Positions 1 through 64,000 of a stretch of 64,000 nucleotides of DNA are shown one piece after another. How positions within the stretch are numbered: position 1 is the stretch's first letter; every line of letters begins with the position of its first letter. Under the pieces are notes generated by a model, which worked only from the letters and a program-made list of their open reading frames with translations, was not told the origin of the DNA and made no database searches. Origin of the DNA: Desulfurivibrio dismutans (lineage in GTDB: Bacteria > Desulfobacterota > Desulfobulbia > Desulfobulbales > Desulfurivibrionaceae); the NCBI RefSeq assembly GCF_029210385.1, contig NZ_JARGDQ010000010.1:1-64000 (forward strand), given 5' to 3'. The position numbers and the translations under genes were made by a program.

Positions 1-933
1 ATGCAACGAGCCAAAATAACCATCATCGGCGCCGGCAACGTCGGCGCCACCGCCGCCCACTGGGCCTTGAGCCGTAACCTGGGCGATATCGTGCTGCTGG
101 ACGTCATGGAAGGCATCCCCCAGGGCAAGGCATTGGACCTGCTGCAGTCCGGCCCGGTGGACGGCTTCAGTTGCCGGGTGACCGGCAGCAACGACTACCG
201 CGACTCGGTGGATTCCGACGTGGTGATCATCACCGCCGGCCTGGCCCGTAAGCCGGGGATGAGCCGCGATGACCTGCTGGCCAAGAACGTGGAAATCGTC
301 AAAAGCTGCGCCGAGCAGGCGGCCGCTTTCTCCCCCAACGCGGTGCTGATCGTGGTCACCAACCCCATCGACGCCATGGTTTACACCGCCTACAAGATCT
401 CCGGCTTTCCCCGCCAGCGGGTGATCGGCATGGCGGGAGTCCTGGACTCCGCCCGCTACCGGACCTTCCTGGCCGAGGCCCTGGGGGTGGCGCCGCGCGA
501 CGTCAACGCCATGGTCATGGGGATTCACGGCGACAACATGCTGCCCCTGGTCAGGCTGGCCAACGTGGCCGGGGTGCCGGTGAGCGACCTGCTTGATGCC
601 GAAACCATCGCCAGCATTGTCCATCGCACCCAGCACGGCGGAGCCGAGATCGTCAACCACCTGAAAACCGGCAGCGCCTTCTACACCCCGGGCCTGGCCG
701 CCGTTGAGATGGCCGAGGCGATCGTCACCGACAGCAAGCGGGTAATGCCCTGCGCCGCCTGGTTGGAAGGAGAATTCGGCATCAGCGGCTGCTTTTTGGG
801 AGTACCGGTGGTTTTGGGCAGCGGCGGAGTGGAGCGGATCGTCGAATTTCCCCTGCGGGAAGACGAACGGGCCGCCCTGGCCGAATCGGAAAAAATCGTC
901 CGCGGCCAGATGGCGGCCACCGGGATCGGTTGA
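1..933 (+). CDS. mdh: Malate dehydrogenase
   Basis: Cytosolic NAD-dependent malate/oxaloacetate interconversion. The 310-residue protein has the length of an LDH-like bacterial MDH. The Rossmann motif GAGNVG is at residues 10-15 and the NAD-selecting acidic residue is Asp34. Substrate arginines Arg83 and Arg89 lie in ARKPGMSR, which marks malate rather than lactate specificity. Asn121 (VTNP), Arg152 and catalytic His176 (GIHGDN) follow. The ATG is the first base of the window, so no upstream signal can be judged and a slightly earlier start cannot be excluded. The CofD-like gene follows on the same strand after about 80 bp. Confidence 0.95.
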
Positions 934-1013
934 CCGAGGACCGAGGACGCCAGGTAAACCATGTGGTCAGCAAGTTATCAAGGCCGCTGCCCACTGTCTT
1001 TGGCGAGAGGAAC

Positions 1014-3380
1014 ATGATTACCGCGCAATCGACCATAGAACGGCAACTGGCGCAGCTTGCAGCCGCCTCTTTCCATCCCCTGGATTTGATGCCCTATCAG
1101 GACCAGGCGGAAAAGCTGCTGGCCCTGGTCTTGAACGGCCTGCCCACCGCCCCGCCCGAGATCGCCGCTTCCCTGGCGGAACTGGCCGAGTCCCTGCGGC
1201 GGGTACCGTGCGCCGAGGCCAAGGTGCTGGTTTTTGGCGGCGGCACTGGTCTGTCCAATATCATCGGCGGCGACAGCCGTCACCCCGGCTGGCCGGCCGC
1301 GCCATTTACCGGCCTGAAGCAGCTTTTCCCCCGGACCCGGGCAGTGGTCTGCGTCACCGACGACGGTGGCTCCACCGGTGAGTTGCTCAAGGACCTGCCC
1401 CTGATCGCGGTGGGCGACCTGCGCCATGTCCTGCTCTCTTCGGTGAGCAAGGAAAAGCTGCAAAAACAATACGAGCTCACCGAGGACGAGGCCATGGCCA
1501 CGGTGGCCAGGTTGCACCGGCTGTTCAATCATCGCTTCAAACTCCTGCCGGACAGCCCGGAGGCAGTGCTGGCCCAGTGCGGAGTGAAGCTCGCCGAACT
1601 GCCGACCTTCATGGAACGCTCCCTGTACTGGTTGCTGGCGGAAATTTTTAACAATGAACATCTGCATCCCCTGCGGCAGCGGGCCCACTGCCTGGGCAAC
1701 CTGTTGCTGGTGGCCGCCATCTACCAGCAGCCGGCCATGGACCGGCCCGATAATCCGGCGGGACCAGTGACGGCAGAACGGCGACCGGCGGCCCCGGAAG
1801 CCGCCCGGGCGGATGGTGAGGCCTTGGCTGCCGTCGGCAAAGAACCGGCAGCGGTTGAGCCACCGCCAGCGGCCGTCCTGGGTGGCCTGCGGTTCCTGGC
1901 CGATATGCTGGGAGCCCAGCCGGATGCGGTGCTGCCCTGTACTACCACCCCGGCGACATTGAAAATCCGTTACGACAACGGGGTGCTGGTCAGCGGCGAG
2001 AGCAAATCAGCCCAGGCCGGTCGCCGCTGCCCGGTGGACCGGGTTTACGTGGAGTTCTCCCGCCAGCCCGAGGTGCCGCCGGAAGTATTCGCCGCCATTG
2101 CCGAAGCCGACATCATCCTCTTTGCCCCCGGCAGTCTCTTTACCAGCATTATCCCGGTGCTCCAGGTACCCGGCCTGGCGGCGGCGGTGCGAAACAACCG
2201 GCGGGCCCTCAAGGTGTTGCTCTCTAACCTCTGGGTGCAGGCCGGTGAAACCGACCTGGTGGCGGGCGAGGGTGATCGGCGATACCACGTTTCCGATCTG
2301 CTGCGGGCCTATGACCGCAATATCCCGGGCGGTATCGCCGGGCTTTTTCAGCAGACGATGGTGGTGGGCATGCGGGAGATCCCGGGCAGCATCCTGCAGA
2401 ACTACGCCCTCGAGGGCAAGGTGCCCATCTACCTTGACCGGGAACGGGTGCGCCGGCAGGGAGTTGCCCCCATCGAGGCGGCCATCGCCTCCCAGTCCGA
2501 TTTCGATGGCAGCCTGGTGCTGCAGCACGATCCGGCGGCGGTGGCCACGGCGGTGCGGGTGCTGTGGGGCCTGCAACGGGGTAAAAACGATGGCGGCAAG
2601 AAAATGGACGCCGATGAATTAAGCGATGCCAGTACCACAGAATCATACCCCCTGATGCTTAACCCCCGGCGACAAACCCCGGACCACCGCTGGCGGCAAA
2701 TGCGGCAACGGTTGCGCCAACTCAAGCTTGCACCGCAATGGCAGCCGGTGCTGGCGGAAATCCTCTGGCGGCACCGGGACATCCTGCTGGCCCACCTTGA
2801 TTATGTCGCCGGTCTGCAACTGGTGCCGGTGGATCAGTGGCGCCGCTGCCAGGAGTGGGACAACGTCTTTTCCTTCTACGAACCGGGCGACCGAACGATC
2901 CGGGTGCGGGCCGACATCAGCCCCGGCAGTCGCCATTTTGAAATTGCTTTTTTGGTGGCCTTGGGCCAGTCCCTGCTGGGCAACTACGCCGCCGCCAAGG
3001 AAAAGAGCCCGGTGATGGCCGGCAGCCGCCCGGTGGGCTACATCTTTTCCCTGACCATGCAGCCGGACAACGAGCGCCGCAGCTTTTTTACCACCGATGA
3101 ACTGGTAACCTACCTGGAGCTGGCCCGCATGTGTCGGGCCGGCCGGGAACCAACACTCTTCACCCGGGTGGTCAACGGCAACGAGGGTTTCACCCCGCCG
3201 GGTCTGCTTTTCGGCCTCACCTACGCCTGGTACCTGGACAACCGCTTTGCCCCCCACATCGAATACAAGATGTCCATCACCGGTGCCGAAACTTCCGACC
3301 TGGTTCCCGAACAACTCCGCATCTCCGCCCGCCGCCAGGGCCTGATCGAATTCTTCCGCCAGCGGGTGTTCCGGCAGTAG
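1014..3380 (+). CDS. CofD/YvcK-like protein with long C-terminal extension
   Basis: The N-terminal half belongs to the CofD/YvcK superfamily (2-phospho-L-lactate transferase fold; YvcK members are nucleotide-sugar-binding gluconeogenesis/envelope factors). Seen: GGGTG at about residues 75-79, TDDGGSTG at 115-122, then GDLRH, a conserved HCLGN and FAPGSLFTS. An Ala/Pro-rich low-complexity insert of about 45 residues follows HCLGN. From about residue 525 to 788 there is an extension I do not recognise, so the protein is more than twice the usual 300-350 residues. The open frame reaches back to 930, but ATG 1014 follows GAGAGGA at close spacing and is preferred. The enzymatic substrate cannot be assigned. 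It may be cotranscribed with mdh. Confidence 0.8.
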   Translation: MITAQSTIERQLAQLAAASFHPLDLMPYQDQAEKLLALVLNGLPTAPPEIAASLAELAESLRRVPCAEAKVLVFGGGTGLSNIIGGDSRHPGWPAAPFTGLKQLFPRTRAVVCVTDDGGSTGELLKDLPLIAVGDLRHVLLSSVSKEKLQKQYELTEDEAMATVARLHRLFNHRFKLLPDSPEAVLAQCGVKLAELPTFMERSLYWLLAEIFNNEHLHPLRQRAHCLGNLLLVAAIYQQPAMDRPDNPAGPVTAERRPAAPEAARADGEALAAVGKEPAAVEPPPAAVLGGLRFLADMLGAQPDAVLPCTTTPATLKIRYDNGVLVSGESKSAQAGRRCPVDRVYVEFSRQPEVPPEVFAAIAEADIILFAPGSLFTSIIPVLQVPGLAAAVRNNRRALKVLLSNLWVQAGETDLVAGEGDRRYHVSDLLRAYDRNIPGGIAGLFQQTMVVGMREIPGSILQNYALEGKVPIYLDRERVRRQGVAPIEAAIASQSDFDGSLVLQHDPAAVATAVRVLWGLQRGKNDGGKKMDADELSDASTTESYPLMLNPRRQTPDHRWRQMRQRLRQLKLAPQWQPVLAEILWRHRDILLAHLDYVAGLQLVPVDQWRRCQEWDNVFSFYEPGDRTIRVRADISPGSRHFEIAFLVALGQSLLGNYAAAKEKSPVMAGSRPVGYIFSLTMQPDNERRSFFTTDELVTYLELARMCRAGREPTLFTRVVNGNEGFTPPGLLFGLTYAWYLDNRFAPHIEYKMSITGAETSDLVPEQLRISARRQGLIEFFRQRVFRQ

Positions 3381-3555
3381 TCGCCGTCAGAAGATGGTCA
3401 AAGGGTAAACAAAGTCTAGTCGTCTGCCAGAGACCAGCCGGTGGATCTTACAATAACTGCGTTAATCAGTTATTAAGCGTGGCCTGCGACAAGCCTGGCG
3501 CCGGCGGTGCAATTTTACCGGCGGCCGGTAAAGGTGGCCTGAACGATGGCGGGGC

Positions 3556-4227
3556 TTATTTGCCCCGCCGGCAGTCGGGCCAGAGGATGGTGTGGAGTTG
3601 TAACTGCAAACGGGCGGGCAGGGAGTCGGCCAGCAGCCAGGAGGCCAGGTCGGCCGGTGGCAGATGACTGGCCACGGGGGAGAAAATCAGGTGTGGATGT
3701 CCGGTCAGGTGGTGCTGGCTGATGATTTCTTTGGCCCATTCGTAATCGCGGCGGTCGCCGACTACGAACTTGATCTCATCCCGATCAGTGAGGCGGCGGA
3801 AATTATCCTGCTTTAATTGTTCGTTCATGCCGCTGCCGGGGCATTTTACGTCCATGATGCAACGCACCGCCGTCGGCACCCGGGCCAGGGACAGGCTGCC
3901 GTTGGTTTCCAGCAGCACCCGTCGCTGGTCGGCCAGTAAGGCGTCGAACAGCGGGTAAACCCCTTCCTGCTGCAAAGGTTCGCCGCCGGTGATCTCCACC
4001 AGTGGGGCCGGCGATTTTTCCGGTGTCAGTCGGCGGATTTCCGCCAGTACCGCCTTCAGGTCCATTTCCCGCCCCGGCTCTTCGTAGGTGTACCGGGCGT
4101 CACAGTACGAACAGCGCAGGTTGCAGCCGGCCAGGCGGACGAAGATACAGGGGTAGCCGGCCCAGCTTGATTCCCCCTGGATACTGTAGAAAATTTCGCT
4201 GACCTGCAAACTGGTTTGCACAGTCAT
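3556..4227 (-). CDS. queE: 7-carboxy-7-deazaguanine synthase
   Basis: Radical SAM enzyme converting 6-carboxytetrahydropterin to 7-carboxy-7-deazaguanine in queuosine/preQ0 synthesis. The protein has 223 residues. The FeS motif CNLRCSYC (CxxxCxxC) lies near residue 35, after the typical FYSIQGES opening and before the ITGGEPLQQ SAM-binding segment. The ATG at 4227 shares one base with the TGA of queD (TGATG), so translation is probably coupled. The frame continues upstream inside queD, but that part has no homology to the family. Confidence 0.93.
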   Translation of the reverse strand: MTVQTSLQVSEIFYSIQGESSWAGYPCIFVRLAGCNLRCSYCDARYTYEEPGREMDLKAVLAEIRRLTPEKSPAPLVEITGGEPLQQEGVYPLFDALLADQRRVLLETNGSLSLARVPTAVRCIMDVKCPGSGMNEQLKQDNFRRLTDRDEIKFVVGDRRDYEWAKEIISQHHLTGHPHLIFSPVASHLPPADLASWLLADSLPARLQLQLHTILWPDCRRGK

Positions 4228-4598
4228 CAGTCTTCCGAATAACTGACCCCGCAGGCGTCGGTTTCCAGTACCGTGACTTTGTGGGGGCGGTAGCGTTCGC
4301 TGCTGAGGCTTTTTTTCAATTCGGCGAAGATATGCCGGGCGATGTTTTCCGAAGAGGGGTTGTCCCGCTGGAAGGCCGGATGCTCGTTGAGATCCCGATG
4401 GTCCAAGTCGTCGGTGATCACCTTCAGGGCCGCTTTGAGGTCGCGGAAATCCAGGGCCATGCCCAGCTCGTCCAGCTCGTCGGCCCGCATGGTGACCTTG
4501 ACCTTCCAGTTGTGGCCGTGGGGTTTTTCGCAATTGCCGGGGTAATTGCGCAGATGATGCCCGGAGGAAAAATGGGTGGTGGTAAACACTTCGTACAT
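4227..4598 (-). CDS. queD: 6-carboxytetrahydropterin synthase
   Basis: Converts dihydroneopterin triphosphate to 6-carboxytetrahydropterin, the step before QueE. The 123-residue protein has zinc-binding histidines in HFSSGHH and in the GNCEKPHGHNW segment, which also carries the catalytic cysteine. The C-terminal VLETDACG segment is typical. The frame opens with GTG at 4607, but ATG 4598 has AAGGAG eight bases upstream and is the likely start. First gene of a two-gene queD-queE operon transcribed away from the DUF1015 gene. No preQ1-like aptamer was recognised upstream. Confidence 0.93.
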   Translation of the reverse strand: MYEVFTTTHFSSGHHLRNYPGNCEKPHGHNWKVKVTMRADELDELGMALDFRDLKAALKVITDDLDHRDLNEHPAFQRDNPSSENIARHIFAELKKSLSSERYRPHKVTVLETDACGVSYSED

Positions 4599-4929
4599 AA
4601 AGATCACTCCTTTTTCAGTAACCGTTCACCAGGAGTATTAAATACTGGTTTAACGGGCCGTAACCGTTCAGCAGTACCGCAGGTTCGGGCAAGCAGACAG
4701 GCGCCGCGTACCCCCTGTACGTAAGCCTGGCTGATCGCCCGAAGATGCGGTGCTGCTGAATGGTTACCCTTTTTCACCAAAGACCGCTTGCAAGGCGGCG
4801 GATTTTTGAATATGAATGGCTCTTCCTTTTTCGTCGACAGTTTTTATATAACCCAAGTCGATCGGAAAATACAGCAACAACCGGCACCACGATTTACCAG
4901 CATAACTTATTTGTCAAGGAGCAGTTGAG
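4599..4929. other. Divergent intergenic region queD / DUF1015 gene
   Basis: A 331-bp gene-free stretch between divergent genes. It contains palindromic element A (4660-4767), a solo copy of the element end (GTAACCGTTCA at about 4619-4629), and an AT-rich inverted repeat around AGTATTAAATACT at about 4634-4646, close to queD. The part nearest the DUF1015 gene is AT-rich, with TATATAA near 4845-4852. Promoters for both directions must lie here, but I see no convincing -35/-10 pair. Confidence 0.5.
4660..4767. repeat. Palindromic intergenic element, copy A (full)
   Basis: 108-bp imperfect palindrome with outer arms GTAACCGTTCAGCAG / CTGCTGAATGGTTAC. Inner arms are CCGCAGGTTCGGGC / GCCCGAAGATGCGG, and the centre is near GTACCCCCTGTAC. 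It is nearly identical to copy B at 6292-6399 in the same orientation. Copies C and D are the reverse complement. Unlike the others it lies in a divergent promoter region rather than at a gene 3' end. It has no ORF, transposase or flanking duplication that I can see. Confidence 0.85.
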
Positions 4930-6291
4930 ATGGCCGTAATCGTCCCCTTTCGCGCCGTGCGCTACAATCCGGAAAAAATCTCCAACATCGAGGAGGTGGT
5001 CAGCCCGCCCTACGATGTGATCGACGCCGGCGGTCAGGCGGCCCTGCTGGAACGCAACCCCTACAACATGATCCGCCTTGATTTGAGCAAAAACGTCAAG
5101 GGCGAGGGCATGACCGAACAGCGTTATGCCGGCGCCGCCGAGCTTTTCCGGCAGTGGCAGCGCCAGGCGGTGTTGCTCAGGGAGGAGCGACCGGCGTTTT
5201 ATATCTACGAGGTGGACTATCGCCGCCCCGACGGCCGTACCCTCACCCGGCGCGGTTTCTTAAGCCGGGTGCAGTTGGCCGAATTTGCCGAAGGGGTGGT
5301 CAAACCCCATGAAAAAACCTTTGCCGGGGTGACCTCGGATCGTTTGCGCCTGCTGGACACCTGCCAGGCCCAGTTTAGCCCCATTTTCTCCCTTTATTCC
5401 GACCCGGCCGGCGAGATCATGCAACTGCTGGCCCGGGGCAGCACCGAACCGCCGCTGTATAGTGTGCCGGACCATAACGGCTGCGAACACCGGCTGCGGC
5501 TGGTCACCGACCCGGCGGTACTGCAGGCGGTGGGGGAAAAATTCCAGGACAAGGCGCTGTACATCGCCGACGGCCACCATCGCTACACCACCGCCCTGCA
5601 GTACCGGGCCCTGGTGCGGGAGCGGCGGGGCCAACTTGATCCGGCCGATGCGGCCAATCACACCATGATGTATCTTTGCGGCATGGAGGATCCGGGTCTG
5701 AGCGTACTGCCCACCCATCGCCTGCTGCGTCTGCCGGGTTACAAAACCAGCACCGATTTGCTGAATGCCCTGCAGGACTATTTCGAGGTAATGGAAATCA
5801 GCAACGGCGGCCGGGAAAGCCTGCTTGATGAAACCCTGGCCCGGATGGCGGAAGGGGAGGGCGGCAACACCTGTTTCGGCTTTTATCACCCCGGCGAGGA
5901 CCGCAGCTTCCTGCTGACCCTGAAGGACGGGGTGATGGACCGGGAGGCGGCCCACCAGCCCCCGGCTCTGCGTGATCTGGATGTGGTGGTGCTTTCCGAC
6001 CTGATCATTGACCGTCTGCCGGATCTGGACAAAAGCCGCTGCGTGCAGGGTGAGCTCATCGATTACTACAGCAACGCCGCCGAGGCCCTGGACGTGGCGG
6101 TCAAGGAAGCCGTCCTCGCCGCCGAAGCCGGCGGCCGGACGGAAGCCACCCCGGTGCTGTTCCTGATGAACCCCACCAAAGTGGACCAGGTCCGCCGGGT
6201 GGCCGACGAAAACCTGGTGATGCCCCACAAGTCCACCTTCTTCTACCCCAAAGTTCTCACCGGCCTGGCCATCAACCCCCTTTCCGACTAG
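4930..6291 (+). CDS. DUF1015 family protein
   Basis: 453 residues, full length for DUF1015 (occasionally annotated SerC-like), a conserved bacterial/archaeal family of unproven function. Family hallmarks seen are the N-terminal VVSPPYDVI segment, KPHEKT near residue 125, the ADGHHRYTTAL box near residue 217, and PTHRLL. ATG 4930 follows AAGGAG with ten bases between. The stop codon abuts palindromic element B. Apparently monocistronic. No function is assigned. Confidence 0.85.
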   Translation: MAVIVPFRAVRYNPEKISNIEEVVSPPYDVIDAGGQAALLERNPYNMIRLDLSKNVKGEGMTEQRYAGAAELFRQWQRQAVLLREERPAFYIYEVDYRRPDGRTLTRRGFLSRVQLAEFAEGVVKPHEKTFAGVTSDRLRLLDTCQAQFSPIFSLYSDPAGEIMQLLARGSTEPPLYSVPDHNGCEHRLRLVTDPAVLQAVGEKFQDKALYIADGHHRYTTALQYRALVRERRGQLDPADAANHTMMYLCGMEDPGLSVLPTHRLLRLPGYKTSTDLLNALQDYFEVMEISNGGRESLLDETLARMAEGEGGNTCFGFYHPGEDRSFLLTLKDGVMDREAAHQPPALRDLDVVVLSDLIIDRLPDLDKSRCVQGELIDYYSNAAEALDVAVKEAVLAAEAGGRTEATPVLFLMNPTKVDQVRRVADENLVMPHKSTFFYPKVLTGLAINPLSD

Positions 6292-7755
<1,464 letters not shown>

Positions 7756-8073
7756 ATGAAAAAAGCGTTAGGTTTGGCGTGTGGACTGCTGCTGCTGTTT
7801 GCTGCCGGTTGTGCTACCAATCAGGTTGATGCCGTTGACGAGGCCCGGTTTAACCAACTGGAAACCAGGGTTGATACACTGGAGAGCCAGATTAAAGGTT
7901 TGACCGGTAACACCGAGTCGATGAAGGCCGAAATGCGGGAGTTGTGGGATATTGCCGAAAAGGCTAGGGAATGTGCCGCCAATTCACGGGCAATTGCCGA
8001 GGATGCGGCCGACAAGGCGGAAAAATGCCTGGAGAGACAGGAAAAAGCCTTTGAGTTGCAGCAGATGAAGTAG
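7756..8073 (+). CDS. Lpp-like (Braun-type) alanine-zipper lipoprotein
   Basis: 105-residue small lipoprotein with lipobox FAAGC (Cys19), then an alpha-helical heptad region (residues 25-100) rich in Ala, Leu and charged residues. The last residue is lysine (QQMK), as in Braun lipoprotein, whose C-terminal Lys is joined to peptidoglycan. Two extra cysteines (Cys73, Cys91) in the coil are unusual for an Lpp. GGAGGTGAAAGTT precedes ATG 7756; the frame opens earlier but without a ribosome site. It faces an L,D-transpeptidase gene, the enzyme class that makes this linkage. Assignment rests on architecture, not close sequence identity. Confidence 0.75.
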   Translation: MKKALGLACGLLLLFAAGCATNQVDAVDEARFNQLETRVDTLESQIKGLTGNTESMKAEMRELWDIAEKARECAANSRAIAEDAADKAEKCLERQEKAFELQQMK

Positions 8074-8099
8074 TCTTAGTTGTTTTTGTGTCAACATTG

Positions 8100-8139
8100 G
8101 GGCGATCTGCCGGTAACATCAGGTAGATCGCCCTTTTTT
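8100..8139 (+). terminator. Rho-independent terminator after lpp-like gene
   Basis: GGGCGATCTGCC (8100-8111) pairs with GGTAGATCGCCC (8122-8133) through a 10-nt loop with one G-T wobble, followed by six T. It sits 26 bp past the lpp-like stop and before the convergent L,D-transpeptidase. Confidence 0.9.
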
Positions 8140-8161
8140 ATGCCGTGGTGTTTTGCCAGTG

Positions 8162-9217
8162 TTATTTTGCCAACCGGCCGATGGGTACGGGAATTCCTCT
8201 GCCCTGCCTGGCGACTTCAGCCACCTTGCCGCTCTCAACCTGGTTCAGCCATCCTTTCTTGCTCAGCATTTGTTCCGCTTCCTGCCAGTAATCCCGCCAG
8301 TTTTTGCCATCGTACCGGTCATGGTGAATTTCAAGGAAAATTTGTTCATCCTGGCGGCCGATTTTCACCGGCTGATGAATGATTTTCATCGGTGTACCGA
8401 TAGCCGCCATGCGGAACAGCACTGGAATATCCTCAGGATAAAGCCGGGCACAGCCCAGGGTTGCTCGTCGGCCGATGGACCAGGGCCGGTTGGTGCCATG
8501 GATAAAATAGCTGCCGCCGGAAAGCTGCAGGGCATAAGCTCCCATGGGGTTGTTGGGGCCGGGAGGTATGATGGCCGGCAAGTGGGGGCGCTGTTCCCGG
8601 ACTGATGGCGGTACCGTCCAACTGGGATCGGTCAACTTCCGGGTGATGGTGAAATCTCCCAGCGGGGTACCGCGGTCGGCGGTGCCGATGCCCACGGGGA
8701 AGGAAATCACCAGCCGGTCATTGGTCAGGGTATAGAAATAATACAACCGCTTTTCCGGGAGATTAAGTACCATGCCATGTTCATATGGTGTTTGCGGCAG
8801 CACCCGGGCGGTGGGCAGCATCACCGGAGCGCCATCCCCCGGCAGGAAAGGGTCCAGTTCCGGGTTGATCCTGGTGACCTCGCGGTAGCCCAGGCCGTGG
8901 TCCCGGGCGATTTCCAGCAGTGATTCGCGGCCTTGTACCCGGTGTTCCCGCATTTGTCCCACCACCGTCCAGCGTTCCGGGTCATAGGACTGGCTGGTAG
9001 CGGCTGAAAGAATGGGCGATGGTAAGTCTTCCCGCATCGCCGTTTCGCCGGCCGCCCCCGTTGATGCTTCGTGATCGCCTGGATCACCTCCCGCTGCTTC
9101 GGATTGAAACCCGTAATCAACTGCGGCTGAGGCGTTCAGCGGCCGGTTGAAGTCGGCACAGGCGACGGATGCGAAGCATAACAATAAACAGCTGATGGTG
9201 TGTGATAAGCGAAGCAT
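8162..9217 (-). CDS. L,D-transpeptidase with LysM-like domain (ErfK/YbiS/YcfS type)
   Basis: 351-residue exported enzyme. An N-terminal signal peptide ends near Ala19-Cys20. A variable linker follows, then a LysM-like segment (about 91-135, HRVQGRESLLEIARDHGL) and the YkuD catalytic domain (about 147-285). His240 (FIHGTN) and catalytic Cys256 in ATLGCARLYPED are present, so it looks active; the usual Ser in SxGC is Thr. Family members cross-link peptidoglycan 3-3 or attach Lpp to it; an attachment role is inferred from the neighbouring lipoprotein. It lies 16 bp after the epimerase gene on the same strand. No strong Shine-Dalgarno is visible at ATG 9217. Confidence 0.9.
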   Translation of the reverse strand: MLRLSHTISCLLLCFASVACADFNRPLNASAAVDYGFQSEAAGGDPGDHEASTGAAGETAMREDLPSPILSAATSQSYDPERWTVVGQMREHRVQGRESLLEIARDHGLGYREVTRINPELDPFLPGDGAPVMLPTARVLPQTPYEHGMVLNLPEKRLYYFYTLTNDRLVISFPVGIGTADRGTPLGDFTITRKLTDPSWTVPPSVREQRPHLPAIIPPGPNNPMGAYALQLSGGSYFIHGTNRPWSIGRRATLGCARLYPEDIPVLFRMAAIGTPMKIIHQPVKIGRQDEQIFLEIHHDRYDGKNWRDYWQEAEQMLSKKGWLNQVESGKVAEVARQGRGIPVPIGRLAK

Positions 9218-9233
9218 TGTTTTTTAACTTTTT

Positions 9234-10142
9234 CTACGATCGGGATAGCAGTTCAGTAAAGGCTTGGTCGATTTCCGGAAACCGGAAGACAAAACCATGT
9301 TGTTGTAAAACCTCCGGGATTACTCTGGTACCGCTCAGCAGAGCCGTGCTCATCTCACCCATCATCAGGCGCAGGATGAATCCCGGCACCGCCAACAGGG
9401 TGGGGCGCTTTAACGCCCGCCCCAGGGCTTTGGTGAACTCGGCGTTGCTGATGACTTGCGGGGCGGCGCAATTGACCGGGCCGGCAATTTCCCGGTGGTG
9501 ACAGAGAAAAGCAAAAATCGCGGTCAGATCATCCAGGTGGATCCAGGGAAAGGGCTGCTGGCCGCTGCCCATTCGGCCGCCCAGGCCCAGGCGAAAAGGG
9601 GGGAGCATTTGATTCAGAGCGCCGCCGACCCGGCCCAGCACCACTGCCAGCCTGGCGATTGCCACCCGATGGCCGTGCTCGGCGGCTTTCATGGCCTCAT
9701 GCTCCCAGGCCGTACATACTTGGGCGAGAAAGTCATTGCCCGGCGGGGCTTTTTCCGTTTTCGGCCGGTCATCGTGGCTGCCGTAGTAGCCGGCGGCGCT
9801 GGTGTTGATCAGGGTCATGGGGGTGGGAGAGCTCTGCATGGCCGCCACCAGATTTCGGGTGGAGAGAACCCGGCTGTCCATGATCTGTTGCTTGACCTTG
9901 GCCGTCCAGCGGGTAAAAACGCTGGCGCCGGTAAGATTGATGATCACCTCGGCGCTTGCCGCTTCTTCCTGCCATTTGCCCGGCCGGGTCGGGTCGCCTG
10001 CCACCACCTTGATCGGCGCCGGCAGGCGGTCTGCCCGGTCCGGGTGACGGACCAGCACCCGCAACTGGTGATTTTCCTGCAACAGGCGAGGAATCAGGGC
10101 GCTGCCGACAAAGCCGGTGGCGCCGGCTAAAAAGATTTTCAT
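9234..10142 (-). CDS. TIGR01777-family NAD(P)-dependent epimerase (YfcH-like)
   Basis: 302-residue extended short-chain dehydrogenase/reductase-like protein. GATGFVGSAL at residues 7-16 is the dinucleotide loop. NLTGASVFTRWT and the SRVLSTRNLV helix are signatures of the TIGR01777/SulA-like group. The catalytic region reads NTSAAGYYG, with YYG in place of the classic YxxxK. The C-terminal DUF1731-like tail (LLAVPGFILRLMMGEMSTALLSGTRVIPEVL) is complete. Physiological substrate unknown. Probably first gene of an operon with the L,D-transpeptidase. Confidence 0.9.
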   Translation of the reverse strand: MKIFLAGATGFVGSALIPRLLQENHQLRVLVRHPDRADRLPAPIKVVAGDPTRPGKWQEEAASAEVIINLTGASVFTRWTAKVKQQIMDSRVLSTRNLVAAMQSSPTPMTLINTSAAGYYGSHDDRPKTEKAPPGNDFLAQVCTAWEHEAMKAAEHGHRVAIARLAVVLGRVGGALNQMLPPFRLGLGGRMGSGQQPFPWIHLDDLTAIFAFLCHHREIAGPVNCAAPQVISNAEFTKALGRALKRPTLLAVPGFILRLMMGEMSTALLSGTRVIPEVLQQHGFVFRFPEIDQAFTELLSRS

Positions 10143-10217
10143 GGTGCAACCTCCGGAAAAACGGTCATGCCGGTAATGGGTGTTGCTGGCCGCCCGCTGG
10201 CGGTTTTACGTCTTAGC

Positions 10218-10247
10218 ATTCTAGCGGCACCAAGTTCCGACGGTCAA
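10218..10247 (-). promoter_or_regulatory. Sigma-70 type promoter for the epimerase/L,D-transpeptidase operon
   Basis: On the minus strand TTGACC (10242-10247), 18-bp spacer, TAGAAT (10218-10223). The predicted start lies about 70 bases upstream of the epimerase ATG. Confidence 0.6.
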
Positions 10248-10275
10248 GCACAGGGGAGTGGCAAGGGGGAAAAAG

Positions 10276-10306
10276 AAAGGGTTACGCGGGGGCGCAACCC
10301 TTTTTT
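10276..10306 (-). terminator. Bidirectional terminator hairpin beyond tRNA-Gln
   Basis: AAAGGGTT-A-CGC / GCG-C-AACCCTTT around a GGGG loop. There is a T run on the plus side and CTTTCTTTTT on the minus side, four bases past the CCA end of tRNA-Gln. Confidence 0.75.
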
Positions 10307-10309
10307 ATT

Positions 10310-10383
10310 TGGCTGGGGGATAGGGATTCGAACCCCAACAGGCAGAGTCAGAGTCTGCAGTCCTACCATTAGACGATCCCCCA
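10310..10383 (-). tRNA. tRNA-Gln (CUG anticodon)
   Basis: 74 nt including an encoded CCA. The acceptor TGGGGGA / TCCCCCA pairs fully, including the U1-A72 pair typical of tRNA-Gln. The anticodon stem GCAGA/TCTGC encloses loop CTCTGAC, giving anticodon CTG. The T arm TGGGG-TTCGAAT-CCCTA carries one G-T pair. The discriminator is G. It reads CAG codons. It has its own promoter (10406-10434) and a terminator immediately after. Confidence 0.97.
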
Positions 10384-10405
10384 ATATCGCGAACGGGAAA
10401 CGGTA

Positions 10406-10434
10406 CTTATAAAAAAACTGGCCTGGTCTGTCAA
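10406..10434 (-). promoter_or_regulatory. Promoter of tRNA-Gln
   Basis: Minus-strand TTGACA (10429-10434), 17-bp spacer, TATAAG (10406-10411). This is a near-consensus sigma-70 promoter ending about 22 bases before the mature tRNA 5' end. Confidence 0.85.
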
Positions 10435-10480
10435 GAGTAAAACCGGTCTGCGGGCACTTCCTCGCGGTTTGCAACGTGTT

Positions 10481-12637
10481 TTACTTCTTGATTTCGTTGG
10501 TCGACTTAGTCGGTGGCATGATCTTTTGCAACTCTTCCAGGAGTTTGTCGATCTGGTAAGGCTTTTGAATAAAACCGGCCAGCTCGCCACCGTGGAAGCG
10601 CTGGACGATTTCCTGGGCACTGTAACCACTGGCCAGCAGAACCGGAATATCCGGCTGGATTTTACGCAGTTCCTGGAAGGCCTCCGCGCCGTCCATCACC
10701 GGCATGTTCATGTCCAGCACCACGCAGTCGATCCGTCCCGGCTGCTGCTTGAAAATGTCCACCGCCTCTCGGCCGTCGCCGGCGGTCAGCACGTCAAAGC
10801 CCTTGGCACGGAGGATGGCGGCGCCGGTATCACGTACCATCTCTTCATCATCAACCAGCAGGATGGTACCGCTGCCCCGCCAGTCCGGGTCGATGCGCGT
10901 CTCTGCCGTCACCGCTGAAGACGCTTGCTCGGCATCTTTGGCTATGGGGAACAGGACTTTCATCACCGTGCCCCGGCCCGGTTCGCTGTATACCCGGATA
11001 GCGCCGTGGTGGCCGCGGATAATGCCCAGGACGGCCGCCAGCCCCAGCCCGCGGCCGGTGAATTTGGTGGTGAAAAAGGGATCGAAAATGCGGGCGGCGG
11101 TTTCAGCATCCATGCCGCAACCGTTATCTTCCACTTCCAGGAAGGCATATTGTCCCGGCGGCAGTTCCTCGTTGAAGTTCTGCCGGAAATATTCTCGGTC
11201 GCAGGTCACGCTTCCGGTGCGGACGGTTACCTCCCCTTCGCAACCTTCAAGAGCCTCCGAGGCGTTGGTAATCAGGTTCATGATCACCTGCCGGATCTGG
11301 GTGGCATCGCCGGTGACGGGCAGGGGCGAAGATGCCAGCTGATAGTTGATTTTGGCCTTCTTGTCCACCGAGACGGCCAGCATTTCGGCCAGCTCCCGGG
11401 TTACCTCCGACAGGTCAAGCTGTTGGGAGACCAGTTGGCCCTTGCCGGAACAGGCCAGCATCTGCCGGCAAAGTTCGCCGGCCCGCTGGGAGGCTTTGAT
11501 GATGTCGGCCAACTGTTTTTGGGCCGGGGCGTTCTGGGGTAGTTCTTGTTTGGCCAGTTCCGCATTGCCGACGATGGGCACCAGCAGATTGTTGAAGTCA
11601 TGGGCGATTCCGCCGGCCAGCACGCCGAGGCTTTCCAGTTTCTGGACATGCAGGATCTTTCTTTCCATTTCCTGTTTTTCCTTTTCCGCCGCCATCCGCT
11701 CGGATATCTCCCGGCGCAACTGTTCGGTCATGGCGGTGCGCTGTTGTAACTGCTCCTGCATGGAGTCGTGATAACGATGCAGCTTGGCGGCCAACTGATT
11801 GTAGCTCTGCGCCAGCGACCCGATTTCATCATTACCGGCGTCCGCCAAGGTGGGCAGTTGCACGCTGTCGTCTTTTTGCCGGCAGACCTTTTCAAAATTG
11901 GCGGAGATAATGGCCAGCCGGCTGCCGATCAGCTTTCTGACCAGCACAAAAACGGCCCCCAGCAGCAAAAACAGGGAAACCGCAATGATGACCAGATCGC
12001 CGATGATGGCGGCCCACATTTTGGCCCGGATCTCATCAATGGGAATCCCCACGGTATCGGTGGCCACCACCTGGCCCAAAGGCCAGTTGAAGCCGGTTTC
12101 CATTCCGTAACGGGCTACCAGGGAGGGAGGAGCATCCGCCGGGGCGCCATGGCATTTGAGACAATCTTCCTCGGTCCGGCGGGGCTTGAAGTGGGCCAGA
12201 TACTGCGTATCGTTTAACCGCACGGTTCCCTGCCATGATTCGGCCCCGGGATTAAGGTTGAAATAATCAATTATCGCCAGTTCTTCCGGGGTGGCCCGGT
12301 TCAGAGGATTGCGGGGGTCTTCGGCGGAAAATTTGAGAATAAGTTCGGGAAAATGGTAATTGACGTCGGCAAAAATGGAGCGGGAAACATAGGAGGTGGA
12401 CATGGTTTCGGGGATGAATTCCTCCCGGCCCACCAGTTGGTACATTACCGGTCTGATTTTTTCATCCACATACCGGCGGATGGAGAGATTGAACTGCAGC
12501 GCCAGAGCCGCCTGCTGGTGCACGCTGTCATCGATGAAGCGCTTAGCCAAAGAATGCGTTCGCTGCAGCAGAAAGGCGCTGCAGACAAGGGTGAAAAGCG
12601 CAATAATCAGAAAAAGCTTGGTGCCGATGCTCTTCAT
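10481..12637 (-). CDS. Heme-type (Tll0287-like/DUF3365) hybrid sensor histidine kinase
   Basis: 718 residues. TM1 is about 8-25. The periplasmic Tll0287-like sensor domain has a c-type heme motif CLKCH (Cys159, Cys162, His163). TM2 is about 208-235, followed by HAMP. HisKA has GGIAHDFNNLL near residue 345 (phosphoacceptor His), and the HATPase domain carries N, G1 (DNGCGM) and F boxes. A C-terminal receiver has phospho-Asp in VVLDMNMPVMDG. The heme motif suggests redox, NO or O2 sensing, which is inference. Last gene of the minus-strand run starting at the ODP-like gene; a 131-bp gap with a hairpin separates it from the chemoreceptor. Output partner not identified. Confidence 0.88.
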   Translation of the reverse strand: MKSIGTKLFLIIALFTLVCSAFLLQRTHSLAKRFIDDSVHQQAALALQFNLSIRRYVDEKIRPVMYQLVGREEFIPETMSTSYVSRSIFADVNYHFPELILKFSAEDPRNPLNRATPEELAIIDYFNLNPGAESWQGTVRLNDTQYLAHFKPRRTEEDCLKCHGAPADAPPSLVARYGMETGFNWPLGQVVATDTVGIPIDEIRAKMWAAIIGDLVIIAVSLFLLLGAVFVLVRKLIGSRLAIISANFEKVCRQKDDSVQLPTLADAGNDEIGSLAQSYNQLAAKLHRYHDSMQEQLQQRTAMTEQLRREISERMAAEKEKQEMERKILHVQKLESLGVLAGGIAHDFNNLLVPIVGNAELAKQELPQNAPAQKQLADIIKASQRAGELCRQMLACSGKGQLVSQQLDLSEVTRELAEMLAVSVDKKAKINYQLASSPLPVTGDATQIRQVIMNLITNASEALEGCEGEVTVRTGSVTCDREYFRQNFNEELPPGQYAFLEVEDNGCGMDAETAARIFDPFFTTKFTGRGLGLAAVLGIIRGHHGAIRVYSEPGRGTVMKVLFPIAKDAEQASSAVTAETRIDPDWRGSGTILLVDDEEMVRDTGAAILRAKGFDVLTAGDGREAVDIFKQQPGRIDCVVLDMNMPVMDGAEAFQELRKIQPDIPVLLASGYSAQEIVQRFHGGELAGFIQKPYQIDKLLEELQKIMPPTKSTNEIKK

Positions 12638-12674
12638 CGCTTAACTCCCCGGCGGGCTGAATATCGGTCGCCGA

Positions 12675-12729
12675 TCCTCTCCGGCCCGCTCCGTAACAGA
12701 ACCGGAGGCGGGCCGGGGGAGGATTTTTT
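12675..12729 (+). terminator. Terminator-like hairpin between chemoreceptor and kinase
   Basis: TCCTCTCCGGCCCGCTCC pairs with GGAGGCGGGCCGGGGGAGGA (small bulges), followed by six T on the plus strand only. The flanking genes run on the minus strand, where the hairpin has no U tract. It may therefore stabilise or attenuate the minus transcript, or terminate antisense transcription. Confidence 0.5.
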
Positions 12730-12768
12730 GAATACCGGTAACCGGCGGCTGCCGGCGCCTGAAGGGGC

Positions 12769-14868
12769 TTAAAAATCCTTGAAATCATCGTCGTCGAAGG
12801 GGATGAGCTCTTCCGACTTGCTGCGTTTTTCCCCCTGTTTCCGGCTGGCGTCGTCGCCGGTCGATTTGGCCGGCTGGGAGGTTTTTCGGGTCCGGCCCTT
12901 GTCGTCATGGGCCTTGGCGGCATCAGTTTTGCCGGGCAGCTTGGGCGGCGTTTTGGGGCTGCGGCGGCCCGATGATGGTCCGGACCGCCTTTGTTCACGC
13001 CGACCGGCGGCGCTTACATCCTCCACGGCGGCACCCACCAACTCCAGCAGATCGACCACGTTGGCCTCCATCTGGGCGGCCATGGCGTTGAGTTCTTCCG
13101 AGGCTGCCGCCGATTCCTCGGCATTGGCCGCCACCCGCTGGACCACGGTGTCCATTTCTCCCATGGCGGTGTTGAGCTGGGAGATCCCGTTGTTCTGTTC
13201 GTTGCTGGCCGCCGCGATTTCGCCCACCAGGGTGGCGGCTTTGGCGGTGCTTTGGGATACTTCGCCGAAGGCTTCATTGGTGCGGTCCACCAATTGGCTG
13301 CCGGCGCTGACCTTCTGCACCGTGCCGTCGATGAGTTGGGCGGTGTTCTGGGCCGCTTCCGCCGCCCGCATGGCCAAATTTCGCACTTCATCCGCCACCA
13401 CCGCAAAGCCGGCTCCGGCCTCACCGGCCCGGGCCGCTTCCACCGCCGCGTTCAAGGCCAGCAGGTTGGTCTGGAAGGCGATCTCGTCGATGGTCTTGAT
13501 GATCTTGCTGGTTTCCTCGCTGGCCTTGCTGATTGCCTGCATGGAACCGGTGAGTTCGGTCATCGACTGCTCGGCCCGGCTGACCACCTGGCCGGCCTCC
13601 CGCATCAGGTTGTCGGCGGTGGCGGCGTTGTCGGCATTCTGCTTGGCCATGGAAGAAATTTCTTCCAGCGAAGCGGATGTTTCTTCCAGCGAGGCGGCCT
13701 GCTCCGAGGATCCTTCCGCCAACTCCTGGCCACCGGCGGAAACCTCGTTGGAGGACGCCGCCACCTGGGTAGCACCGTTGAACATCTCCCGGGCGATATG
13801 GTTGACCGGCCGGATTACCGCGATGGTCAGGGCGCTGTAATTGATTACCACGATCAGCACCAGAATGATGGCGGCAATGCCCCCCAAGATAAGAAATACG
13901 TTACGCATGCCGTCTACCACTGCGGTGGTGTCGTTGGCAAAGACCATCACGCCGATCTGCTGGTCGCGGTAATCCCTGACCGGAAAGGAGGCCAGAGAAT
14001 GATTGTTGACCTGGCTTATGCTTAGGTCGCTCCGTCCCTGATCAAGCAATTCCCGGGTGACCAGGCGGTGGGTTTCGCCGCCGCTGGTGTCGGAAACCAT
14101 GACGTAGCGGTTGTCGACCACCGGATGTTGCCGGCTGTCTTGCAGTTGTCGGGCTACGGAAAGCAGATCGCTGTTCATGTAAAGCAGCATGTGCTGCCCC
14201 GGGCCGGCAGCGGCCTCAAAAAGTTCTTCAAAATTGGCCAGCATCTCCACCGAGCCCAGTTGCCGTCCGTCGGCGGCACGAATGGGGGCCACCCCCCGGA
14301 CCACGAAGCCGCCCCGACCGACTTCAATGCCGGTCACCGGTCGGCCGCTGCGATTGACCTCCATCACGGTGGGGCGAAATCCGGAAATATCATCGGAAAT
14401 ATCAACCCAAGCGCCGTCCTGTTGCACTTGTCGCTCCCTCCACAATCGCACCAGGCTGCGGCCGTTGGGGAGGTGGAAGTGGAGCTGCATGGGCGTACCG
14501 GCGGTGGCGGAAAAGCCTTCCAGCGCTCCCGCCAGTTCCCGGCGAAGCATCTCCCTGGCTTCCTGGGCGTAGGGGTCGTTGGGATTATCGATGTTGCCCT
14601 GGTGGGCGATGGCATAGGCTTCCAACACCTCCGGGAAACGGGTAAAGACGGCGGCCTTTTCCAGGGCGTCCTGGCCGGCCCGGGCCACGGCCCTTTCAAT
14701 CTCGCCCTGTTTGTCGATGGCGGTGCTGCTGATGAAATCCCCGCTCAGCCGGTCCAGTTCCCGCTTGACCAGAGGGGCGGCCAGCAGGGAGGAAATCAGC
14801 ACCGAGGCCAGCAGGGGAATCAGCATCTTCTGCTTCAGGGAAAAGTCAAAGCCCTTTACCATGGTCAT
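12769..14868 (-). CDS. Methyl-accepting chemotaxis protein, dCache_3-like sensor
   Basis: 699-residue inner-membrane chemoreceptor. TM1 is near the N-terminus. A periplasmic double-Cache-like domain ([13 protein letters not shown] ... [25 protein letters not shown]) is followed by TM2, HAMP and a complete signalling domain with the hairpin-tip segment [22 protein letters not shown]. After a basic Ala/Pro/Lys linker the protein ends in [11 protein letters not shown], a tail shared with the chemoreceptor at 47948. ATG 14868 follows AGGAGG closely; ATG 14862, nine bases from AGGAGG, is an equally good start. The frame upstream to 14925 is not favoured. It follows the diguanylate cyclase gene in a probable operon. 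Confidence 0.92.
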
Positions 14869-14950
14869 GTTCCTCCTCTCATGTTTTAGGTTTTCTCTCA
14901 AGAGCCCACATAAAGAAAATATCATTTAGGTGTGACAAGCGGCACTGTTG

Positions 14951-16123
14951 TTACAAGGGATATACCCGGTTGCGGCCGGCCCGCTTGGCGGCATACAGGG
15001 CTCTGTCCGCCGAGTTTACCAGCGATTCGGCTTCGGCTTCGGTTTCGGTACAGGCGGCCGCCCCGATACTGACGGTGAGCCTGATTTCACGCTGGTCGCA
15101 AGTAATAAAACGCAGTTCTTCCACCCTGCGGCGCAGGCGCTCGGCGGCTTTTCGGGCCGCTTCCAGGTCGGTGTCCGGCAGGATCAGCGCCAGTTCTTCC
15201 CCCCCGTAACGGCAGACCCGGTCGATGGTCCGGGCCTCTTTTTGCAGCAACCGGCTCAACTGGCGAAGAATGGCATCCCCCGCCCGGTGGCCGTACGTGT
15301 CGTTGACTTTCTTGAAATGATCGATGTCCAGCATCAGCAAAGCCAGGGGGAGGCCGGTGCGCTGGTGGCGGGAAAGTTCTTCTTCCAGCAGGGAGTAGAA
15401 CTGGCCGTGGTTGTAGAGGCCGGTCAGAGGGTCGTAGATCGACAGGCGGCGCACGGTTTCGTAAAGTCGGGCGTTTTCGATGGCCAGCCCCACCTGGTTG
15501 CCCACCGCCAGGAAGGTTTCCAGTTCGGCCTGCTTGATGACCCGGCCAGGGGGCAGGTAGTAGAAAAACACGCCTACCACGCGCTCCTTGGACCGCAGGG
15601 GCAGGATCAGGTGGCCATGTTCCGGCATGGGCCCAGGATCGATGGTGCGGCGGGGGTCAACAACGCACCGTTCACTGATGACGATCTCGCCCCGGGCAGC
15701 CAGTCCGCAGAGGCACTTGCCGACCTGCATTTTACGGTGGGCAACGATGAACCTGTCGCCAACGCCACGCTGGGCGGCCAGTCGCATGGAGCCGTCCGGT
15801 TCCACCAGGAAAATGCCCAGCGGCCACTGCTCATCCAGTTCGATCAGCCGGGCCATGGCGTCCATGATGCGCCGGAAGAGTTCATCCTGGACCAGGGTTT
15901 CGCTGATGGCCGCCGAAACCTGCTGCAGGGTGGTCAAGCGCCGGTTGCGCCGGGCCAGTTCCTCCTTGTTGGCCTGCAGGTCATCCAGGGCCTTGAGCCA
16001 CAGCTCTTTCATTCGCTGACCCTGGCGGATGCCCTGGCGCAGCAAACGGTTTTCCCGCTCCAGGCGGGCCAGGCGCCATTCCGGCGAGGATTTATCCGGT
16101 TTGTGGTCGGTGGGGTCGGTCAT
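14951..16123 (-). CDS. GAF-GGDEF diguanylate cyclase
   Basis: 390-residue soluble c-di-GMP synthase. An N-terminal coiled coil (15-75) leads to a GAF domain (about 80-215) and a GGDEF domain (about 220-390). The active-site motif reads RYGGEEL, and an inhibitory I-site RTID lies five residues before it, so product inhibition is expected. The start overlaps the stop of the ODP-like gene by four bases (ATGA), implying translational coupling and a possible sensor-effector pairing. The GAF ligand is unknown. Confidence 0.9.
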   Translation of the reverse strand: MTDPTDHKPDKSSPEWRLARLERENRLLRQGIRQGQRMKELWLKALDDLQANKEELARRNRRLTTLQQVSAAISETLVQDELFRRIMDAMARLIELDEQWPLGIFLVEPDGSMRLAAQRGVGDRFIVAHRKMQVGKCLCGLAARGEIVISERCVVDPRRTIDPGPMPEHGHLILPLRSKERVVGVFFYYLPPGRVIKQAELETFLAVGNQVGLAIENARLYETVRRLSIYDPLTGLYNHGQFYSLLEEELSRHQRTGLPLALLMLDIDHFKKVNDTYGHRAGDAILRQLSRLLQKEARTIDRVCRYGGEELALILPDTDLEAARKAAERLRRRVEELRFITCDQREIRLTVSIGAAACTETEAEAESLVNSADRALYAAKRAGRNRVYPL

Positions 16124-16920
16124 CGCTCACTCAGCCCGGCGTAGATGATGTCGGTGCCGCAACGCAGATTCTGCAGATACTCAAGCGCCTCCGGCACCAT
16201 GGTCGGGCCGATGATGGAGCCGTGCTGGGGCAGGATGGCATCGATGGGCAAACCTTGCAAGCGCCGGGCAAAGCCGCGGGCCGCCAGGTTGGAGGCCATG
16301 TATTCGGTGTGGAAAAGATCCAGCGCCGGAATATGATCGGCAAAGGAGTCAACCACCAGTTGCCAGTTGAGATCGATGGCGGCCCAGATATCGCCGGAAA
16401 AGAGCAGGCGGGCGCCGGCGTCGTAGGTGGTAAAGGCCCCGGGAAAGTGGAGAAAGGGGGCGGGGATGAAGCGCAGGGAGCGGCCGGAGGGCAGCAGGTA
16501 CTCGGGGTTTGCTTCGACGTCGTAATAATCGTACGGCGGCGGATCGTAGTGGGGCAACAGCACCTGGGTACGGGGGGTGGTCAGCACCTTCATCGCCGGG
16601 TTGACCGCCAGCCACTGACCCATGGAGGCCGCCACATCGGGGTCCTGGTGGCAGAGAATCATGCCCGCCAGGGACTGCGGCGGCATGATCTGGGTTACCC
16701 GCCGGTAGACCTGATCGAACAAATGGCGGCTGCCGGGGTCCACCAGCAGGCCGTGGTCGCCGTCCCGGATAAGGTAAATGTTGCTGCGAAAGGAGGTGTC
16801 TTCCGGTACGCCCAACCAGTATACCGCATGTTCCCCTTGCCGGTACAAAACGGTGGGTTCATCCAGGCGCTCCAAGGCTTGCTGCAGATTGAGACCGTTG
16901 CCGGCGGATTGATCGGGCAT
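16120..16920 (-). CDS. ODP-like metallo-beta-lactamase-fold protein (FprA-type diiron domain)
   Basis: 266 residues, MBL fold only, without the flavodoxin domain of flavodiiron proteins. Candidate metal ligands are His91, Asp93 and Asp95 in CHQDPDVA, His158 (FLHFPGAF), Asp177 (FSGDIW) and His233 (PQHGS). The position after Asp95, His in canonical HxExDH, is Val, matching ODP-type oxygen-binding variants rather than hydrolases. ODP domains bind O2 at a diiron site in some chemotaxis sensors. First gene of the run to diguanylate cyclase, chemoreceptor and heme-type kinase. Assignment to ODP rather than another MBL family is by motif only. Confidence 0.75.
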   Translation of the reverse strand: MPDQSAGNGLNLQQALERLDEPTVLYRQGEHAVYWLGVPEDTSFRSNIYLIRDGDHGLLVDPGSRHLFDQVYRRVTQIMPPQSLAGMILCHQDPDVAASMGQWLAVNPAMKVLTTPRTQVLLPHYDPPPYDYYDVEANPEYLLPSGRSLRFIPAPFLHFPGAFTTYDAGARLLFSGDIWAAIDLNWQLVVDSFADHIPALDLFHTEYMASNLAARGFARRLQGLPIDAILPQHGSIIGPTMVPEALEYLQNLRCGTDIIYAGLSER

Positions 16921-16963
16921 GGGGCACGCATGATTTGTTCAAGTTAAGGGTAGCTGGGACAAC

Positions 16964-16980
16964 TATCAATTAAGTTGATA
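16964..16980 (-). promoter_or_regulatory. Inverted repeat / possible promoter upstream of the ODP-like operon
   Basis: TATCAA-N5-TTGATA lies 44 bp upstream of the ODP-like start. On the minus strand TTGATA could serve as a -35 with TAACTT 17 bp later as a weak -10. The half-site order is opposite to an FNR/CRP box (TTGAT-N4-ATCAA), so it is not called as FNR. Confidence 0.35.
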
Positions 16981-17147
16981 CTACCGGAAAAGCGTGCCCG
17001 GGACAACCGCTTTCACCCGGTTGTTCCAGTGGCTGGTTCCGGACCTCCGAATTCCCGCAATTCATCCAGTCGCAGCAGTTGGTCGACGGTCGGCAGCACC
17101 CGGGAGTGGCTACCGTTACGGAGGACCGTTGACGATAACCGAACAAT

Positions 17148-17199
17148 TGACTATGATAGCAGTCATTAAGTGATTTGATGATCATCAAAGTAGTCATTA
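17148..17199 (+). promoter_or_regulatory. Probable HipB operator region
   Basis: TGACT-N8-AGTCA (17148-17165) has the same geometry as the E. coli HipB operator TATCC-N8-GGATA. It is followed by a perfect 16-bp palindrome TTTGATGATCATCAAA (17174-17189) and a second AGTCATTA (17192-17199; the first is 17161-17168). TTGACT at 17147-17152 could be a -35, placing the operator over the promoter. Confidence 0.55.
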
Positions 17200-17219
17200 T
17201 TTAGCCGATGGAGACCGAG

Positions 17220-17552
17220 ATGACTGCAACCAGAACCTACTCCAAATATGCGCGTGAGGCGATGTCCTTGTTGGGCAAGCAGATCCGCCTGGGACGCAAG
17301 CAACGCCGATGGAGTGAGCACGAGTTGGCGGAGCGGGCGGGGATTGCCAGGGCTACCCTGCAGAAGATCGAGAAGGGTGACCCGGGTTGCGCCGTCGGGC
17401 TGGTGTTCGAGGTGGCTGCACTGGTGGGCGTGACGCTGTTTGAACCTGATTTGCCCGGACTGGCTGACCGGCACGAGCGCCTGGATGATAAGCTGGCACT
17501 GCTGCCCAAAGCGGTGCGTAAAAGCCCTGCGGTGGTAATTGATGAGTTCTGA
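17220..17552 (+). CDS. hipB: HipB-like antitoxin, XRE family
   Basis: 110-residue helix-turn-helix protein. The HTH spans about residues 22-75 (LGKQIRLGRKQRRWSEHELAERAGIARATLQKIEKGDPG). It should neutralise HipA and repress the operon from the inverted repeats just upstream. ATG 17220 has GGAG about nine bases upstream; an in-frame ATG at 17208 lacks a ribosome site. The stop overlaps the hipA start by about ten bases. Confidence 0.88.
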   Translation: MTATRTYSKYAREAMSLLGKQIRLGRKQRRWSEHELAERAGIARATLQKIEKGDPGCAVGLVFEVAALVGVTLFEPDLPGLADRHERLDDKLALLPKAVRKSPAVVIDEF

Positions 17553-18849
17553 ACTGCGCGAGGCCTACGTCTGGGTATGGCTGCCCGGAGCCACCGAGCC
17601 GGTGGTGGCCGGGCGCCTGGCCGCCGCCGGCGGGCAACTGGTGTTCAATTACGGCCAGAGCTATCTGGCCCGGGACAACGCCATTTCTCTGTATGAGCCG
17701 GAACTGCCGTTGCAGTCTGGGGTATTGCCCCTGTTGCCCGGCCTTGGTATGCCCAACTGCCTGCGCGATGCGGCGCCGGACGCCTGGGGCCGGCGGGTGG
17801 TCATCAACCGCCTGTTGGGCCTGCGGGGAGCCAGGGCGGACAGTGCCCAACTGGATGAGTTGACCTACCTGCTGGAGTCGGGCTCCGACCGGATCGGGGC
17901 GCTTGATTTCCAGCGTTCACCCACCGAATATGTTCCTCGCCGTGCCGCCAACGCAACGCTGGATGAGCTGTTGGCCTCGGCGGAGCGGGTGGACAGGGGT
18001 ATTCCGCTGACGCCGGAGCTGGATCAGGCCCTGTACCACGGCAGTTCCATCGGCGGCGCTCGCCCCAAGGCGCTGATTGAAAGCGGGCAACGGAAGTTCA
18101 TCGCCAAATTTTCTTCCACCACTGACCTCTACAACGTGGTCAAGGCGGAGTTTCTCGCCATGCGCCTGGCCGAAAAAGTGGGCCTGAATGTCGCTGCGGT
18201 CAGTCTGGTGCGGGCCGCGGGCAAGGATGTACTGCTCATTGAGCGTTTTGACCGGATTGCGGCTGGCAAGACCTGGCAACGAAAAATGATGGTTTCCGCC
18301 CTCACCCTGTTCGGTCTCGACGAGATGCTGGCGCGCTATGCCGGTTACGAAGAACTGGCGGAAATCGTGCGCCACCGCTTTACCGGGCCCGCCGACACCC
18401 TGCGCGAATTATTCGCCCGGCTGGTATTCAACATCCTCTGCGGCAACACCGACGACCATGCCCGTAACCACGCTGCTTTCTGGGATGGCCGGATGCTGAC
18501 CCTGACTCCGGCCTATGACCTCTGCCCCCAGGCACGGGCCGGCAACGAGGCAACCCAGGCGATGTTGATTTTCGGCGAGGAGCGTCACAGCCGTATTTCG
18601 GCCTGTCTTGCCGCCGCCCATCACTTCCTGCTCTCGCGCCAAGAGGCGCTGGGCATGGTTGAGAGCCAGTTGCTTGCCCTGGGAGCGCACTGGGCTGAAG
18701 TGTGCGAGGCGGCAAAACTGCCCCCCATCGACCGCGCCCTGCTCCAGGGACGCCAGTTCCTCAACCCCTATGCCTTCGATGACCTGGAGGGTGATGCCGC
18801 TTACCTGGCTGGACTGGCGGCGCAGATACGCGCCGACGGTGAGGTATAG
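17542..18849 (+). CDS. hipA: HipA-like serine/threonine kinase toxin
   Basis: 435 residues, full HipA length. HipA kinases phosphorylate a translation target (GltX in E. coli) and cause growth arrest. Seen: the N-terminal HipA_N domain, a Gly-rich ATP loop SSIGGARPKA near 170, KFIAKF with the ATP lysine, IERFDR in the hinge, the catalytic GNTDDHARNHAAFW near 305 and the metal-binding PAYDLCP. All catalytic residues are present. ATG 17542 is preferred over TTG 17539. It overlaps hipB, as is usual for these pairs. The target in this organism is unknown. Confidence 0.92.
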   Translation: MSSELREAYVWVWLPGATEPVVAGRLAAAGGQLVFNYGQSYLARDNAISLYEPELPLQSGVLPLLPGLGMPNCLRDAAPDAWGRRVVINRLLGLRGARADSAQLDELTYLLESGSDRIGALDFQRSPTEYVPRRAANATLDELLASAERVDRGIPLTPELDQALYHGSSIGGARPKALIESGQRKFIAKFSSTTDLYNVVKAEFLAMRLAEKVGLNVAAVSLVRAAGKDVLLIERFDRIAAGKTWQRKMMVSALTLFGLDEMLARYAGYEELAEIVRHRFTGPADTLRELFARLVFNILCGNTDDHARNHAAFWDGRMLTLTPAYDLCPQARAGNEATQAMLIFGEERHSRISACLAAAHHFLLSRQEALGMVESQLLALGAHWAEVCEAAKLPPIDRALLQGRQFLNPYAFDDLEGDAAYLAGLAAQIRADGEV

Positions 18850-18859
18850 GCAGATATTT

Positions 18860-19387
18860 TCACTGAATCGAAGAGATCAGCGGTTCAACTTCGGCAGTGC
18901 CCAGGATATAGTCGATATTAAGCAGGATTTTAACTTTGCCCGCCAACTTGGCCATGCCCATGATGTGGTCGGTATCGTTAAAGTTGGCGACTCCCAGGTT
19001 GGGGGGCGGTTCGATATTTTCTTCCTTGATGTACAAAACCTCCGAAACCGAATCCACCACCAGCCCCACCACCATTTTTTTGCTTTGCCCGTGGTTGATC
19101 TCCACCACGATGATGCAGGTTCGTTGGGTGTTGTCACCTTGGTTTAGATCAAATTTCTGTCGCAGGTCGATTACCGGTACCACCTTACCCCTGAGATTGA
19201 CAACCCCTCTCATGTAATCAGGGGATTGGGGGATGCCGGTGATGGGCATCAGGCCGATGATTTCCCGGACCTGGAGAATGTCTATACCGTAATCTTCCCG
19301 GTCCAGGCTGAAGGTTAGAAATTTACCGTCATTGTTTTGATGCAGGGCATTCTGACTGGCTGAGTGGTTACTTTCTGTAAATGTCAT
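18860..19387 (-). CDS. cheW: CheW-like chemotaxis coupling protein
   Basis: 175-residue soluble CheW domain (FLTFSLDREDYGIDILQVREIIG ... RGVVNLRGKVVPVIDLR ... VVDSVSEVL) that normally bridges chemoreceptors and CheA. It overlaps by four bases (ATGA) with the upstream chemoreceptor, which lacks the CheW-binding hairpin tip. No CheA is encoded in the window. The paralogue at 21530 is clearly related. Confidence 0.93.
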   Translation of the reverse strand: MTFTESNHSASQNALHQNNDGKFLTFSLDREDYGIDILQVREIIGLMPITGIPQSPDYMRGVVNLRGKVVPVIDLRQKFDLNQGDNTQRTCIIVVEINHGQSKKMVVGLVVDSVSEVLYIKEENIEPPPNLGVANFNDTDHIMGMAKLAGKVKILLNIDYILGTAEVEPLISSIQ

Positions 19388-20328
19388 GACAATAACTCCT
19401 TGGGGTCTTGATTGTTCTCCTGTTTCCGGCGCTCGACGGTAAGCTGGTGCTGCACGGCAGCCTGCCGGTCCCGGGCTTTTTTCCCTTCCACCAGGGTCAT
19501 CAGCTCAGCGACAAAGTCGGTCATCTGGTGGGCCATGGCGGAAAGCTCTTCGGCCGCGGCGGCGGACTCTTCGGCATTGGCGGCGGAGCGCTGCACCACG
19601 GTGTCCATTTCGTTCATGGCGGCGTCGTGTAGGCCCTGGCCGATTCGGGTCAGGGGGCGGGAAATTGAACGGGTAATGATGAAGGCGGCTAAAATGCCCA
19701 GCAGAATTGCCCCGACGCTCAAGCTCAGCACCAGGCTGCGGCCGCCGAAAACCATCTCCTGGGCGAAATTGCCGCCGCTGGTCATCTCCCGTGTCTCGTG
19801 TTCCACCATTGCTGCCACCGCCGCGATCAGTTCGTTCTGGGCCGGTCGGATGGTGTTCAGCAGCATGTTTTGGGCGCCGCTCAATTCTTCATCGGTGGCC
19901 AGATTCAGGTAGGTATTAACCATCTGGTAATATTCATGGTAGTTGTTGCGGGCGCGGCTCAGCACTTCTTGACCTTCCCGGGAGGAGGTGTCTGCTTCGA
20001 AAGCCGCAAATCGTTCCTCAATGGTCCGGTGGGCGGTGTCAATGTGGGCCAGCTCTCCATCACGTTCACCTTCATCAAGGATGTAGATGAGGGGCAGATT
20101 GCGGGCGATGAGGTTGATCTCGTCAATCACCTCGTTGGCTTCCTCGGTTTTGGGAAACCGGACCTCCACCACCTCGTCGATGACCTCCTGCAAGGTGCCC
20201 AGACGCATGGTGGTAAAGATGGCCACCACCGCCAGAAAGACGATGATCAGCCCGAAACCGGTTCCCATTCGGGCCCCTATTCGCATATTTTTGGTTAAGT
20301 CCAATTTGTCGGTAAGTTCGTTCATCAT
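19384..20328 (-). CDS. Chemoreceptor lacking its signalling hairpin (internal deletion)
   Basis: 314 residues: TM1 about 21-43, a four-helix-bundle periplasmic domain, TM2 about 200-220 and the first part of HAMP (TRSISRPLTRIGQGLHDAA). The sequence then jumps directly to [21 protein letters not shown], which in the chemoreceptor at 12769 lies in the descending arm near the end of the signalling domain. The whole hairpin with the CheW/CheA-binding tip and methylation segments is missing in frame. AGGAGG precedes ATG 20328 (ATG 20325 also possible). It may be a natural in-frame deletion, a regulatory decoy, or a collapse in assembly. Confidence 0.85.
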   Translation of the reverse strand: MMNELTDKLDLTKNMRIGARMGTGFGLIIVFLAVVAIFTTMRLGTLQEVIDEVVEVRFPKTEEANEVIDEINLIARNLPLIYILDEGERDGELAHIDTAHRTIEERFAAFEADTSSREGQEVLSRARNNYHEYYQMVNTYLNLATDEELSGAQNMLLNTIRPAQNELIAAVAAMVEHETREMTSGGNFAQEMVFGGRSLVLSLSVGAILLGILAAFIITRSISRPLTRIGQGLHDAAMNEMDTVVQRSAANAEESAAAAEELSAMAHQMTDFVAELMTLVEGKKARDRQAAVQHQLTVERRKQENNQDPKELLS

Positions 20329-20796
20329 GTTCCTCCTTGCAGATGGACTACGGCCATCATCTGCTCAAGGCCGTAGAGGTAAATTGGATATCTGTCGTTG
20401 ACGTTAAATAATTACCAGGCTGCCCGTCCATGCCCTTAACCACGTATTGTGATAGGCCAATGGTACGTACGGACCCATGGGTAGTTTTTTCTGGTTGTGG
20501 TAGGTGTTTTTACGTATGGTTTGTGTGATTTATTGTTTTTTGGTCGTTTTTGGTGGTGGTTCCTGGGTATGATCGCGTTGGTTTGGCCCTGTATATCTTG
20601 ACTTTTTTCGTTAAAACTGATTACTGGAACATCACTCATTCAGTGGTGCGACTGTGTTTAAAGGGGTTTACCTGCGGACGGATGGGGCTGTGTGGCAAAT
20701 GGGGGAAATCGAGCTTGTGGTGGGGGGAGTTTGCGAATAACCGCGTGAGCCCTGATAGACGCCAAGGTCCAGGCTGAACGGGCTTGAGGGCCTTTG
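20329..20796. other. Divergent intergenic region, chemoreceptor / LuxR-type regulator
   Basis: 468 bp without a supported gene. Near the chemoreceptor there is a leader hairpin CTACGGCC-N13-GGCCGTAG (about 20346-20375). From about 20480 to 20590 the plus strand is strikingly G+T rich and nearly free of C. TTGACT at about 20599 is a possible -35 without a good -10. Short open frames here have no ribosome site or homology. Confidence 0.45.
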
Positions 20797-21477
20797 ATGA
20801 TGAAAAAGAAGATCAGGCTGGTGGCAGCCGATAGTCAACCCTTGATCCTGGAAGGGATCAGACGAATGGTGGCCAGTCAGGCCGACCTGGAAATGGTTGG
20901 CGGGGCGGCCGACGGCCGGGAGTTGCTGCGGCTGGTCAAAAAACTGAAGCCGGATTTGGTTCTCCTGGATCTTTCCATGCCCAATCTGGACGGCCTGGAG
21001 GCTCTGCCCCTGCTCAAGGAAGCGTTGCCCACGGTCGGAGTGGTTGTGCTTTCCACGCACGACAAGGAAACTTACGTCCAGCAGACATTGGCCGCCGGTG
21101 CCCTGGGGTATGTCCTTAAGACCGACAGTGACGCTAGAGTTCTTGAGGCCCTGCGCCTGACCGCCGCCGGGCAGTATTTTATCAGTCCATCCTTGCGGGA
21201 AGAGGTTATCAAAACGTACCTGAATTCCACCGGACGGGAGGAGGTCCCGGAAACCTCCGCCTATGACACCCTGACGGCCCGCGAACAGCAGGTGTTCCGG
21301 CTGGTGGTGGGGGGCCGTATCAGCAGGGAAATTGCCGCCACCCTTGGCATCAGCCCACGAACGGTGGAAAAACACCGGGCCAACATTATCCGCAAACTGG
21401 AAGTGCGTGATACTTCGGCCATGATCCGCTACGCCATCAAGGTCGGGGTGGTGGACCCCGATCTGTGGGACCATTGA
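20797..21477 (+). CDS. NarL/LuxR-family response regulator
   Basis: 226 residues. The receiver domain (1-120) has phospho-Asp in LVLLDLSMPNLDG and conserved Thr (STHDKE) and Lys (YVLKTDSD). A LuxR-type HTH (about 150-220) carries LTAREQQVFRLVVGGRISREIAATLGISPRTVEKHRANI. TTG 20794, ATG 20797 and ATG 20800 are in frame; ATG 20797 sits best after GAGGG. It is a lone plus-strand gene among minus-strand signalling genes. The cognate kinase is not identified; the PAS kinase at 22088 is the nearest without a receiver. Confidence 0.9.
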   Translation: MMKKKIRLVAADSQPLILEGIRRMVASQADLEMVGGAADGRELLRLVKKLKPDLVLLDLSMPNLDGLEALPLLKEALPTVGVVVLSTHDKETYVQQTLAAGALGYVLKTDSDARVLEALRLTAAGQYFISPSLREEVIKTYLNSTGREEVPETSAYDTLTAREQQVFRLVVGGRISREIAATLGISPRTVEKHRANIIRKLEVRDTSAMIRYAIKVGVVDPDLWDH

Positions 21478-21529
21478 GCGGGGTCCAGCCTCAATCCCTC
21501 TGCTTTGTGCCGCAGCACCTGCCTTTCGT

Positions 21530-22069
21530 TCAGGCCGCGCTGGCCATTTCCGCGGCTTGGGCCAGTTCCTGTTCCCCCAGCACCCGGTCGATATCCAGCA
21601 GAATCTTGACCTTGTTGCCGACCTTGGCAATCCCGGCGATGAAACGTTGGTCCAGTTCGGTGCCGAAGGAGGGGGCGGGTTCAATGTCGCCGGTTCTGAT
21701 GTTCAGCACCTCGGAGACCGAGTCCACCACCAGCCCCATCGCCAGCGGAGTGCCGTGCCGACCGCTGATTTCCACCACCACGATGCAGGTGCGGTCGGTG
21801 GGCTCCTCGGCGGCCATGCCGAAGCGCCGACGCAGGTCGATAACCGGGATCACCTTGCCCCGCAGGTTGATCACCCCCCGAAAATGTTCCGGCGTGCGAG
21901 GAATGGCGGTCACCGGCATCAGCCCGATGATCTCCCGGATCTGGATGATGTTGATGCCATATTCCTCCAAGCCCAGGCTGAAGGTCAGGTACTTGCTGAT
22001 CTGGTTGCTGTTGGCCGCCAGGGCCTGTCGATCGTCATTCTGCCGCTCGGCATAGGTGGTGGTGGTCAT
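21530..22069 (-). CDS. cheW: CheW-like coupling protein
   Basis: 179-residue CheW domain closely related to the one at 18860 (YGINIIQIREIIGLMPVTAIP, RGVINLRGKVIPVIDLRRRFG, GLVVDSVSEVL). AAGGAG precedes the start. Last gene of the sigma-54-type operon STAS > GGDEF-EAL > PAS kinase > CheW, 18 bp after the kinase. No receptor or CheA gene adjoins it. Confidence 0.93.
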   Translation of the reverse strand: MTTTTYAERQNDDRQALAANSNQISKYLTFSLGLEEYGINIIQIREIIGLMPVTAIPRTPEHFRGVINLRGKVIPVIDLRRRFGMAAEEPTDRTCIVVVEISGRHGTPLAMGLVVDSVSEVLNIRTGDIEPAPSFGTELDQRFIAGIAKVGNKVKILLDIDRVLGEQELAQAAEMASAA

Positions 22070-22087
22070 GGTGGTTCTCCTTGTGGG

Positions 22088-23275
22088 TCACGGTTGCAAA
22101 CGTTTTTTATCTTTTTTCCCTTGTCCAGAATTTGGTTGATTGAAGGCAGCATCCTCGACCGGGGCTGCACTGCGGGGCAGCCAGACGCTGACCGTGGTGC
22201 CTCGCCCCGGTTCGCTGGTTACCGCCACGGCGCCGTCGGCCGCCTTGACGATGCCATGCACCACCGCCAGGCCCATGCCGGTGCCTTCCCCCCGGTTCTT
22301 GGTGGTGAAGTAGGGCTCGAAGATCTTATCCTTGATGGCCGGGTCGATGCCCTCGCCGTGGTCGGTCACCGTCAGCAGCAGGTAGTCCCGGTCGGCTGCC
22401 AGTTCGGCCGGTAGCGCCGCGTGCCGTTTCAGTTGCCACTCAGCCAGGGAGATGGTAACGATTCCGCCGTGCCGGCGGGTGGCGTGGGCGGCGTTGGTGG
22501 CCAGGTTGATGATCACCTGCAGCATTTGAGTGGGGTCGGCCTCCACCGCATCGTGGTCGGTGTCAATCCGGTAATGTAGTTCAACGCCGGCGGGCAAGGC
22601 CGAGCAAAGAAATTTGACCCCCTCCTTGATTACCCCGCCCAGGTGCAGGGGTTGCGGTTCATGGGGTTGCCGCCGACTGAAGTCGAGGATCTGTTTGACC
22701 AGTTGCCGGGCCCGCAACGCCGCCTGGCGGATCTGCTGCAGGTTGCGGTGGACGGGATCTTCCGGGGCCAGCCGCGCCAGCGACATCTCGGTCCGCATGA
22801 TGACGGGAGTGAGAATATTGTTGAAATCGTGGGCGATCCCGCCGGCCAGCACCCCGATGGACTCCATCTTGCGGGCCTGAAAAAGTTGGGCCTCCATCTG
22901 TTTACGTTCGCTGAGATCGCGGAAGACCACCACCGCGCCACGGCCGGCCGCTCCGGTGTCCGGCAGCGGGGTGACGGTAAGTGAAACCGGGAAACCCTCG
23001 CCGTTGCGGCGCCAGAACCATTCCTCCTCCGCGTGGCGTTTTGCACCGTCCTGCAAGGTTTGCCAGACCGGGCAATCGGTTGCCGGGTAATCCGTACCGT
23101 CGGGCCGGTGATGATGAAAAAGCCGATGCTGGTTCCGGCCCAAGATTTCTTCAGCGGAAAAACCCAGCATTTTCAGGGCCGCCGGGTTGATAAAGGTGCA
23201 GTGCCCCGCCGCGTCGACCCCGTAAACTCCCTCGCCCATACTGTCCAGCAGCAGAACGGCATCGATTGATTTCAT
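22088..23275 (-). CDS. PAS-domain sensor histidine kinase
   Basis: 395-residue soluble kinase. The PAS domain (1-125) begins with LLDSMGEGVYGVDAAGHCTFINPAALKM. HisKA carries GGIAHDFNNILTP with the phosphoacceptor His near 148. The HATPase domain (about 245-375) has N box NLATNAAHA, G1 DHGEGI and F box YFTTKNRGEGTGMGL. There is no receiver and no membrane segment. The start overlaps the stop of the GGDEF-EAL gene by four bases (ATGA). Confidence 0.92.
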   Translation of the reverse strand: MKSIDAVLLLDSMGEGVYGVDAAGHCTFINPAALKMLGFSAEEILGRNQHRLFHHHRPDGTDYPATDCPVWQTLQDGAKRHAEEEWFWRRNGEGFPVSLTVTPLPDTGAAGRGAVVVFRDLSERKQMEAQLFQARKMESIGVLAGGIAHDFNNILTPVIMRTEMSLARLAPEDPVHRNLQQIRQAALRARQLVKQILDFSRRQPHEPQPLHLGGVIKEGVKFLCSALPAGVELHYRIDTDHDAVEADPTQMLQVIINLATNAAHATRRHGGIVTISLAEWQLKRHAALPAELAADRDYLLLTVTDHGEGIDPAIKDKIFEPYFTTKNRGEGTGMGLAVVHGIVKAADGAVAVTSEPGRGTTVSVWLPRSAAPVEDAAFNQPNSGQGKKDKKRLQP

Positions 23276-25596
23276 GTAAATTTTCCGTGATGGTTCAAGA
23301 GGGCTTCCAGTTGTCCGGCGGGCAGGGCCCGGGCGAAGATCCAGCCCTGGTAAGAGGTGCAGTGGTGCCGGTGGAGAAATTCCAGTTGCTCTTCGCTCTC
23401 CACCCCTTCGGCCACCGCTTCCAGGTTCATGCTGGCGGCCAGGCCCAGCACCGCCTTGACGATGATGCGGTTGCTTTCATCCAGGGTAAGGTCGCTGATG
23501 AAGCTGCGGTCGATTTTGAGCTGGCTGATGGGCAGCGATTTCAGGTAGGCCAGGGAGGAATGGCCGGTGCCGAAATCATCCAGGGCCAGGCTCAGGCCCA
23601 ACTCGCTTAGGCTGTGGAGTTGGCGGGAGGCGGCGTTGATGTTGTCCATGGCCGCCGTTTCGGTGATTTCCAACTCCAGCCGGTGGGCCGGGGCGCCGGT
23701 GGCGGCCAGGATGTTGGCCAGGCGGTTGACCAAATCCGGCTGGCGGAACTGCTGGGGCGAGAGGTTGACCGCCATTTTCAGCTCCCGCCCGGCGGCGTGC
23801 CAGTCCGCCAGTTGCCGACAAGCGGTGTGCAGCACCCAGTCACCCAGGGGGACGATAAGGCCGGTGGCCTCGGCCATGGGGATGAAACGGTCGGGTCCGA
23901 CCTGGCCCAGCTCCTCGTCGTGCCAGCGCAGCAGGGCTTCCACCCCGATGATCCGGCCGTCGGCCACCGCCACCTTGGGCTGGTAGTGCAGTTCCAACCG
24001 GTTTTGCTCCAGGGCCGTTTTAAGTTTGTGGTGCAGCACCAGGTCGTCCTGGTGGCGGCGGTTGAGTTCCCGGGCGTAAAATGAATAGGTGCCGCGGCCG
24101 GCCTTTTTGGCCTGGTACATGGCCATTTCCACGTGGCGCAGCAGGGTTTTGTCATCATCGCCGTCGTCGGGGAAGCAGGCGATGCCGGTGCTGCCACTGA
24201 TTAAGATGTTCGGCGTGCTGTCGGTGTGGACGGGGGTTTCCAGGGCGGCCAAAAGCTGCCGGGCCACTTCGGCGCTTTCCCGGCATTCCTTGATGTTCGG
24301 CAGCAGGATGACGAATTCGTCGCCACTGAAGCGGCCTACGGTGCCGTCGCCGTCGGCCAGGGTTTCTTGCAGGCGCCGGGCGATAACCCGCAGCACCTCG
24401 TCGCCGGCGGCATGGCCGAAGTTGTTGTTGATCGCCTTGAAGTTATCCAGATCCAACTGCAGTACCGCCACCGGCCGTTCTTCTTTGGCGGCCCGGTGCA
24501 CCGCCTGGCGCAGGCGGTCCTGGAACAGCTCGCGGTTGGGCAGGCCGGTGAGCCGGTCGTGGGTGGCCTGGTGACGCAGTTGCTCCATGGCCTGGGTCAC
24601 TTCCCGTTCAGCCTTACGGGTGACGGTGTAAAGCAGGGTCAACAGGGCACCCAGCAGGATGGCCGCCATGGCCAGATTGGCGATGACGGTTTGCCGGAAG
24701 GCACCCATCAAGGCGGTGGCGTCGTAAAGAATCACCAGGTCGGCCACGTCGCGGCCGGCGGCGTCGTGCTGATGGATGATCCCGCCCCATAAGCGTTCAT
24801 TGCGATGGGGCAAAAAGAGCTTGGCTGGGCCGTCAAAGTCATTGTGGCCGGTGCGCAACCACTTTTGCAGGCCGGCGGGCAGCCGGGAAGCGGTCTGATG
24901 GGCAATGACCAGGTCGGGATAGTCGTCCCAGTTGCCGCTGAAGGCGAACTTTTCCCGGCCGGCGGTGAAATTCTCCTGGCTGGTGTATTCCTTGCGCAGC
25001 ACGCTGACCATTTGCACCTGTAAAATATTGGCCATTTCCTGTAGCAGGTGTTCAGTTTCCATGCCAAGCTCAATGAAGCCCAGCAACTCGTCGCCATCGT
25101 ACCAAGGGATGACGTAGCGCAGGGTCAGGGTGGCCGAGGAACCGAGTTCCAGGCCGTGGGCGGCTTGGCCGGTGGTGGCGGCCTGGAGCATGGTATGGCG
25201 GTTGATGGTGCCGCCGGTTTTGCTCGGATTGTACGGGCGCAGAAAGACCGACCGGTCCGGCTCCACCAGGTAGAAATGAGTGATTTTGAAATCCTCGAGC
25301 ATGGCGGCGGCCAGGGGTGCGGTCAAATGCAGCAGCAGTTCCCGGTCGCGGCGGCCCCAGGCGGCAGTCAGTTCGAGGTTTCGGCTCAGGTGCTTGGCGT
25401 GGGCCTGCAGGATCCGGGTCTGCTGGCTAAGCAGGTGGGTCCGGTAGTCACGGCCCTGCTCCATGAGCCGGGACATGCTGGCCCGCGATTGGCTTTTGGC
25501 CAACTGGTACTGGAAAAAACCCCAGAACACCAGGCCCAGCAGAATGGCGATGGCCATGGGGGTCAGAATCCAGGTTTTGAAACGGGCGACGGACAT
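23272..25596 (-). CDS. Membrane GGDEF-EAL c-di-GMP protein with Cache-like sensor
   Basis: 774 residues. TM1 is about 12-30, a periplasmic Cache-like sensor about 40-290, TM2 about 302-325. The GGDEF domain has the slightly altered motif RFSGDEF. The EAL domain (about 520-770) retains EALLRW, ELEITETA, LDDFGTGHSS and LKIDRSFI, so the phosphodiesterase is probably active. Cyclase activity is possible because SGDEF variants can function. Coupled by a four-base overlap to the PAS kinase and preceded by the STAS gene. Confidence 0.92.
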   Translation of the reverse strand: MSVARFKTWILTPMAIAILLGLVFWGFFQYQLAKSQSRASMSRLMEQGRDYRTHLLSQQTRILQAHAKHLSRNLELTAAWGRRDRELLLHLTAPLAAAMLEDFKITHFYLVEPDRSVFLRPYNPSKTGGTINRHTMLQAATTGQAAHGLELGSSATLTLRYVIPWYDGDELLGFIELGMETEHLLQEMANILQVQMVSVLRKEYTSQENFTAGREKFAFSGNWDDYPDLVIAHQTASRLPAGLQKWLRTGHNDFDGPAKLFLPHRNERLWGGIIHQHDAAGRDVADLVILYDATALMGAFRQTVIANLAMAAILLGALLTLLYTVTRKAEREVTQAMEQLRHQATHDRLTGLPNRELFQDRLRQAVHRAAKEERPVAVLQLDLDNFKAINNNFGHAAGDEVLRVIARRLQETLADGDGTVGRFSGDEFVILLPNIKECRESAEVARQLLAALETPVHTDSTPNILISGSTGIACFPDDGDDDKTLLRHVEMAMYQAKKAGRGTYSFYARELNRRHQDDLVLHHKLKTALEQNRLELHYQPKVAVADGRIIGVEALLRWHDEELGQVGPDRFIPMAEATGLIVPLGDWVLHTACRQLADWHAAGRELKMAVNLSPQQFRQPDLVNRLANILAATGAPAHRLELEITETAAMDNINAASRQLHSLSELGLSLALDDFGTGHSSLAYLKSLPISQLKIDRSFISDLTLDESNRIIVKAVLGLAASMNLEAVAEGVESEEQLEFLHRHHCTSYQGWIFARALPAGQLEALLNHHGKFT

Positions 25597-25610
25597 TGGC
25601 GGATTCCTCT

Positions 25611-25931
25611 TCAGGCCGTAAATTCCTGGCCGGCCACCCGGAACAGGGTGTGGAACTCCAGTTCGTTGAAAAGGTTAAAAATGGGATCAGGCAGGTTAAC
25701 CACAGCCAGATTGCCGCCGGAATTGGCCAACCATTTGTAGAAGAGCAGGAGTTTACCGATCCCGGCGCTGCCCACCCGCCCAACACCGGCAAAGTCGAGT
25801 TCCACCTCGCGGATATCGGCCAGGTCCAGGCTGCGGAAGTGGTCCCGCAGGCGGACAGCGTTTTTCTCGTCCATGGTGCCTTGCAGAATGATTCTGATCT
25901 GGTTGCCTTTGCGAAGCGTACTGATTTCCAT
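25611..25931 (-). CDS. STAS-domain anti-sigma-factor-antagonist-like protein
   Basis: 106 residues, a single STAS domain. The usual DSxG phosphorylation motif reads GSAGIG with Ser55, so phosphorylation may be retained although the preceding Asp is missing. ATG 25931 follows AGGAGG at good spacing; the frame extends upstream without support. First gene of the four-gene operon, about 43 bases after the start predicted for the sigma-54 promoter. No partner switch kinase or phosphatase adjoins it; coupling to the c-di-GMP enzyme is inferred. Confidence 0.88.
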   Translation of the reverse strand: MEISTLRKGNQIRIILQGTMDEKNAVRLRDHFRSLDLADIREVELDFAGVGRVGSAGIGKLLLFYKWLANSGGNLAVVNLPDPIFNLFNELEFHTLFRVAGQEFTA

Positions 25932-25984
25932 GGCGGTTCCTCCTGGGTAAGTTGATTCGAATGGCTTGCTTGGCAAAGGAAACC

Positions 25985-26000
25985 TGCAAGGGGTGTGCCA
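25985..26000 (-). promoter_or_regulatory. Sigma-54 (-24/-12) promoter of the STAS/c-di-GMP/CheW operon
   Basis: Minus-strand TGGCAC-ACCCC-TTGCA is an exact match to the -24/-12 consensus (TGGCAC-N5-TTGCA), with GG and GC ten bases apart. It lies 54 bp upstream of the STAS ATG. Two inverted repeats 100-150 bp further upstream fit enhancer sites. Confidence 0.85.
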
Positions 26001-26105
26001 TGGTAGCAAAGAAATTATTTTTTCTAAAAAAGAATATAATTACAGTAAGATAATAAAATAACGGGGAGCTGCCGGGGGGAACTGAGTGGTGGTTGCAAGA
26101 GGGTT

Positions 26106-26143
26106 TTGGCATGGGGTGCCAGGCTTTGGCATTTCATGCCAAA
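26106..26143 (-). promoter_or_regulatory. Tandem inverted repeats, probable sigma-54 enhancer (UAS)
   Basis: TTGGCA-N5-TGCCAG (26106-26122) and TTTGGCA-N5-TGCCAAA (26125-26143) lie in tandem, and a further half-site TTTGGC follows at 26145-26150. Centre spacing is about two helical turns. They lie roughly 140 and 160 bp upstream of the predicted sigma-54 start, the usual position for NtrC-family activator sites. Confidence 0.65.
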
Positions 26144-26242
26144 ATTTGGCGTGAAAGGACAACGGAGTAGTACTTGCGGCACAACCCTGCCCTGCATCAT
26201 GGTACTGTTTGTTGCCGTTCCTTTGGGGGAACCCGCAAAAGA

Positions 26243-26286
26243 CCCGCCGCCGCAAGGGGTGCTTGCGCGGCGGCGGGTTTTTTTTT
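26243..26286. terminator. Strong terminator between TA pair and enhancer region
   Basis: CCCGCCGCCGC (26243-26253) pairs perfectly with GCGGCGGCGGG (26267-26277). Nine T follow on the plus strand and TCTTTT on the minus strand. On the minus strand it would end toxin-antitoxin transcripts before the sigma-54 control region. Confidence 0.85.
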
Positions 26287-26333
26287 GCGGTGCGGTCGCC
26301 ACTCCTCGCCGCCTCGCTTTGAGGTGCTCGGGG

Positions 26334-26705
26334 TTATACGAGATCGTCGATTGATACGCGAAGAATGGCGGCGATGCGCTTGAGCGTATCAATGCCGCCC
26401 TCGCGGGCACCGGTCTCAATCTGCGATAGATAGGAGGTGCTGATGCTTGCCCCGGCCGCAAGGTCGCGAGCGGATACCCCCCGATACTCGCGCCAGACCC
26501 GGATCTTGTTTTCCCCATCAAGGATGCGGTTCGCCATTTCGGCGGGGAGCAACTCCTCTTCGCCCGCCGCCAGCCGACGCTGAAAATGGTGAATCGTCGC
26601 GACGTCTTCGCGATCTTCGATGGTGTCGAGCATGGCCAGGTAATCGGCCTCGGGGATTACAACCAGGCGCTCTCCCCCGGTGGTGGTGATGATCTGTTCG
26701 TGCAT
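26334..26705 (-). CDS. Antitoxin: Phd-like N-terminus plus XRE HTH
   Basis: 123 residues. The N-terminal part (ERLVVIPEADYLAMLDTIEDREDV) resembles the Phd/YefM-type segment. The C-terminal part (about 65-122) is an XRE helix-turn-helix (SARDLAAGASISTSYLSQIETGAREGGIDTLKRIAAIL) that should bind the operon promoter. It lies 12 bp after the RelE-type toxin gene on the same strand; GGAG precedes the ATG. Toxin-first order is typical of HigBA-like pairs. The composite architecture is inferred from motifs. Confidence 0.85.
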   Translation of the reverse strand: MHEQIITTTGGERLVVIPEADYLAMLDTIEDREDVATIHHFQRRLAAGEEELLPAEMANRILDGENKIRVWREYRGVSARDLAAGASISTSYLSQIETGAREGGIDTLKRIAAILRVSIDDLV

Positions 26706-26717
26706 GATCGTCTGCTC

Positions 26718-26972
26718 CTAATCATAGGCGACGCCACGCGGCGCGACCTTAATGACGGCGATGACTTCGCCGGTTTCCGAAAAAATAACCCGCCAGTCGC
26801 CAACGCGGAGACGAAGGTAACCAGCAGCCCCTTTCAACGCCTTGATATTGTTGGCCAAACTCGCCGGCTTCGCGGCATATTGCTCGATCTTGGCTCGAAC
26901 CAAACGGGCGGCGTCGGCGGGCATTCGACTCAACGTCTTCAAAGCATCCCGGCTGTAGGTGATTTTTTTCAT
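26718..26972 (-). CDS. RelE/ParE-family toxin
   Basis: 84-residue RelE-fold protein. MKKITYSRDALKTLSRMPA opens the fold, and GYLRLRVGDWRVIF followed by VIKVAPRG is the catalytic/ribosome-binding region with conserved Arg residues. It is probably a ribosome-dependent mRNA interferase. ATG 26972 is only seven bases from a strong -10, so the mRNA is leaderless or nearly so. Upstream in-frame codons are therefore not used as starts. Confidence 0.88.
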   Translation of the reverse strand: MKKITYSRDALKTLSRMPADAARLVRAKIEQYAAKPASLANNIKALKGAAGYLRLRVGDWRVIFSETGEVIAVIKVAPRGVAYD

Positions 26973-26979
26973 CTCGATA

Positions 26980-27008
26980 ATATTAGCTAACAGCCAACAT
27001 GAAGTCAA
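26980..27008 (-). promoter_or_regulatory. Promoter of the RelE/HTH toxin-antitoxin pair
   Basis: Minus-strand TTGACT (27003-27008), 17-bp spacer, TAATAT (26980-26985). The toxin ATG starts seven bases after the -10. Confidence 0.8.
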
Positions 27009-27091
27009 GAAATATAGTTGCTATCAGCCATCACTACCCGAAGATTTCTCTGTCACCGCGTGCTGGGATTGCCCCCGTCATCACGGCTCGG

Positions 27092-27175
27092 TTACCGTTC
27101 CCCGCCGCCGTTTTTGGCGTTCTGTTGGGTCATGGAGGAGATTTCTTCCAGGGGGGCGGAGGTTTCCTCACTTTG
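27092..27175 (-). pseudogene. Remnant of a chemoreceptor signalling domain
   Basis: About 27 codons in a 308-bp gene-free gap (26973-27280) translate to SEETSAPLEEISSMTQQNAKN, ending in GGGER and a stop. This matches the ascending arm of the intact chemoreceptors ([14 protein letters not shown] at 12769, [14 protein letters not shown] at 47948). No start, membrane segment or hairpin tip remains. The rest of the gap shows nothing recognisable. Confidence 0.75.
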
Positions 27176-27280
27176 GCGTCGGATGCGAACAATGTGGCAG
27201 TCAGAGGGGCCGGTTAAGGGGCATAATTCGGCGGGTTCTCGTGGCCAGGCACTTTCGCGGGTGGTGGTAGCAAAAATATC

Positions 27281-28240
27281 TTATTTAAGCCGGTGCTTGC
27301 GCAGCAGCCGGTAGAGCTGGGACAGGGACAGACCGGAGAGGGCGCAGGCCTGTTGCATGTCCTTGTTGGTCCGGCTCAGCAAGGCGGCAAGATAATCCTG
27401 TTCCAGTTCTTTGATGGCCGCCTCGCGGGCCGCCTGCAGCCCTGGCAGCGGTTGGCCGTCGGCAAAACGCCGGCCGTTCGGCTCGGCGGCGGTTCGATCG
27501 GGCGGAGCCGACAAGGTTGCCGAGGTTGACGGGGATGCCGAGGATGACGAGGATGACGGGGATGACGGGGATGACGGGGTCGGCGGGGATGGGGAAACCG
27601 ACGAGGCGGCGGCCGGATAGAGCGGCGCCTCGGTGGCCTGATGTGGCCTGTGCTGGTGAGTTAGGGACCGGGCTTGATCCTGGCCGGGCAAAAGATTGTC
27701 GGAGGCGGCCCCCGCTTCCATTCGGCAATCATTCTGTACCTCGAGGGACTTGGCCCTGGCCCGGATCTCGGCGGGCAGATGAATGCTGTAAAGGATGGAT
27801 TCATCACCGGCGTGGGCAAAAGCGGTGGTGATGACGTTAATCAACTCCCGGACGTTGCCCGGCCAGTCGTATTGCTGCAGGGTGGCCAGAAACTGGGGGC
27901 AGAGACCCTTCACCGGCCGTTGGTTGTAGCGACACAGCTTGGCCAGATGGGCCATGGCCAGGTCGATCACATCCTCGCCCCGCTCCCGCAGGGGCGGCAG
28001 TTGGCAGTTGAAACCCCGCAGGCGGAAGAGCAGATCCTGGCGAAAGGTTTTATGGGCCACCATCTCTTCCAGGTCGCGGTTGGTGGCGGCCACCAGGCGG
28101 AAGTTGCTGACCCGTTCCTTGGCGCCGCCCACCGGGCGAAAGCGCTGTTCCTGCAGCACCCGCAGGAAAACCTTTTGTGCCGCAAGGGGCATTTCCCCCA
28201 CCTCGTCAAGAAAGAGGGTGCCCTGATGGGCCTGGGCCAA
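27281..28240 (-). pseudogene. NtrC-family regulator, 3' part after frameshift (AAA+ C-terminal half and Fis HTH)
   Basis: Continues the AAA+ domain from AQAHQGTLFLDEVGEMPLAAQ (Walker B) through ATNRDL, RQDLLFRLRGF, PLRERGEDV and the WPGNVRELINV R-finger region. A long Ser/Pro/Ala linker encoded by 9-bp repeats follows, then a C-terminal Fis-type HTH (MQQACALSGLSLSQLYRLLRKHRLK). It lacks its own start and ribosome site. Deleting one base near 28250 fuses it in frame to the 28206-28913 part. As sequenced the product is split. Confidence 0.82.
27522..27593. repeat. 9-bp tandem repeat (8 units) in the NtrC-family linker
   Basis: Eight tandem 9-bp units of the type GGGGATGAC / GAGGATGAC; the central four are nearly identical. 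They encode a Ser/Pro-rich linker on the minus strand. Unit length is a multiple of three, so copy-number change alters linker length without breaking the frame. Confidence 0.8.
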
Positions 28241-28913
28241 CCAGCCCGCTGCGGCTCTGGTTGGCGCCGGTGAAGGTGCCCTTTTCGTGGCCGAACAGGA
28301 TGCTTTCCACCAGGGTGGGGGGCAGGGAGGCGCAGTCCACGATGACGAAGTTGTGGCCGGCCCGTTGGGAGTTTTCGTGGATCAGCCGGGCAAAGAGTTC
28401 CTTGCCGGTGCCGGTCTCACCGGTGATCAGCACCGGGGCATCGGTGGCCGCCGCCTTGCCGGCCAGTTCCAGGCACTGGTTGAGAGCCGGACTTTTACCG
28501 ATAATTTCCCCCCGGTGCAGGGCTTTAGCGGCGTTCTGGCCGTTTTTACGGCGGCGGTACTGCAAGGCCCGGTTCAGCGACAGTTCCACCGATTCCACCG
28601 ACAACGGCTTGCGGACGTAATCCCAGGCGCCGTTGTGGATGGCCTGGGAAGCGCCGGCGCTGGAGCCCTCGCCGGTGATGATGATCACCTCGGGAGCGGT
28701 TTCATGGTTGCGGATGGCGCCGATGGCCTCCAGGCCGCTGCCGTCGGGCAGGTTGACATCGAGAAAGACCAGATCGGGCCGGGCCTGCTCCAGTTTACCC
28801 ATGGCCTCCTGCAGGCGCAGGGCCACCACCGCTTCGTGTCCCTGGGAAGAGACGAAGTCGGAGAGCACGCTGCAGATCATCGGGTCGTCGTCAACCACCA
28901 AAATTCGAGCCAT
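28206..28913 (-). pseudogene. NtrC-family response regulator, 5' part (receiver and AAA+ N-terminal half)
   Basis: The receiver (1-120) has DDDP, phospho-Asp in LVFLDVNLPDG, and KP near 105. The sigma-54 AAA+ domain follows with Walker A GETGTGKE and loop L1 GTFTGA (canonical GAFTGA). Reading then leaves the family frame at SRSGLVGPG, where SRAGWLAQAHQGTL is expected: one extra base near 28250. ATG 28913 is favoured; GGGGG lies eight bases upstream. It lies 60 bp after the MASE3 hybrid kinase gene, so the two probably form a kinase-regulator pair. Confidence 0.82.
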
Positions 28914-28943
28914 TAACATTTCCCCCAAATGTCGATATGCGAT

Positions 28944-28966
28944 GTTACCTGATATTTTCAGGTAAC
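28944..28966 (-). promoter_or_regulatory. Perfect hairpin between kinase and NtrC-family genes
   Basis: GTTACCTGA-N5-TCAGGTAAC forms a 9-bp perfect stem in the short gap between the kinase stop and the regulator start. There is no U tract. It may tune relative expression or mRNA stability in the operon. Confidence 0.45.
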
Positions 28967-28973
28967 CGGAACC

Positions 28974-31571
28974 TTATTGTTCATGGAAGCCGTTGCCCCG
29001 GTGCAGCTGCCGGTTATCCAGCACCCGGCGGATTTCCGTGGCCAGTACCTCCTGGCGTAAGGGCTTCATGATCAGGGCCGAGATGCCCATGGCCACCGCC
29101 GCCGCCTCGTCGATGCGGCTGCTGTAGCCGGTGCAGAGAATAATCGGCAGATCCTCCCGGATCACCTTGGCGGCGGCGGCCAGTTCGGTGCCCTTGAGCT
29201 TGGGCATGCTGTAGTCGGTGAGCAGCAGATCGAAGTTTTGGCCCTGCTGTTGGCGCAGCATTTCCAGGGCCTCGATGCCGTCATCGGCGGTGGTGAGCCG
29301 GTAGCCGATGCCGGTAAGCCCCGCCACGGCGGCCTCCAGCACCGCCGGTTCGTCGTCCACCAGCAGGATATGCTCACCTTTGCCTTGCGGTATCACCGGA
29401 GAGTCCGGGGTAACATCGACCTCGCCGCCCAGGCCGGGCAGAAAGATTTCAAAGTTGGTTCCCCGGCCGGGAGTGCTGGCCACCATGATGCGGCCGCCAT
29501 GTCGGCTGACAATGCCGTGGACCACCGGCAACCCCATGCCGGTACCCTGGCCCTTTTCCTTGGTGGTGAAGAAGGGGTCGAAGAGCTTGGGCAAATGTTC
29601 CGGTTTGATGCCGCTGCCGGTGTCCTGCACCGTCAGCTTGAGCCAGTGCTGCTCCTGGTCGGCCCGCCGGAGGGCTCCGGGGTGGGAAGCCGCATCTTCC
29701 GAGGTGGCCGGGATCAGGGTGCAGGTGCCGTTTTCGGTGGTGTTCAGGGAAAAGGTCCGGTTCTTACCGCTGATGTCGGCAACTCCTTCTGTTGCTTTTG
29801 GTGTCCTGGGCGGTGGTCCGTCGGCCTCGTCCAGGCTGATGGTCAGGACTCCTTCCTGGTCACCCATGGCATGAATGGCGTTTAAGGAAAGATTCATGAG
29901 TACCTGCAGCAGTTGGGTGGGGTCGGCGGCCAGGCTGTCGCGGTCGGTGTTGATCCGGTACTGCAGGTTGATGTTGGCCGGCACCACCGACTGCAAAAAC
30001 TTGACCGCCTCCTTGACGATCATGCTCAGCTTCACCAGCATGGGTTCATGCTGGCCCTGGCGGCTGAAATCCAAAATCTGTTTGACCAGGTTGGCGGCCC
30101 GTTCCGCTGCCAGGCGCACCTGCTCCAGGCTGTTGGTCAGTTGCGGGTTATCCCCGGCGTTTCTTAAAGCCAGTTGGGTGTGCATCATGATGGGGGTGAG
30201 AATATTGTTGAAGTCGTGGGCAATACCGCCGGCCATCAGGCCCATGGCACTCATCTTGTCGGTTTGCAGCTCCCGCTCCTCCATCTGCTTGCGCTCGGTG
30301 ACATCCAGCACCGTGCCCATCATCCGCATCGGTTGCCCGGCTTCATCGCGTTCCACCTCCGCCTGTTCGTGCACCCAGCGTTCGTTGCCGTCGGCCAGCA
30401 CCAGGCGATGTTCGATGCTGTAGGGTTGTTTGCCGGCCAAGGCCTCGTTGACCGCCTGTTGTACCGCTTGCCGGTCTTCCGGGTGCACGTAGTTAAGAAA
30501 GGCGTCGTAGCTGGCCCCGAATTCTTGCGGTGCGACCCCGAAAATCCGGTAAACCTCGTCGGACCAGTTCAGGGTGTTGTCGGTGATGTCCCATTCCCAA
30601 CTGCCCAGATGAGCGATGCGTTGCGCCTCAAGCAGGCGGGCGTGACTCTTGCTCAGGGCCTGTTCCGATTCACGTTGTTGCTGTTGAACTTTTTCCAGCA
30701 GGTTGTATGGCCGGTGAATGTTTTCAATGAAAATCGCCCGGTAGAGCAGCAGGTAGCCCGCCACCTTGTACAGATGGCCCAGGAGAATCGGCCCGTCGCT
30801 GATGGTCTGGTAGATGGTGAAAAACAGGCCGCTGGCCGCCAGCAGCAGCAGCGCCGGAGCCAGAAAAACCCTGATGGAGGGCGAAAAACGATGCCGGTAG
30901 CGCCACAGCAACGCCAGGGTGAGCAGGTGCAGGACGATAAAGAGCCATTCCAGGGCCACCTTGAAGGTGGTCAGTCCGGTTTCGGGATGATAGGTGGCCG
31001 GTATCCATTCGGGGCGAAAAACGCCGATGAAGCCAAGAATAAAGGTGTAGGTCAGGCAGAGACACAAGGCCGTGCGCCGGCGCGGTTTGCGGTGCGGCCA
31101 GAGCAGGGGGGTGAGGACAAAGGCCAGCAGGGCCGCGGCGGCCAGCAGGCGGGCGCCCAGCCACAGCACCACCGTCTTGTGCATGGTGTTGGGAGTTAAA
31201 AAATCTCCCATGCCGGGGTAGGAGACGGTGTGCAGCAGGTCCAGCATGCCTACCCCGAGAAAGGCGCAGGCCAGGATAATGCCGCCGCCGACACGCTGAC
31301 GGTCCAGGGTATGGTAGCCCACGGCAAAGATCAGCAGGGCGACGGCGATGGCAAAAATTTCGCAGGCGGCGTGCACGGCCAGGTAGACGGGCTCGGACAT
31401 AAAGTCGGGGGGTTGGAACGCCCCCGCCCAGACCAGCACCGCAAAGGCCGCCAGCAGCAGGACCAGCAGATGACCAAAGTGCACCGTTTTACGGTTATCA
31501 TCTGTGATGGCCGGCAAAAAAATCGGCAAACCCTCCTCCTGTTCCCCAGGTTTGACGCAAACTTGTACCAC
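28974..31571 (-). CDS. MASE3-PAS hybrid sensor histidine kinase
   Basis: 865 residues. An N-terminal seven-helix MASE3 membrane sensor (about 30-290, with LLHTVSYPGMGDF and FRPEWIPATYHPETGLT) leads to a PAS_3 domain (about 310-425), HisKA (GGIAHDFNNILTP near 455), HATPase and a C-terminal receiver (about 745-860, LLTDYSMPKLKG). The HATPase holds an unusual insert of about 60 residues between its N box and the G1 box DTGSGI. The start is GTG 31571 with no clear ribosome site, so the first few residues are uncertain. Upstream of the NtrC-family regulator on the same strand. Confidence 0.88.
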   Translation of the reverse strand: MVQVCVKPGEQEEGLPIFLPAITDDNRKTVHFGHLLVLLLAAFAVLVWAGAFQPPDFMSEPVYLAVHAACEIFAIAVALLIFAVGYHTLDRQRVGGGIILACAFLGVGMLDLLHTVSYPGMGDFLTPNTMHKTVVLWLGARLLAAAALLAFVLTPLLWPHRKPRRRTALCLCLTYTFILGFIGVFRPEWIPATYHPETGLTTFKVALEWLFIVLHLLTLALLWRYRHRFSPSIRVFLAPALLLLAASGLFFTIYQTISDGPILLGHLYKVAGYLLLYRAIFIENIHRPYNLLEKVQQQQRESEQALSKSHARLLEAQRIAHLGSWEWDITDNTLNWSDEVYRIFGVAPQEFGASYDAFLNYVHPEDRQAVQQAVNEALAGKQPYSIEHRLVLADGNERWVHEQAEVERDEAGQPMRMMGTVLDVTERKQMEERELQTDKMSAMGLMAGGIAHDFNNILTPIMMHTQLALRNAGDNPQLTNSLEQVRLAAERAANLVKQILDFSRQGQHEPMLVKLSMIVKEAVKFLQSVVPANINLQYRINTDRDSLAADPTQLLQVLMNLSLNAIHAMGDQEGVLTISLDEADGPPPRTPKATEGVADISGKNRTFSLNTTENGTCTLIPATSEDAASHPGALRRADQEQHWLKLTVQDTGSGIKPEHLPKLFDPFFTTKEKGQGTGMGLPVVHGIVSRHGGRIMVASTPGRGTNFEIFLPGLGGEVDVTPDSPVIPQGKGEHILLVDDEPAVLEAAVAGLTGIGYRLTTADDGIEALEMLRQQQGQNFDLLLTDYSMPKLKGTELAAAAKVIREDLPIILCTGYSSRIDEAAAVAMGISALIMKPLRQEVLATEIRRVLDNRQLHRGNGFHEQ

Positions 31572-31627
31572 TGATAACTGCTATTGAAATCCCCTGGTTA
31601 CGATATCGGCAAACTTAAGCCGGGTCA

Positions 31628-31641
31628 ACATTAATTAATGT
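31628..31641. promoter_or_regulatory. 14-bp perfect palindrome between divergent genes
   Basis: ACATTAATTAATGT lies in the 217-bp gap between the MASE3 kinase (minus) and the TlpA-like gene (plus). Possible operator for either; no clear promoter elements were recognised nearby. Confidence 0.35.
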
Positions 31642-31788
31642 GTTATTTTGTAAGGCCGGCGGTTGATTGGCTGTTGCCGGGTGAGGGATGAATAATTTTC
31701 TGGAATCACCGGGCGCATTCGGCTAGATTCAAAATTCTGTCCGAGATGCCGGGTTTTGTTATTTGGATATTTATATGGAGATATTTCG

Positions 31789-32334
31789 ATGATGGCTGTA
31801 CTGGCCGGTCGTCAGACCGGAAAAACAAAATTCATCGGTGGCCGTCGACTGTTGTTGTTGCTGGTGGTTGGCTCACTGCTTTTTTGGACTGCCTGTGGTA
31901 AAAGTGAACGGCGCTTGCAATTGGGTGACCCGGCGCCGGATTTTACCGCTACGGATCAGTACGGTAATACCATCCGGCTGGCCGATCTGGCCGGCGGGCC
32001 GGTGGTGCTGCGTTTCTGGTCGGTGGATTGCAAGTACTGTCGGGCCGATACACCGATTTTCAATGACTACTACCGGCGCTACCAGGACCAGGGGCTGACG
32101 GTTATTTATATCAGCCTCAACGAAGATCAGGAGATGGTCCGGCGTTTTATTGCCGATTTGGAGATCGAGTTTCCGGTGATCATCGACCAGGGGGGCCGGA
32201 TTGCCGAAAAATACCGGATCAAGTTGGATCCCCAGGCGGTGTTCATTGATCCCGATCACAAGCTGGCCACCGCCGTGCTGGGGGGCGTTGGAGAAGAGGA
32301 AATGGCAAGACTGCTGGGAGGTTATCTGCAATGA
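31789..32334 (+). CDS. TlpA/ResA-like thioredoxin-fold (lipo)protein
   Basis: 181 residues. An N-terminal hydrophobic segment ends in WTACG, a poor lipobox, so the protein is either lipidated or membrane-anchored. The thioredoxin domain (about 45-175) has active-site CKYC in WSVDCKYCRADTP and the GDPAPDFTATDQYG opening of the AhpC/TSA-TlpA group. It probably acts as a periplasmic thiol reductant or metallochaperone helper. ATG 31789 follows GGAG at eight bases. Its stop overlaps nosL by four bases (ATGA), so the two are coupled. Confidence 0.88.
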   Translation: MMAVLAGRQTGKTKFIGGRRLLLLLVVGSLLFWTACGKSERRLQLGDPAPDFTATDQYGNTIRLADLAGGPVVLRFWSVDCKYCRADTPIFNDYYRRYQDQGLTVIYISLNEDQEMVRRFIADLEIEFPVIIDQGGRIAEKYRIKLDPQAVFIDPDHKLATAVLGGVGEEEMARLLGGYLQ

Positions 32335-32879
32335 ACAGACACATGATTTTTTCGGCGGTGGCCGGCCTGGTGCTGGCATTGCTGTTACTGTTGCCGGCCG
32401 GCGGCCTGGCCGGCGAGGAAGAGGCTGCAACCGGCCGGGGAGCGGAGTTACCGCCGCCGGTGGAAAACCTCAGTCAGCGGGAGAAATGCCCGGTCTGCGG
32501 CATGTTTGTCGCCCGTTACCCGGAATGGATCAGTCAGTTGCACTTGGACGATGGCAAAGCCCATCATTTTGACGGCATGAAGGATCTGCTGGCCTACTAC
32601 TTTAATCCGGAAAAATTCGGTGGCCGGGCCGATGCCGTAGTTAAGGCGATCTGGGCCAAGGATTATTACACCCTGCAGTGGGTGGAGGCCAGTCAGGCCT
32701 GGTTTGTGGTGGGCAGTCGGGTGCATGGCCCCATGGGGCATGAATTTATTCCCCTGGCCTCGCGGGAAGCCGCCGAGGCCTTTATGCGGGATCACCAGGG
32801 CGAGGAGATTATGACCTTTGACGAGATCACCGCCGAGCGGGTCCAGAACATGCGCACCGGCCACCGTATGGGCCGGTAA
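32331..32879 (+). CDS. nosL: NosL-family copper-binding lipoprotein/chaperone
   Basis: 182 residues with signal peptide (cleavage near GGLAGEE). The NosL domain carries CPVCGMFVARYP (the CxxCGM copper motif) near 53-64, DDGKAHHFDGMKD and the C-terminal HGPMGHEFIPLASREAAEAF. NosL delivers copper to NosZ in denitrifiers, but nosZ and nosDFY are absent here. Neighbours are a TlpA-like protein and an FtsX-type ABC transporter, so a different client is likely. Its TAA stop lies inside palindromic element C. Confidence 0.92.
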   Translation: MNRHMIFSAVAGLVLALLLLLPAGGLAGEEEAATGRGAELPPPVENLSQREKCPVCGMFVARYPEWISQLHLDDGKAHHFDGMKDLLAYYFNPEKFGGRADAVVKAIWAKDYYTLQWVEASQAWFVVGSRVHGPMGHEFIPLASREAAEAFMRDHQGEEIMTFDEITAERVQNMRTGHRMGR

Positions 32880-32982
32880 ACGCCCGGCAGCACCGCATCT
32901 TGCGGCGATCGAGGCGGCTTGCGTACTTGGGTACGCGGTGCCGCCTCGCTTGCCGCAACCTGCGGCACTGCCGTGCGTTTAC
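32876..32982. repeat. Palindromic intergenic element, copy C (full)
   Basis: 107-bp palindrome beginning GTAAACGCCCGGCAG and ending CTGCCGTGCGTTTAC, with inner arms CGCATCTTGCGGC / GCCGCAACCTGCGG and a GTAC-N-GTAC centre. It is in reverse orientation to copies A and B. Its first bases supply the TAA stop of nosL (32877-32879). Confidence 0.85.
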
Positions 32983-33107
32983 CTTTATCTTGGGGGGCTG
33001 GGCAACGTCAAATTTGCTTGGCGTCTGGACGGTTGCCGCGGCCCCCACCCCCCCCTGGCCACAACCAAAATTTTACTTTTTTCAGTTCGTTTCATGAAGG
33101 AGGTTCC

Positions 33108-33404
33108 ATGCGTCCTGTTGCCGGGATTGGATTGGTTTTGCTGGTTTTGCTGTTGCTGGTCGGGGGGCTGTTGGGTCATGGACGGGAGCTGGCGGCCCGG
33201 CAGGCGGCGGTTGGGCCGCGCCTGGCGATTCTGGTGGCCGGTATGGGGCTTACCGACCTTTGTTTGTCCACCGAGGCCCGTTATACCCGGCATCCGGCGG
33301 TCAGTGATCCCGTTGCCCCTTTTATGAGTCATCCCGGGGCCATCGAACATTTTCCCACCGGTTCCTTCTGGGCCCCGCCTCCGGCTTACCGGCGTCAACC
33401 ATGA
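33108..33404 (+). CDS. Small single-pass membrane/exported protein
   Basis: 98 residues with a strong ribosome site (AAGGAGG before ATG 33108). One hydrophobic N-terminal helix (about 6-24) is followed by a short periplasmic tail with one cysteine (LTDLCLST). No family recognised. The stop overlaps the permease start by four bases (ATGA), so it belongs to the transporter operon and may be an accessory or substrate-presenting subunit; that is inference. Confidence 0.7.
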   Translation: MRPVAGIGLVLLVLLLLVGGLLGHGRELAARQAAVGPRLAILVAGMGLTDLCLSTEARYTRHPAVSDPVAPFMSHPGAIEHFPTGSFWAPPPAYRRQP

Positions 33405-34678
33405 AATGTTTTCTTGCCAAACAGTTCAACCTGCTGGATTTCGCCTTCTCTTCGCTGTGGCGGCGGCGTCTTAAAAACGGGGCGGTGCTGCTGGTCTTTG
33501 CCGGGGTAATCTTTCTGGTGGCCTCTTTTCATCTGGCTACTACGGCGCTGACCGCTACCGCCGAGCGGCTGCTGGCGTCGGCGCCGGATATCGTCATTCA
33601 AAATATGGCCGCTGGCCGGCAGGAGTCGGTGCCGCTGGCTTACGAGCAGGAACTGGGCGGGCTGTTCGGTATCAAAAAAGTGGTCCCCCGCATCTGGGGC
33701 TATTATTTCGACGAGATCAGGGGGGCCAATTTCACCGTGCTGGGGGTGGACCCGGCCCGGATGCCCCTGGGGGAGCATTTGGGACAAACTTTGGCGGTTG
33801 GGGTGTTCCCGGGCGCCGGGGTGAGCGGGGAGGGGGCGGCCGCCGGTAATGCGCAAGTAGGTACGGCAACTGGAGATGGTGCAGCCGAGCCGGTCGACCA
33901 GGTTGCCGCCGGGGTGGCGCCGGCGGTTCTGGGCAGCCTGGTCAGTGCGTCCTTGGAAGTCGGAAAGGGTGACTATTTCTCCCTTTTTCGCCCCGATCTG
34001 TCGTTGAAAACCTTTGCCGTCAGCGGCCTGTTCCGGGCCGATGGCGACCTGCTCAGCGGTGATTTGATCGCCCTGCATCTTGATGAGGCCCGTGATCTCT
34101 TTCAAATCCCCTCGCATCTGGCCACCGATCTTTGCGTTTATGTCTACAACCCGGCGGAGATCAACAATATGGCCCGGCGCATCGCCGAGGCCCTGCCCGA
34201 CACCCGGGTGCTGACCCGGGAGCAGATTCAGCGCACCTATCAGGCGGTGTTCGGCTGGCGCAGCGGTTTTGCCGCCGTGTTGCTGCTCGCCGCCCTGGCC
34301 GCCTTTGTCATCCTGGCCTGGGACAAGGCCTCCGGATTGTCGCCGGAAGAGCGGCGGGAGGTGGCAATTTTAAAAATCGTCGGCTGGGAAACTCCGGACG
34401 TGTTGGCCTTGCGCTGCTGGGAGGCCCTGCTGGTGGCCGGTTTTGCCTTCCTGCTGGGGGTTATCGGCGCCTGGATACACGTGGTCTATTTCGATGCCGG
34501 GCTTTTCCGGCCGGTGATGGTGGGATGGTCGGTGATTCACCCCGGCTTTGCCCTGGTGCCTCGGATTGAGGCCCAAGACGTGCTGCTGCTCTTCAGCCTC
34601 ACCGTGCTGCCCTATCTGGCCGCCACCGTGATTCCCACCTGGCGTTGCGCGTCAGTACCGGCAGAAGACGCCTTATGA
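33401..34678 (+). CDS. FtsX/MacB-type ABC transporter permease
   Basis: 425 residues. TM1 is about 25-50, a large periplasmic MacB-PCD-like domain spans about 55-285, and the C-terminal FtsX domain has three helices (about 290-310, 345-370, 395-415), the LolC/MacB topology. PEERREVAILKIVGWETPDVLALRCWEALL is the FtsX coupling region. A Gly/Ala-rich insert of about 35 residues sits in the periplasmic domain. Such transporters move lipoproteins, peptides or macrolides, or transmit force across the membrane, rather than importing solutes. The ATPase partner lies 145 bp downstream, beyond palindromic element D. Confidence 0.88.
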   Translation: MKCFLAKQFNLLDFAFSSLWRRRLKNGAVLLVFAGVIFLVASFHLATTALTATAERLLASAPDIVIQNMAAGRQESVPLAYEQELGGLFGIKKVVPRIWGYYFDEIRGANFTVLGVDPARMPLGEHLGQTLAVGVFPGAGVSGEGAAAGNAQVGTATGDGAAEPVDQVAAGVAPAVLGSLVSASLEVGKGDYFSLFRPDLSLKTFAVSGLFRADGDLLSGDLIALHLDEARDLFQIPSHLATDLCVYVYNPAEINNMARRIAEALPDTRVLTREQIQRTYQAVFGWRSGFAAVLLLAALAAFVILAWDKASGLSPEERREVAILKIVGWETPDVLALRCWEALLVAGFAFLLGVIGAWIHVVYFDAGLFRPVMVGWSVIHPGFALVPRIEAQDVLLLFSLTVLPYLAATVIPTWRCASVPAEDAL

Positions 34679-34681
34679 TGC

Positions 34682-34789
34682 GTAATTGTCCAGCAGCACC
34701 GCAGATTGCGGCGATCGGCCCGGCTTGCGTACCCGTGGTACGCGGCGCCGGTCTGCTTGCCGCAATCTGCGGCACTGCTGAACGATTAC
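34682..34789. repeat. Palindromic intergenic element, copy D (full)
   Basis: 108-bp palindrome GTAATTGTCCAGCAG ... CTGCTGAACGATTAC with perfect inner arms CCGCAGATTGCGGC / GCCGCAATCTGCGG and a GTACC-N-GGTAC core. It lies between the permease and ATPase genes, in the same orientation as C and reversed relative to A and B. Inside a transcript it would be a very stable stem. Confidence 0.87.
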
Positions 34790-34823
34790 GGAGCGAAGAT
34801 GAAACTTGGTTGAAAGATTTTCT

Positions 34824-35636
34824 ATGATGCTGGTTGAACTGGAGCGGGTTAATAAGATTTATAACAAGGGCAAGGCCAACGAGGTTTGGGCCCTGCGGGA
34901 TGCCGACCTGCGGGTTGGGGAGGGCGAGATGGTGTGTTTGCGGGGGCCCAGCGGTTCGGGTAAGAGCACCCTGCTGGCCATCATCGGCTGTGTCTTTCCG
35001 CCCAGCAGCGGCCGGGCGGCCATTGCCAGGCGGCAACTGGCCCGGCTGCCGGATCGTTTTCTCACCATCCATCGCCGGCAAACCATCGGCTTTATCTTTC
35101 AGCGTTTCAACCTTCTGCCGGCCTTGAGCGTGCGGGACAATATCACCTTGCCGTTGCTCCCCCTGGGGGTTTCCCCCAGTGAATGCCGCCGGCGCGCCGG
35201 GGTGCTGCTGGAGCGCCTGGGGATTGCCCACCGGGAGAATTTTCCCGTGCGCATGCTTTCCGGCGGCGAGCAGCAGCGAGTGGCCATCGCCCGGGCCCTG
35301 ATCAACGACCAGCCCCTGGTACTGGCCGATGAACCTACGGCCCACCTGGACAGTGCCTTGAGCCGGGAGTTCATGGCCATCATGGCCGACCTCAAGGCCG
35401 CCGGCAAGACCATTATCGTTACCTCCCACGATCCGCTGGTGGCCGAACATCCGGTGATCGACCGGGTGGTGGAGGTCCATGATGGGCGAGTGTTGCCGGC
35501 AGCCGCCGGCCCGCCGGCCGGTGACTCTTCGGTAACTGATCACGGGTGCCACGGTGTAAGCGGTCACGGGGTGCCGCAAGATGGGGTGCCCGGTGATCGC
35601 TTGCACTCCCCGTCTTCGGTGGGAGGTGGCGGCTGA
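34824..35636 (+). CDS. MacB/LolD-type ABC transporter ATPase with His/Gly-rich tail
   Basis: 270 residues. Walker A GPSGSGKST, Q-loop FIFQRFNLLP, signature LSGGEQQRVAIARAL, Walker B LVLADEPTAHLD and H-loop TSHDP are all intact. A tail of about 45 residues after the ATPase domain is low-complexity and includes DHGCHGVSGHGV, with several His and one Cys, which might bind metal; that is inference. ATG 34824 is preferred over TTG 34806, though its ribosome site is weak. The TGA stop shares its last base with the ATG of the next membrane protein gene. Confidence 0.9.
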   Translation: MMLVELERVNKIYNKGKANEVWALRDADLRVGEGEMVCLRGPSGSGKSTLLAIIGCVFPPSSGRAAIARRQLARLPDRFLTIHRRQTIGFIFQRFNLLPALSVRDNITLPLLPLGVSPSECRRRAGVLLERLGIAHRENFPVRMLSGGEQQRVAIARALINDQPLVLADEPTAHLDSALSREFMAIMADLKAAGKTIIVTSHDPLVAEHPVIDRVVEVHDGRVLPAAAGPPAGDSSVTDHGCHGVSGHGVPQDGVPGDRLHSPSSVGGGG

Positions 35637-36742
35637 TGCTGCTCAACACCTGGTCGCTGGCGTTAAGCCTGGGCAGCCTGCTGGTGGTTTTTCTGCTGAC
35701 GGTGGCGGCCATCAGCGCAGTGCGGGTGCTGCGCCACTGGAACCCGGCCAGCGATGACGAACGACAGATCAGCCTGGAGAGTGAAATCTGGCTCTCTTCC
35801 ACCCTGGTGGCCTACGCTCTGATCATTCAGATCATCAGTCTGGTGCTGCTGGCGCTGGCCGCCGACGAGTTTGCCGGGGTGATCACCGGCGCCATGTGCG
35901 CCACCGGCACCCTGCAGGTCAACGAATTCGGCCTGCCATCCCTGCTGGTCAAACTGGCCGGGGTCTTTTTTTACGGCTTCTGGCTGGTGCTTCATCGCCT
36001 GGATGTAAGTTCCGAGCATTATCCCCTGGTCAAGGTCAAATGCTGGTACCTGCTGGCGCTGCTGCCGCTGGTGGCCGTCGATATAACTCTGCAGTCCATG
36101 TATCTGCTCCATATCCATCCCGATGTCATTGTTTCCTGTTGCGCCGTGGTGTTCAGCGCCGGGGCCGGAGACGGCCAGTTTTTTGTGGAACTGGCCGGTG
36201 ACCGGCTGGTGCCCTGGTTCTATGGCGCATTGGTGGTGCTGGTCCTGCTGGGCGGCGTTCTGGCCTGGCGTTTGCGGCCTCCGGTCGATCATTGGCAGGG
36301 GGCGGCGACCATACCGCCCCCTGCGCCGTTTCCCGGTTTTCGTTCCTTTTCGCTGTTGGCAGCCCTTTATGGCCTGGCCTGGCTGATTTTTTTGCCCCTG
36401 GCCCTGCTGACCATTACCACCGTGATTTCGTCGTACATTTATGCCATGCCTTTCCATAATTGTCCCTTCTGTATCCTCAAACAGGAGTACGCTTATATCG
36501 GTTTCGCCATTTACGGCACCCTGCTGGCCGCCGCTTTTTTTGCCCTGTCCGCGCCTCTGGCCGGGTTGCTGATTGGTCGCTTTTCCGGCTCCGGCACCTC
36601 GGCCAGGGAGGACCGCGAGGGCTTGATTGTGCCGCGTTATCAAAGCCTGGCGGTACGGTGGTCGCTGTTTTTGCTGCTGCTGTTTGCTTTTTTCTCCTCT
36701 TTTCATTACCTGCGCTATCTTGTCATGGGTGGTGAGGTTTGA
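35636..36742 (+). CDS. Polytopic membrane protein with CPFC and cysteine-pair motifs, unknown function
   Basis: 368 residues with about eight hydrophobic helices. Not assigned to a family. Conserved-looking features are MCATGTLQVNEFGLPSL after helix 2, VSCCAVVF near 165, and NCPFCILKQEYAY (CxxC) near 280, followed by another helix. A CxxC at the membrane face plus further cysteines recalls VKOR-like thiol oxidoreductases or metal-handling membrane proteins, but topology and order do not prove either. It is translationally coupled (one-base overlap) to the ATPase, and thus part of the TlpA-NosL-ABC cluster. Confidence 0.8.
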   Translation: MLLNTWSLALSLGSLLVVFLLTVAAISAVRVLRHWNPASDDERQISLESEIWLSSTLVAYALIIQIISLVLLALAADEFAGVITGAMCATGTLQVNEFGLPSLLVKLAGVFFYGFWLVLHRLDVSSEHYPLVKVKCWYLLALLPLVAVDITLQSMYLLHIHPDVIVSCCAVVFSAGAGDGQFFVELAGDRLVPWFYGALVVLVLLGGVLAWRLRPPVDHWQGAATIPPPAPFPGFRSFSLLAALYGLAWLIFLPLALLTITTVISSYIYAMPFHNCPFCILKQEYAYIGFAIYGTLLAAAFFALSAPLAGLLIGRFSGSGTSAREDREGLIVPRYQSLAVRWSLFLLLLFAFFSSFHYLRYLVMGGEV

Positions 36743-36831
36743 GCGGATATGATAGTCTGCCCCGGCAGCACCTGTTGAAGATGTGCCCGTATGGCAACCA
36801 CTGTTAACCCCCTGAGCAACAAGAGCCAAAG

Positions 36832-37791
36832 ATGACCGATTCCAAACTTCATGTCCTGATACTGGCGGCGGGCAAAGGCACCCGGATGCGCTCAACCCGG
36901 GCCAAAGTGCTCCATGAGATTTTTTTTGCCCCGATGATCGTCCACGTCCTGGAGGCGGTGGCCGCCCTTGAACCGGCCTCCACCTCGGTGGTGGTGGGCC
37001 ATCAGCGGCGGGAGGTGATGGCGGCCCTGGCCGGTCGGGACCTTGAGTTTGTGGTCCAGGAGCAGCAGAACGGCACCGCCCACGCGGTGCTGGCCGCTGC
37101 CCCGGAATTGCGGGAGCGTGCCGGCACCCTGCTGATTCTCTGCGGCGACACTCCCCTGGTAACCCCGCAAACCCTGCAGGATATGCTGGCAGCCCACCGG
37201 CAGCGGGGCGACAAGCTGTCGGTGATGACCACCCGGATAGCGGATCCTTTTGGTTATGGCCGGATTGTCTGCGACCGGGCCGGCCGCCTGGAGCGCATTG
37301 TCGAAGAAAAAGACGCTACCGCCGAACAGCGGCTGATTAAGGAGATCAACGCCGGGATTTACTGCGCGGAGATCGACTTTCTCTTTCCGGCCCTGGCCCG
37401 GGTGGGCAACGACAACCGCCAGGGGGAGATGTACCTTACCGATATTGTGGAAATCGCCGTCCGCGAAGGCCTGCGGGCCCACAGCTACTGCTGTGCCGAT
37501 CCCGATGAACTGCTGGGGGTCAACTCCCGGGTGGAACTGGCCCGGGCCCACGCTCATTTGCAAAGACGCCGCAACCACGAACTGATGCTCGCCGGGGTAA
37601 CCATGTATCAGCCGGAAACCATTCAGGTTGCTCCCGGGGTCAGCATTGGCCGAGACAGTGTTATCCATCCCCACGTTACCATCAGCGGTTCCAGCCGCAT
37701 CGGGGTTGGTTGTACCATCAACTCCTTTAATTTGTTGCACAACTGCGATTTGCCCAACGGCGCCGAGGTGGCCCCATTTCACCGTGAGTAA
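36832..37791 (+). CDS. Short GlmU-like nucleotidyltransferase
   Basis: 319 residues. The N-terminal pyrophosphorylase domain has LAAGKGTRMRSTRAKVLH, QNGTAHAV, CGDTPL and NAGIYC, so uridylyltransferase activity is plausible. Only about three left-handed beta-helix turns follow (PGVSIGRDSVIHPHVTISGSSRIGVG), ending at NGAEVAPFHRE. Bifunctional GlmU is about 455 residues; the acetyltransferase active-site region is absent. It could be a genuine short paralogue or a C-terminally truncated GlmU. Weak ribosome site; 89 bp after the membrane protein gene. Confidence 0.82.
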   Translation: MTDSKLHVLILAAGKGTRMRSTRAKVLHEIFFAPMIVHVLEAVAALEPASTSVVVGHQRREVMAALAGRDLEFVVQEQQNGTAHAVLAAAPELRERAGTLLILCGDTPLVTPQTLQDMLAAHRQRGDKLSVMTTRIADPFGYGRIVCDRAGRLERIVEEKDATAEQRLIKEINAGIYCAEIDFLFPALARVGNDNRQGEMYLTDIVEIAVREGLRAHSYCCADPDELLGVNSRVELARAHAHLQRRRNHELMLAGVTMYQPETIQVAPGVSIGRDSVIHPHVTISGSSRIGVGCTINSFNLLHNCDLPNGAEVAPFHRE

Positions 37792-37990
37792 AGGAATTGC
37801 TTTGGTTGCAAGGTCTGTTTGGTGACTTTAATTATCGTTGACAGCCACCAGTTGCCTGTTGTAATTATCAACAGATTGTAATTTTTTTTGACGAGTTGTT
37901 AGTCCATTAACTCTGAAATCCGTCGGTGGCCTTCACCAAACCATGGGTTAGGGGCTGGCCGCAGCGGTTTGCAGACAGAGGAGGGAGCAC

Positions 37991-39217
37991 ATGCAAAAGT
38001 ACAAGGGAAGAGAACTGTTATCGGGCCTCGCACTGCTGCTGGGGCTGCTTTTGTTGCTCGGCGGCTGTTCGGGCGACAAAAACTCGGAGGAAGCCTGTCG
38101 CTATGACGCGCTCATGGCCCTGAACCAGGGTAACTACGACAAGGCTTTGAACCTGCTGGACAAATCTGCCTGCCGGTCGGCCTTTTCCGAAGAGGAACTG
38201 CTGCTGAACCGGGGCGCCGCCTACATCGGCCGGGCCGGCTACGATATCCTCGATCTGGTTAAAGAGATTGTCAATGTCGATGACGATGATGGTGCCAAAA
38301 CCGACGCCCGTTTGATCGAAGCCTTTGCCAGTCGGGCCAGCGGTAGCGGGATGAATGACCTGGATCGGGCCACCGGCGCTTATCGGAAAATGCTGCTGGA
38401 TGAAACGCTGGTTGGCGATACCATCAGGGCGGCCTGCAAAGAGGCCGAACAGCGGAACTTAAGCGATTACCAGAAAGATGCCTGTTTTAACAACGGTTTG
38501 CTGTCGGCGGCCAAGGCCGCGGCCACTTTCTCTCTGCTTTTCGGGGGTGAAGAGGGGCTTGAGGAGCTTAAGGCCTGGTTGGATAAAAGTGACGACCTGG
38601 CCTGCAGTGTTGATCGTAATCAGGATGACAGGGCTGATCAGGGGCAAATCACCTCCTGTGCCCTTAAGGTCGCCAAAGACCCCACTGATGATTGTGGTAG
38701 TGCCACCATTAATGGGGCAAAAGGGGCAGGCCTCACCTTTACGCCGGAAAATGGTGATCCAGTGAGCCTGATCCCCGTCAAGGTTGATATCACCATCGAC
38801 GGCAACTGTCTTGACGAGGTAGCAGACCAAACGGGAGTCGTTGGTAACAAGTTCAGCCGTTACCGGATGCTTTCCGAGGTGGACGCCGGTTCCGGTGTTT
38901 ATACCGTGGCCATTGTCGATACCAAGGGGTTTTGCCGGGAGGACATGACTTCCTGTGATAGTCCGGATTACGCCGCCGATATTGCCAACAACACCTGCTG
39001 GCCCTGCCCGGTAATTAACGATGACGGCGAACTGCTGACCATGACCGACACCCTGGTAACGGCCCTCAATGAAGACGTTGACTCTCTCATCGAGATGCTG
39101 CCCCAGGATGAACGCGAAGATGTCGAAAAAGACGTGGGCGAGTTTCGCGCCGAGATTTGTGGCGCCCCCTGCGATGAAATCACTGAAGATATGATCATAG
39201 ATTACCTGTTGCGGTAA
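37991..39217 (+). CDS. Large acidic lipoprotein, unknown function
   Basis: 408 residues. The signal peptide ends in lipobox LLGGC (Cys26). The mature N-terminus (about 30-70, ALMALNQGNYDKALNLLDKS) looks like a TPR-type helical pair. The rest is acidic and contains eleven or more cysteines, including a C-terminal pair in CGAPCDE, suggesting disulfides. GAGGAGGGAGCAC precedes the ATG. It lies 13 bp before the barrel-protein gene, so the two probably form an operon and may form an outer-membrane pair. No family recognised. The 199-bp gap upstream shows no clear promoter. Confidence 0.75.
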   Translation: MQKYKGRELLSGLALLLGLLLLLGGCSGDKNSEEACRYDALMALNQGNYDKALNLLDKSACRSAFSEEELLLNRGAAYIGRAGYDILDLVKEIVNVDDDDGAKTDARLIEAFASRASGSGMNDLDRATGAYRKMLLDETLVGDTIRAACKEAEQRNLSDYQKDACFNNGLLSAAKAAATFSLLFGGEEGLEELKAWLDKSDDLACSVDRNQDDRADQGQITSCALKVAKDPTDDCGSATINGAKGAGLTFTPENGDPVSLIPVKVDITIDGNCLDEVADQTGVVGNKFSRYRMLSEVDAGSGVYTVAIVDTKGFCREDMTSCDSPDYAADIANNTCWPCPVINDDGELLTMTDTLVTALNEDVDSLIEMLPQDEREDVEKDVGEFRAEICGAPCDEITEDMIIDYLLR

Positions 39218-39230
39218 TTAGGAGGCAGAG

Positions 39231-40394
39231 ATGAAAAAAGTTTATTCTTTTTCCAAGGTCGGCGTTGCCGCTTTGATGGTTGCCGCAGGGGTCTTGGTTT
39301 CCGGCCAGGCCATGGCCAGAAGCAGCTATGATTACCCATATCTATATAAAGATTCCCGGGTGATGGGCATGGGCGGGGCCAGTGTGGCGGTGGGGGGTAA
39401 AAACAGCTCCGTTTTTACCAACCCGGCTGGGATTGGTCGCCTGGACGGCGGCTTCACCGTTGATTTGGTGCCGGTTACTTTCAGCTACGGCAAGACCGCC
39501 AAGGATTTCGTCGATGACATGGATGATGCCATGGATATCGATGACGATGATGAGCAACTCGATGCCGTGCTTGATGTGTTGGGCGATTATCGGGGCAAAA
39601 ACGGCCATTTCGCCCTGGAAACCTTTCCCGCCGTGGGCTGGCGCGGGCAAGCGGTGGCCCTCAATATCGGCTATCTGGGGTCGGCCAAGGTTGATATGAG
39701 AAGCCATCAGGGTTACGGCAGCGAAGGGTTGCTGGAGGTGGACGGCCGCCTGGTGCATGGCCCGGTGTTCGGCGGCGCTTATGAACAGTCCAACATCCGG
39801 GGGATTACCACCTACGGGGCCTCGGTCAAATTTCTTTCCATGGAGCGCCTTGATCGTTCTTATTCCGCCCGGGGTATCATCGACCTGGTGGACGATGATG
39901 ATTACGAACTGGAAGACGATCTGGAAGACGGCAGCGCCGTCGGTTTTGACCTGGGAGTCATGCATGATTTTCAGCGTGAGCACCCGTTAAGCCCCACCGT
40001 CGGACTGTCCGTGCTGAATTTTGGTGATACCAGCTTCGGCAAAGCCGGTACCATCCCCATGACCGTCAACCTGGGGGTGTCGGTCAGTCCCGAGATTCGC
40101 TATTTCAACCGCCTGGTACTGGCCGCTGATTACGTCGACCTGTTCAACAACTACGAAGAGGACAGCGACTTCATGAAGCGGGTGCGCCTCGGCGCCGGCC
40201 TGCACATCTGGGACCGGCGCTGGTCAACCCTGGAAGTGCAGGCGGGACTTTACCAGGGCCATTATACCTTCGGCGCCGACCTGCGACTGGCCATCCTCAG
40301 TCTCGGTTTTGTCACCTACGCCGAAGAGCTGGGGGCCTATTCCGGCCAGGATGCTGACCGGCGCTACATGCTCAGGATGAATATCGGTTGGTAA
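39231..40394 (+). CDS. Outer-membrane beta-barrel protein (TraF-like/PorV-FadL-like)
   Basis: 387 residues. The signal peptide is cleaved near AMA (residue 29). The opening RVMGMGGASVAVGGKNSSVFTNPAGIG is the signature of the FadL/PorV/TraF-like barrel families, and the C-terminus ends in an amphipathic strand with terminal Trp (LRMNIGW). Acidic stretches (DDMDDAMDIDDDDEQ, DDDDYELEDDLED) mark extracellular or periplasmic loops. Often labelled conjugal transfer protein TraF, but no conjugation genes are present. Followed by a strong terminator. Confidence 0.8.
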   Translation: MKKVYSFSKVGVAALMVAAGVLVSGQAMARSSYDYPYLYKDSRVMGMGGASVAVGGKNSSVFTNPAGIGRLDGGFTVDLVPVTFSYGKTAKDFVDDMDDAMDIDDDDEQLDAVLDVLGDYRGKNGHFALETFPAVGWRGQAVALNIGYLGSAKVDMRSHQGYGSEGLLEVDGRLVHGPVFGGAYEQSNIRGITTYGASVKFLSMERLDRSYSARGIIDLVDDDDYELEDDLEDGSAVGFDLGVMHDFQREHPLSPTVGLSVLNFGDTSFGKAGTIPMTVNLGVSVSPEIRYFNRLVLAADYVDLFNNYEEDSDFMKRVRLGAGLHIWDRRWSTLEVQAGLYQGHYTFGADLRLAILSLGFVTYAEELGAYSGQDADRRYMLRMNIGW

Positions 40395-40424
40395 CCAGGC
40401 TGCTGTTGCCGCTGTTCACTTAAC

Positions 40425-40463
40425 AAAAATCGGCGCCGCCATGGTTTGGCGGCGCCGATTTTT
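40425..40463. terminator. Bidirectional terminator between convergent barrel genes
   Basis: AAAAATCGGCGCCGCC pairs perfectly (16 bp) with GGCGGCGCCGATTTTT around a 7-nt loop. U tracts occur in both directions, between two convergent genes. Confidence 0.93.
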
Positions 40464-40519
40464 GTTTTCGCTGGTTGGTGTTACCCAACGAGCTTGTTTT
40501 GGTGGGACGGCGTTACCGC

Positions 40520-41284
40520 CTAGAAAGTAAAACCGGTCTCCAGGAAGGGGCCGCTTACCTTCAGGCTGCCTTCGATATCCCGGGCGTCGATCTTGATGTC
40601 CTGGTACCGCCAGCCGGCTGCCGCAAAAACCGGGCCGGTAATTTTGGCCTTGAGGCGGGCCACCAGGTCAAGGTAGCGATTACCGCTGTAAGTTATGTAA
40701 CGCCCTTCCAGATCCAGGCCGAAGCGGTCCACCGGCGAGATCTGAACCCCGGCATAGAGCATGGGTACCGTCAGGGTGGCGCTTTTGGATTCCTTGAAAC
40801 CGGTGTCCGGCTGGTCGATTTCGGCCTTCAGAGAGACAAAACGAAGGTTCAGGCCCAAATCGATGTTGACGGTGCCCAACGTGGCCAGCCCCGTCAGTGG
40901 CACCCCATAATAGAGTGCTACGTCGTACTGGTCCAGGGTCAGTTTAGATTTGAAATCCACATCGGCGTCAAAAGTTTGGTCGCCGAACTGAAAATTCACC
41001 GATTTGTCACCTTTGCCGGAAAACTCCATGGGCGTGGCCTGCAGGTAGATGTTGGGGATGATCGGCAGTTCCAGTTTGGCACGCCCCAGAAAACGGCTTT
41101 CCCGGTCAAATCCCGCATCCCGCTTCAGATCAACCAGGTCGCTGGACGAATCGATCTCGTAGCCAATATCACCGGACGGGCTCTGGGACCATACCCCCAC
41201 CGCCACCTCAAATCCCAGTGCCAGGGCCTTGGCCGGCAGCGCTAACAGTATTATCGCTGCCAGCAGGCAGGTTGTTTTCTTCAT
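40520..41284 (-). CDS. TIGR04219-family outer-membrane beta-barrel protein
   Basis: 254 residues. The signal peptide is cleaved near ALAL-GF. The mature protein is a chain of alternating beta strands (GFEVAVGVWSQSPSGDIGYE, DVALYYGVPL, GVQISPVDRFGLDLEGRYITYSG) ending in Phe (ETGFTF), typical of BAM substrates. The pattern fits the TIGR04219 family of unknown function. AAGGAGG sits five bases before ATG 41284; ATG 41287 is also in frame. Confidence 0.82.
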   Translation of the reverse strand: MKKTTCLLAAIILLALPAKALALGFEVAVGVWSQSPSGDIGYEIDSSSDLVDLKRDAGFDRESRFLGRAKLELPIIPNIYLQATPMEFSGKGDKSVNFQFGDQTFDADVDFKSKLTLDQYDVALYYGVPLTGLATLGTVNIDLGLNLRFVSLKAEIDQPDTGFKESKSATLTVPMLYAGVQISPVDRFGLDLEGRYITYSGNRYLDLVARLKAKITGPVFAAAGWRYQDIKIDARDIEGSLKVSGPFLETGFTF

Positions 41285-41287
41285 CAT

Positions 41288-41598
41288 TACCTCCTTAATA
41301 CAAATTGATGGTAGATTTCGGCGGATGCCAGGGAAAAGGCCTGCGGTTCCCGCCCGTCCAAGAAGTTCCTCTCGCTCCTGATCATACCGGTTTTCAAGGT
41401 CTCAGTCGAGGGTCTTTGTTGTTGGCGCCCGACGACTTTTATGTTGCCCGGTTGACTGGTGAAAAACCTTGACCGGTGCGGTGGGCCAAGGTAGATTGCA
41501 TCACTGTCGTGTTTTCTTAATAACCTGCGGCAGGTGTCCGGTTTTTCGTGCTTGTTGTTGCTTGAGCAGGTGCCTGTCTCCATTCTGGAGTATTTATC
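41288..41598. other. Divergent intergenic region, barrel gene / zapB
   Basis: 311 bp. It contains the zapB promoter at 41469-41497, leaving a leader of about 95 bases before zapB. No other element was recognised; a minus-strand frame crossing it is the antisense of zapB. Confidence 0.5.
41469..41497 (+). promoter_or_regulatory. Sigma-70 type promoter of the zapB-zapA-ssrS block
   Basis: TTGACC (41469-41474), 17-bp spacer, TAGATT (41492-41497). Confidence 0.7.
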
Positions 41599-41859
41599 AT
41601 GAGTCATGAAGAAAACCTTAATCGTCTGGAAAGTATTGTTAACAACCTGCTTGCCAAACTGGACAGTGTGGCGGCGGAAAAGCAACAGTTGCTGGAGCAG
41701 TTGCAGCAGCTCGGTGCCGAAAAGAGCGAGCTGCAGCAGGAGGTGGCCCGCTTGCGTGAGGAAAAAGACCAGGTGCGCCACCGGGTCAGCGACATCATTG
41801 AATCCATTGAGCAATGGGAAAAGAAAGCATCCGGATCATCCGGACCTGAGGCTGCTTAA
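41599..41859 (+). CDS. zapB: Cell division coiled-coil protein ZapB-like
   Basis: 86 residues, almost entirely one parallel coiled coil (heptads from residue 8 to 72, ENLNRLESIVNNLLAKLDSVAAEKQQLLEQLQQL). ZapB bridges Z-ring-bound ZapA to the nucleoid MatP system in gammaproteobacteria. Identification rests on size, coil and adjacency to zapA. GGAG sits eight bases before the ATG. Confidence 0.78.
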   Translation: MSHEENLNRLESIVNNLLAKLDSVAAEKQQLLEQLQQLGAEKSELQQEVARLREEKDQVRHRVSDIIESIEQWEKKASGSSGPEAA

Positions 41860-41917
41860 CCTTTGCTATTGCTAAGCGCCGCAGTTTTTGGTAACCCTTA
41901 GCTAACGGGAGTGGAGC

Positions 41918-42214
41918 TTGGAACGCTTGGTTAAATTCGAGGTGCTCGGCCAGGAGTTTCCACTATATACCGACGCTCCGGAAGAGGATGTCCAGGAGAT
42001 ACTGCACCTGGTTAAAACGCAGCTGGAAGAAGCCAGCCAGGGAGGCGGTTCCCGGGGGTTACCGGCCAACAAGGCCGCCATTCTTACCAGCCTGAACATG
42101 GCGAGCCAATATGTTCGCCTGAAAAGAGAATTTGCCGAGTACCGGCAGTTGGTTGAAAGCTCCTTTGCGCGGTTGGCGGACCGTATCGAAGAAACCGCGG
42201 TCGCAACGGAGTGA
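41918..42214 (+). CDS. zapA: Cell division protein ZapA
   Basis: 98 residues. The N-terminal ZapA domain (RLVKFEVLGQEFPLYTDAPEEDVQEIL) binds FtsZ filaments, followed by a C-terminal coiled coil (NKAAILTSLNMASQYVRLKREF). The start is TTG 41918 after GGGAGTGGAG; no ATG is available without losing the domain. Its 3' neighbour is 6S RNA, the same order as zapA-ssrS in many proteobacteria. Confidence 0.9.
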   Translation: MERLVKFEVLGQEFPLYTDAPEEDVQEILHLVKTQLEEASQGGGSRGLPANKAAILTSLNMASQYVRLKREFAEYRQLVESSFARLADRIEETAVATE

Positions 42215-42230
42215 TGAGGAAACCGTTTTT

Positions 42231-42415
42231 CCCCTGCCTTGTTGGTGTTTGGACGGATAATTTCGAGCCAACATTGACATTGAGGGTGACCTAAGCTGTT
42301 TCCGGCAAGGAAGTCGGCTCCGGCCGAATTCCTTAAACGAGACGCAGGTATCGCCCACCTAACTCAGTTAGGTTCGATGTCACCGCCCGAGGACGGCAAT
42401 GGCGGGGGATTTTTT
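42231..42415 (+). ncRNA. ssrS: 6S RNA
   Basis: Starts 17 bp after zapA. The closing stem pairs CCCC(T)GCCTTG (42231-42241) with CAA(T)GGCGGGG (42398-42408). The 3' half holds CCTTAAACGAGACGCAGG, then a hairpin ACCTAAC-TCA-GTTAGGT and CACCGCCCGAGGACGGC, parallel to the E. coli 6S order (CCUUAAAACUGCGACG, CCUUGAAC hairpin, GCCUGCGGCGG). The T run at 42410-42415 ends it. 6S RNA binds sigma-70 holoenzyme as an open-promoter mimic in stationary phase. Confidence 0.85.
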
Positions 42416-42553
42416 GCAGTTTCAGCCCGGTGGCCGGGTTCAGACCGAGGCCGGGTTTTACATATGTTGTGCTTGGGAGAGAGAGGAAGAAGTGTTTTTT
42501 AAGCGTGGCGGCCGAAGTTGGTAACTGGTCGCGACGTCCGGCAATATTCAGGG

Positions 42554-42630
42554 CACGGTGGAGCGGGTGTTGTTCTTGGATGGTTTTCCGGGGAGCCCCT
42601 CTTAGGCACTATGTGCACCGTGGTTTTTTT
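42554..42630 (+). terminator. Long-loop hairpin with T7 downstream of 6S RNA
   Basis: CACGGTG (42554-42560) pairs with CACCGTG (42616-42622) and seven T follow. The loop contains a GGGG-AG-CCCC mini-hairpin. It may be a second terminator or the end of a small RNA in the gap between ssrS and rny. Confidence 0.4.
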
Positions 42631-42649
42631 GAACCCTGTTATCCAGGTT

Positions 42650-42775
42650 TTACTTTAATTACATGATGCCGAGGTGGACGGGAAGGGCAGTGGCGCGTTC
42701 CCGCCACTGCCGGTTCCGCGCCATTATTGGGAAACCGGCCCGCTCCTGCCTCCGTGCCACCGTGTATTAAAGTAA
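42650..42775 (+). ncRNA. Structured leader/RNA candidate upstream of rny
   Basis: TTACTTTAATTACA (42650-42663) pairs with TGTATTAAAGTAA (42763-42775), one bulge. Inside are a second paired layer GGTGG / CCACC and an inner hairpin GGCAGTGGCG / CGCCACTGCC. No ORF of note lies in it. It is 119 bp before the RNase Y start. It may be a cis-regulatory leader or an inserted palindromic element; no known riboswitch consensus was recognised. Confidence 0.45.
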
Positions 42776-42893
42776 GGCCGGTTAGCCGCTTTCCTGTCTT
42801 TTTTTCTTCCTCCTCTCTTTATATTTAGTGGCCTTGTTCCACACTCTTCGTATTTTTTGCGAAGCTGTCCACTTTAACCAAGGGAGGATTCCC

Positions 42894-44462
42894 GTGTCCG
42901 ATAGTATAATTGTAGCCTTAATCGCCGGGCTGGTGGCTCTGGCTGTCGGGGTGGCCGCAGGGTTTTACCTGCGTAAATTCATCATCGACAGCCGCCATGA
43001 GGACGCCGAGGCCCAGGGGCGCAAACTGGTGGAAAACGCTCTGGCGGAAGCCGAGCGAATCAAAAAGGAAGCGGTGCTGCAGAGTCGGGATGAGTGCCTG
43101 CAGCTTAAACAGGAAGCGGAAAAAGAGATCCGGGAGCGTAAAAAAGAGGTTTCCGAAGAAGAAAAACGGCTGATCCAAAAGCTCGACCAGATAGAGCGTA
43201 AGATCGAGCTGCTGGACCAGCGGGAGATGGAGCTTTACAAAAGAGAGCAGAATCTGACCAAAGAAGAAGAAAAACTGGCCGGGCGTAACCAGGAAATTGA
43301 CCGCCTGGTGGAAGAGCAGCGCAGCCAGTTGGAAAAAGTCGCCAGTCTAAGCCGGGAAGAGGCCAAGCAGAAACTCATTGAAAGTATTGAGAGCGAAGCC
43401 CGGATGGAAGCGGCCAAGGCGGTGGTCAGGATTGAAAACGAAATGAAAATGAAGGCCGATCGCAAGGCCAAAAACATCCTGGCCCTGGCTATTTCCCGCT
43501 ATGCCGGGGATTACGTGGCGGAAAAAACCGTCTCCGTTGTTCCCTTGCCCGGCGATGAAATGAAAGGCCGCATCATCGGCCGGGAAGGTCGCAATATCCG
43601 GGCCATTGAAGCGGCCACCGGAATCGATGTGATCATCGATGATACTCCCGAGGCGGTGATCCTGTCCGGCTTCAACCCGGTGCGTCGGGAAGTGGCCAGG
43701 ATCGCCCTGGAGCGCTTGATTGCCGACGGTCGCATTCATCCGGCCCGGATTGAAGAGGTGGTCAACAAGGTGGCGGAAGAATTGGAAGTGGGGATGCGGG
43801 AAGCCGGGGAACAGGCCACCTTCGATGTCGGCGCCCACGGGGTCAACCCCGAACTGATCAAGCTGCTGGGGCGGCTCAAGTACCGGACCAGCTACAGTCA
43901 GAACTGTTTGCAGCACTCCCTGGAGGTGGCCTTTCTCTGCGGGGTTATGGCCTCCGAGTTGGGGCTCAATGTCAAGCGGGCCAAGCGGGCCGGTTTGCTT
44001 CATGATATCGGCAAGGCGGTGGATCACGAGGTTGAGGGCTCTCATGCCAGCATCGGGGCTGATTTGGCCAAAAAGTATGGCGAGTCGCCGGAGGTGGTGC
44101 ATGCCATCGCCGCCCATCACGAAGATGTGGAACCGGACGGGATTATTGACATCCTGGTGCAGTCCGCCGATGCCCTTTCCGGGGCGCGGCCCGGGGCCCG
44201 TAAGGAGATGCTGGAATCTTACGTTAAACGTCTGGAGGACCTGGAGAAAATCGCCAACGGTTTTAAAGGGGTGGATAAATCCTACGCCATTCAGGCTGGG
44301 CGGGAGATCCGGGTGATCGTGGACTCGATCAAACTCAGCGATGTCGAGGCGGCCATGGTGACCAAGGATATTGTCAAAAAAATCGAAGAAGAGTTGACCT
44401 ACCCGGGCCAGATTCGGGTCACCGTGATTCGTGAAAGCAGAAACGTAGAGTACGCCAAGTGA
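42894..44462 (+). CDS. rny: Ribonuclease Y
   Basis: 522-residue membrane-anchored endoribonuclease initiating mRNA decay. One N-terminal helix (about 4-24), a long charged coiled coil (about 30-205), KH domain [29 protein letters not shown], then HD domain with [12 protein letters not shown] and HEDVEP. GTG 42894 follows AGGGAGG and gives the standard RNase Y N-terminus ([16 protein letters not shown]); the frame upstream to 42828 lacks support. Overlaps tyrS by four bases. Confidence 0.95.
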
Positions 44463-45670
44463 ACATCGACCAGCAAGTTACCTATCTTTCCCGGGGGGCG
44501 GTGCAGGTGGTCTCTCCCGAAGATCTGCGCAAAAAGCTCCTGCGGGCCGAGGAAACCGGCGAACCTCTGCGGGTTAAGGCCGGTTTTGATCCCACCGCGC
44601 CGGATCTGCACCTGGGTCATACGGTGCTGGTCCAGAAGATGAAGCACTTTCAGGATATGGGTCATCAGATTCTTTTTCTGATTGGTGATTTCACCGGTCG
44701 CATCGGTGATCCCACCGGTAAATCGGAGACCAGAAAGCCATTGAGCGCCGAAGATGTGGCCCGCAATGCCGAAACCTATAAAGAGCAGGTTTTCAAGATT
44801 CTGGATCCCGACAAAACCCGGGTGGTGTTCAACTCCTCCTGGCTTAACCAGCTTTCCTCGCAGGATTTCATCAAGCTGGCGGCCCAGCTCACCGTGGCCC
44901 GGATGCTGGAGCGGGAGGACTTCAAACAGCGTTTTACCAATGAAAAGCCCATCGGCGTGCATGAATTTCTCTATCCTCTGATCCAGGGTTACGATTCCGT
45001 GGCCTTGCATGCGGATATCGAACTTGGCGGTACCGATCAGCTGTTCAATTTGCTGACCGGTCGCGATTTGCAGCGGGTCTGGGGCCAGGAGCCGCAGGTG
45101 GTGATTACCATGCCCCTGCTGGAAGGCCTGGACGGGGTCAACAAGATGAGCAAGTCGTTGGGTAACTACATCGGTATTTGCGAAAGCCCCGATGATGTTT
45201 ACGGCAAGACCATGTCCATGCCCGACAGCCTGATGTTCCGTTATTATGAACTGCTCAGTGATTTCAGCCCCGAAGAGATAGCCCGACTCAAGGCGGAAAT
45301 GGAGGCCGGTCGGGCTCATCCCAAGGAGATCAAGCAGCAGCTGGCCCGTGAACTGACCGCTCGTTTCCATGATTCTGAGGCCGCCCAACGGGCCGCAGCC
45401 AATTTCGACAAGGTTTTTAAACAGCATGAACTGCCGGAGGATCTGCCGGAAATCACCCTGCCGGCCGCTGACGAGGCCGTCTGGTTGCCCCGTTTGCTGG
45501 TGCAAGCAGGTCTGGTTAAGGGCACCGGCGAGGCCCGGCGGATGATTTCGCAGCAGGCGGTCAGCGTCAACGGAGAGAAGGTGGCCGAGGTGGAAGCAAC
45601 CGTCGCTGCCGCCGGTGAAGTTTTGCTGAAGGTGGGCAAGCGCCGTTTCTGCCGGGTGCGGTTCAGTTAG
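44459..45670 (+). CDS. tyrS: Tyrosyl-tRNA synthetase
   Basis: 403 residues. The class I signature is DLHLGHT near residue 50 and KMSKS near 232, with the C-terminal S4 RNA-binding domain (about 335-400, [19 protein letters not shown]). The [17 protein letters not shown] segment marks the shorter TyrZ-like bacterial type. The start is GTG 44459, overlapping the rny stop (GTGA), so translation is probably coupled. Confidence 0.95.
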
Positions 45671-45697
45671 GCTGCCAGATATTAAGGAGAGCTGATC

Positions 45698-47047
45698 ATG
45701 AATAGAGTTCAGTGTCGTCGGGGCCGGACCGGCCTCAACCGTCGCGATTTTCTGGCCCTGATGTCGGCTTCCGCTTTAAGCTTCACCTTGGGGGGCTGCG
45801 CCGTCAACCCGGTCACCGGGCGCCGGGAATTGATGCTGTTGTCCGAAGACCAGGAGGTGGCCATTGACCGAGAGCATGCCCCGCACCAGCTGTCTGCCGA
45901 TTTCGGAGTCTCACAGGATGAAGAGCTGAATGATTATATCGCCTCCCTGGGTCAGGAATTGGCGGTGCGCTCTCACCGGGCTGGCATGCCTTATTCCTTT
46001 CAAGTGGTGAATGCCAATTATATCAATGCTTACGCTTTCCCCGGGGGTACCATCGGGATAACCCGGGGCATCATGCTGGAAATGAATGATGAGGCTGAAC
46101 TGGCGGCCCTGTTGGGCCATGAAATCGGCCATGTCAATGCCCGTCATGCCGCCCAGCGGATGACCAGGGGGATGATCGCCCAATTAACGGTGGCCGGGGC
46201 CACGGTGGCAGTAGCCACCTCCGAGGACCGTCAGGGGCTGGCGCCGCTGGTGCAGACTTTGGGAGGGCTCAGCGCCGGCGCTTTGCTGGCCCATTACAGC
46301 CGGGAAAATGAACGGGAGGCCGATGACCTGGGCATGGAATATGCCTCCCGGGCCGGGCAAAATCCCGCCGGCATGGTGGATCTGCACCGGATGCTGCTGG
46401 AGCAGTCAAAACGTAAACCCAGCGCCATCGAACTGATGTTCTCAACCCACCCCATGAGCAGTGAACGAATGGAGCGGGCGGAGCGGATGATGGAGCAGCG
46501 ATACCGCAGCCAGCATGAGCGGTCCCGGCATGATGAGCGATACCAGGCCAGCATTGCCGGTTTACGCCGCCTGGCCCCGGCCATCAAAGAACAACAGGAA
46601 GGAGAAAGGGAGATGGGCCGGGAAAAATTTGCCCAGGCTGAACCTTATTTCCAAAAAGCCCTGCAACTGGCGCCGACCGATTACACCGGGCTGGTCCTGA
46701 TGTCCCGCTGCCAGTACGGTCTGGGCAAAAAAGAAGAAGCCGTCCGTTTTGCCGACCTGGCACGCGAAACCTATCCCGGCGAGGCTCAGGCCCTGCAGGT
46801 GGCTGGTATTGCTCGCCTGGGTCTGGGCAACAATGAAGTCGCTTATCAGCATTTCACCGCCTATGATGAGCTGCTGCCTGGCAACCCCAACAGCAATTTT
46901 CTCAAAGGGGTGAGTCTGGAAAACATGGGACGGCGGCAGGATGCGGCTCAGGAATATGTGGAATATCTGCAGATGGTGGGGGAGGGAGGCCAGTCTGCTT
47001 ATGCCCGGCAACGGCTGACCGAATGGGGGGTTCTGGAAAAACGATAG
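45698..47047 (+). CDS. M48-family metalloprotease with TPR region (BepA-like), Tat/lipoprotein signal
   Basis: 449 residues. The N-terminus has a twin-arginine motif NRRDFLAL (Arg15-Arg16) followed by a lipobox LGGC (Cys34), suggesting Tat export and lipidation. The peptidase domain has HEIGHVNARH (zinc HExxH) and the downstream Glu in NEREADDLGMEYA. The C-terminal part (about 300-440) is TPR-like. BepA-type proteases do outer-membrane protein quality control, inferred here. AAGGAG precedes the ATG. It lies 4 bp before the next gene. Confidence 0.9.
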   Translation: MNRVQCRRGRTGLNRRDFLALMSASALSFTLGGCAVNPVTGRRELMLLSEDQEVAIDREHAPHQLSADFGVSQDEELNDYIASLGQELAVRSHRAGMPYSFQVVNANYINAYAFPGGTIGITRGIMLEMNDEAELAALLGHEIGHVNARHAAQRMTRGMIAQLTVAGATVAVATSEDRQGLAPLVQTLGGLSAGALLAHYSRENEREADDLGMEYASRAGQNPAGMVDLHRMLLEQSKRKPSAIELMFSTHPMSSERMERAERMMEQRYRSQHERSRHDERYQASIAGLRRLAPAIKEQQEGEREMGREKFAQAEPYFQKALQLAPTDYTGLVLMSRCQYGLGKKEEAVRFADLARETYPGEAQALQVAGIARLGLGNNEVAYQHFTAYDELLPGNPNSNFLKGVSLENMGRRQDAAQEYVEYLQMVGEGGQSAYARQRLTEWGVLEKR

Positions 47048-47051
47048 CGAT

Positions 47052-47786
47052 ATGCGCCACTTATCCGATGCCCATTGGCTGCAGCAGAACGACTCCCTGC
47101 GTCGGGACAACCCTTTCCTCTGGTATCTGACGCTGCTGGGCCCATTTTTGTTGACGGTCGCGATCATAGCTACCCTCTACCTGCTCCATGGCTGGCCATA
47201 TGTGCGGGGGCTGCTGCTTAGTGCCCTGGCCGTATTTTTCTTTTTCGGCCGCTTTGTCATTCTGGGTGGCAACGCCACCGATGGCCTGGAAGATGCGGCC
47301 CGTTTTTTTTCCCCGGGGGAACTGGCGCTGCTGGTTTTTTATATGGATGCCATGGTCGCCTCCCTGCTGGCCTTTCACATCGGTTTTCTTTTTCGCCTGC
47401 CGTTTTTCGGCGATCACTTGCGCCTCCTGGTTGAAGATGGTCGTTTTATTCTCCATGCCCATCCCTGGATGAAAAGGGCCACCTTTATCGGGATTGTGGC
47501 CTTTGTCACCTTCCCCCTGGCCGCTACCGGCAGTGTGGGGGGGTCGATTTTCGGCCGCCTGCTGGGCATGACCCGGGCGGCTACTTTTCTCGGGGTGATC
47601 ACCGGCAGCCTGGTGGGCTGCTCGGTCATGTATTTCGGCGCCTCTCTGATCAACCACTACCTCGACCGCAACAACCCCTGGCTCACCATGGGAGGAATAC
47701 TCTTTGTGGTGGCGATAACCCTGGTGCTGAACTTTCGTTATCGTCACATCAAAAATCAATGGCAGCAACATTACGGTAATAAATAA
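47052..47786 (+). CDS. Small multidrug export-like membrane protein
   Basis: 244 residues with five to six hydrophobic helices. FPLAATGSVGGSIFGRLLGMTRAATFLGVITGSLVG matches the core of the Sm_multidrug_ex (PF06695-like) family, whose function is poorly established. Starts 4 bp after the M48 protease gene, so probably cotranscribed. Confidence 0.7.
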   Translation: MRHLSDAHWLQQNDSLRRDNPFLWYLTLLGPFLLTVAIIATLYLLHGWPYVRGLLLSALAVFFFFGRFVILGGNATDGLEDAARFFSPGELALLVFYMDAMVASLLAFHIGFLFRLPFFGDHLRLLVEDGRFILHAHPWMKRATFIGIVAFVTFPLAATGSVGGSIFGRLLGMTRAATFLGVITGSLVGCSVMYFGASLINHYLDRNNPWLTMGGILFVVAITLVLNFRYRHIKNQWQQHYGNK

Positions 47787-47947
47787 TTCTTTTTCTTTTC
47801 CCGCTCGTTTATGCTAGCTTTTCGAGTTTGCTGACGGCATGCCTGCCCTGGGTTATACCGACGGCTAGCATCGGCGGATCAGCCGGGTGACCGCCCTGGG
47901 GTAGCTCGGGGAAAAACAATATCACAAAAACATGAGGAGCATGCTAG
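47787..47947. other. Leader region of the heme-type chemoreceptor
   Basis: 161 bp. ATGCTAGC (about 47812) and GCTAGCAT (about 47869) form an inverted repeat, and another ATGCTAG overlaps the translation start. CGAG/CTCG and GGCT/AGCC pairings are possible in the G/C-rich part. It does not match the c-di-GMP (GEMM) consensus. No clear promoter. Confidence 0.35.
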
Positions 47948-49756
47948 ATGGACATTCAAAAGTGGTCTTTGCGGGGCAAGATCGTCTTGCTCGGTGTTGT
48001 CTTGCCCACCATCCTGATTATTATCCTTTTTCGCCTGTACCTTGCCGATTCCCGCGAGAACACCCTGGAAGCCTTTACCGACAAGGCTCGGGCAATCTGT
48101 TTGACCGCTGAATCAACCCGTGAAGAAATGGAAGCCAAATGGCGGATGGGGCTGTTTTCCGTCGAGCAACTCAGGGAATTTGCCCAGCGCGGGGAACAGG
48201 ACAAGATTCTGGCCGCAGTGCCGGTGGTGTCGGCTTGGAATGCCGCCATGCGCAAGGCCGACGAAGGTGGGTATACCTTTCGGGTACCAAAATTCCAACC
48301 CCGTAACCCGTCCAACGAGCCCGATCCTTTGGAGGCCCGGGCCCTGCGGACCATGGCTGAGCAAAATCTGGATGAATATTATGAAATTGATGAGTCCACC
48401 AACTCGGTGCGCTATTTCCGGGCGGTTCGTCTCACCGAAACTTGCCTGTACTGCCATGGTGATCCTGCCGATTCGCGCCGTCTATGGGGTAACGACCGGG
48501 GTGTAGATCCCACCGGCGGCCGCATGGAAGGCTGGCAGGTCGGTGAGCTCCACGGGGCGTTTCAGGTTATCCAGTCCTTGGATGAAGCAGATCTCCAGTT
48601 ACAGCAAACGGTGGGTAAAGCTGCCTGGATTGTAGCGGCCGGCCTGGTGCTGATGGCAATCATGTTTGCCACCCTGGTTCTGCGGGTGGTCTCCAATTCG
48701 GTGATTAACCCCATTTCCAGGATCGTTGAAGAGTTGAGCGGCAATGCCGGCAATCTGCTGGACGCCGCCACCCAGGTTTCTTCCGCCAGCCATGAGCTGG
48801 CCGACGGGGCCAGCAGCCAGGCGGCCAGCCTGGAGGAAACCTCGGCCTCCCTGGAAGAAATGTCTTCCATGACCCGCCTGAATGCAGAAAACGTCAAGCA
48901 AACCAGCCAGATGGCCGAGTCGGCCCGCAACTCGGCGGAAACCGCTCAGCGCAGCATGGAGAAAATGGGCGAGGCCATCGGCAATATCAAGAAGTCCGCT
49001 GATGAGACGGCGGTTATTATGAAAACCATTGATGAGATCGCCTTCCAGACCAACCTGCTGGCCTTGAATGCGGCGGTGGAGGCGGCCAGGGCCGGTGAGG
49101 CCGGCGCCGGTTTCGCGGTGGTGGCCGACGAGGTGCGTTCACTGGCCCTGCGTAGCGGGGAGGCGGCTCGCAACACCGAACAGCTCATTGAACAGTCGCA
49201 GAAGAATGCTGATCATGGGGTGGAATCGGCGGCCGAGGTGCGGGAAATTCTGGTCCAGATTGTCGACGGGGTGAACAAGGTCAGCCAGTTGGCCAAAGAA
49301 ATTTCGGTGGCCAGCGATGAGCAGGCCCAGGGGGTTAATCAGATCAACCAAGCGGTGGCTCAGGTTGATAAGGTGACCCAGGGTAACGCCGCCATCTCTG
49401 AGGAAGCGGCTTCTTCCAGCGAGGAGCTTTCCGGCCAGGCCAATGAGTTGAATCGCTTGATCGGTGAACTGGGTATCATTGTTGGGCTTTCATTGCCCTC
49501 ACAGGGGAGAGAGCGGCGGCTCAGTCGCAGCGCCGGGCGATTGCGGCCAGCCAAAGCGGTGGCTGGTAAGCCTGAGTTGCCGGCCCCGGCGGCCGACAAA
49601 GCCGGCAAAGGTAAAGCTACCGGCGCCACTGCCGATCATCGTAAGGGGCAAAACACGACCGCAGCTCCGGCCGCCGGCGCTGCGGCGGGCTCCCGCCGCA
49701 GCAAAAAATCCGAAGAGGTGATCCCCTTCGACGACGACGATTTTGAAGATTTTTAA
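47948..49756 (+). CDS. Methyl-accepting chemotaxis protein with heme-type (Tll0287-like) sensor
   Basis: 602 residues. TM1 is about 10-30. The periplasmic Tll0287-like/DUF3365 domain has c-type heme motif CLYCH (Cys166, Cys169, His170). TM2 is about 223-245. HAMP and a full signalling domain follow, with tip segment [22 protein letters not shown]. An Ala/Pro/Lys linker leads to the tail [11 protein letters not shown]. The sensor type is shared with the hybrid kinase at 10481 and the tail with the chemoreceptor at 12769. GGAG is eight bases before the ATG. Redox or gas sensing is inferred. Confidence 0.92.
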
Positions 49757-49829
49757 GTTGATGGCCTTGCAAAAACAACCAAGCACGTTGGTCGGCGGTG
49801 CGAAAGCAACCAGTTACAAAGCGTTTCCG

Positions 49830-49859
49830 GTCGGCGGCGCGGCTTTTTGCGACGCCGAC
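49830..49859. promoter_or_regulatory. Leader hairpin before trpB2
   Basis: GTCGGCG-G-CGC pairs with GCG-A-CGCCGAC around a T-rich loop, 44 bp before the trpB start. There is no U tract after the stem. Possibly a processing or stability element. Confidence 0.35.
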
Positions 49860-49903
49860 AAGGTTACCGCTTCAATGTTAACTTAACTAAAAAGGTCTGG
49901 GTT

Positions 49904-51250
49904 ATGAAACAAAAACACATTCTCTTACCTCCCGACCAGCAGGTCAAAAGCTGGTATAACGTCATTGCCGATATCCCCGGCGGTCTGGCTCCTCCCCTGG
50001 ATCCTGCCACCGGCCAGCCTATGGGGCCGGACAAGATGGGGGCGATTTTCCCCATGGGGCTGCTGGAACAGGAGATGAGCGGCCAGCGCTGGGTTGATAT
50101 TCCCGAAGAAATTCTTGATATCTGGCAGATCTGGCGGCCCTCCCCCCTGATTCGGGCCACCTTCCTGGAGGAAGCCCTGGGGACCAAGGCGAAAATATAT
50201 TATAAGTACGAAGGGGTTTCACCTTCCGGCAGCCACAAGACCAACAGTGCCGTGGCCCAGGCTTATTACAATAAGCGGGAAGGGGTCAAGCGGCTGGCCA
50301 CCGAAACCGGCGCCGGCCAATGGGGCTGCGCGCTCTCATTTGCCGCTCACAAGTTTGGCCTGGATTGCAAGGTGTACATGGTGCGGGTTTCTTACGATCA
50401 GAAACCCTACCGCAAGGTGATGATGAACACCTACGGAGCCGAGATCGTCCCCAGCCCCAGCCCGGACACTCCCACCGGCCGGGAAATTCTGGCCAAAACC
50501 CCGGATACCCCGGGATCTTTGGGGATTGCCATCAGCGAGGCTCTGGAAGACACGGTAAGCCGGGATGACACCAAGTACGCCCTGGGGTCGGTTCTGAACC
50601 ATGTCTGCCTGCATCAGACGGTAATCGGCTTGGAAGCCAAGCAGCAGCTGGCCATTGCCGGAGATTATCCCGATGTGGTCATTGGCTGTTGCGGTGGCGG
50701 TTCCAACTTTGCCGGCCTGGCGGCACCTTTCCTGCCCGACAAGCTGGAGGGGAAAAACATCCGTTTGCTGGGGGTGGAACCGGCTTCCTGCCCGACCCTC
50801 ACCAAGGGAAGTTTTGCCTATGATTTCGGGGATGTCTCCCAACGTACGCCGCTGTTGTACATGTACACCCTGGGGCACGATTTCATTCCCCCGGGGATTC
50901 ATGCCGGTGGGTTACGCTATCACGGCATGGCTCCGGTGATCAGCGCTCTGATGCGGGAAAATCTAATGGAGGCCACGGCCCTTAACCAACTGGAGTGTTT
51001 TGAGGCCGGGACTCTCTTTGCTCGCACCGAGGGTATTATCCCGGCGCCGGAGTCCTGCCACGCGATCCGGGCGGCAATCATTGAAGCCACTCGGGAGCCG
51101 GACAAGCCCCAGACAATCCTTTTCAACCTCTCCGGCCACGGCCTGCTTGATCTGGCCAGTTACGAAAAATACTTCGCCGGAGAACTGATCAACTACGAGA
51201 TGCCCGACGAGGCCATTGCCGAGGCCACCAAAAACCTGCCCAAACTGTAA
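49904..51250 (+). CDS. trpB: Tryptophan synthase beta-like protein (TrpB2 type)
   Basis: 448 residues, the longer TrpB2 form. PLP lysine in GSHKTNSA near residue 110, phosphate-binding [11 protein letters not shown] near 265, and the TrpB2-type [15 protein letters not shown] and [10 protein letters not shown]. TrpB2 enzymes make tryptophan from indole and serine and usually act without TrpA; no trpA is nearby. ATG 49904 is favoured over the frame opening at 49847, giving the family N-terminus. The TAA stop is part of collapsed palindromic element E. Confidence 0.92.
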
Positions 51251-51293
51251 ACGTCCAGCAGCACCGCATATTGCGGCACGGCTGAACGTTTAC
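51247..51293. repeat. Palindromic intergenic element, copy E (collapsed)
   Basis: 47-bp version GTAAACGTCCAGCAGCACCG ... CGGCACGGCTGAACGTTTAC that keeps both outer arms but lacks about 60 bp of the centre present in copies A-D. The trpB stop codon (51248-51250) lies within its first bases. Confidence 0.82.
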
Positions 51294-51342
51294 GGGGCGG
51301 CCCGCAGTTTTAAACCGGTACGGCCTCCCCCCCACACAAACC

Positions 51343-51392
51343 AAAAAACCGCGTTTGATCCCAGTATATTGGGACCAAACGCGGTTTTTTTT
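51343..51392 (+). terminator. Rho-independent terminator after trpB
   Basis: AAAAAACCGCGTTTG pairs with CAAACGCGGTTTTTT, extended by an inner CCCA/TGGG stem, with at least eight T on the plus strand. Potentially bidirectional for the convergent FmdB-like gene. Confidence 0.92.
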
Positions 51393-51430
51393 ATTGGGGC
51401 AACCATCCAGGTCGCCTTTTTCTGTTAAGC

Positions 51431-51649
51431 TCAGGAAAAGCCTTTTTTGCTGGCGCAGCCGGTAAGGGCGCCGGCGGGAACACCTGCTCCTTTACCTGAA
51501 GAAACCCGGTAACTGGCGGCGGAAATGGTTTTCTGCGTTCGCCGGCTGCCGCATTTGGTGCATTTTACCCCGGCGGGAACCTGGCAGTTGGAGACCATGA
51601 GTTCAAACAAGGCCTGACAGTCCTGACAGCGGTATTCATAAATGGGCAC
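51431..51649 (-). CDS. FmdB-like zinc-ribbon protein
   Basis: 72 residues. The zinc ribbon reads PIYEYRCQDCQALFEL ... GVKCTKCGS (two CxxC knuckles), typical of the FmdB/CxxC_CXXC_SSSS family, with a short Ser/Gly tail. Start GTG 51649 follows AGGTGA at five bases and gives the family-typical (M)PIYEY N-terminus; the frame upstream runs through the PFOR terminator and is not coding. Function unknown, possibly regulatory. Confidence 0.88.
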   Translation of the reverse strand: MPIYEYRCQDCQALFELMVSNCQVPAGVKCTKCGSRRTQKTISAASYRVSSGKGAGVPAGALTGCASKKGFS

Positions 51650-51698
51650 GGTTATCACCTGTTGTCTCTTTTGCAGATTAATCTTGTCTTGGGTTACG

Positions 51699-51741
51699 AA
51701 AAAATAACGGGCACCGGGATAACTTGGCTCCCGGCGCCCGT
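51699..51741 (-). terminator. Rho-independent terminator after PFOR
   Basis: On the minus strand ACGGGCGCCGGGA pairs with TCCCGGTGCCCGT (one wobble), followed by TATTTTTT. It lies about 90 bp past the PFOR stop. Confidence 0.88.
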
Positions 51742-51789
51742 GGTTTGTTTCCCGGCGCGGGTGCCGGGACAAATTAGGTTTATATGGTT

Positions 51790-51821
51790 GTAACCGTTCA
51801 GCGGGGCTGCTGAACGGTTAC
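51790..51821. repeat. Palindromic intergenic element, copy F (arms only)
   Basis: GTAACCGTTCAGC-N6-GCTGAACGGTTAC, a perfect 13-bp inverted repeat with the same ends as copies A-E and almost no centre. It lies 8 bp past the PFOR stop codon. Confidence 0.8.
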
Positions 51822-51828
51822 TTATGGT

Positions 51829-54800
51829 TTATTTTGCCGGTTCCAGGGCCTTGAACATGCCCTGCAGCCGCTTCCAGCCCTTCTCCACGTCACCCTGGGC
51901 CAGAGCCATCAGCTCATCGGCCATGGTCGGGTTCATCAGCTTCAGAGCCCGGTAGCGGTTCTCGTTCATGGCGTAATCGGCAAACTTGATGCTGGGAGCC
52001 TTGGAATCAAGGTGCAGCGGGTTCTTGCCCTCATCCTCCAGCAGCGGGTTGAAGCGGTATAGCGGCCAGTGTCCGCATTCAACCGCCTTCTGCTGCTGCT
52101 CCAGGCCCTTGGCCATGTTGATGCCGTGGCCCACGCAGTGCGAGTAGGCGATGATCAGCGAGGGACCGTCGTAGGCCTCGGCTTCGGCAAAGGCCTTGAC
52201 CACCTGCATCGGGTTGGCGCCTAGGGCCACCCGGGCGATGTAGACGTTGCCATAGGTAGCGAAGATCATGCCGATGTCCTTCTTGGGCATTTTCTTGCCG
52301 CCGGCGGCGAACTGGGCGGTGGCCGCCCGCGGGGTGGACTTGGACATCTGGCCGCCGGTGTTGGAGTAAACTTCGGTATCCATCACCAGGACGTTGACGT
52401 TCTCGCCGGAGGCCAGCACGTGGTCCAGGCCGCCGTAGCCGATGTCGTAGGCCCAGCCGTCACCGCCGATGATCCAGACAGATTTTTTCACCAGGTAATC
52501 GGCCACCGGCAGCAGGCGCTTGGTGATGACCGAGTTGTCATCGGCTAGCTTCTCCTTGAGCTTGGCCACCCGGTCACGCTGGGCTTCGATCTCGTCCTGG
52601 GTGGTCTGGGAAGCCTTGATCAGATCGTCGGCCATTTTCTTGGTGATCAGCTTGGCGGCCACCGCTTCTTCCAGCAACTCCACCGCCTGGGCGCCCAGCT
52701 TGTTCGCCGAGTAGCGCATGCCAAGGCCGAACTCGGCGTTGTCTTCAAACAGCGAATTGGCCCAGACCGGCCCGCGGCCGTCCTGGCGCTTGCAGTAAGG
52801 GGTGGTGGGCAGGTTGCCGCCGTAGATGGAGGAGCAGCCGGTGGCGTTGGCTACCATCATGCGGTCGCCGAACATCTGGGTGGCCAGCTTGATGTAGGGG
52901 GTTTCGCCGCAGCCCGCGCAGGCGCCGGAGAATTCCATCAGCGGCCGTTTGAGCTGGCTACCCTTGACGGTGGAGATGTCGATGTCGGCGTCCTTTACCT
53001 CCGGCAGGCAAAGGAAGAACTTGACGTTGGCGGCCTCCTGCTGGCGCAGCTTGTCGGTGTTGTCGATCATCTTCAAAGCCTTCTTCTTGGCCGGGCAGAC
53101 CTCGACACACAGGGTGCAGCCGCAGCAGTCCTCGGTGAAAACCTGCAGAGCGGTTTCCTGGCCCTTGAACTGCTTGCCCACCGCATCTGCGGTCTTGAAG
53201 GTTTTGCCCTTACCCTTGAGATCGGCCTTTTTGACGATCTTCATGCGGATGGCGGCATGGGGGCAGACCAGAGAGCAGCGACCACACTGGATGCAGTTTT
53301 CCGGTAGCCATTCGGGCACATGCACGGCGATGTTGCGTTTCTCGTACTGGGTGGTGGCGGTGGGCCAGGTGCCGTCGGCGGGCATCTCGGAAACCTTGAC
53401 CAGGTGGCCCTTGCCGGCGATCATCTTGGCGGTGACCTGCTTGACGAACTCCGGCGCCTCTGCGGGGACCACCGGCGGCAGCTCATGCCCGTCGGCCTTG
53501 GTCGGCACCTTCACTTCCTTGATGTTATTGACCGCCGTGTCCACCGCGTCATAGTTCATCTTGACGACCTTATCGCCCTTCTTGCCATAGGTCTTCTGGA
53601 TGGCGTCCTTGATCCGGTCGACGGCCTCCTTCTTGGTGAGGATACCGGAGATCAGGAAGAAGGCGGTCTGCATGATCATGTTGATCCGGGCGCCCAGGCC
53701 GATGGCCTCGGCCAGCTTGATGGCGTCGATGACGTAGAACTTGGCCTTCTTCTCGATCAGCTGCTGCTGGACTTTTTTGGGCAGTTGTTTCCAGACTTCC
53801 TTGGGTCCGTACGACGAGGTGAGCAGGAAGGTGCCGCCGTCTTCCAGGTTGGCCAGCATGTCGTACTTGTCGAGGAAGGTGAAGTTGTGGCAGGCGATGA
53901 AGGTGGCCTTGTCGATAAGATAAGGGGCGGTGATCCGGTTCTTGCCGAAGCGCAGGTGGCTGACGGTCATGGAGCCGGACTTTTTTGAATCGTAAACGAA
54001 GTAGCCCTGGGCGTTGTTGTCGGTTTCGGTGCCGATGATCTTGATGGTGTTCTTGTTGGCGCCCACGGTGCCGTCGCTGCCCAGGCCGTAGAACATGCAG
54101 CGGTGGACGTCCTTGCCTTCAATGGTAAACGAGCGGTCGTAGTCCAGGCTGGTGAAGGCCACGTCGTCGTTGGGGCCGACGCAGAAGTGGTTCTTGGGGG
54201 CCCAGGCGGTCATGTTGTCGACCACTGCCTTGACCATGGCCGGGCTGAACTCGGCCGAGCCCAGGCCGTAACGGCCGCCCAGGATCAGGGGCTGGCAGGC
54301 CGGGCGGTTGCTTTCCACCGCCTCGCCCACGGCGGCGCGAACGTCAAGATAGAGCGGCTCGCCGGCACTTCCGGGTTCCTTGGTGCGGTCCAGCACGGTG
54401 ATCCGTTTCACGGAGGCGGGCAGGGCGTTGACCATGGCCTTGGTGTCGAAGGGGCGGTAGAGACGAACCACCACCAGGCCCACCTTGGCCGATTCCTTGG
54501 CGATCAGGTGCTCAATGGTGGCGCGGACGGTTTCCGAACCGCTGCCCATCATGACGATGACGTTTTCGGCATCGGGGGCGCCGAAATAATCGAAGAGGTG
54601 GTAGCGGCGGCCGGTGAGCTCGGCAAAACGGTCCATGGTCTCCTGGACGATGGCCGGGCAGGCCTGGTAGTACTTGTTCACCGTTTCCCGGCCGGTGAAG
54701 TAAACGTCGGGGTTCTGGGCCGTACCGCGCATCATCGGCCGGTCGGGGCTCAGGCCCCGCTGGCGGTGGGCGGTGACCAGGTCTTCGTCGATGATCGCCC

Positions 54801-55374
54801 GCATGTCCTCATGGCTGAGCTGTTCCATCTTCTGGATCTCGTGGGAGGTGCGGAAACCGTCGAAGAAGTGGACAAACGGCACCCGGGACTTGAGGGTGGC
54901 CTGGGTGGCGATCAGGGCCATGTCCTGGGCTTCCTGGACGTTCTGGGAGGCCAGTTGGGCCCAGCCGGTCTGGCGGACGGCCATCACGTCGCCGTGGTCG
55001 CCGAATATGGAGAGCCCCTGGCAGGCCACCGAGCGGGCGGTGACGTGGAAGACGGTGGGGGTCAGTTCACCGGCGATTTTGTACATGTTGGGCATAATTA
55101 AAAAGAGCCCCTGGGAGGCGGTGAAGGTGGTGCACAGGGCGCCGGTGGTCAGCGAGCCGTGCAGGGCGCCGGCAACGCCGCCTTCCGATTGCATCTGGGT
55201 TACCACCGGCACCGAGCCCCAGATGTTTTTCTGGCCGGCTGCGGCCTTGGTATCGGACTCGGCGGCCATGGGGGTGGAAGGAGTGATGGGGTAGATGGTG
55301 ATGATTTCACTGGTGGCATAGGCTACATGGGTGCAGGCCTGGTTGCCGTCGATGGTGACCATTTTACGCGACAT
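51829..55374 (-). CDS. nifJ: Pyruvate:ferredoxin (flavodoxin) oxidoreductase, single-chain
   Basis: 1181 residues, the homodimeric PFOR form with all domains fused. It interconverts pyruvate + CoA with acetyl-CoA + CO2, passing electrons to ferredoxin. Order: pyrimidine-binding N-domain (IYPITPSTPMAAESD), transketolase-C-like CoA domain, gamma domain (GLGSDGTVGANKNTIKII), EKR segment, two 4Fe-4S clusters (CIQCGRCSLVCP, CCGCTLCVEVCP), proximal cluster and TPP domain (CAGCGETPY, GDGWAYDIGYGGLDH, SNTGGQMSKSTP). ATG 55374 follows AAGGAG at seven bases. Monocistronic with its own terminator. Confidence 0.96.
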   Translation of the reverse strand: MSRKMVTIDGNQACTHVAYATSEIITIYPITPSTPMAAESDTKAAAGQKNIWGSVPVVTQMQSEGGVAGALHGSLTTGALCTTFTASQGLFLIMPNMYKIAGELTPTVFHVTARSVACQGLSIFGDHGDVMAVRQTGWAQLASQNVQEAQDMALIATQATLKSRVPFVHFFDGFRTSHEIQKMEQLSHEDMRAIIDEDLVTAHRQRGLSPDRPMMRGTAQNPDVYFTGRETVNKYYQACPAIVQETMDRFAELTGRRYHLFDYFGAPDAENVIVMMGSGSETVRATIEHLIAKESAKVGLVVVRLYRPFDTKAMVNALPASVKRITVLDRTKEPGSAGEPLYLDVRAAVGEAVESNRPACQPLILGGRYGLGSAEFSPAMVKAVVDNMTAWAPKNHFCVGPNDDVAFTSLDYDRSFTIEGKDVHRCMFYGLGSDGTVGANKNTIKIIGTETDNNAQGYFVYDSKKSGSMTVSHLRFGKNRITAPYLIDKATFIACHNFTFLDKYDMLANLEDGGTFLLTSSYGPKEVWKQLPKKVQQQLIEKKAKFYVIDAIKLAEAIGLGARINMIMQTAFFLISGILTKKEAVDRIKDAIQKTYGKKGDKVVKMNYDAVDTAVNNIKEVKVPTKADGHELPPVVPAEAPEFVKQVTAKMIAGKGHLVKVSEMPADGTWPTATTQYEKRNIAVHVPEWLPENCIQCGRCSLVCPHAAIRMKIVKKADLKGKGKTFKTADAVGKQFKGQETALQVFTEDCCGCTLCVEVCPAKKKALKMIDNTDKLRQQEAANVKFFLCLPEVKDADIDISTVKGSQLKRPLMEFSGACAGCGETPYIKLATQMFGDRMMVANATGCSSIYGGNLPTTPYCKRQDGRGPVWANSLFEDNAEFGLGMRYSANKLGAQAVELLEEAVAAKLITKKMADDLIKASQTTQDEIEAQRDRVAKLKEKLADDNSVITKRLLPVADYLVKKSVWIIGGDGWAYDIGYGGLDHVLASGENVNVLVMDTEVYSNTGGQMSKSTPRAATAQFAAGGKKMPKKDIGMIFATYGNVYIARVALGANPMQVVKAFAEAEAYDGPSLIIAYSHCVGHGINMAKGLEQQQKAVECGHWPLYRFNPLLEDEGKNPLHLDSKAPSIKFADYAMNENRYRALKLMNPTMADELMALAQGDVEKGWKRLQGMFKALEPAK

Positions 55375-55526
55375 TTCTTGACTCCTTGGGGTTTTGGTTT
55401 GGCGGTGGTAAAGGTGTGTCCCTATTGGTTGAACTGTCTTGTTTTTAAATGTGGGGTTTTGCCGGCGCACGGCAAATCACGCTAGTCTAAACGAATTGCC
55501 GTTTCATTTCCAGAAATATTTGTTGC

Positions 55527-56507
55527 TTACGATTTTTTGTAGACCAGTTCGGGCGGGTTCAGCACCACCTTGGTGTCCGGGGGGACCGAGTGGGTCAGCC
55601 AGATGTTACCGCCGATGACCGAGCGAGCGCCGACGATGGTCTCGCCGCCCAAGATGGTGGAGCCGGCGTAAACGGTGACGTCGTCTTCCAGGGTGGGGTG
55701 GCGTTTGGTGTGGCGTTCCAGCTCGCCGGCCTCGTCCCGCCTGAAGGCCAGGGCACCCAGGGTGACGCCCTGGTATAGCTTGACCCGTTTGCCCAGTACC
55801 GCGGTCTGGCCGATGACCACCCCGGTGCCATGATCGATAAAGAAGCTCTCGCCGATCTGCGCGCCCGGATGGATGTCGATACCGGTGATGCTGTGGGCGT
55901 GTTCGGTCATGATCCGGGGCAAAATCGGTACTTCCAGGCGGTAGAGTTCGTTGGCGATGCGGTAGATGGTGATGGCGTGCAGGCCGGGGTAGCTGAAGAT
56001 AATCTCGTCAAAGCCGGCAGCGGCCGGATCACCCTGGTAGGCTGCCTGTACGTCGCTGGCCAGCCGTTGGCGCAACTGCGGCAGGCGTTCCAGGAAAAGG
56101 AATGCCTTTTCCTGGCCCGCTTCCTCGCAGTGCTGGCAGATTTGGCCGTGGCGGGTGCACTCATGGCGGATGGCGTTGGCGATCTCTTCCGCCAGGCAGT
56201 TGAACAGCCCGGATATCTCTAGGCCAATCCGGTATTCAAGGTTGATCCGGTCGATGCCCTTATTGCCGAAATAACCGGGAAAGATCAGCTCCCGGCAGGT
56301 TTTGAGGATAGCCACGGCCTGGCTGCGGGAGGGCAGGGGCTCGGCGGCGATATGCTCAAAACAGGTATGGGAGTTGCAGGTGGCCACCATCTGGGCCACC
56401 ACCTCCGGCAGGTGGGAGCGGAAATCGGCCGCTCCGGCGGGTTCCTTGCTCGGGCACTGGTCGTTGGCCAGAGGAATCTCGGGAGTTTTGGGTGTTTTTT
56501 TCCTCAT
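55527..56507 (-). CDS. cysE: Serine O-acetyltransferase (EpsC type)
   Basis: 326 residues. Transfers acetyl from acetyl-CoA to serine, the first step of cysteine synthesis. The N-terminal helical region includes two clustered cysteines (HGQICQHCEEAG). The C-terminal left-handed beta-helix has HAHSITGIDIHPGAQIGESFFIDHGTGVVIGQTAVLG with the catalytic His/Asp. Longer than E. coli CysE and like the EpsC form of anaerobes. The ATG overlaps the adenylate cyclase stop by four bases. Confidence 0.92.
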   Translation of the reverse strand: MRKKTPKTPEIPLANDQCPSKEPAGAADFRSHLPEVVAQMVATCNSHTCFEHIAAEPLPSRSQAVAILKTCRELIFPGYFGNKGIDRINLEYRIGLEISGLFNCLAEEIANAIRHECTRHGQICQHCEEAGQEKAFLFLERLPQLRQRLASDVQAAYQGDPAAAGFDEIIFSYPGLHAITIYRIANELYRLEVPILPRIMTEHAHSITGIDIHPGAQIGESFFIDHGTGVVIGQTAVLGKRVKLYQGVTLGALAFRRDEAGELERHTKRHPTLEDDVTVYAGSTILGGETIVGARSVIGGNIWLTHSVPPDTKVVLNPPELVYKKS

Positions 56508-58480
56508 CCTTTCTCCAGCATGGTTTTAATGGTGGAAATTTCATCCTGGCTGGGAATGAAAACGGTCAAATTATTGTTCCAGCGGCTTACGTAATGGCGG
56601 GTGAGCAGGGTTAGTAAAGCGTTTTTCAATTGAGCCAGGGTATTGTAATCGTGCAAAAAATATTCGCCATAACTGTTTTCGCTGATGATGGTTGAGGGCA
56701 GAGTTTTACTGCCCTTGACCGGTTCTTTGAAAAAATTAACCACCACTAGGGCCCGGAGAATATTTTCCTGTTCCACCAGATGTTGTGGTGGAATCTTGGA
56801 AAAATCAACCAAGGGAAAGGTGTCCAGCATTTTATCCGTCAGGATTTGGATATCTGCCAGATCGATGGGAAGAAAGTTTTTGGTTAGATGAAGCTTGGTG
56901 TGGCGGGCCAGTATACCGTTGACCATCAGCCAGGTGATCAGGCGAATCAGGTGGTCATCGCGGCGAATGGCCGCTCCCACCTGTTCCCGGATGGTGTAAT
57001 GAGCCAGTTCCCCCTGGAAGGCGTAGTAAAAAAAACGCTCTTCGTACTTGGTGATGTGGATGGTAATGTCTTCCATGGCCATGTGGTAGCGGGAGACACT
57101 GCGAATGTAGTCGATTTTGTGGGGTTTTGTTTCGTAAAAGGTGAAAAGTTTACGCCCCAGAGTGGCGATATCGCGTTCAGAAATGGTCAGTCCCACTTCC
57201 GGATCGATTTCTTTGAAAACTCGCCGCAGCCGCTTGTAGGTTTCCGCCAGATAACCATGCACTCGGGTGCCGAAAGTCAGCAAATCACGATACTGCCAGT
57301 AACGGAAGTTGAGAAAATGCTGCCGGTTGGCGGGCATGATGTCCCAGGCCTCCATTTGGGTCATGATGGCTTGATGATGACTTTTCTCTCCCAGTTTGGC
57401 CTGTTTCTGTGATTCCACCATCTCCAGGGTTTTGAGAAACAGGCATTCCCGGATCAGATCCGCCCATTGTCGCATTAATTGCTCTTCAGCCTGCTGGTAA
57501 AAGGCAATGATTTCCCGGGCCAGCAGCAGGTAGGGATCAATTTCGCCAAGGTCCAGCATCTCCATGCGATTGGGGAGCTTCTCCGGATAGGTTACCAGCC
57601 TCTTGATTTTATCGGAAAAAAGGGCCGGTGAACTTTGCCGTTGCTGGAGCAGAAGTTCCAGGTAGGCAAACTTGATCACCGACTTGAAGGGGCTGTCCAG
57701 AGCCTTGTTCATCTGCCACAGGCAGGCCCCGAAAATTTCTTCCTTGGGAATGGAAGCCACACAACCCAGGTCAACGTAGTCGTCAGGGTTGATTTTTCGT
57801 TCCCGCACCAGGCGTTTGACCAGCCCGTGGTACTGTGCTTCTTCCAGGCCGGGGGGCATAAACCACCAGAGCAGAGGTTTGCCGGCCACCAGCACATGGG
57901 TACGGAAAAGTTCGTCTTTGAGCAGAATTTTCAAGGAGGTGCCGGCGGATTCTTCCTCGGCGGCGGATGCGAAGCGGTTCTCTCTGGTTTCCTCGATGTC
58001 CATCAGGAAAAAATGGGTTTCCACCCCTTTTTTGGCAGTCCACGCTTCAATGGCGGCGCATTTTTCCGCCATCAGTTCCATGCCCTTGTCCCCCAGTTGA
58101 GAGCGATGGACGCTGACCCAGTAATCACAGTCGGACTTGTCCGACTGGCCGATGGTACCTACGCTGCCGATGGTCATCAGAGAGCGGACGGCACAGAGGT
58201 TGCCGGGCTGCACTTTTTCTTCGCCACGGGGTACCGACTGACCGGGGAAAAAGCGATGGAAAAGCTCAAAACTGAAGGCGGCGGCGGGGTCGTAATTACA
58301 GATCCCGCCGGGTGCGCCCGGGTCGCAGATATAACCGGGCAGGTCGGGATGATTGACATGCAGCAGATAAGGCACGGCCGCAAAAATGATATTGCTTTTG
58401 TGGGGGTTTAACAGCACCGACTTGGCAATCCGCTCTTCGTTGTACCGGCGGTATCTGGCTATTTTTTCCTTGAGGCCCAT
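56504..58480 (-). CDS. cyaA: Class I adenylate cyclase
   Basis: 658 residues. The nucleotidyltransferase-fold catalytic domain carries GSVGTIGQSDKSDCDYWV near 105-121 (GS and Asp pair of the DNA-pol-beta-like site) and the family segment KINPDDYVDLGCVASIPKEEIFGACLWQMNKALDSPFKSVIKFAYLE. It makes cAMP. Shorter than the roughly 850-residue E. coli CyaA, whose extra C-terminal region is regulatory. ATG 58480 is used; TTG 58486 is in frame. Overlaps cysE. Confidence 0.9.
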   Translation of the reverse strand: MGLKEKIARYRRYNEERIAKSVLLNPHKSNIIFAAVPYLLHVNHPDLPGYICDPGAPGGICNYDPAAAFSFELFHRFFPGQSVPRGEEKVQPGNLCAVRSLMTIGSVGTIGQSDKSDCDYWVSVHRSQLGDKGMELMAEKCAAIEAWTAKKGVETHFFLMDIEETRENRFASAAEEESAGTSLKILLKDELFRTHVLVAGKPLLWWFMPPGLEEAQYHGLVKRLVRERKINPDDYVDLGCVASIPKEEIFGACLWQMNKALDSPFKSVIKFAYLELLLQQRQSSPALFSDKIKRLVTYPEKLPNRMEMLDLGEIDPYLLLAREIIAFYQQAEEQLMRQWADLIRECLFLKTLEMVESQKQAKLGEKSHHQAIMTQMEAWDIMPANRQHFLNFRYWQYRDLLTFGTRVHGYLAETYKRLRRVFKEIDPEVGLTISERDIATLGRKLFTFYETKPHKIDYIRSVSRYHMAMEDITIHITKYEERFFYYAFQGELAHYTIREQVGAAIRRDDHLIRLITWLMVNGILARHTKLHLTKNFLPIDLADIQILTDKMLDTFPLVDFSKIPPQHLVEQENILRALVVVNFFKEPVKGSKTLPSTIISENSYGEYFLHDYNTLAQLKNALLTLLTRHYVSRWNNNLTVFIPSQDEISTIKTMLEKG

Positions 58481-58611
58481 GTTCAAATCTTGTCGTCAAT
58501 AATAATGATGGAATTGCCCGAAACAGCCCAAGGGTTAGCCGGCAATACAGCCTCAAAAGGTCGTGATGTATCGCCCGTCCGGTGTACGTTGGTATCTATG
58601 GTGATTGCCTG

Positions 58612-59487
58612 TCAAGTCCCGGTTTCCCCGGAAGATTGACAGGCCAGGGTTACTTTAATGGCCTGTGCTGTGGCCTGGACGTCATGCACCCGGATGATAT
58701 CGGCGCCCTTCAGTACGCACAGGGCGGAAATCACCGCCGAGGGCAGATCGCGCTGGTTTACCGGCAGGTCATCCAGCAGTTTGCCGATGAAGGATTTACG
58801 CGAATGCCCCACCAGCAAGGGCTGGCCCAGGGTACGAAATTCGTCGAGCCGGCGGATGATCTCCAGATTGTGGAACAGCGTTTTGCCAAAACCGATGCCG
58901 GGATCAACGATCAGCCGTTCCCGGGTGATACCGGCGGTGACCAGTTCCTCGATCCGGCTGGCAAGCATGGCCTTGATATCCGTGACCACATCATCATACT
59001 GGGGGTTGATCTGCATGTCGGCCGGGGTGCCCTGCATGTGCATGATGATCACCGGCCAGTCACCCTGGGCGGCCAGTCCCGGCATGGCCGGGTCAAGACG
59101 CAGGGCACTGATATCGTTGATGATGCTGGCTCCGGCCGCCAGGGCTTCGCGGGCTACCACCGCCTTGGTGGTGTCCACCGAGATGGGGATGGAGGCGTGC
59201 AGTCGGCGGACGGCCCGGATCGCTGGCAGCACCCGGGCCAATTCTGCCTCCGCCGTCACCGCCGGGGCAAAAGGACGGGTTGATTCGCCGCCGATATCAA
59301 TGATGTCGGCCCCGTCATGCAGCATTTGCTCCGCCTGGCGACTGACGGTCGCCTCTGTGGTCCACCGGCCGCCATCGGAAAAGGAGTCCGGGGTTACATT
59401 GAGGATGCCCATGATCAGTGGGCGGCGATGGCCGCCGTTGGCGGTGGCAGCCACTGTAAACAGCGCCTCAGCAACCATGTTCATCAC
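58612..59487 (-). CDS. folP: Dihydropteroate synthase
   Basis: 291 residues. Condenses dihydropterin pyrophosphate with p-aminobenzoate; sulfonamide target. [13 protein letters not shown] near residue 30, [10 protein letters not shown] near 61, [14 protein letters not shown], and DPGIGFGKT near 206 are all intact. Starts inside the end of ftsH (four-base ATGA overlap), a widespread ftsH-folP order. Confidence 0.95.
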
Positions 59488-61436
59488 TGTGGTGGTTCGT
59501 TTTTTCCCGAACTGTCCGGTTGCGGTTCCGAGGCGGAATCGCTGGCGGTCGCCGACGTCGGCGAGACGTTGTTGGCTGCCCCTGTCCCGTCTGTTTCCGG
59601 AGACTCCTCGGCCTGCGGTGATGACGGGGCCGACGGTGGGGCCTCCCCCCGCTCCTCGCGGATTATCCGTTCAATATCTTCAAGCATCAGGGTTTCTTTG
59701 TCCAGCAGTTCCTCTGCCACCCGGTGCAGGATGGTCAGGTTTTCCTCCAGCAGGTCGCGAACCTTGTCTTTGGACTCCATGATCATCCGCCTTACTTCGT
59801 TGTCGATCTGGATGGCGGTTGATTCGGAATAGTCACGGTGCTGGGAAATCTCCCGGCCCAGGAAGATCTGTTCCTCCTTTTTGCCGAAGGTCAGCGGTCC
59901 CATGGCATCGCTCATACCCCATTCGCACACCATCTTGCGGGCCATGGCGGTAGCCCGCTCGATGTCGTTGCCCGCTCCGGTGGTGATTTCATTGAAGACC
60001 AGTTCTTCGGCGGTTCTGCCGCCCAGCAGAATACAGAGGTTGTTGAGCAGATAACTTCTGGGGTAGGTGTATTTTTCTTCCAGGGGAAGTTGCTGGGTCA
60101 GACCCAAAGCCCGGCCCCGGGGGATAATGGTTACTTTGTGCAGCGGATCGGTGCCGGGCAGCAATTTGGCCACCAGGGCATGCCCCGCTTCGTGGTAGGC
60201 GGTGATCTTTTTTTCCTCTTCAGTGATGATCATACTGCGGCGTTCGGAGCCCATCATCACTTTGTCCTTGGCCTGCTCAAGGTGTTTTTCGGTGATGATC
60301 TCGGCGTTTTCCCGGGCCGCCAGCAAAGCCGCCTCGTTGACCATGTTCTCCAGATCAGCCCCGGAAAAACCGGGAGTGCCGCGGGCGATTCGGACCCAGT
60401 CGACGTTGGTGTCCATCTGGGTCTTTTTGGCGTGCACCTTGAGAATCTGCTCACGGCCCCGTACATCAGGCGGCGGCACCGTAACCTGGCGGTCGAAACG
60501 GCCCGGGCGCAGCAGGGCCGGGTCCAGCACGTCGGGACGGTTGGTGGCGGCCACGATGATTACGCCCTCGTTGGCCTCAAAACCGTCCATTTCCACCAGC
60601 AATTGGTTAAGGGTCTGCTCTCGCTCGTCGTGGCCGCCGCCCAGGCCCGCGCCACGATGCCGACCCACGGCGTCAATTTCATCAATGAAGATGATACAGG
60701 GGGCGTTCTTCTTGCCTTGAACAAACAGATCCCGCACCCGGGAGGCGCCCACCCCGACAAACATCTCCACGAAATCCGAGCCGCTGATGGAGAAAAATGG
60801 TACCCCGGCCTCACCGGCGATGGCCTTGGCCAGCAGGGTCTTGCCGGTGCCGGGTGAGCCCATCAGCAATACCCCTTTGGGGATGCGGCCGCCGAGACGG
60901 GTGAATTTGCTGGGGTCTTTGAGGAAATCAATAATTTCCTCCAGTTCTTCCTTGGCCTCATCGATCCCGGCCACATCTTCGAACGTTACTTTGCTGGTCT
61001 GTTGATCCAGCAGACGGGCCTTGCTTTTGCCGAAACTCATGGCCTTGCCGCCGCCCATCTGCATCTGACGCATGAAGAAGATCCAGACCCCGATCAGCAA
61101 CAGAAAAGGGAACCAGGAGATCAGCATGGTGAGGTACCATGGTGTTTCCGCCTCCTCTTCAACTTTGATATTAACTCCCTGGCGTCGCAACAGCGGGATC
61201 ATTTCGGCATCTTCCGGGATTACCACGTTAAAGGTGCGTCCTTCCGGGCCTTTAGCCTTTATTTTGTGGCCCTGGATCAGCACTTCACTGACCGCTCCGG
61301 CCTCGACACTGGTCAGGAAGTCGGAGTAGCTCATCTCGCTTATTTCCGGCTGGGGCTGACTGAAGAGATTGAACAGCATGATCAGGGTCAGGCCGATGAT
61401 CAGCCACATGGAGAGATTTTTATAGAAGAGATTCAA
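59484..61436 (-). CDS. ftsH: ATP-dependent zinc metalloprotease FtsH
   Basis: 650 residues, membrane-bound hexameric AAA+ protease. TM1 is about 9-26, a periplasmic domain follows, and TM2 is about 105-125. The AAA+ domain has Walker A GSPGTGKT and pore loop [15 protein letters not shown], second-region homology [19 protein letters not shown], then the protease HEAGH near 420. The C-terminal tail is Ala/Ser/Pro/Glu-rich. Full family length. First gene of ftsH-folP. Confidence 0.97.
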
Positions 61437-61505
61437 AAAACTGCCTCCGCTTGTTATCGGGGATTGTCTACTGGATACATGATCAGGATAAGTTAAGACA
61501 GCCGC

Positions 61506-61544
61506 CCGGGAAAGTCCAGTACTACCTTTGCTGGACTTTCCCGG
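61506..61544. terminator. Perfect inverted repeat between carB and ftsH
   Basis: CCGGGAAAGTCCAG pairs perfectly (14 bp) with CTGGACTTTCCCGG around an 11-nt loop, in the 138-bp gap after carB. There is no strong U tract on the minus strand, so it may protect the carB 3' end more than terminate. Confidence 0.55.
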
Positions 61545-61574
61545 TTAATTGATGCGCCCATTTTATGGGGTTGA

Positions 61575-64000
61575 TTACATTTTTTGAAAATCCTGGATCG
61601 GTTTTACCCCCATGGTTTTTTCTTGCATGGTGCTGATTGCGCGGACCATGGACTCCGCCCCGGCGATGGTGGTGGTGTAGGGCAGGTGGTAGTCCAGGGC
61701 GGCCCGGCGGATGGTGTAGGAGTCCTCGGTGGTGCGGGTTCCCATGGAGATATTGACGATCCACTGGATCTCGTGGTTGCTGATCATGTCCAGCACATGC
61801 GGCCGGCCTTCGGAAATTTTGTTGACCTGGTTGCAGGCCACCCCCTGTTGGGCCAGGTGGTCGGCGGTGCCGGCGGTGGCTACCAGGGTGAAGCCCAGTT
61901 CGCTCAGGCGCCGGGCAATGGGTAAAATGGCCGGTTTGTCCGGGTGGCGGACGCTTAGAAAGACGGTGCCGGTCTGGGGAATTTTCTGGCCGGCGGCCAG
62001 TTGCGACTTGGCGAAGGCCAGTCCCACGCAGTCATCGATCCCCATGACTTCACCGGTGGATTTCATTTCCGGCCCCAAAATGGTATCGACATTGTCAAAG
62101 CGGTCGAAGGGGAAAACCGCCTCCTTGACCGCGTAATGTTTGATTTTAACCTCGGTGGTCAGCCCTAAAGAGGCCAGGGTCTCGCCCATCATCACCTTGG
62201 TGGCCAGCTTGGCCAGCGGAACCCCGGTGGCCTTGCTGACAAAAGGTACGGTTCGGGAGGCCCGGGGGTTGACTTCCAGCACAAACAGGTTGTTGTCCTT
62301 GACCGCAAACTGGATGTTCATCAGCCCCTTGACCTTGAGTTCGGCGGCCATGGCCTTGCTGGCGGTCTTGATTTCCTCAAGCATCTCCGGGGCCAGGGTA
62401 TGGGGCGGCAAAACGCAGGCCGAGTCGCCGGAGTGGATTCCAGCCTCTTCAATATGCTGCATGATTCCGCCGATGATGGTGGTTTCGCCGTCGGAAACGG
62501 CGTCCACGTCTACCTCGATGGCGTCTTTGAGGAACTTGTCGATCAGGATCGGGTGCTCGGGTGAGACATCGACGGCATTGGCGATATAGTTATTCAACTC
62601 CCGTTCATTGTAGACAATACGCATGGCCCGGCCGCCCAGCACGTAAGAGGGACGGACCACCACCGGATAGCCGATCTTCCGGGCCACCGCCAGAGCCTCT
62701 TCGGCCTGACGGGCCAGGCCGTTGGCCGGCTGGCGCAGATTCAGTTTCTGCAGAAACTGCTGGAAACGTTCCCGATCCTCAGCCCGGTCGATGGAATCAG
62801 GTGAGGTGCCCAGGATCGGCACCCCGGCCTTGGCCAGCGGTACGGCCAGATTCAGCGGGGTTTGACCGCCGAACTGAACAATAACCCCTTCAGGCTTTTC
62901 CTTGTCAATGATATTGAGCACATCCTCCCGGGTCAGGGGTTCGAAGTAGAGCCGGTCGGAGGTGTCATAATCGGTGGAGACCGTTTCCGGGTTGGAGTTG
63001 ACCATGATCGATTCCACTCCCAGCTCACGCAAGGCGAAGGAGGCGTGCACACAGCAGTAGTCGAACTCGATGCCTTGGCCGATGCGGTTGGGGCCGCCGC
63101 CTAAAATCATGACTTTGCGCTTGCCGCTTTCCCGGCCTTCATCTTCGGTTTCATAGGTGGAATAATAGTAGGGAGTGTAGGCCTCAAACTCGGCGGCACA
63201 GGTGTCCACCAGTTTATACACCGGCTTGCAGTTAAGTTTTTCCCGCAACTCGCGCACGTCGTCTTCCGAGGTGCCGGTGAGAAAGGCCAGTTGGCGATCG
63301 GCAAAACCACAGCGCTTTACCTTCTCCAGCAGCTCGCGGTTCAGCCCGGCAAAGCCGGTCCGGCGGATTTCGCCCTCCAGGGCCAGGATCCCGGCCAGGT
63401 GATTAAGGAACCAGGAGTCGATCATGGTTACCCGGTGCAGGCGTTCCACTCCAATCCCCCGGCGCAGGGCCTCATACAGTTGGAAAATGCGCAGGGAGCT
63501 GGGTTTGCGCAGGGCATTTTCCAGGTCGGTATCGTCCAGGTGGGTGAATTTTTCGAACTTGGGATCGGCGCCGAAGCCGCTGCAGCCGATTTCCAAAGAA
63601 CGCAGCCCCTTTTGCATGGCCTCCTTGAAAGTGCGGCCGATGGCCATGGTTTCCCCCACCGACTTCATGGCGGTGGTCAGCAGGTCTTCGGCCTCGGGGA
63701 ATTTTTCAAAGGTCCAGCGGGGGATTTTGACCACGCAGTAGTCGATGGTCGGTTCAAAAGCGGCGTAGGTTTCCCGGGTGATATCGTTTTGGATTTCATC
63801 CAAAGTGTAGCCCACTGCCAGTTTGGCGGCGATCTTGGCGATGGGAAAGCCGGTGGCCTTGGAGGCCAGAGCCGAAGAGCGGCTGACCCGGGGGTTCATT
63901 TCGATTATCATCAGTTCGCCGTCGGCGGGGTTGACGGCAAACTGCACATTGGAGCCGCCGGTCTCCACCCCGATCTCCCGCATGATGGCCAGCGAGGCAT
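61575..64000 (-). CDS. carB: Carbamoyl-phosphate synthase large subunit (partial, 5' end outside window)
   Basis: The last about 808 residues of CarB (about 1070 total); the gene runs off the window. Visible: the end of the first ATP-grasp domain (EIGVETGGSNVQFAVNP, EMNPRVSRSSALASKATG), the oligomerisation domain, the second ATP-grasp domain (GGGPNRIGQGIEFDYC, VVRPSYVLGGRAM, LEVNPRASRTVPFVSKATG) and the C-terminal MGS-like allosteric domain (VATAGTADHLAQQG, NISMGTRTTEDSYTIRRAALD). Complete and undamaged as far as seen. It makes carbamoyl phosphate for arginine and pyrimidines. Confidence 0.96.
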   Translation of the reverse strand, partial: ASLAIMREIGVETGGSNVQFAVNPADGELMIIEMNPRVSRSSALASKATGFPIAKIAAKLAVGYTLDEIQNDITRETYAAFEPTIDYCVVKIPRWTFEKFPEAEDLLTTAMKSVGETMAIGRTFKEAMQKGLRSLEIGCSGFGADPKFEKFTHLDDTDLENALRKPSSLRIFQLYEALRRGIGVERLHRVTMIDSWFLNHLAGILALEGEIRRTGFAGLNRELLEKVKRCGFADRQLAFLTGTSEDDVRELREKLNCKPVYKLVDTCAAEFEAYTPYYYSTYETEDEGRESGKRKVMILGGGPNRIGQGIEFDYCCVHASFALRELGVESIMVNSNPETVSTDYDTSDRLYFEPLTREDVLNIIDKEKPEGVIVQFGGQTPLNLAVPLAKAGVPILGTSPDSIDRAEDRERFQQFLQKLNLRQPANGLARQAEEALAVARKIGYPVVVRPSYVLGGRAMRIVYNERELNNYIANAVDVSPEHPILIDKFLKDAIEVDVDAVSDGETTIIGGIMQHIEEAGIHSGDSACVLPPHTLAPEMLEEIKTASKAMAAELKVKGLMNIQFAVKDNNLFVLEVNPRASRTVPFVSKATGVPLAKLATKVMMGETLASLGLTTEVKIKHYAVKEAVFPFDRFDNVDTILGPEMKSTGEVMGIDDCVGLAFAKSQLAAGQKIPQTGTVFLSVRHPDKPAILPIARRLSELGFTLVATAGTADHLAQQGVACNQVNKISEGRPHVLDMISNHEIQWIVNISMGTRTTEDSYTIRRAALDYHLPYTTTIAGAESMVRAISTMQEKTMGVKPIQDFQKM

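Follow-up and report, generated by a model that had tools for sequence, protein, structure and literature searches.

The control of a neighbouring operon by a two-component activator of the NtrC type is a kind of switch that is already known. In the accessible text of a study of Clostridiales regulons, bEBP genes adjoin their targets, and the similarity of upstream enhancer sites (UAS) follows that of the DNA-binding domains (PMC6615313), while the accessible text on the sigma-54 regulome of Desulfovibrio vulgaris deals with looping between UAS and promoter (PMC4641369). As far as these texts describe them, linked group I bEBP systems (NtrC/DctD/LuxO type; PMC6615313, PMC4641369) resemble the locus analysed here in that the activator combines an AAA+ domain with a Fis-type HTH, the UAS lies at least 100 bp upstream of a -24/-12 promoter, and the target operon adjoins the activator gene. 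Unlike in those systems, the UAS here is TTGGCA-N5-TGCCAA and the target operon concerns c-di-GMP and chemotaxis. In its main text, PMC4641369 has no TTGGC string, and PMC6615313 has TTGGCA a single time, as part of a sigma-54 promoter consensus and not as a UAS. For LuxO of Vibrio, the available portion of PMC11407668 describes a cooperative pair of sites roughly 100 bp ahead of a sigma-54 promoter, a layout like that of the present locus, and lists Ser, Ile, Tyr, Arg, Lys, and Leu as critical residues in helix 3 of the HTH. Visual comparison matches this helix to the one that reads SLSQLYRLL in the activator described below. The targets of LuxO are small RNA genes, and the letters of its sites differ from those of the TTGGCA dyads. 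Sigma-54 and c-di-GMP also share one circuit in Burkholderia, where, according to the accessible part of PMC5552954, the c-di-GMP effector BerB acts with RpoN on biofilm formation, whereas the present locus is predicted to target c-di-GMP enzymes. Among the open-licence papers searched, no report was found on a TTGGCA UAS or on MASE3 kinases with activators of this kind.

The window, by which we mean the whole 64-kb stretch of DNA analysed, quite probably contains the control DNA of a sigma-54 operon driven by a linked two-component system (Table 1). This reading is favoured because of the sites themselves, their spacing, their conservation beside an orthologous activator, the match between recognition helix and site, and the presence of rpoN.

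Table 1. Features of the predicted control region, its target operon, and the linked regulatory genes.
Feature	Position	Strand	Remarks
LuxR-type regulator	20794-21477	plus	bounds the operon
CheW, 179 aa	21530-22069	minus	last operon gene; Pfam
PAS histidine kinase, 395 aa	22088-23275	minus	Pfam
dCache-GGDEF-EAL protein, 774 aa	23272-25596	minus	Pfam; motifs SGDEF and EALLRW present
STAS-domain protein, 106 aa	25611-25931	minus	first operon gene; Pfam STAS_2 and STAS
Sigma-54 promoter (-24/-12) TGGCACACCCCTTGCA	25985-26000	minus	exact consensus match, 0 mismatches
UAS dyad 2, proximal, CTGGCACCCCATGCCAA	26105-26123	minus	predicted; centre about -140; core TTGGCATGGGGTGCCA at 26106-26121
UAS dyad 1, distal, perfect, TTTGGCATGAAATGCCAAA	26125-26143	minus	predicted; centre about -160; core TTGGCATTTCATGCCA at 26126-26141
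Possible extra UAS half-site TTTGGCGT (plus-strand letters)	26145-26152	minus	read from the sequence
Likely terminator	26241-26287	both	G+C-rich hairpin and T-run on plus, weaker hairpin on minus; between toxin-antitoxin pair and UAS
HTH antitoxin	26334-26705	minus	Pfam; between activator and UAS
ParE-type toxin	26718-26972	minus	Pfam; between activator and UAS
NtrC-family activator, C-terminal part	27281-28240	minus	rest of AAA+, lid, Fis-type HTH with helix SGLSLSQLYRLLRK
Activator HTH domain	27281-27460		intact in frame
NtrC-family activator, N-terminal part	28206-28928	minus	receiver and first half of AAA+, GTFTGA motif
MASE3-PAS-HisKA-HATPase-receiver hybrid kinase	28974-31571	minus	presumed activator partner; Pfam; same gene order in G050

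The first line of evidence is the promoter. The original prediction had placed an exact TGGCAC-N5-TTGCA element 54 bp upstream of the STAS gene; the element (TGGCAC-ACCCC-TTGCA, with the -24 GG and -12 GC at the correct spacing) is confirmed on the minus strand without a mismatch and does precede that gene, while its distance from the ATG at 25931 measures 53 bases. The start of transcription predicted from its position lies near 25974. On both strands of the window, this is the only site with a sigma-54 score of at least 14, and it is the site that has the tandem dyads upstream; it should be noted that the score, also used in the later scans, weights TTGCT the same as TTGCA. When up to two mismatches were allowed, the window contained 67 promoter-like matches against 90.5 expected, which is no excess, and therefore only the exact match is noteworthy. 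The genome to which the window belongs holds 26 copies of TGGCAY-N5-TTGC compared with 5 of a reversed control, and it encodes RpoN (PF04552, G000:C12:101907-102383, E 2.2e-62). A consensus scan of positions 25500-27500 found no sigma-70-like promoter at the STAS gene, its only matches falling at 26979-27008.

The second line of evidence is the enhancer. TTGGCA-N5-TGCCA repeats expected 140-160 bp upstream are present as two dyads, whose centres, counted from the inferred start at 25974, lie 20 bp apart and fall within the span of about 80-200 bp upstream where activator sites are expected. Dyad 1 is a perfect 19-bp dyad (TTTGGCATTTCATGCCAAA, 26125-26143) and the only zero-mismatch match of its pattern in the 2.84-Mb genome. 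Between the promoter and position 26200, the tandem dyad outscores 300 of 300 dinucleotide shuffles. A single TTGGCA-N5-TGCCA occurs seven times in the own genome, three of these at the UAS site, and once in the reversed control; thus, a single dyad is not unique to the UAS site. Recurrence of the same UAS elsewhere in the genome, looked for as the original prediction had proposed, was not found: there is no second tandem pair, and the four other exact dyads are without a nearby sigma-54 site. A wider regulon was accordingly rejected, none of these dyads (L001, L005, L006, and L007) being followed at 70-200 bp by a site with a score of 13 or more. The stretch between the dyads and the promoter is partly A+T-rich. 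Two Rfam matches over the hairpin of the likely terminator were both below the gathering score and were dismissed.

All four genes of the operon are open, and they are separated by fewer than 20 bases or overlap slightly. Judged by its motifs, the GGDEF-EAL protein could make or break c-di-GMP, since SGDEF and EAL are both kept. Within 500 bp upstream of the other STAS homologues scanned, the nearest of which are about 50% identical, no sigma-54 score exceeds 12.5; the operon is therefore not conserved as such, and STAS orthologues were dropped as a comparative guide. A plasmid search with positions 25600-28930 as the query gave no match. Beyond the LuxR-type gene lies an MCP-like gene of 314 aa (19384-20328) with a 4HB sensor domain and without an MCP signalling domain, the C-terminal end of the MCP being joined straight to the membrane-proximal region, as would result from an in-frame deletion of the segment between them.

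The regulatory gene next to the operon is the NtrC-family activator, which had been put about 1.3 kb away; the measured distance from the promoter to the end of its C-terminal half (27281) is about 1.28 kb, and a ParE/HTH toxin-antitoxin (TA) pair lies between the activator gene and the enhancer. By itself, the insertion of this pair need not matter for the switch, because the activator acts in trans. The receiver domain is clear (Response_reg, 85.9 bits), and Sigma54_activat is matched by both parts of the protein (profile positions 1-89 and 90-166), in two frames. The activator is not a single open frame: it breaks directly after the GTFTGA motif, which leaves two possibilities, a defective switch in this strain or an error in the sequence. 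The Fis-type HTH scores just below the Pfam cut-off of 22.0 bits (HTH_8, 21.0 bits, E 2.7e-4) and aligns without gaps to orthologous HTHs. The GAFTGA loop is represented by GTFTGA in this activator and by GSFTNA in that of G050, the genome discussed below; GAFTGA variants, in the available text of PMC6615313, are compatible with activation, the variants concerned being those seen in that study. Between the activator and the TA pair, a short minus-strand fragment at 27095-27175 (SEETSAPLEEISSMTQQNAKNGG) reads like a piece of an MCP signalling domain and is perhaps a trace of rearrangement.

The state of the activator gives rise to the alternative that survives best. The cis elements may be genuine and the switch dead or dying, with a true frameshift, an inserted TA pair, and an operon that is silent or otherwise controlled. 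We consider this a possible, if doubtful, state of affairs, and it is compatible with the proposed wiring. It would account for the broken frame, for the TA pair and the short MCP-like fragment lodged between activator and UAS, and for a nearby MCP without a signalling domain. Nevertheless, the promoter is exact, the distal dyad is perfect, all four operon genes are open, both halves of the activator are otherwise conserved, and one base error in a draft of 33 contigs would give the same picture. The frame break could reflect a genuine lesion or a mistake in the assembly; a recently functional switch is suggested by the perfect dyad, the exact promoter, and the open operon genes. The original claim of an activator-dependent switch is partly supported: conserved geometry, a helix-matched enhancer in G050, and rpoN favour the wiring, whereas the live state in this strain, where the activator is split by a frameshift, is less certain, and control of c-di-GMP and chemotaxis is a prediction.

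The third line of evidence for control by the linked two-component system is the recurrence of the same arrangement in a second lineage. Orthologues of the activator were sought in 58 genomes, including that of the window, and one of them, G050, which belongs to another family of the same taxonomic order, has the same gene arrangement: MASE3 kinase, activator, dyads, sigma-54 promoter, and then MCP and CheW genes. Its two dyads, TTGGCAGGCCATGCCA and TTGGCATGGCGCGCCAA, are 19 bp apart, and the first begins 16 bp past the stop codon of the activator, which leaves no TA pair in between; the promoter TGGCACATAATCTGCT follows downstream. The dyad centres lie at -162 and -143 in G050 compared with -160 and -140 in the window. 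Thus, the same enhancer, in the same place and beside the same activator, precedes different genes of like function in G050. The G050 orthologue (63%) of the GGDEF-EAL protein is encoded on a contig other than that of the G050 activator; there, at L133 3137-7177, its neighbour is a receiver-bearing PAS kinase, and the TTGGCA enhancer is absent.

Among 257 genomes of the order, the tandem pattern was found in four (the window genome, G050, and two others), and the reversed control was found in one. The two others were rejected as further cases: the pattern overlaps a long open frame and has no sigma-54 site of at least 13 near it, the sole such site (13.5) being about 1.2 kb away. The DNA-binding domain of the activator is closest to that of G050 (66%), whereas the AAA+ part is not. 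A tree of the whole C-terminal half joins the window to G050 with support of 0.95, while a tree of the AAA+ part alone joins it not to G050 but to G013 and G022, with support of 0.33.

The layout was then surveyed in 120 relatives of the activator, namely 110 places from the top of a longer match list (mostly best first) and 10 further loci kept out of at least 80 at an identity of 45% or more. Several listed places, including some close to the end of a contig or interrupted by a stop, do not belong to the 110. The 120 include the six members of the query profile and the activator's own paralog on contig C32. Three of the 120 were dropped for having less than 200 bp downstream, so that 117 were analysed. 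The thresholds (a sigma-54 score of 14; both dyads scoring at least 5 with a similarity of at least 8) were chosen after the first cases had been seen. Within 260 bp after the activator, a sigma-54 site of at least 14 was present in 32 of these 117 sampled relatives in the forward direction and in none in reverse, against 0.4 expected from shuffles, and strong tandem dyads stood behind the activator in 13, against 1.0 expected. In an earlier set of 28 orthologues, which overlaps the 120, there were nine forward sites and one reverse, with 0.53 expected. No sigma-54 site of at least 14 was found behind the activator in 85 of the 117 sampled relatives, and no strong tandem dyad in 104; the layout is therefore recurrent, not universal. 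Where a strong tandem enhancer is present, it starts no more than 100 bp past the activator stop in 11 of 13 relatives.

A first gene could be assigned to 30 of the 32 linked promoters, picked as the longest frame, a crude rule by which some are probably wrong. By Pfam, five of the 30 contain dCache, one an MCP signalling domain, and one PilZ, and further ones have roles in uptake or metabolism; 11 belong to one small family (alignment A3). With first genes so mixed, signalling targets are frequent and not exclusive. The A3 proteins are about 125 aa long with a conserved L.PR motif (L251:3182-3568, L250:810-1196, and nine more), and the two members checked had no Pfam match.

The fourth line of evidence is the correspondence between the recognition helix and the letters of the enhancer. 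Among the 118 activators compared, and within the matches listed, the helix SLSQLYRLL is confined to the window and G050, as is a TTGGCA tandem beside the activator. This exclusive sharing of SLSQ and TTGGCA ties the dyads of the window to the activator of the window. Other helices go with other half-sites: SRSR with GTCCTG, SRTR and GRTR with GTTCAC, SQSR with TTCCtG, and SRAR with TGTCTA-like dyads, the last with exceptions such as L341. SRSQ goes with GTCGCA in G013 and G022, where the dyads were seen by eye, a single dyad was scored in G022, and both genomes fail the automatic pair test. In 14 strict cases, the similarity of helices correlated with that of UAS (r 0.50, 0 of 2000 permutations), and in 20 looser cases it did so with r 0.32 (8 of 2000 permutations), common descent being ignored in both comparisons. 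We tentatively suggest that, in this clade, enhancer and recognition helix may have changed together under a fixed layout (kinase, activator, tandem dyads, sigma-54 promoter, operon), two helix positions largely naming the half-site. Just as tentatively, the outer letters might go with position 2 (GTC or TTG for R or L) and the inner letters with position 4 (GCA or a CAC/CTG/CTA-like end for Q or R).

The same correspondence bears on the idea that the C32 paralog, the only other strong match to the activator HTH in the own genome (48%), acts in trans on this enhancer. This activator is an intact frame of 548 codons and is 64% identical over the AAA+ part, which makes it a candidate; nevertheless, its helix is SRSQ and not SLSQ, and the SRSQ activators with a visible UAS, those of G013 and G022, sit by GTCGCA-type dyads. 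We regard its use of this enhancer as improbable. The paralog forms a kinase-activator pair of its own (L101, G000:C32:1-14000), followed by a membrane sensor gene, and no sigma-54 site or dyads are visible behind that pair. Finally, it is highly improbable that the dyads are operators of another regulator, for example the adjoining HTH antitoxin, whose gene ends about 190 bp away, and lie upstream of the promoter by accident, because the sigma-70-like promoter of the TA pair (26979-27008) is far from the dyads and because G050 has the same dyads at the same spacing beside the orthologous activator without a TA pair between.

In the proposed circuit, the MASE3 hybrid kinase (28974-31571) would phosphorylate the NtrC-family activator (28928-27281), as expected from the biochemistry of the family, and the Fis-type HTH of the activator would bind the two TTGGCA-N5-TGCCA dyads. 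By the same analogy, a loop in the intervening, partly A+T-rich stretch would bring the activator oligomer to RpoN polymerase at 25985-26000, where ATP hydrolysis by the oligomer would open the polymerase complex. The resulting transcript would carry the STAS protein, the GGDEF-EAL enzyme, the PAS kinase, and CheW. The proposed wiring is complete and open to testing, and its target operon brings together c-di-GMP turnover, a histidine kinase, and chemotaxis coupling. If enhancer and helix have indeed changed together, each linked kinase-activator pair would own a private enhancer, and private enhancers would allow many sigma-54 switches to run in parallel in one cell without cross-talk. The relatives constitute a natural series, in which the letters of the enhancer and the residues of the helix covary at similar geometry, and which offers a direct test of site choice by the Fis-type HTHs of enhancer-binding proteins.

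Follow-up and report, generated by a model that had tools for sequence, protein, structure and literature searches.

A recurring NosL-ABC-CPFC gene block as a candidate copper-centre maturation machine

The window, the full 64,000-nucleotide stretch of Desulfurivibrio dismutans DNA that we analysed, contains a cluster of six plus-strand genes running in one direction (positions 31789-36742; Table 1). The gene order, direction and coordinates, originally read from the letters and open reading frames, were borne out by the ORFs and by Pfam/NCBIfam profiles. The original prediction also described most of the genes as overlapping. This holds narrowly: overlaps are seen at three of the five junctions (TlpA/NosL, Small/permease and ATPase/CPFC), but the NosL/Small and permease/ATPase junctions are gapped by ~228 and ~148 nt, each gap being filled by a palindromic repeat. 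The repeat has 44-nt arms that are 82-84% complementary, and its core motif occurs three times in the window (0.01 expected); it looks like a REP/MITE-type element within the operon. Downstream of the cluster, a GlmU gene encodes only 319 amino acids, aligned up to position ~312 of 459, and seems to be without the C-terminal part of the acetyltransferase domain.

Table 1. Features of the cluster and its surroundings in the window.
Feature	Position	Strand	Remarks
TlpA/ResA-like thioredoxin (TlpA)	31789-32334	+	PF00578, 7.5e-28; CKYC active site; lipoprotein-like signal
NosL-family protein (NosL)	32331-32879	+	PF05573, 1.2e-34; CPVCGM and GPMG motifs kept
Small membrane protein (Small)	33108-33404	+	98 aa; one N-terminal TM; good ribosome-binding site
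FtsX/LolC-type (type VII) ABC permease, single subunit	33401-34678	+	Sub-threshold FtsX/LolCE-like profile match
ABC ATPase, MacB/FtsE/LolD class	34827-35636	+	PF00005, 5.5e-31
CPFC, 8-TM orphan polytopic protein	35636-36742	+	CPFC at residues 276-279
Palindromic repeat, ~110 bp	32875-32983		
Palindromic repeat, ~110 bp	34681-34790		
Related repeat core	4704-4727		
Related repeat core	6336-6359		
GlmU	36832-37791		319 aa

The NosL protein scores 119.9 bits against PF05573 (cut-off 24). Its residues C53, C56, M58 and M135 are invariant in 27 sequences, and an alignment places the CxxCGM motif and the GxMG region in common with the solved NosL proteins 7og7 and 7osf. Inspection of the signal sequence revealed no lipobox cysteine, which leaves the family assignment unaffected, since the assignment is profile-based. 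NosL of Paracoccus has an attomolar affinity for Cu(I) and is required for full CuZ (PMC6530538). The same genome holds a second, divergent NosL-like gene away from the cluster (G000:C23:196153-196503; L167 9031-9825), with the motif CPYCGM...CSLRC and a Tat-like signal.

The permease had been labelled FtsX/MacB. The FtsX-type assignment stands, but the fold is LolC/E-like rather than that of MacB proper: the best sequence match is LolC (2e-9), the best Foldseek match is LolE (E 1.2e-16, compared with 7e-13 for MacB), and the closest solved relatives are LolE, LolC and LolF. This resemblance, together with the lipoprotein-like TlpA protein, raises the possibility that a LolCDE-like unit releases or places lipoproteins of its own cluster or of a client. 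We consider such sorting very unlikely: the permease reaches only 48.6 bits against the LolCE equivalog model TIGR02212 (cut-off 362), a single permease takes the place of the LolC and LolE pair, in this block as in the large majority of related loci, the cluster's NosL has no lipobox, and CPFC, Small and the copper-related neighbours would be left unexplained. The permeases also formed a clade of their own against other FtsX/MacB-type permeases of the same loci, including those beside DUF2318 proteins (84 versus 23 sequences, split support 0.965), although members had been pre-sorted by profile score (gap 58 to 132 bits), so this test is not fully independent. Among the permeases of these loci, the expectation that the permease would not group with unrelated lipoprotein exporters was upheld.

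The two remaining membrane proteins fall in no known protein family. Small carries a conserved tail, TDLCLSTEARYTRHP...EHFPTGS, and invariant residues D50, A57, Y59, R61, F82 and P83; it has no useful Pfam model and no sequence relative in the PDB. Across an alignment of 36 CPFC proteins, M87, C88, C168, C169, H274 and C276 are invariant, forming the motifs GAMC88, SC168C169 and PxH274xC276PF in three loops. An AlphaFold model (pLDDT 89.5, pTM 0.89) has eight long helices and places these motifs in loops 2-3, 4-5 and 6-7, all on the same side. The opposite loops are richer in Lys and Arg (summed means of 9.5, versus 2.9 in the three cysteine loops), and the motif loops are therefore predicted to face the periplasm. 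Foldseek returned no match for CPFC at E<=0.001, a second structure comparison gave only four-helix-bundle similarity, and a sequence search of the PDB found no relative. Membership in a Pfam or NCBIfam family was rejected, as the 36 members gave chance-level matches only.

Invariant cysteines in three putatively periplasmic loops, with TlpA immediately upstream in group A loci, are what one would expect of a thiol redox relay, in which CPFC would be a membrane disulfide reductase or oxidase partner of TlpA, the ABC unit would supply reductant or a heterodisulfide for cysteine maturation, and copper would be incidental. We regard this explanation as unlikely. About half of the loci are without TlpA, and the constant partner is NosL. 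Moreover, the second cysteine of the CxxC motif (C279) is kept in 25 of the 36 CPFC proteins and is Asp in the other 11, and the invariant Met and His beside the cysteines are better suited to Cu(I).

To assess how widely the cluster recurs, we followed CPFC across genomes. It is present in 98 of 194 genomes of the order (37 of 62 genera), in 46 of 297 genomes of the phylum, and at at least 575 places in GTDB genomes, its carriers including Desulfobacterota, Nitrospirota, Methylococcales, Sedimenticola, Fibrobacteres and Geobacteraceae. We read ~150 CPFC loci, which yielded 109 distinct loci with enough upstream DNA for a count of gene content. Simple ORF calling, which undercounts, recovered the permease in 103 of these, the ATPase in 102, Small in 90, NosL in 89 and TlpA in 55; permease, ATPase, Small and NosL occurred together in 74. 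The arrangement is far above chance expectation. The genes had been expected to co-occur elsewhere, and they do so across phyla. As a unit, however, the proposed six-gene set needs trimming: the conserved unit is NosL-Small-permease-ATPase-CPFC, with TlpA an optional member found in about half of the loci.

The absence of nosZ from this DNA, which the original prediction had taken as a sign that NosL serves another client, extends well beyond the window. NosZ (TIGR04246) is absent from the window's whole genome, and no match exceeded the cut-off in the 194 genomes of the order; the cluster itself contains no NosD, NosF or NosY. The 27 sub-cut-off NosZ matches in the order are short and cover the C-terminal cupredoxin part only, and hence are not NosZ. 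Full-length NosZ was found in two genomes of other families (G242 and G415), and there the block lies at the 3' end of a complete, colinear nos operon, in the order cytochrome b, cytochrome c, nosZ, nosD, nosF, nosL, nosY, TlpA, NosLs, Small, permease, ATPase, CPFC. The idea of another client therefore stands for the NosZ-free order but not for these two families, and the implied separation from the nos system was too strict. Its presence within complete nosZ operons of two further families makes the block a partner to the nos machinery and not a wholly separate system.

Other copper genes also gather around the block. Among 40 CPFC-bearing genomes from outside the order, 29 have NosL within 10 kb of CPFC (against 0.35 random hits expected) and eight have Sco within that distance (0.27 expected); Cu-oxidase_2 is found within 10 kb in five (0.42 expected) and within 15 kb in nine (0.62 expected), in statistics that ignore genome relatedness and operon structure. 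We confirmed Sco, multicopper oxidase, CusA and CusB domains beside the block. Together with the nosZ operons, the NosL, Sco and Cu-oxidase_2 neighbours make the suggested copper link of the cluster a strong one. Two further features of these neighbourhoods were recorded. Fusions of cytochrome c with a type-6 periplasmic-binding domain turn up repeatedly by Sco and the block (L208 3080-4717, L228 8439-10031, L053 9620-11353), and in the Nitrospirae isolate MnB_6 (L123) the block is followed by a 1987-aa secreted protein (4741-10701) and, soon after, a multicopper oxidase.

A copper-associated block could also serve export or detoxification, with the ABC unit and CPFC ridding the membrane or periplasm of copper (or of a Cu-thiol adduct) and NosL acting as a scavenger beside CusBA. 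CusA-type RND genes indeed lie directly beside the block in several loci (L207, L219, L220, L045, L048, L051 and L059), with CusB in one locus, and these neighbours fit export as well as they fit loading; resistance clusters also contain Sco and multicopper oxidases. Yet CusA is absent from most loci, the core has no conserved outer-membrane or adaptor partner, the substrates of FtsX/LolC-type units lie in the periplasm or membrane, and the block is found inside nosZ operons, which favours loading over export. Export thus appears rather improbable, though it heads our ranking of the rival explanations, ahead of the thiol relay, lipoprotein sorting and a Fet-like role in iron uptake.

The last of these derives from the similar composition of Campylobacter jejuni FetABCDEF, which combines an 8-TM cysteine protein, FtsX-type permeases, an ATPase and two thioredoxins (PMC10783030, PMC6083913). 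The block, too, has a TlpA-like thioredoxin in the window's cluster (PF00578), and in some Nitrospirae (L131, L136, L137 and L140) the gene right after CPFC encodes a separate FtrD-like DUF2318 protein; in most of these four loci a carbon-nitrogen hydrolase-like gene comes after this stand-alone protein. An accessory role in iron uptake nevertheless seems highly improbable to us. FetA carries DUF2318/YHS, and the Fet system has two permeases and the partners FetM/P19, whereas the constant partner of the block is NosL and not P19/FTR1. DUF2318 (PF10080) has no match in the window's genome and occurs beside CPFC in some Nitrospirae only. CPFC as the membrane part of FetA/FtrD was likewise rejected: in a comparison of low power, hhalign gave no match with an alignment of three FtrD-domain proteins of the phylum.

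The block also resembles, and departs from, the better-known ABC systems. Like the Nos apparatus (NosD-NosF-NosY-NosL), it places a NosL Cu(I) chaperone beside a membrane ABC unit, would deliver copper in the periplasm, and is colinear with nosZDFLY in two families. In contrast, NosY is an ABC-2 type permease while the block's permease is of the FtsX/LolC type, the Nos apparatus has no known counterpart to CPFC or Small, and the block mostly occurs without NosZ. With LolCDE/LolF and MacB, type VII ABC systems working by mechanotransmission, it shares the permease fold and the ATPase class, but neither has the fixed partners NosL, Small and CPFC; LolCDE has two permeases, whereas the block has a separate single one far below the LolCE cut-off, and MacAB has the MacA adaptor and a permease-ATPase fusion, whereas the block has separate genes, no conserved adaptor and no MacA/TolC partner. 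The block thus lacks at least one tested defining feature of each of Nos, Lol, Mac and Fet, and it is best filed as a NosL-linked variant of copper-centre maturation rather than as a member of any of them. It is a real, recurring, copper-associated machine and apparently an undescribed one; a literature search, with most subscription journals outside its reach, found no paper describing it.

Within the order, the commonest neighbour of the block is F1, a secreted, His-rich and haem-binding protein of ~390 aa that carries one CxxCH haem site and six non-haem histidines, all invariant. F1 adjoins an FtsX permease and an ATPase of its own, in 37 loci such as L078 4583-5761. CPFC accompanies it in 66 of the 71 genomes with F1 (Fisher p 4e-21, a value that takes no account of relatedness), and of 53 canonical F1 genes, 36 are found no more than 12 kb from CPFC. 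A more distant F1 is encoded, together with permease and ATPase, on a different contig of the window's genome (L248 8416-9540; G000:C28:276415-277539). The FtsX permease beside it (L248 9829-10941, G000:C28) seems to have a frame change in its first half, from a frameshift or an assembly error. In one genome (G098), TlpA abuts F1, apart from the block. F1 has no NCBIfam match, and the term "propeller-like" reflects a single weak Pfam match. Homology to NosZ was rejected, hhalign giving a probability of 2% over one short stretch ending in TPDG. F1 is perhaps a new metalloprotein and a possible client of the block in the order. A bolder version holds that, in sulfur bacteria of the Desulfobulbales type, F1 receives a copper or copper-sulfur centre from the NosL-ABC-CPFC machine and would be a NosZ-like extracytoplasmic redox enzyme of organisms that have no NosZ; the block would then be a general engine for assembling copper clusters, one that N2O reduction shares. 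We hold this to be doubtful.

Taken as a whole, the evidence leads us to propose that NosL, Small, the permease, the ATPase and CPFC, joined in some loci by TlpA, make up an ATP-driven periplasmic machine for supplying extracytoplasmic cuproproteins with copper, a reading to which we assign a rough probability of 0.55. We infer that CPFC binds copper, in which direction it is transferred, and that the machine loads copper as against exporting or detoxifying it. NosL would pass Cu(I) to, or take it from, the thiol/Met/His cluster of CPFC, whose thiols TlpA would keep reduced. As in LolCDE or MacB, the permease and ATPase could couple ATP hydrolysis in the cytoplasm to motions of periplasmic domains, with the tail of Small as a putative docking piece, and copper or a copper-sulfur precursor would then be handed to the apo-protein. 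Clients may vary, being NosZ in some lineages, probably multicopper oxidases elsewhere, and perhaps F1 in the order. The client in the window's genome is a guess, since NosZ and PF07731 multicopper oxidases are both absent there.

The assembly of copper centres outside the cytoplasm, above all of the CuZ centre of N2O reductase, is only partly known. The block adds to it two unnamed protein families, CPFC and Small, and a further type of NosL-associated ABC engine. The two lineages that carry the block inside a nos operon offer ready genetic tests, and the block suggests a role for NosL in the numerous anaerobes that carry nosL without nosZ.
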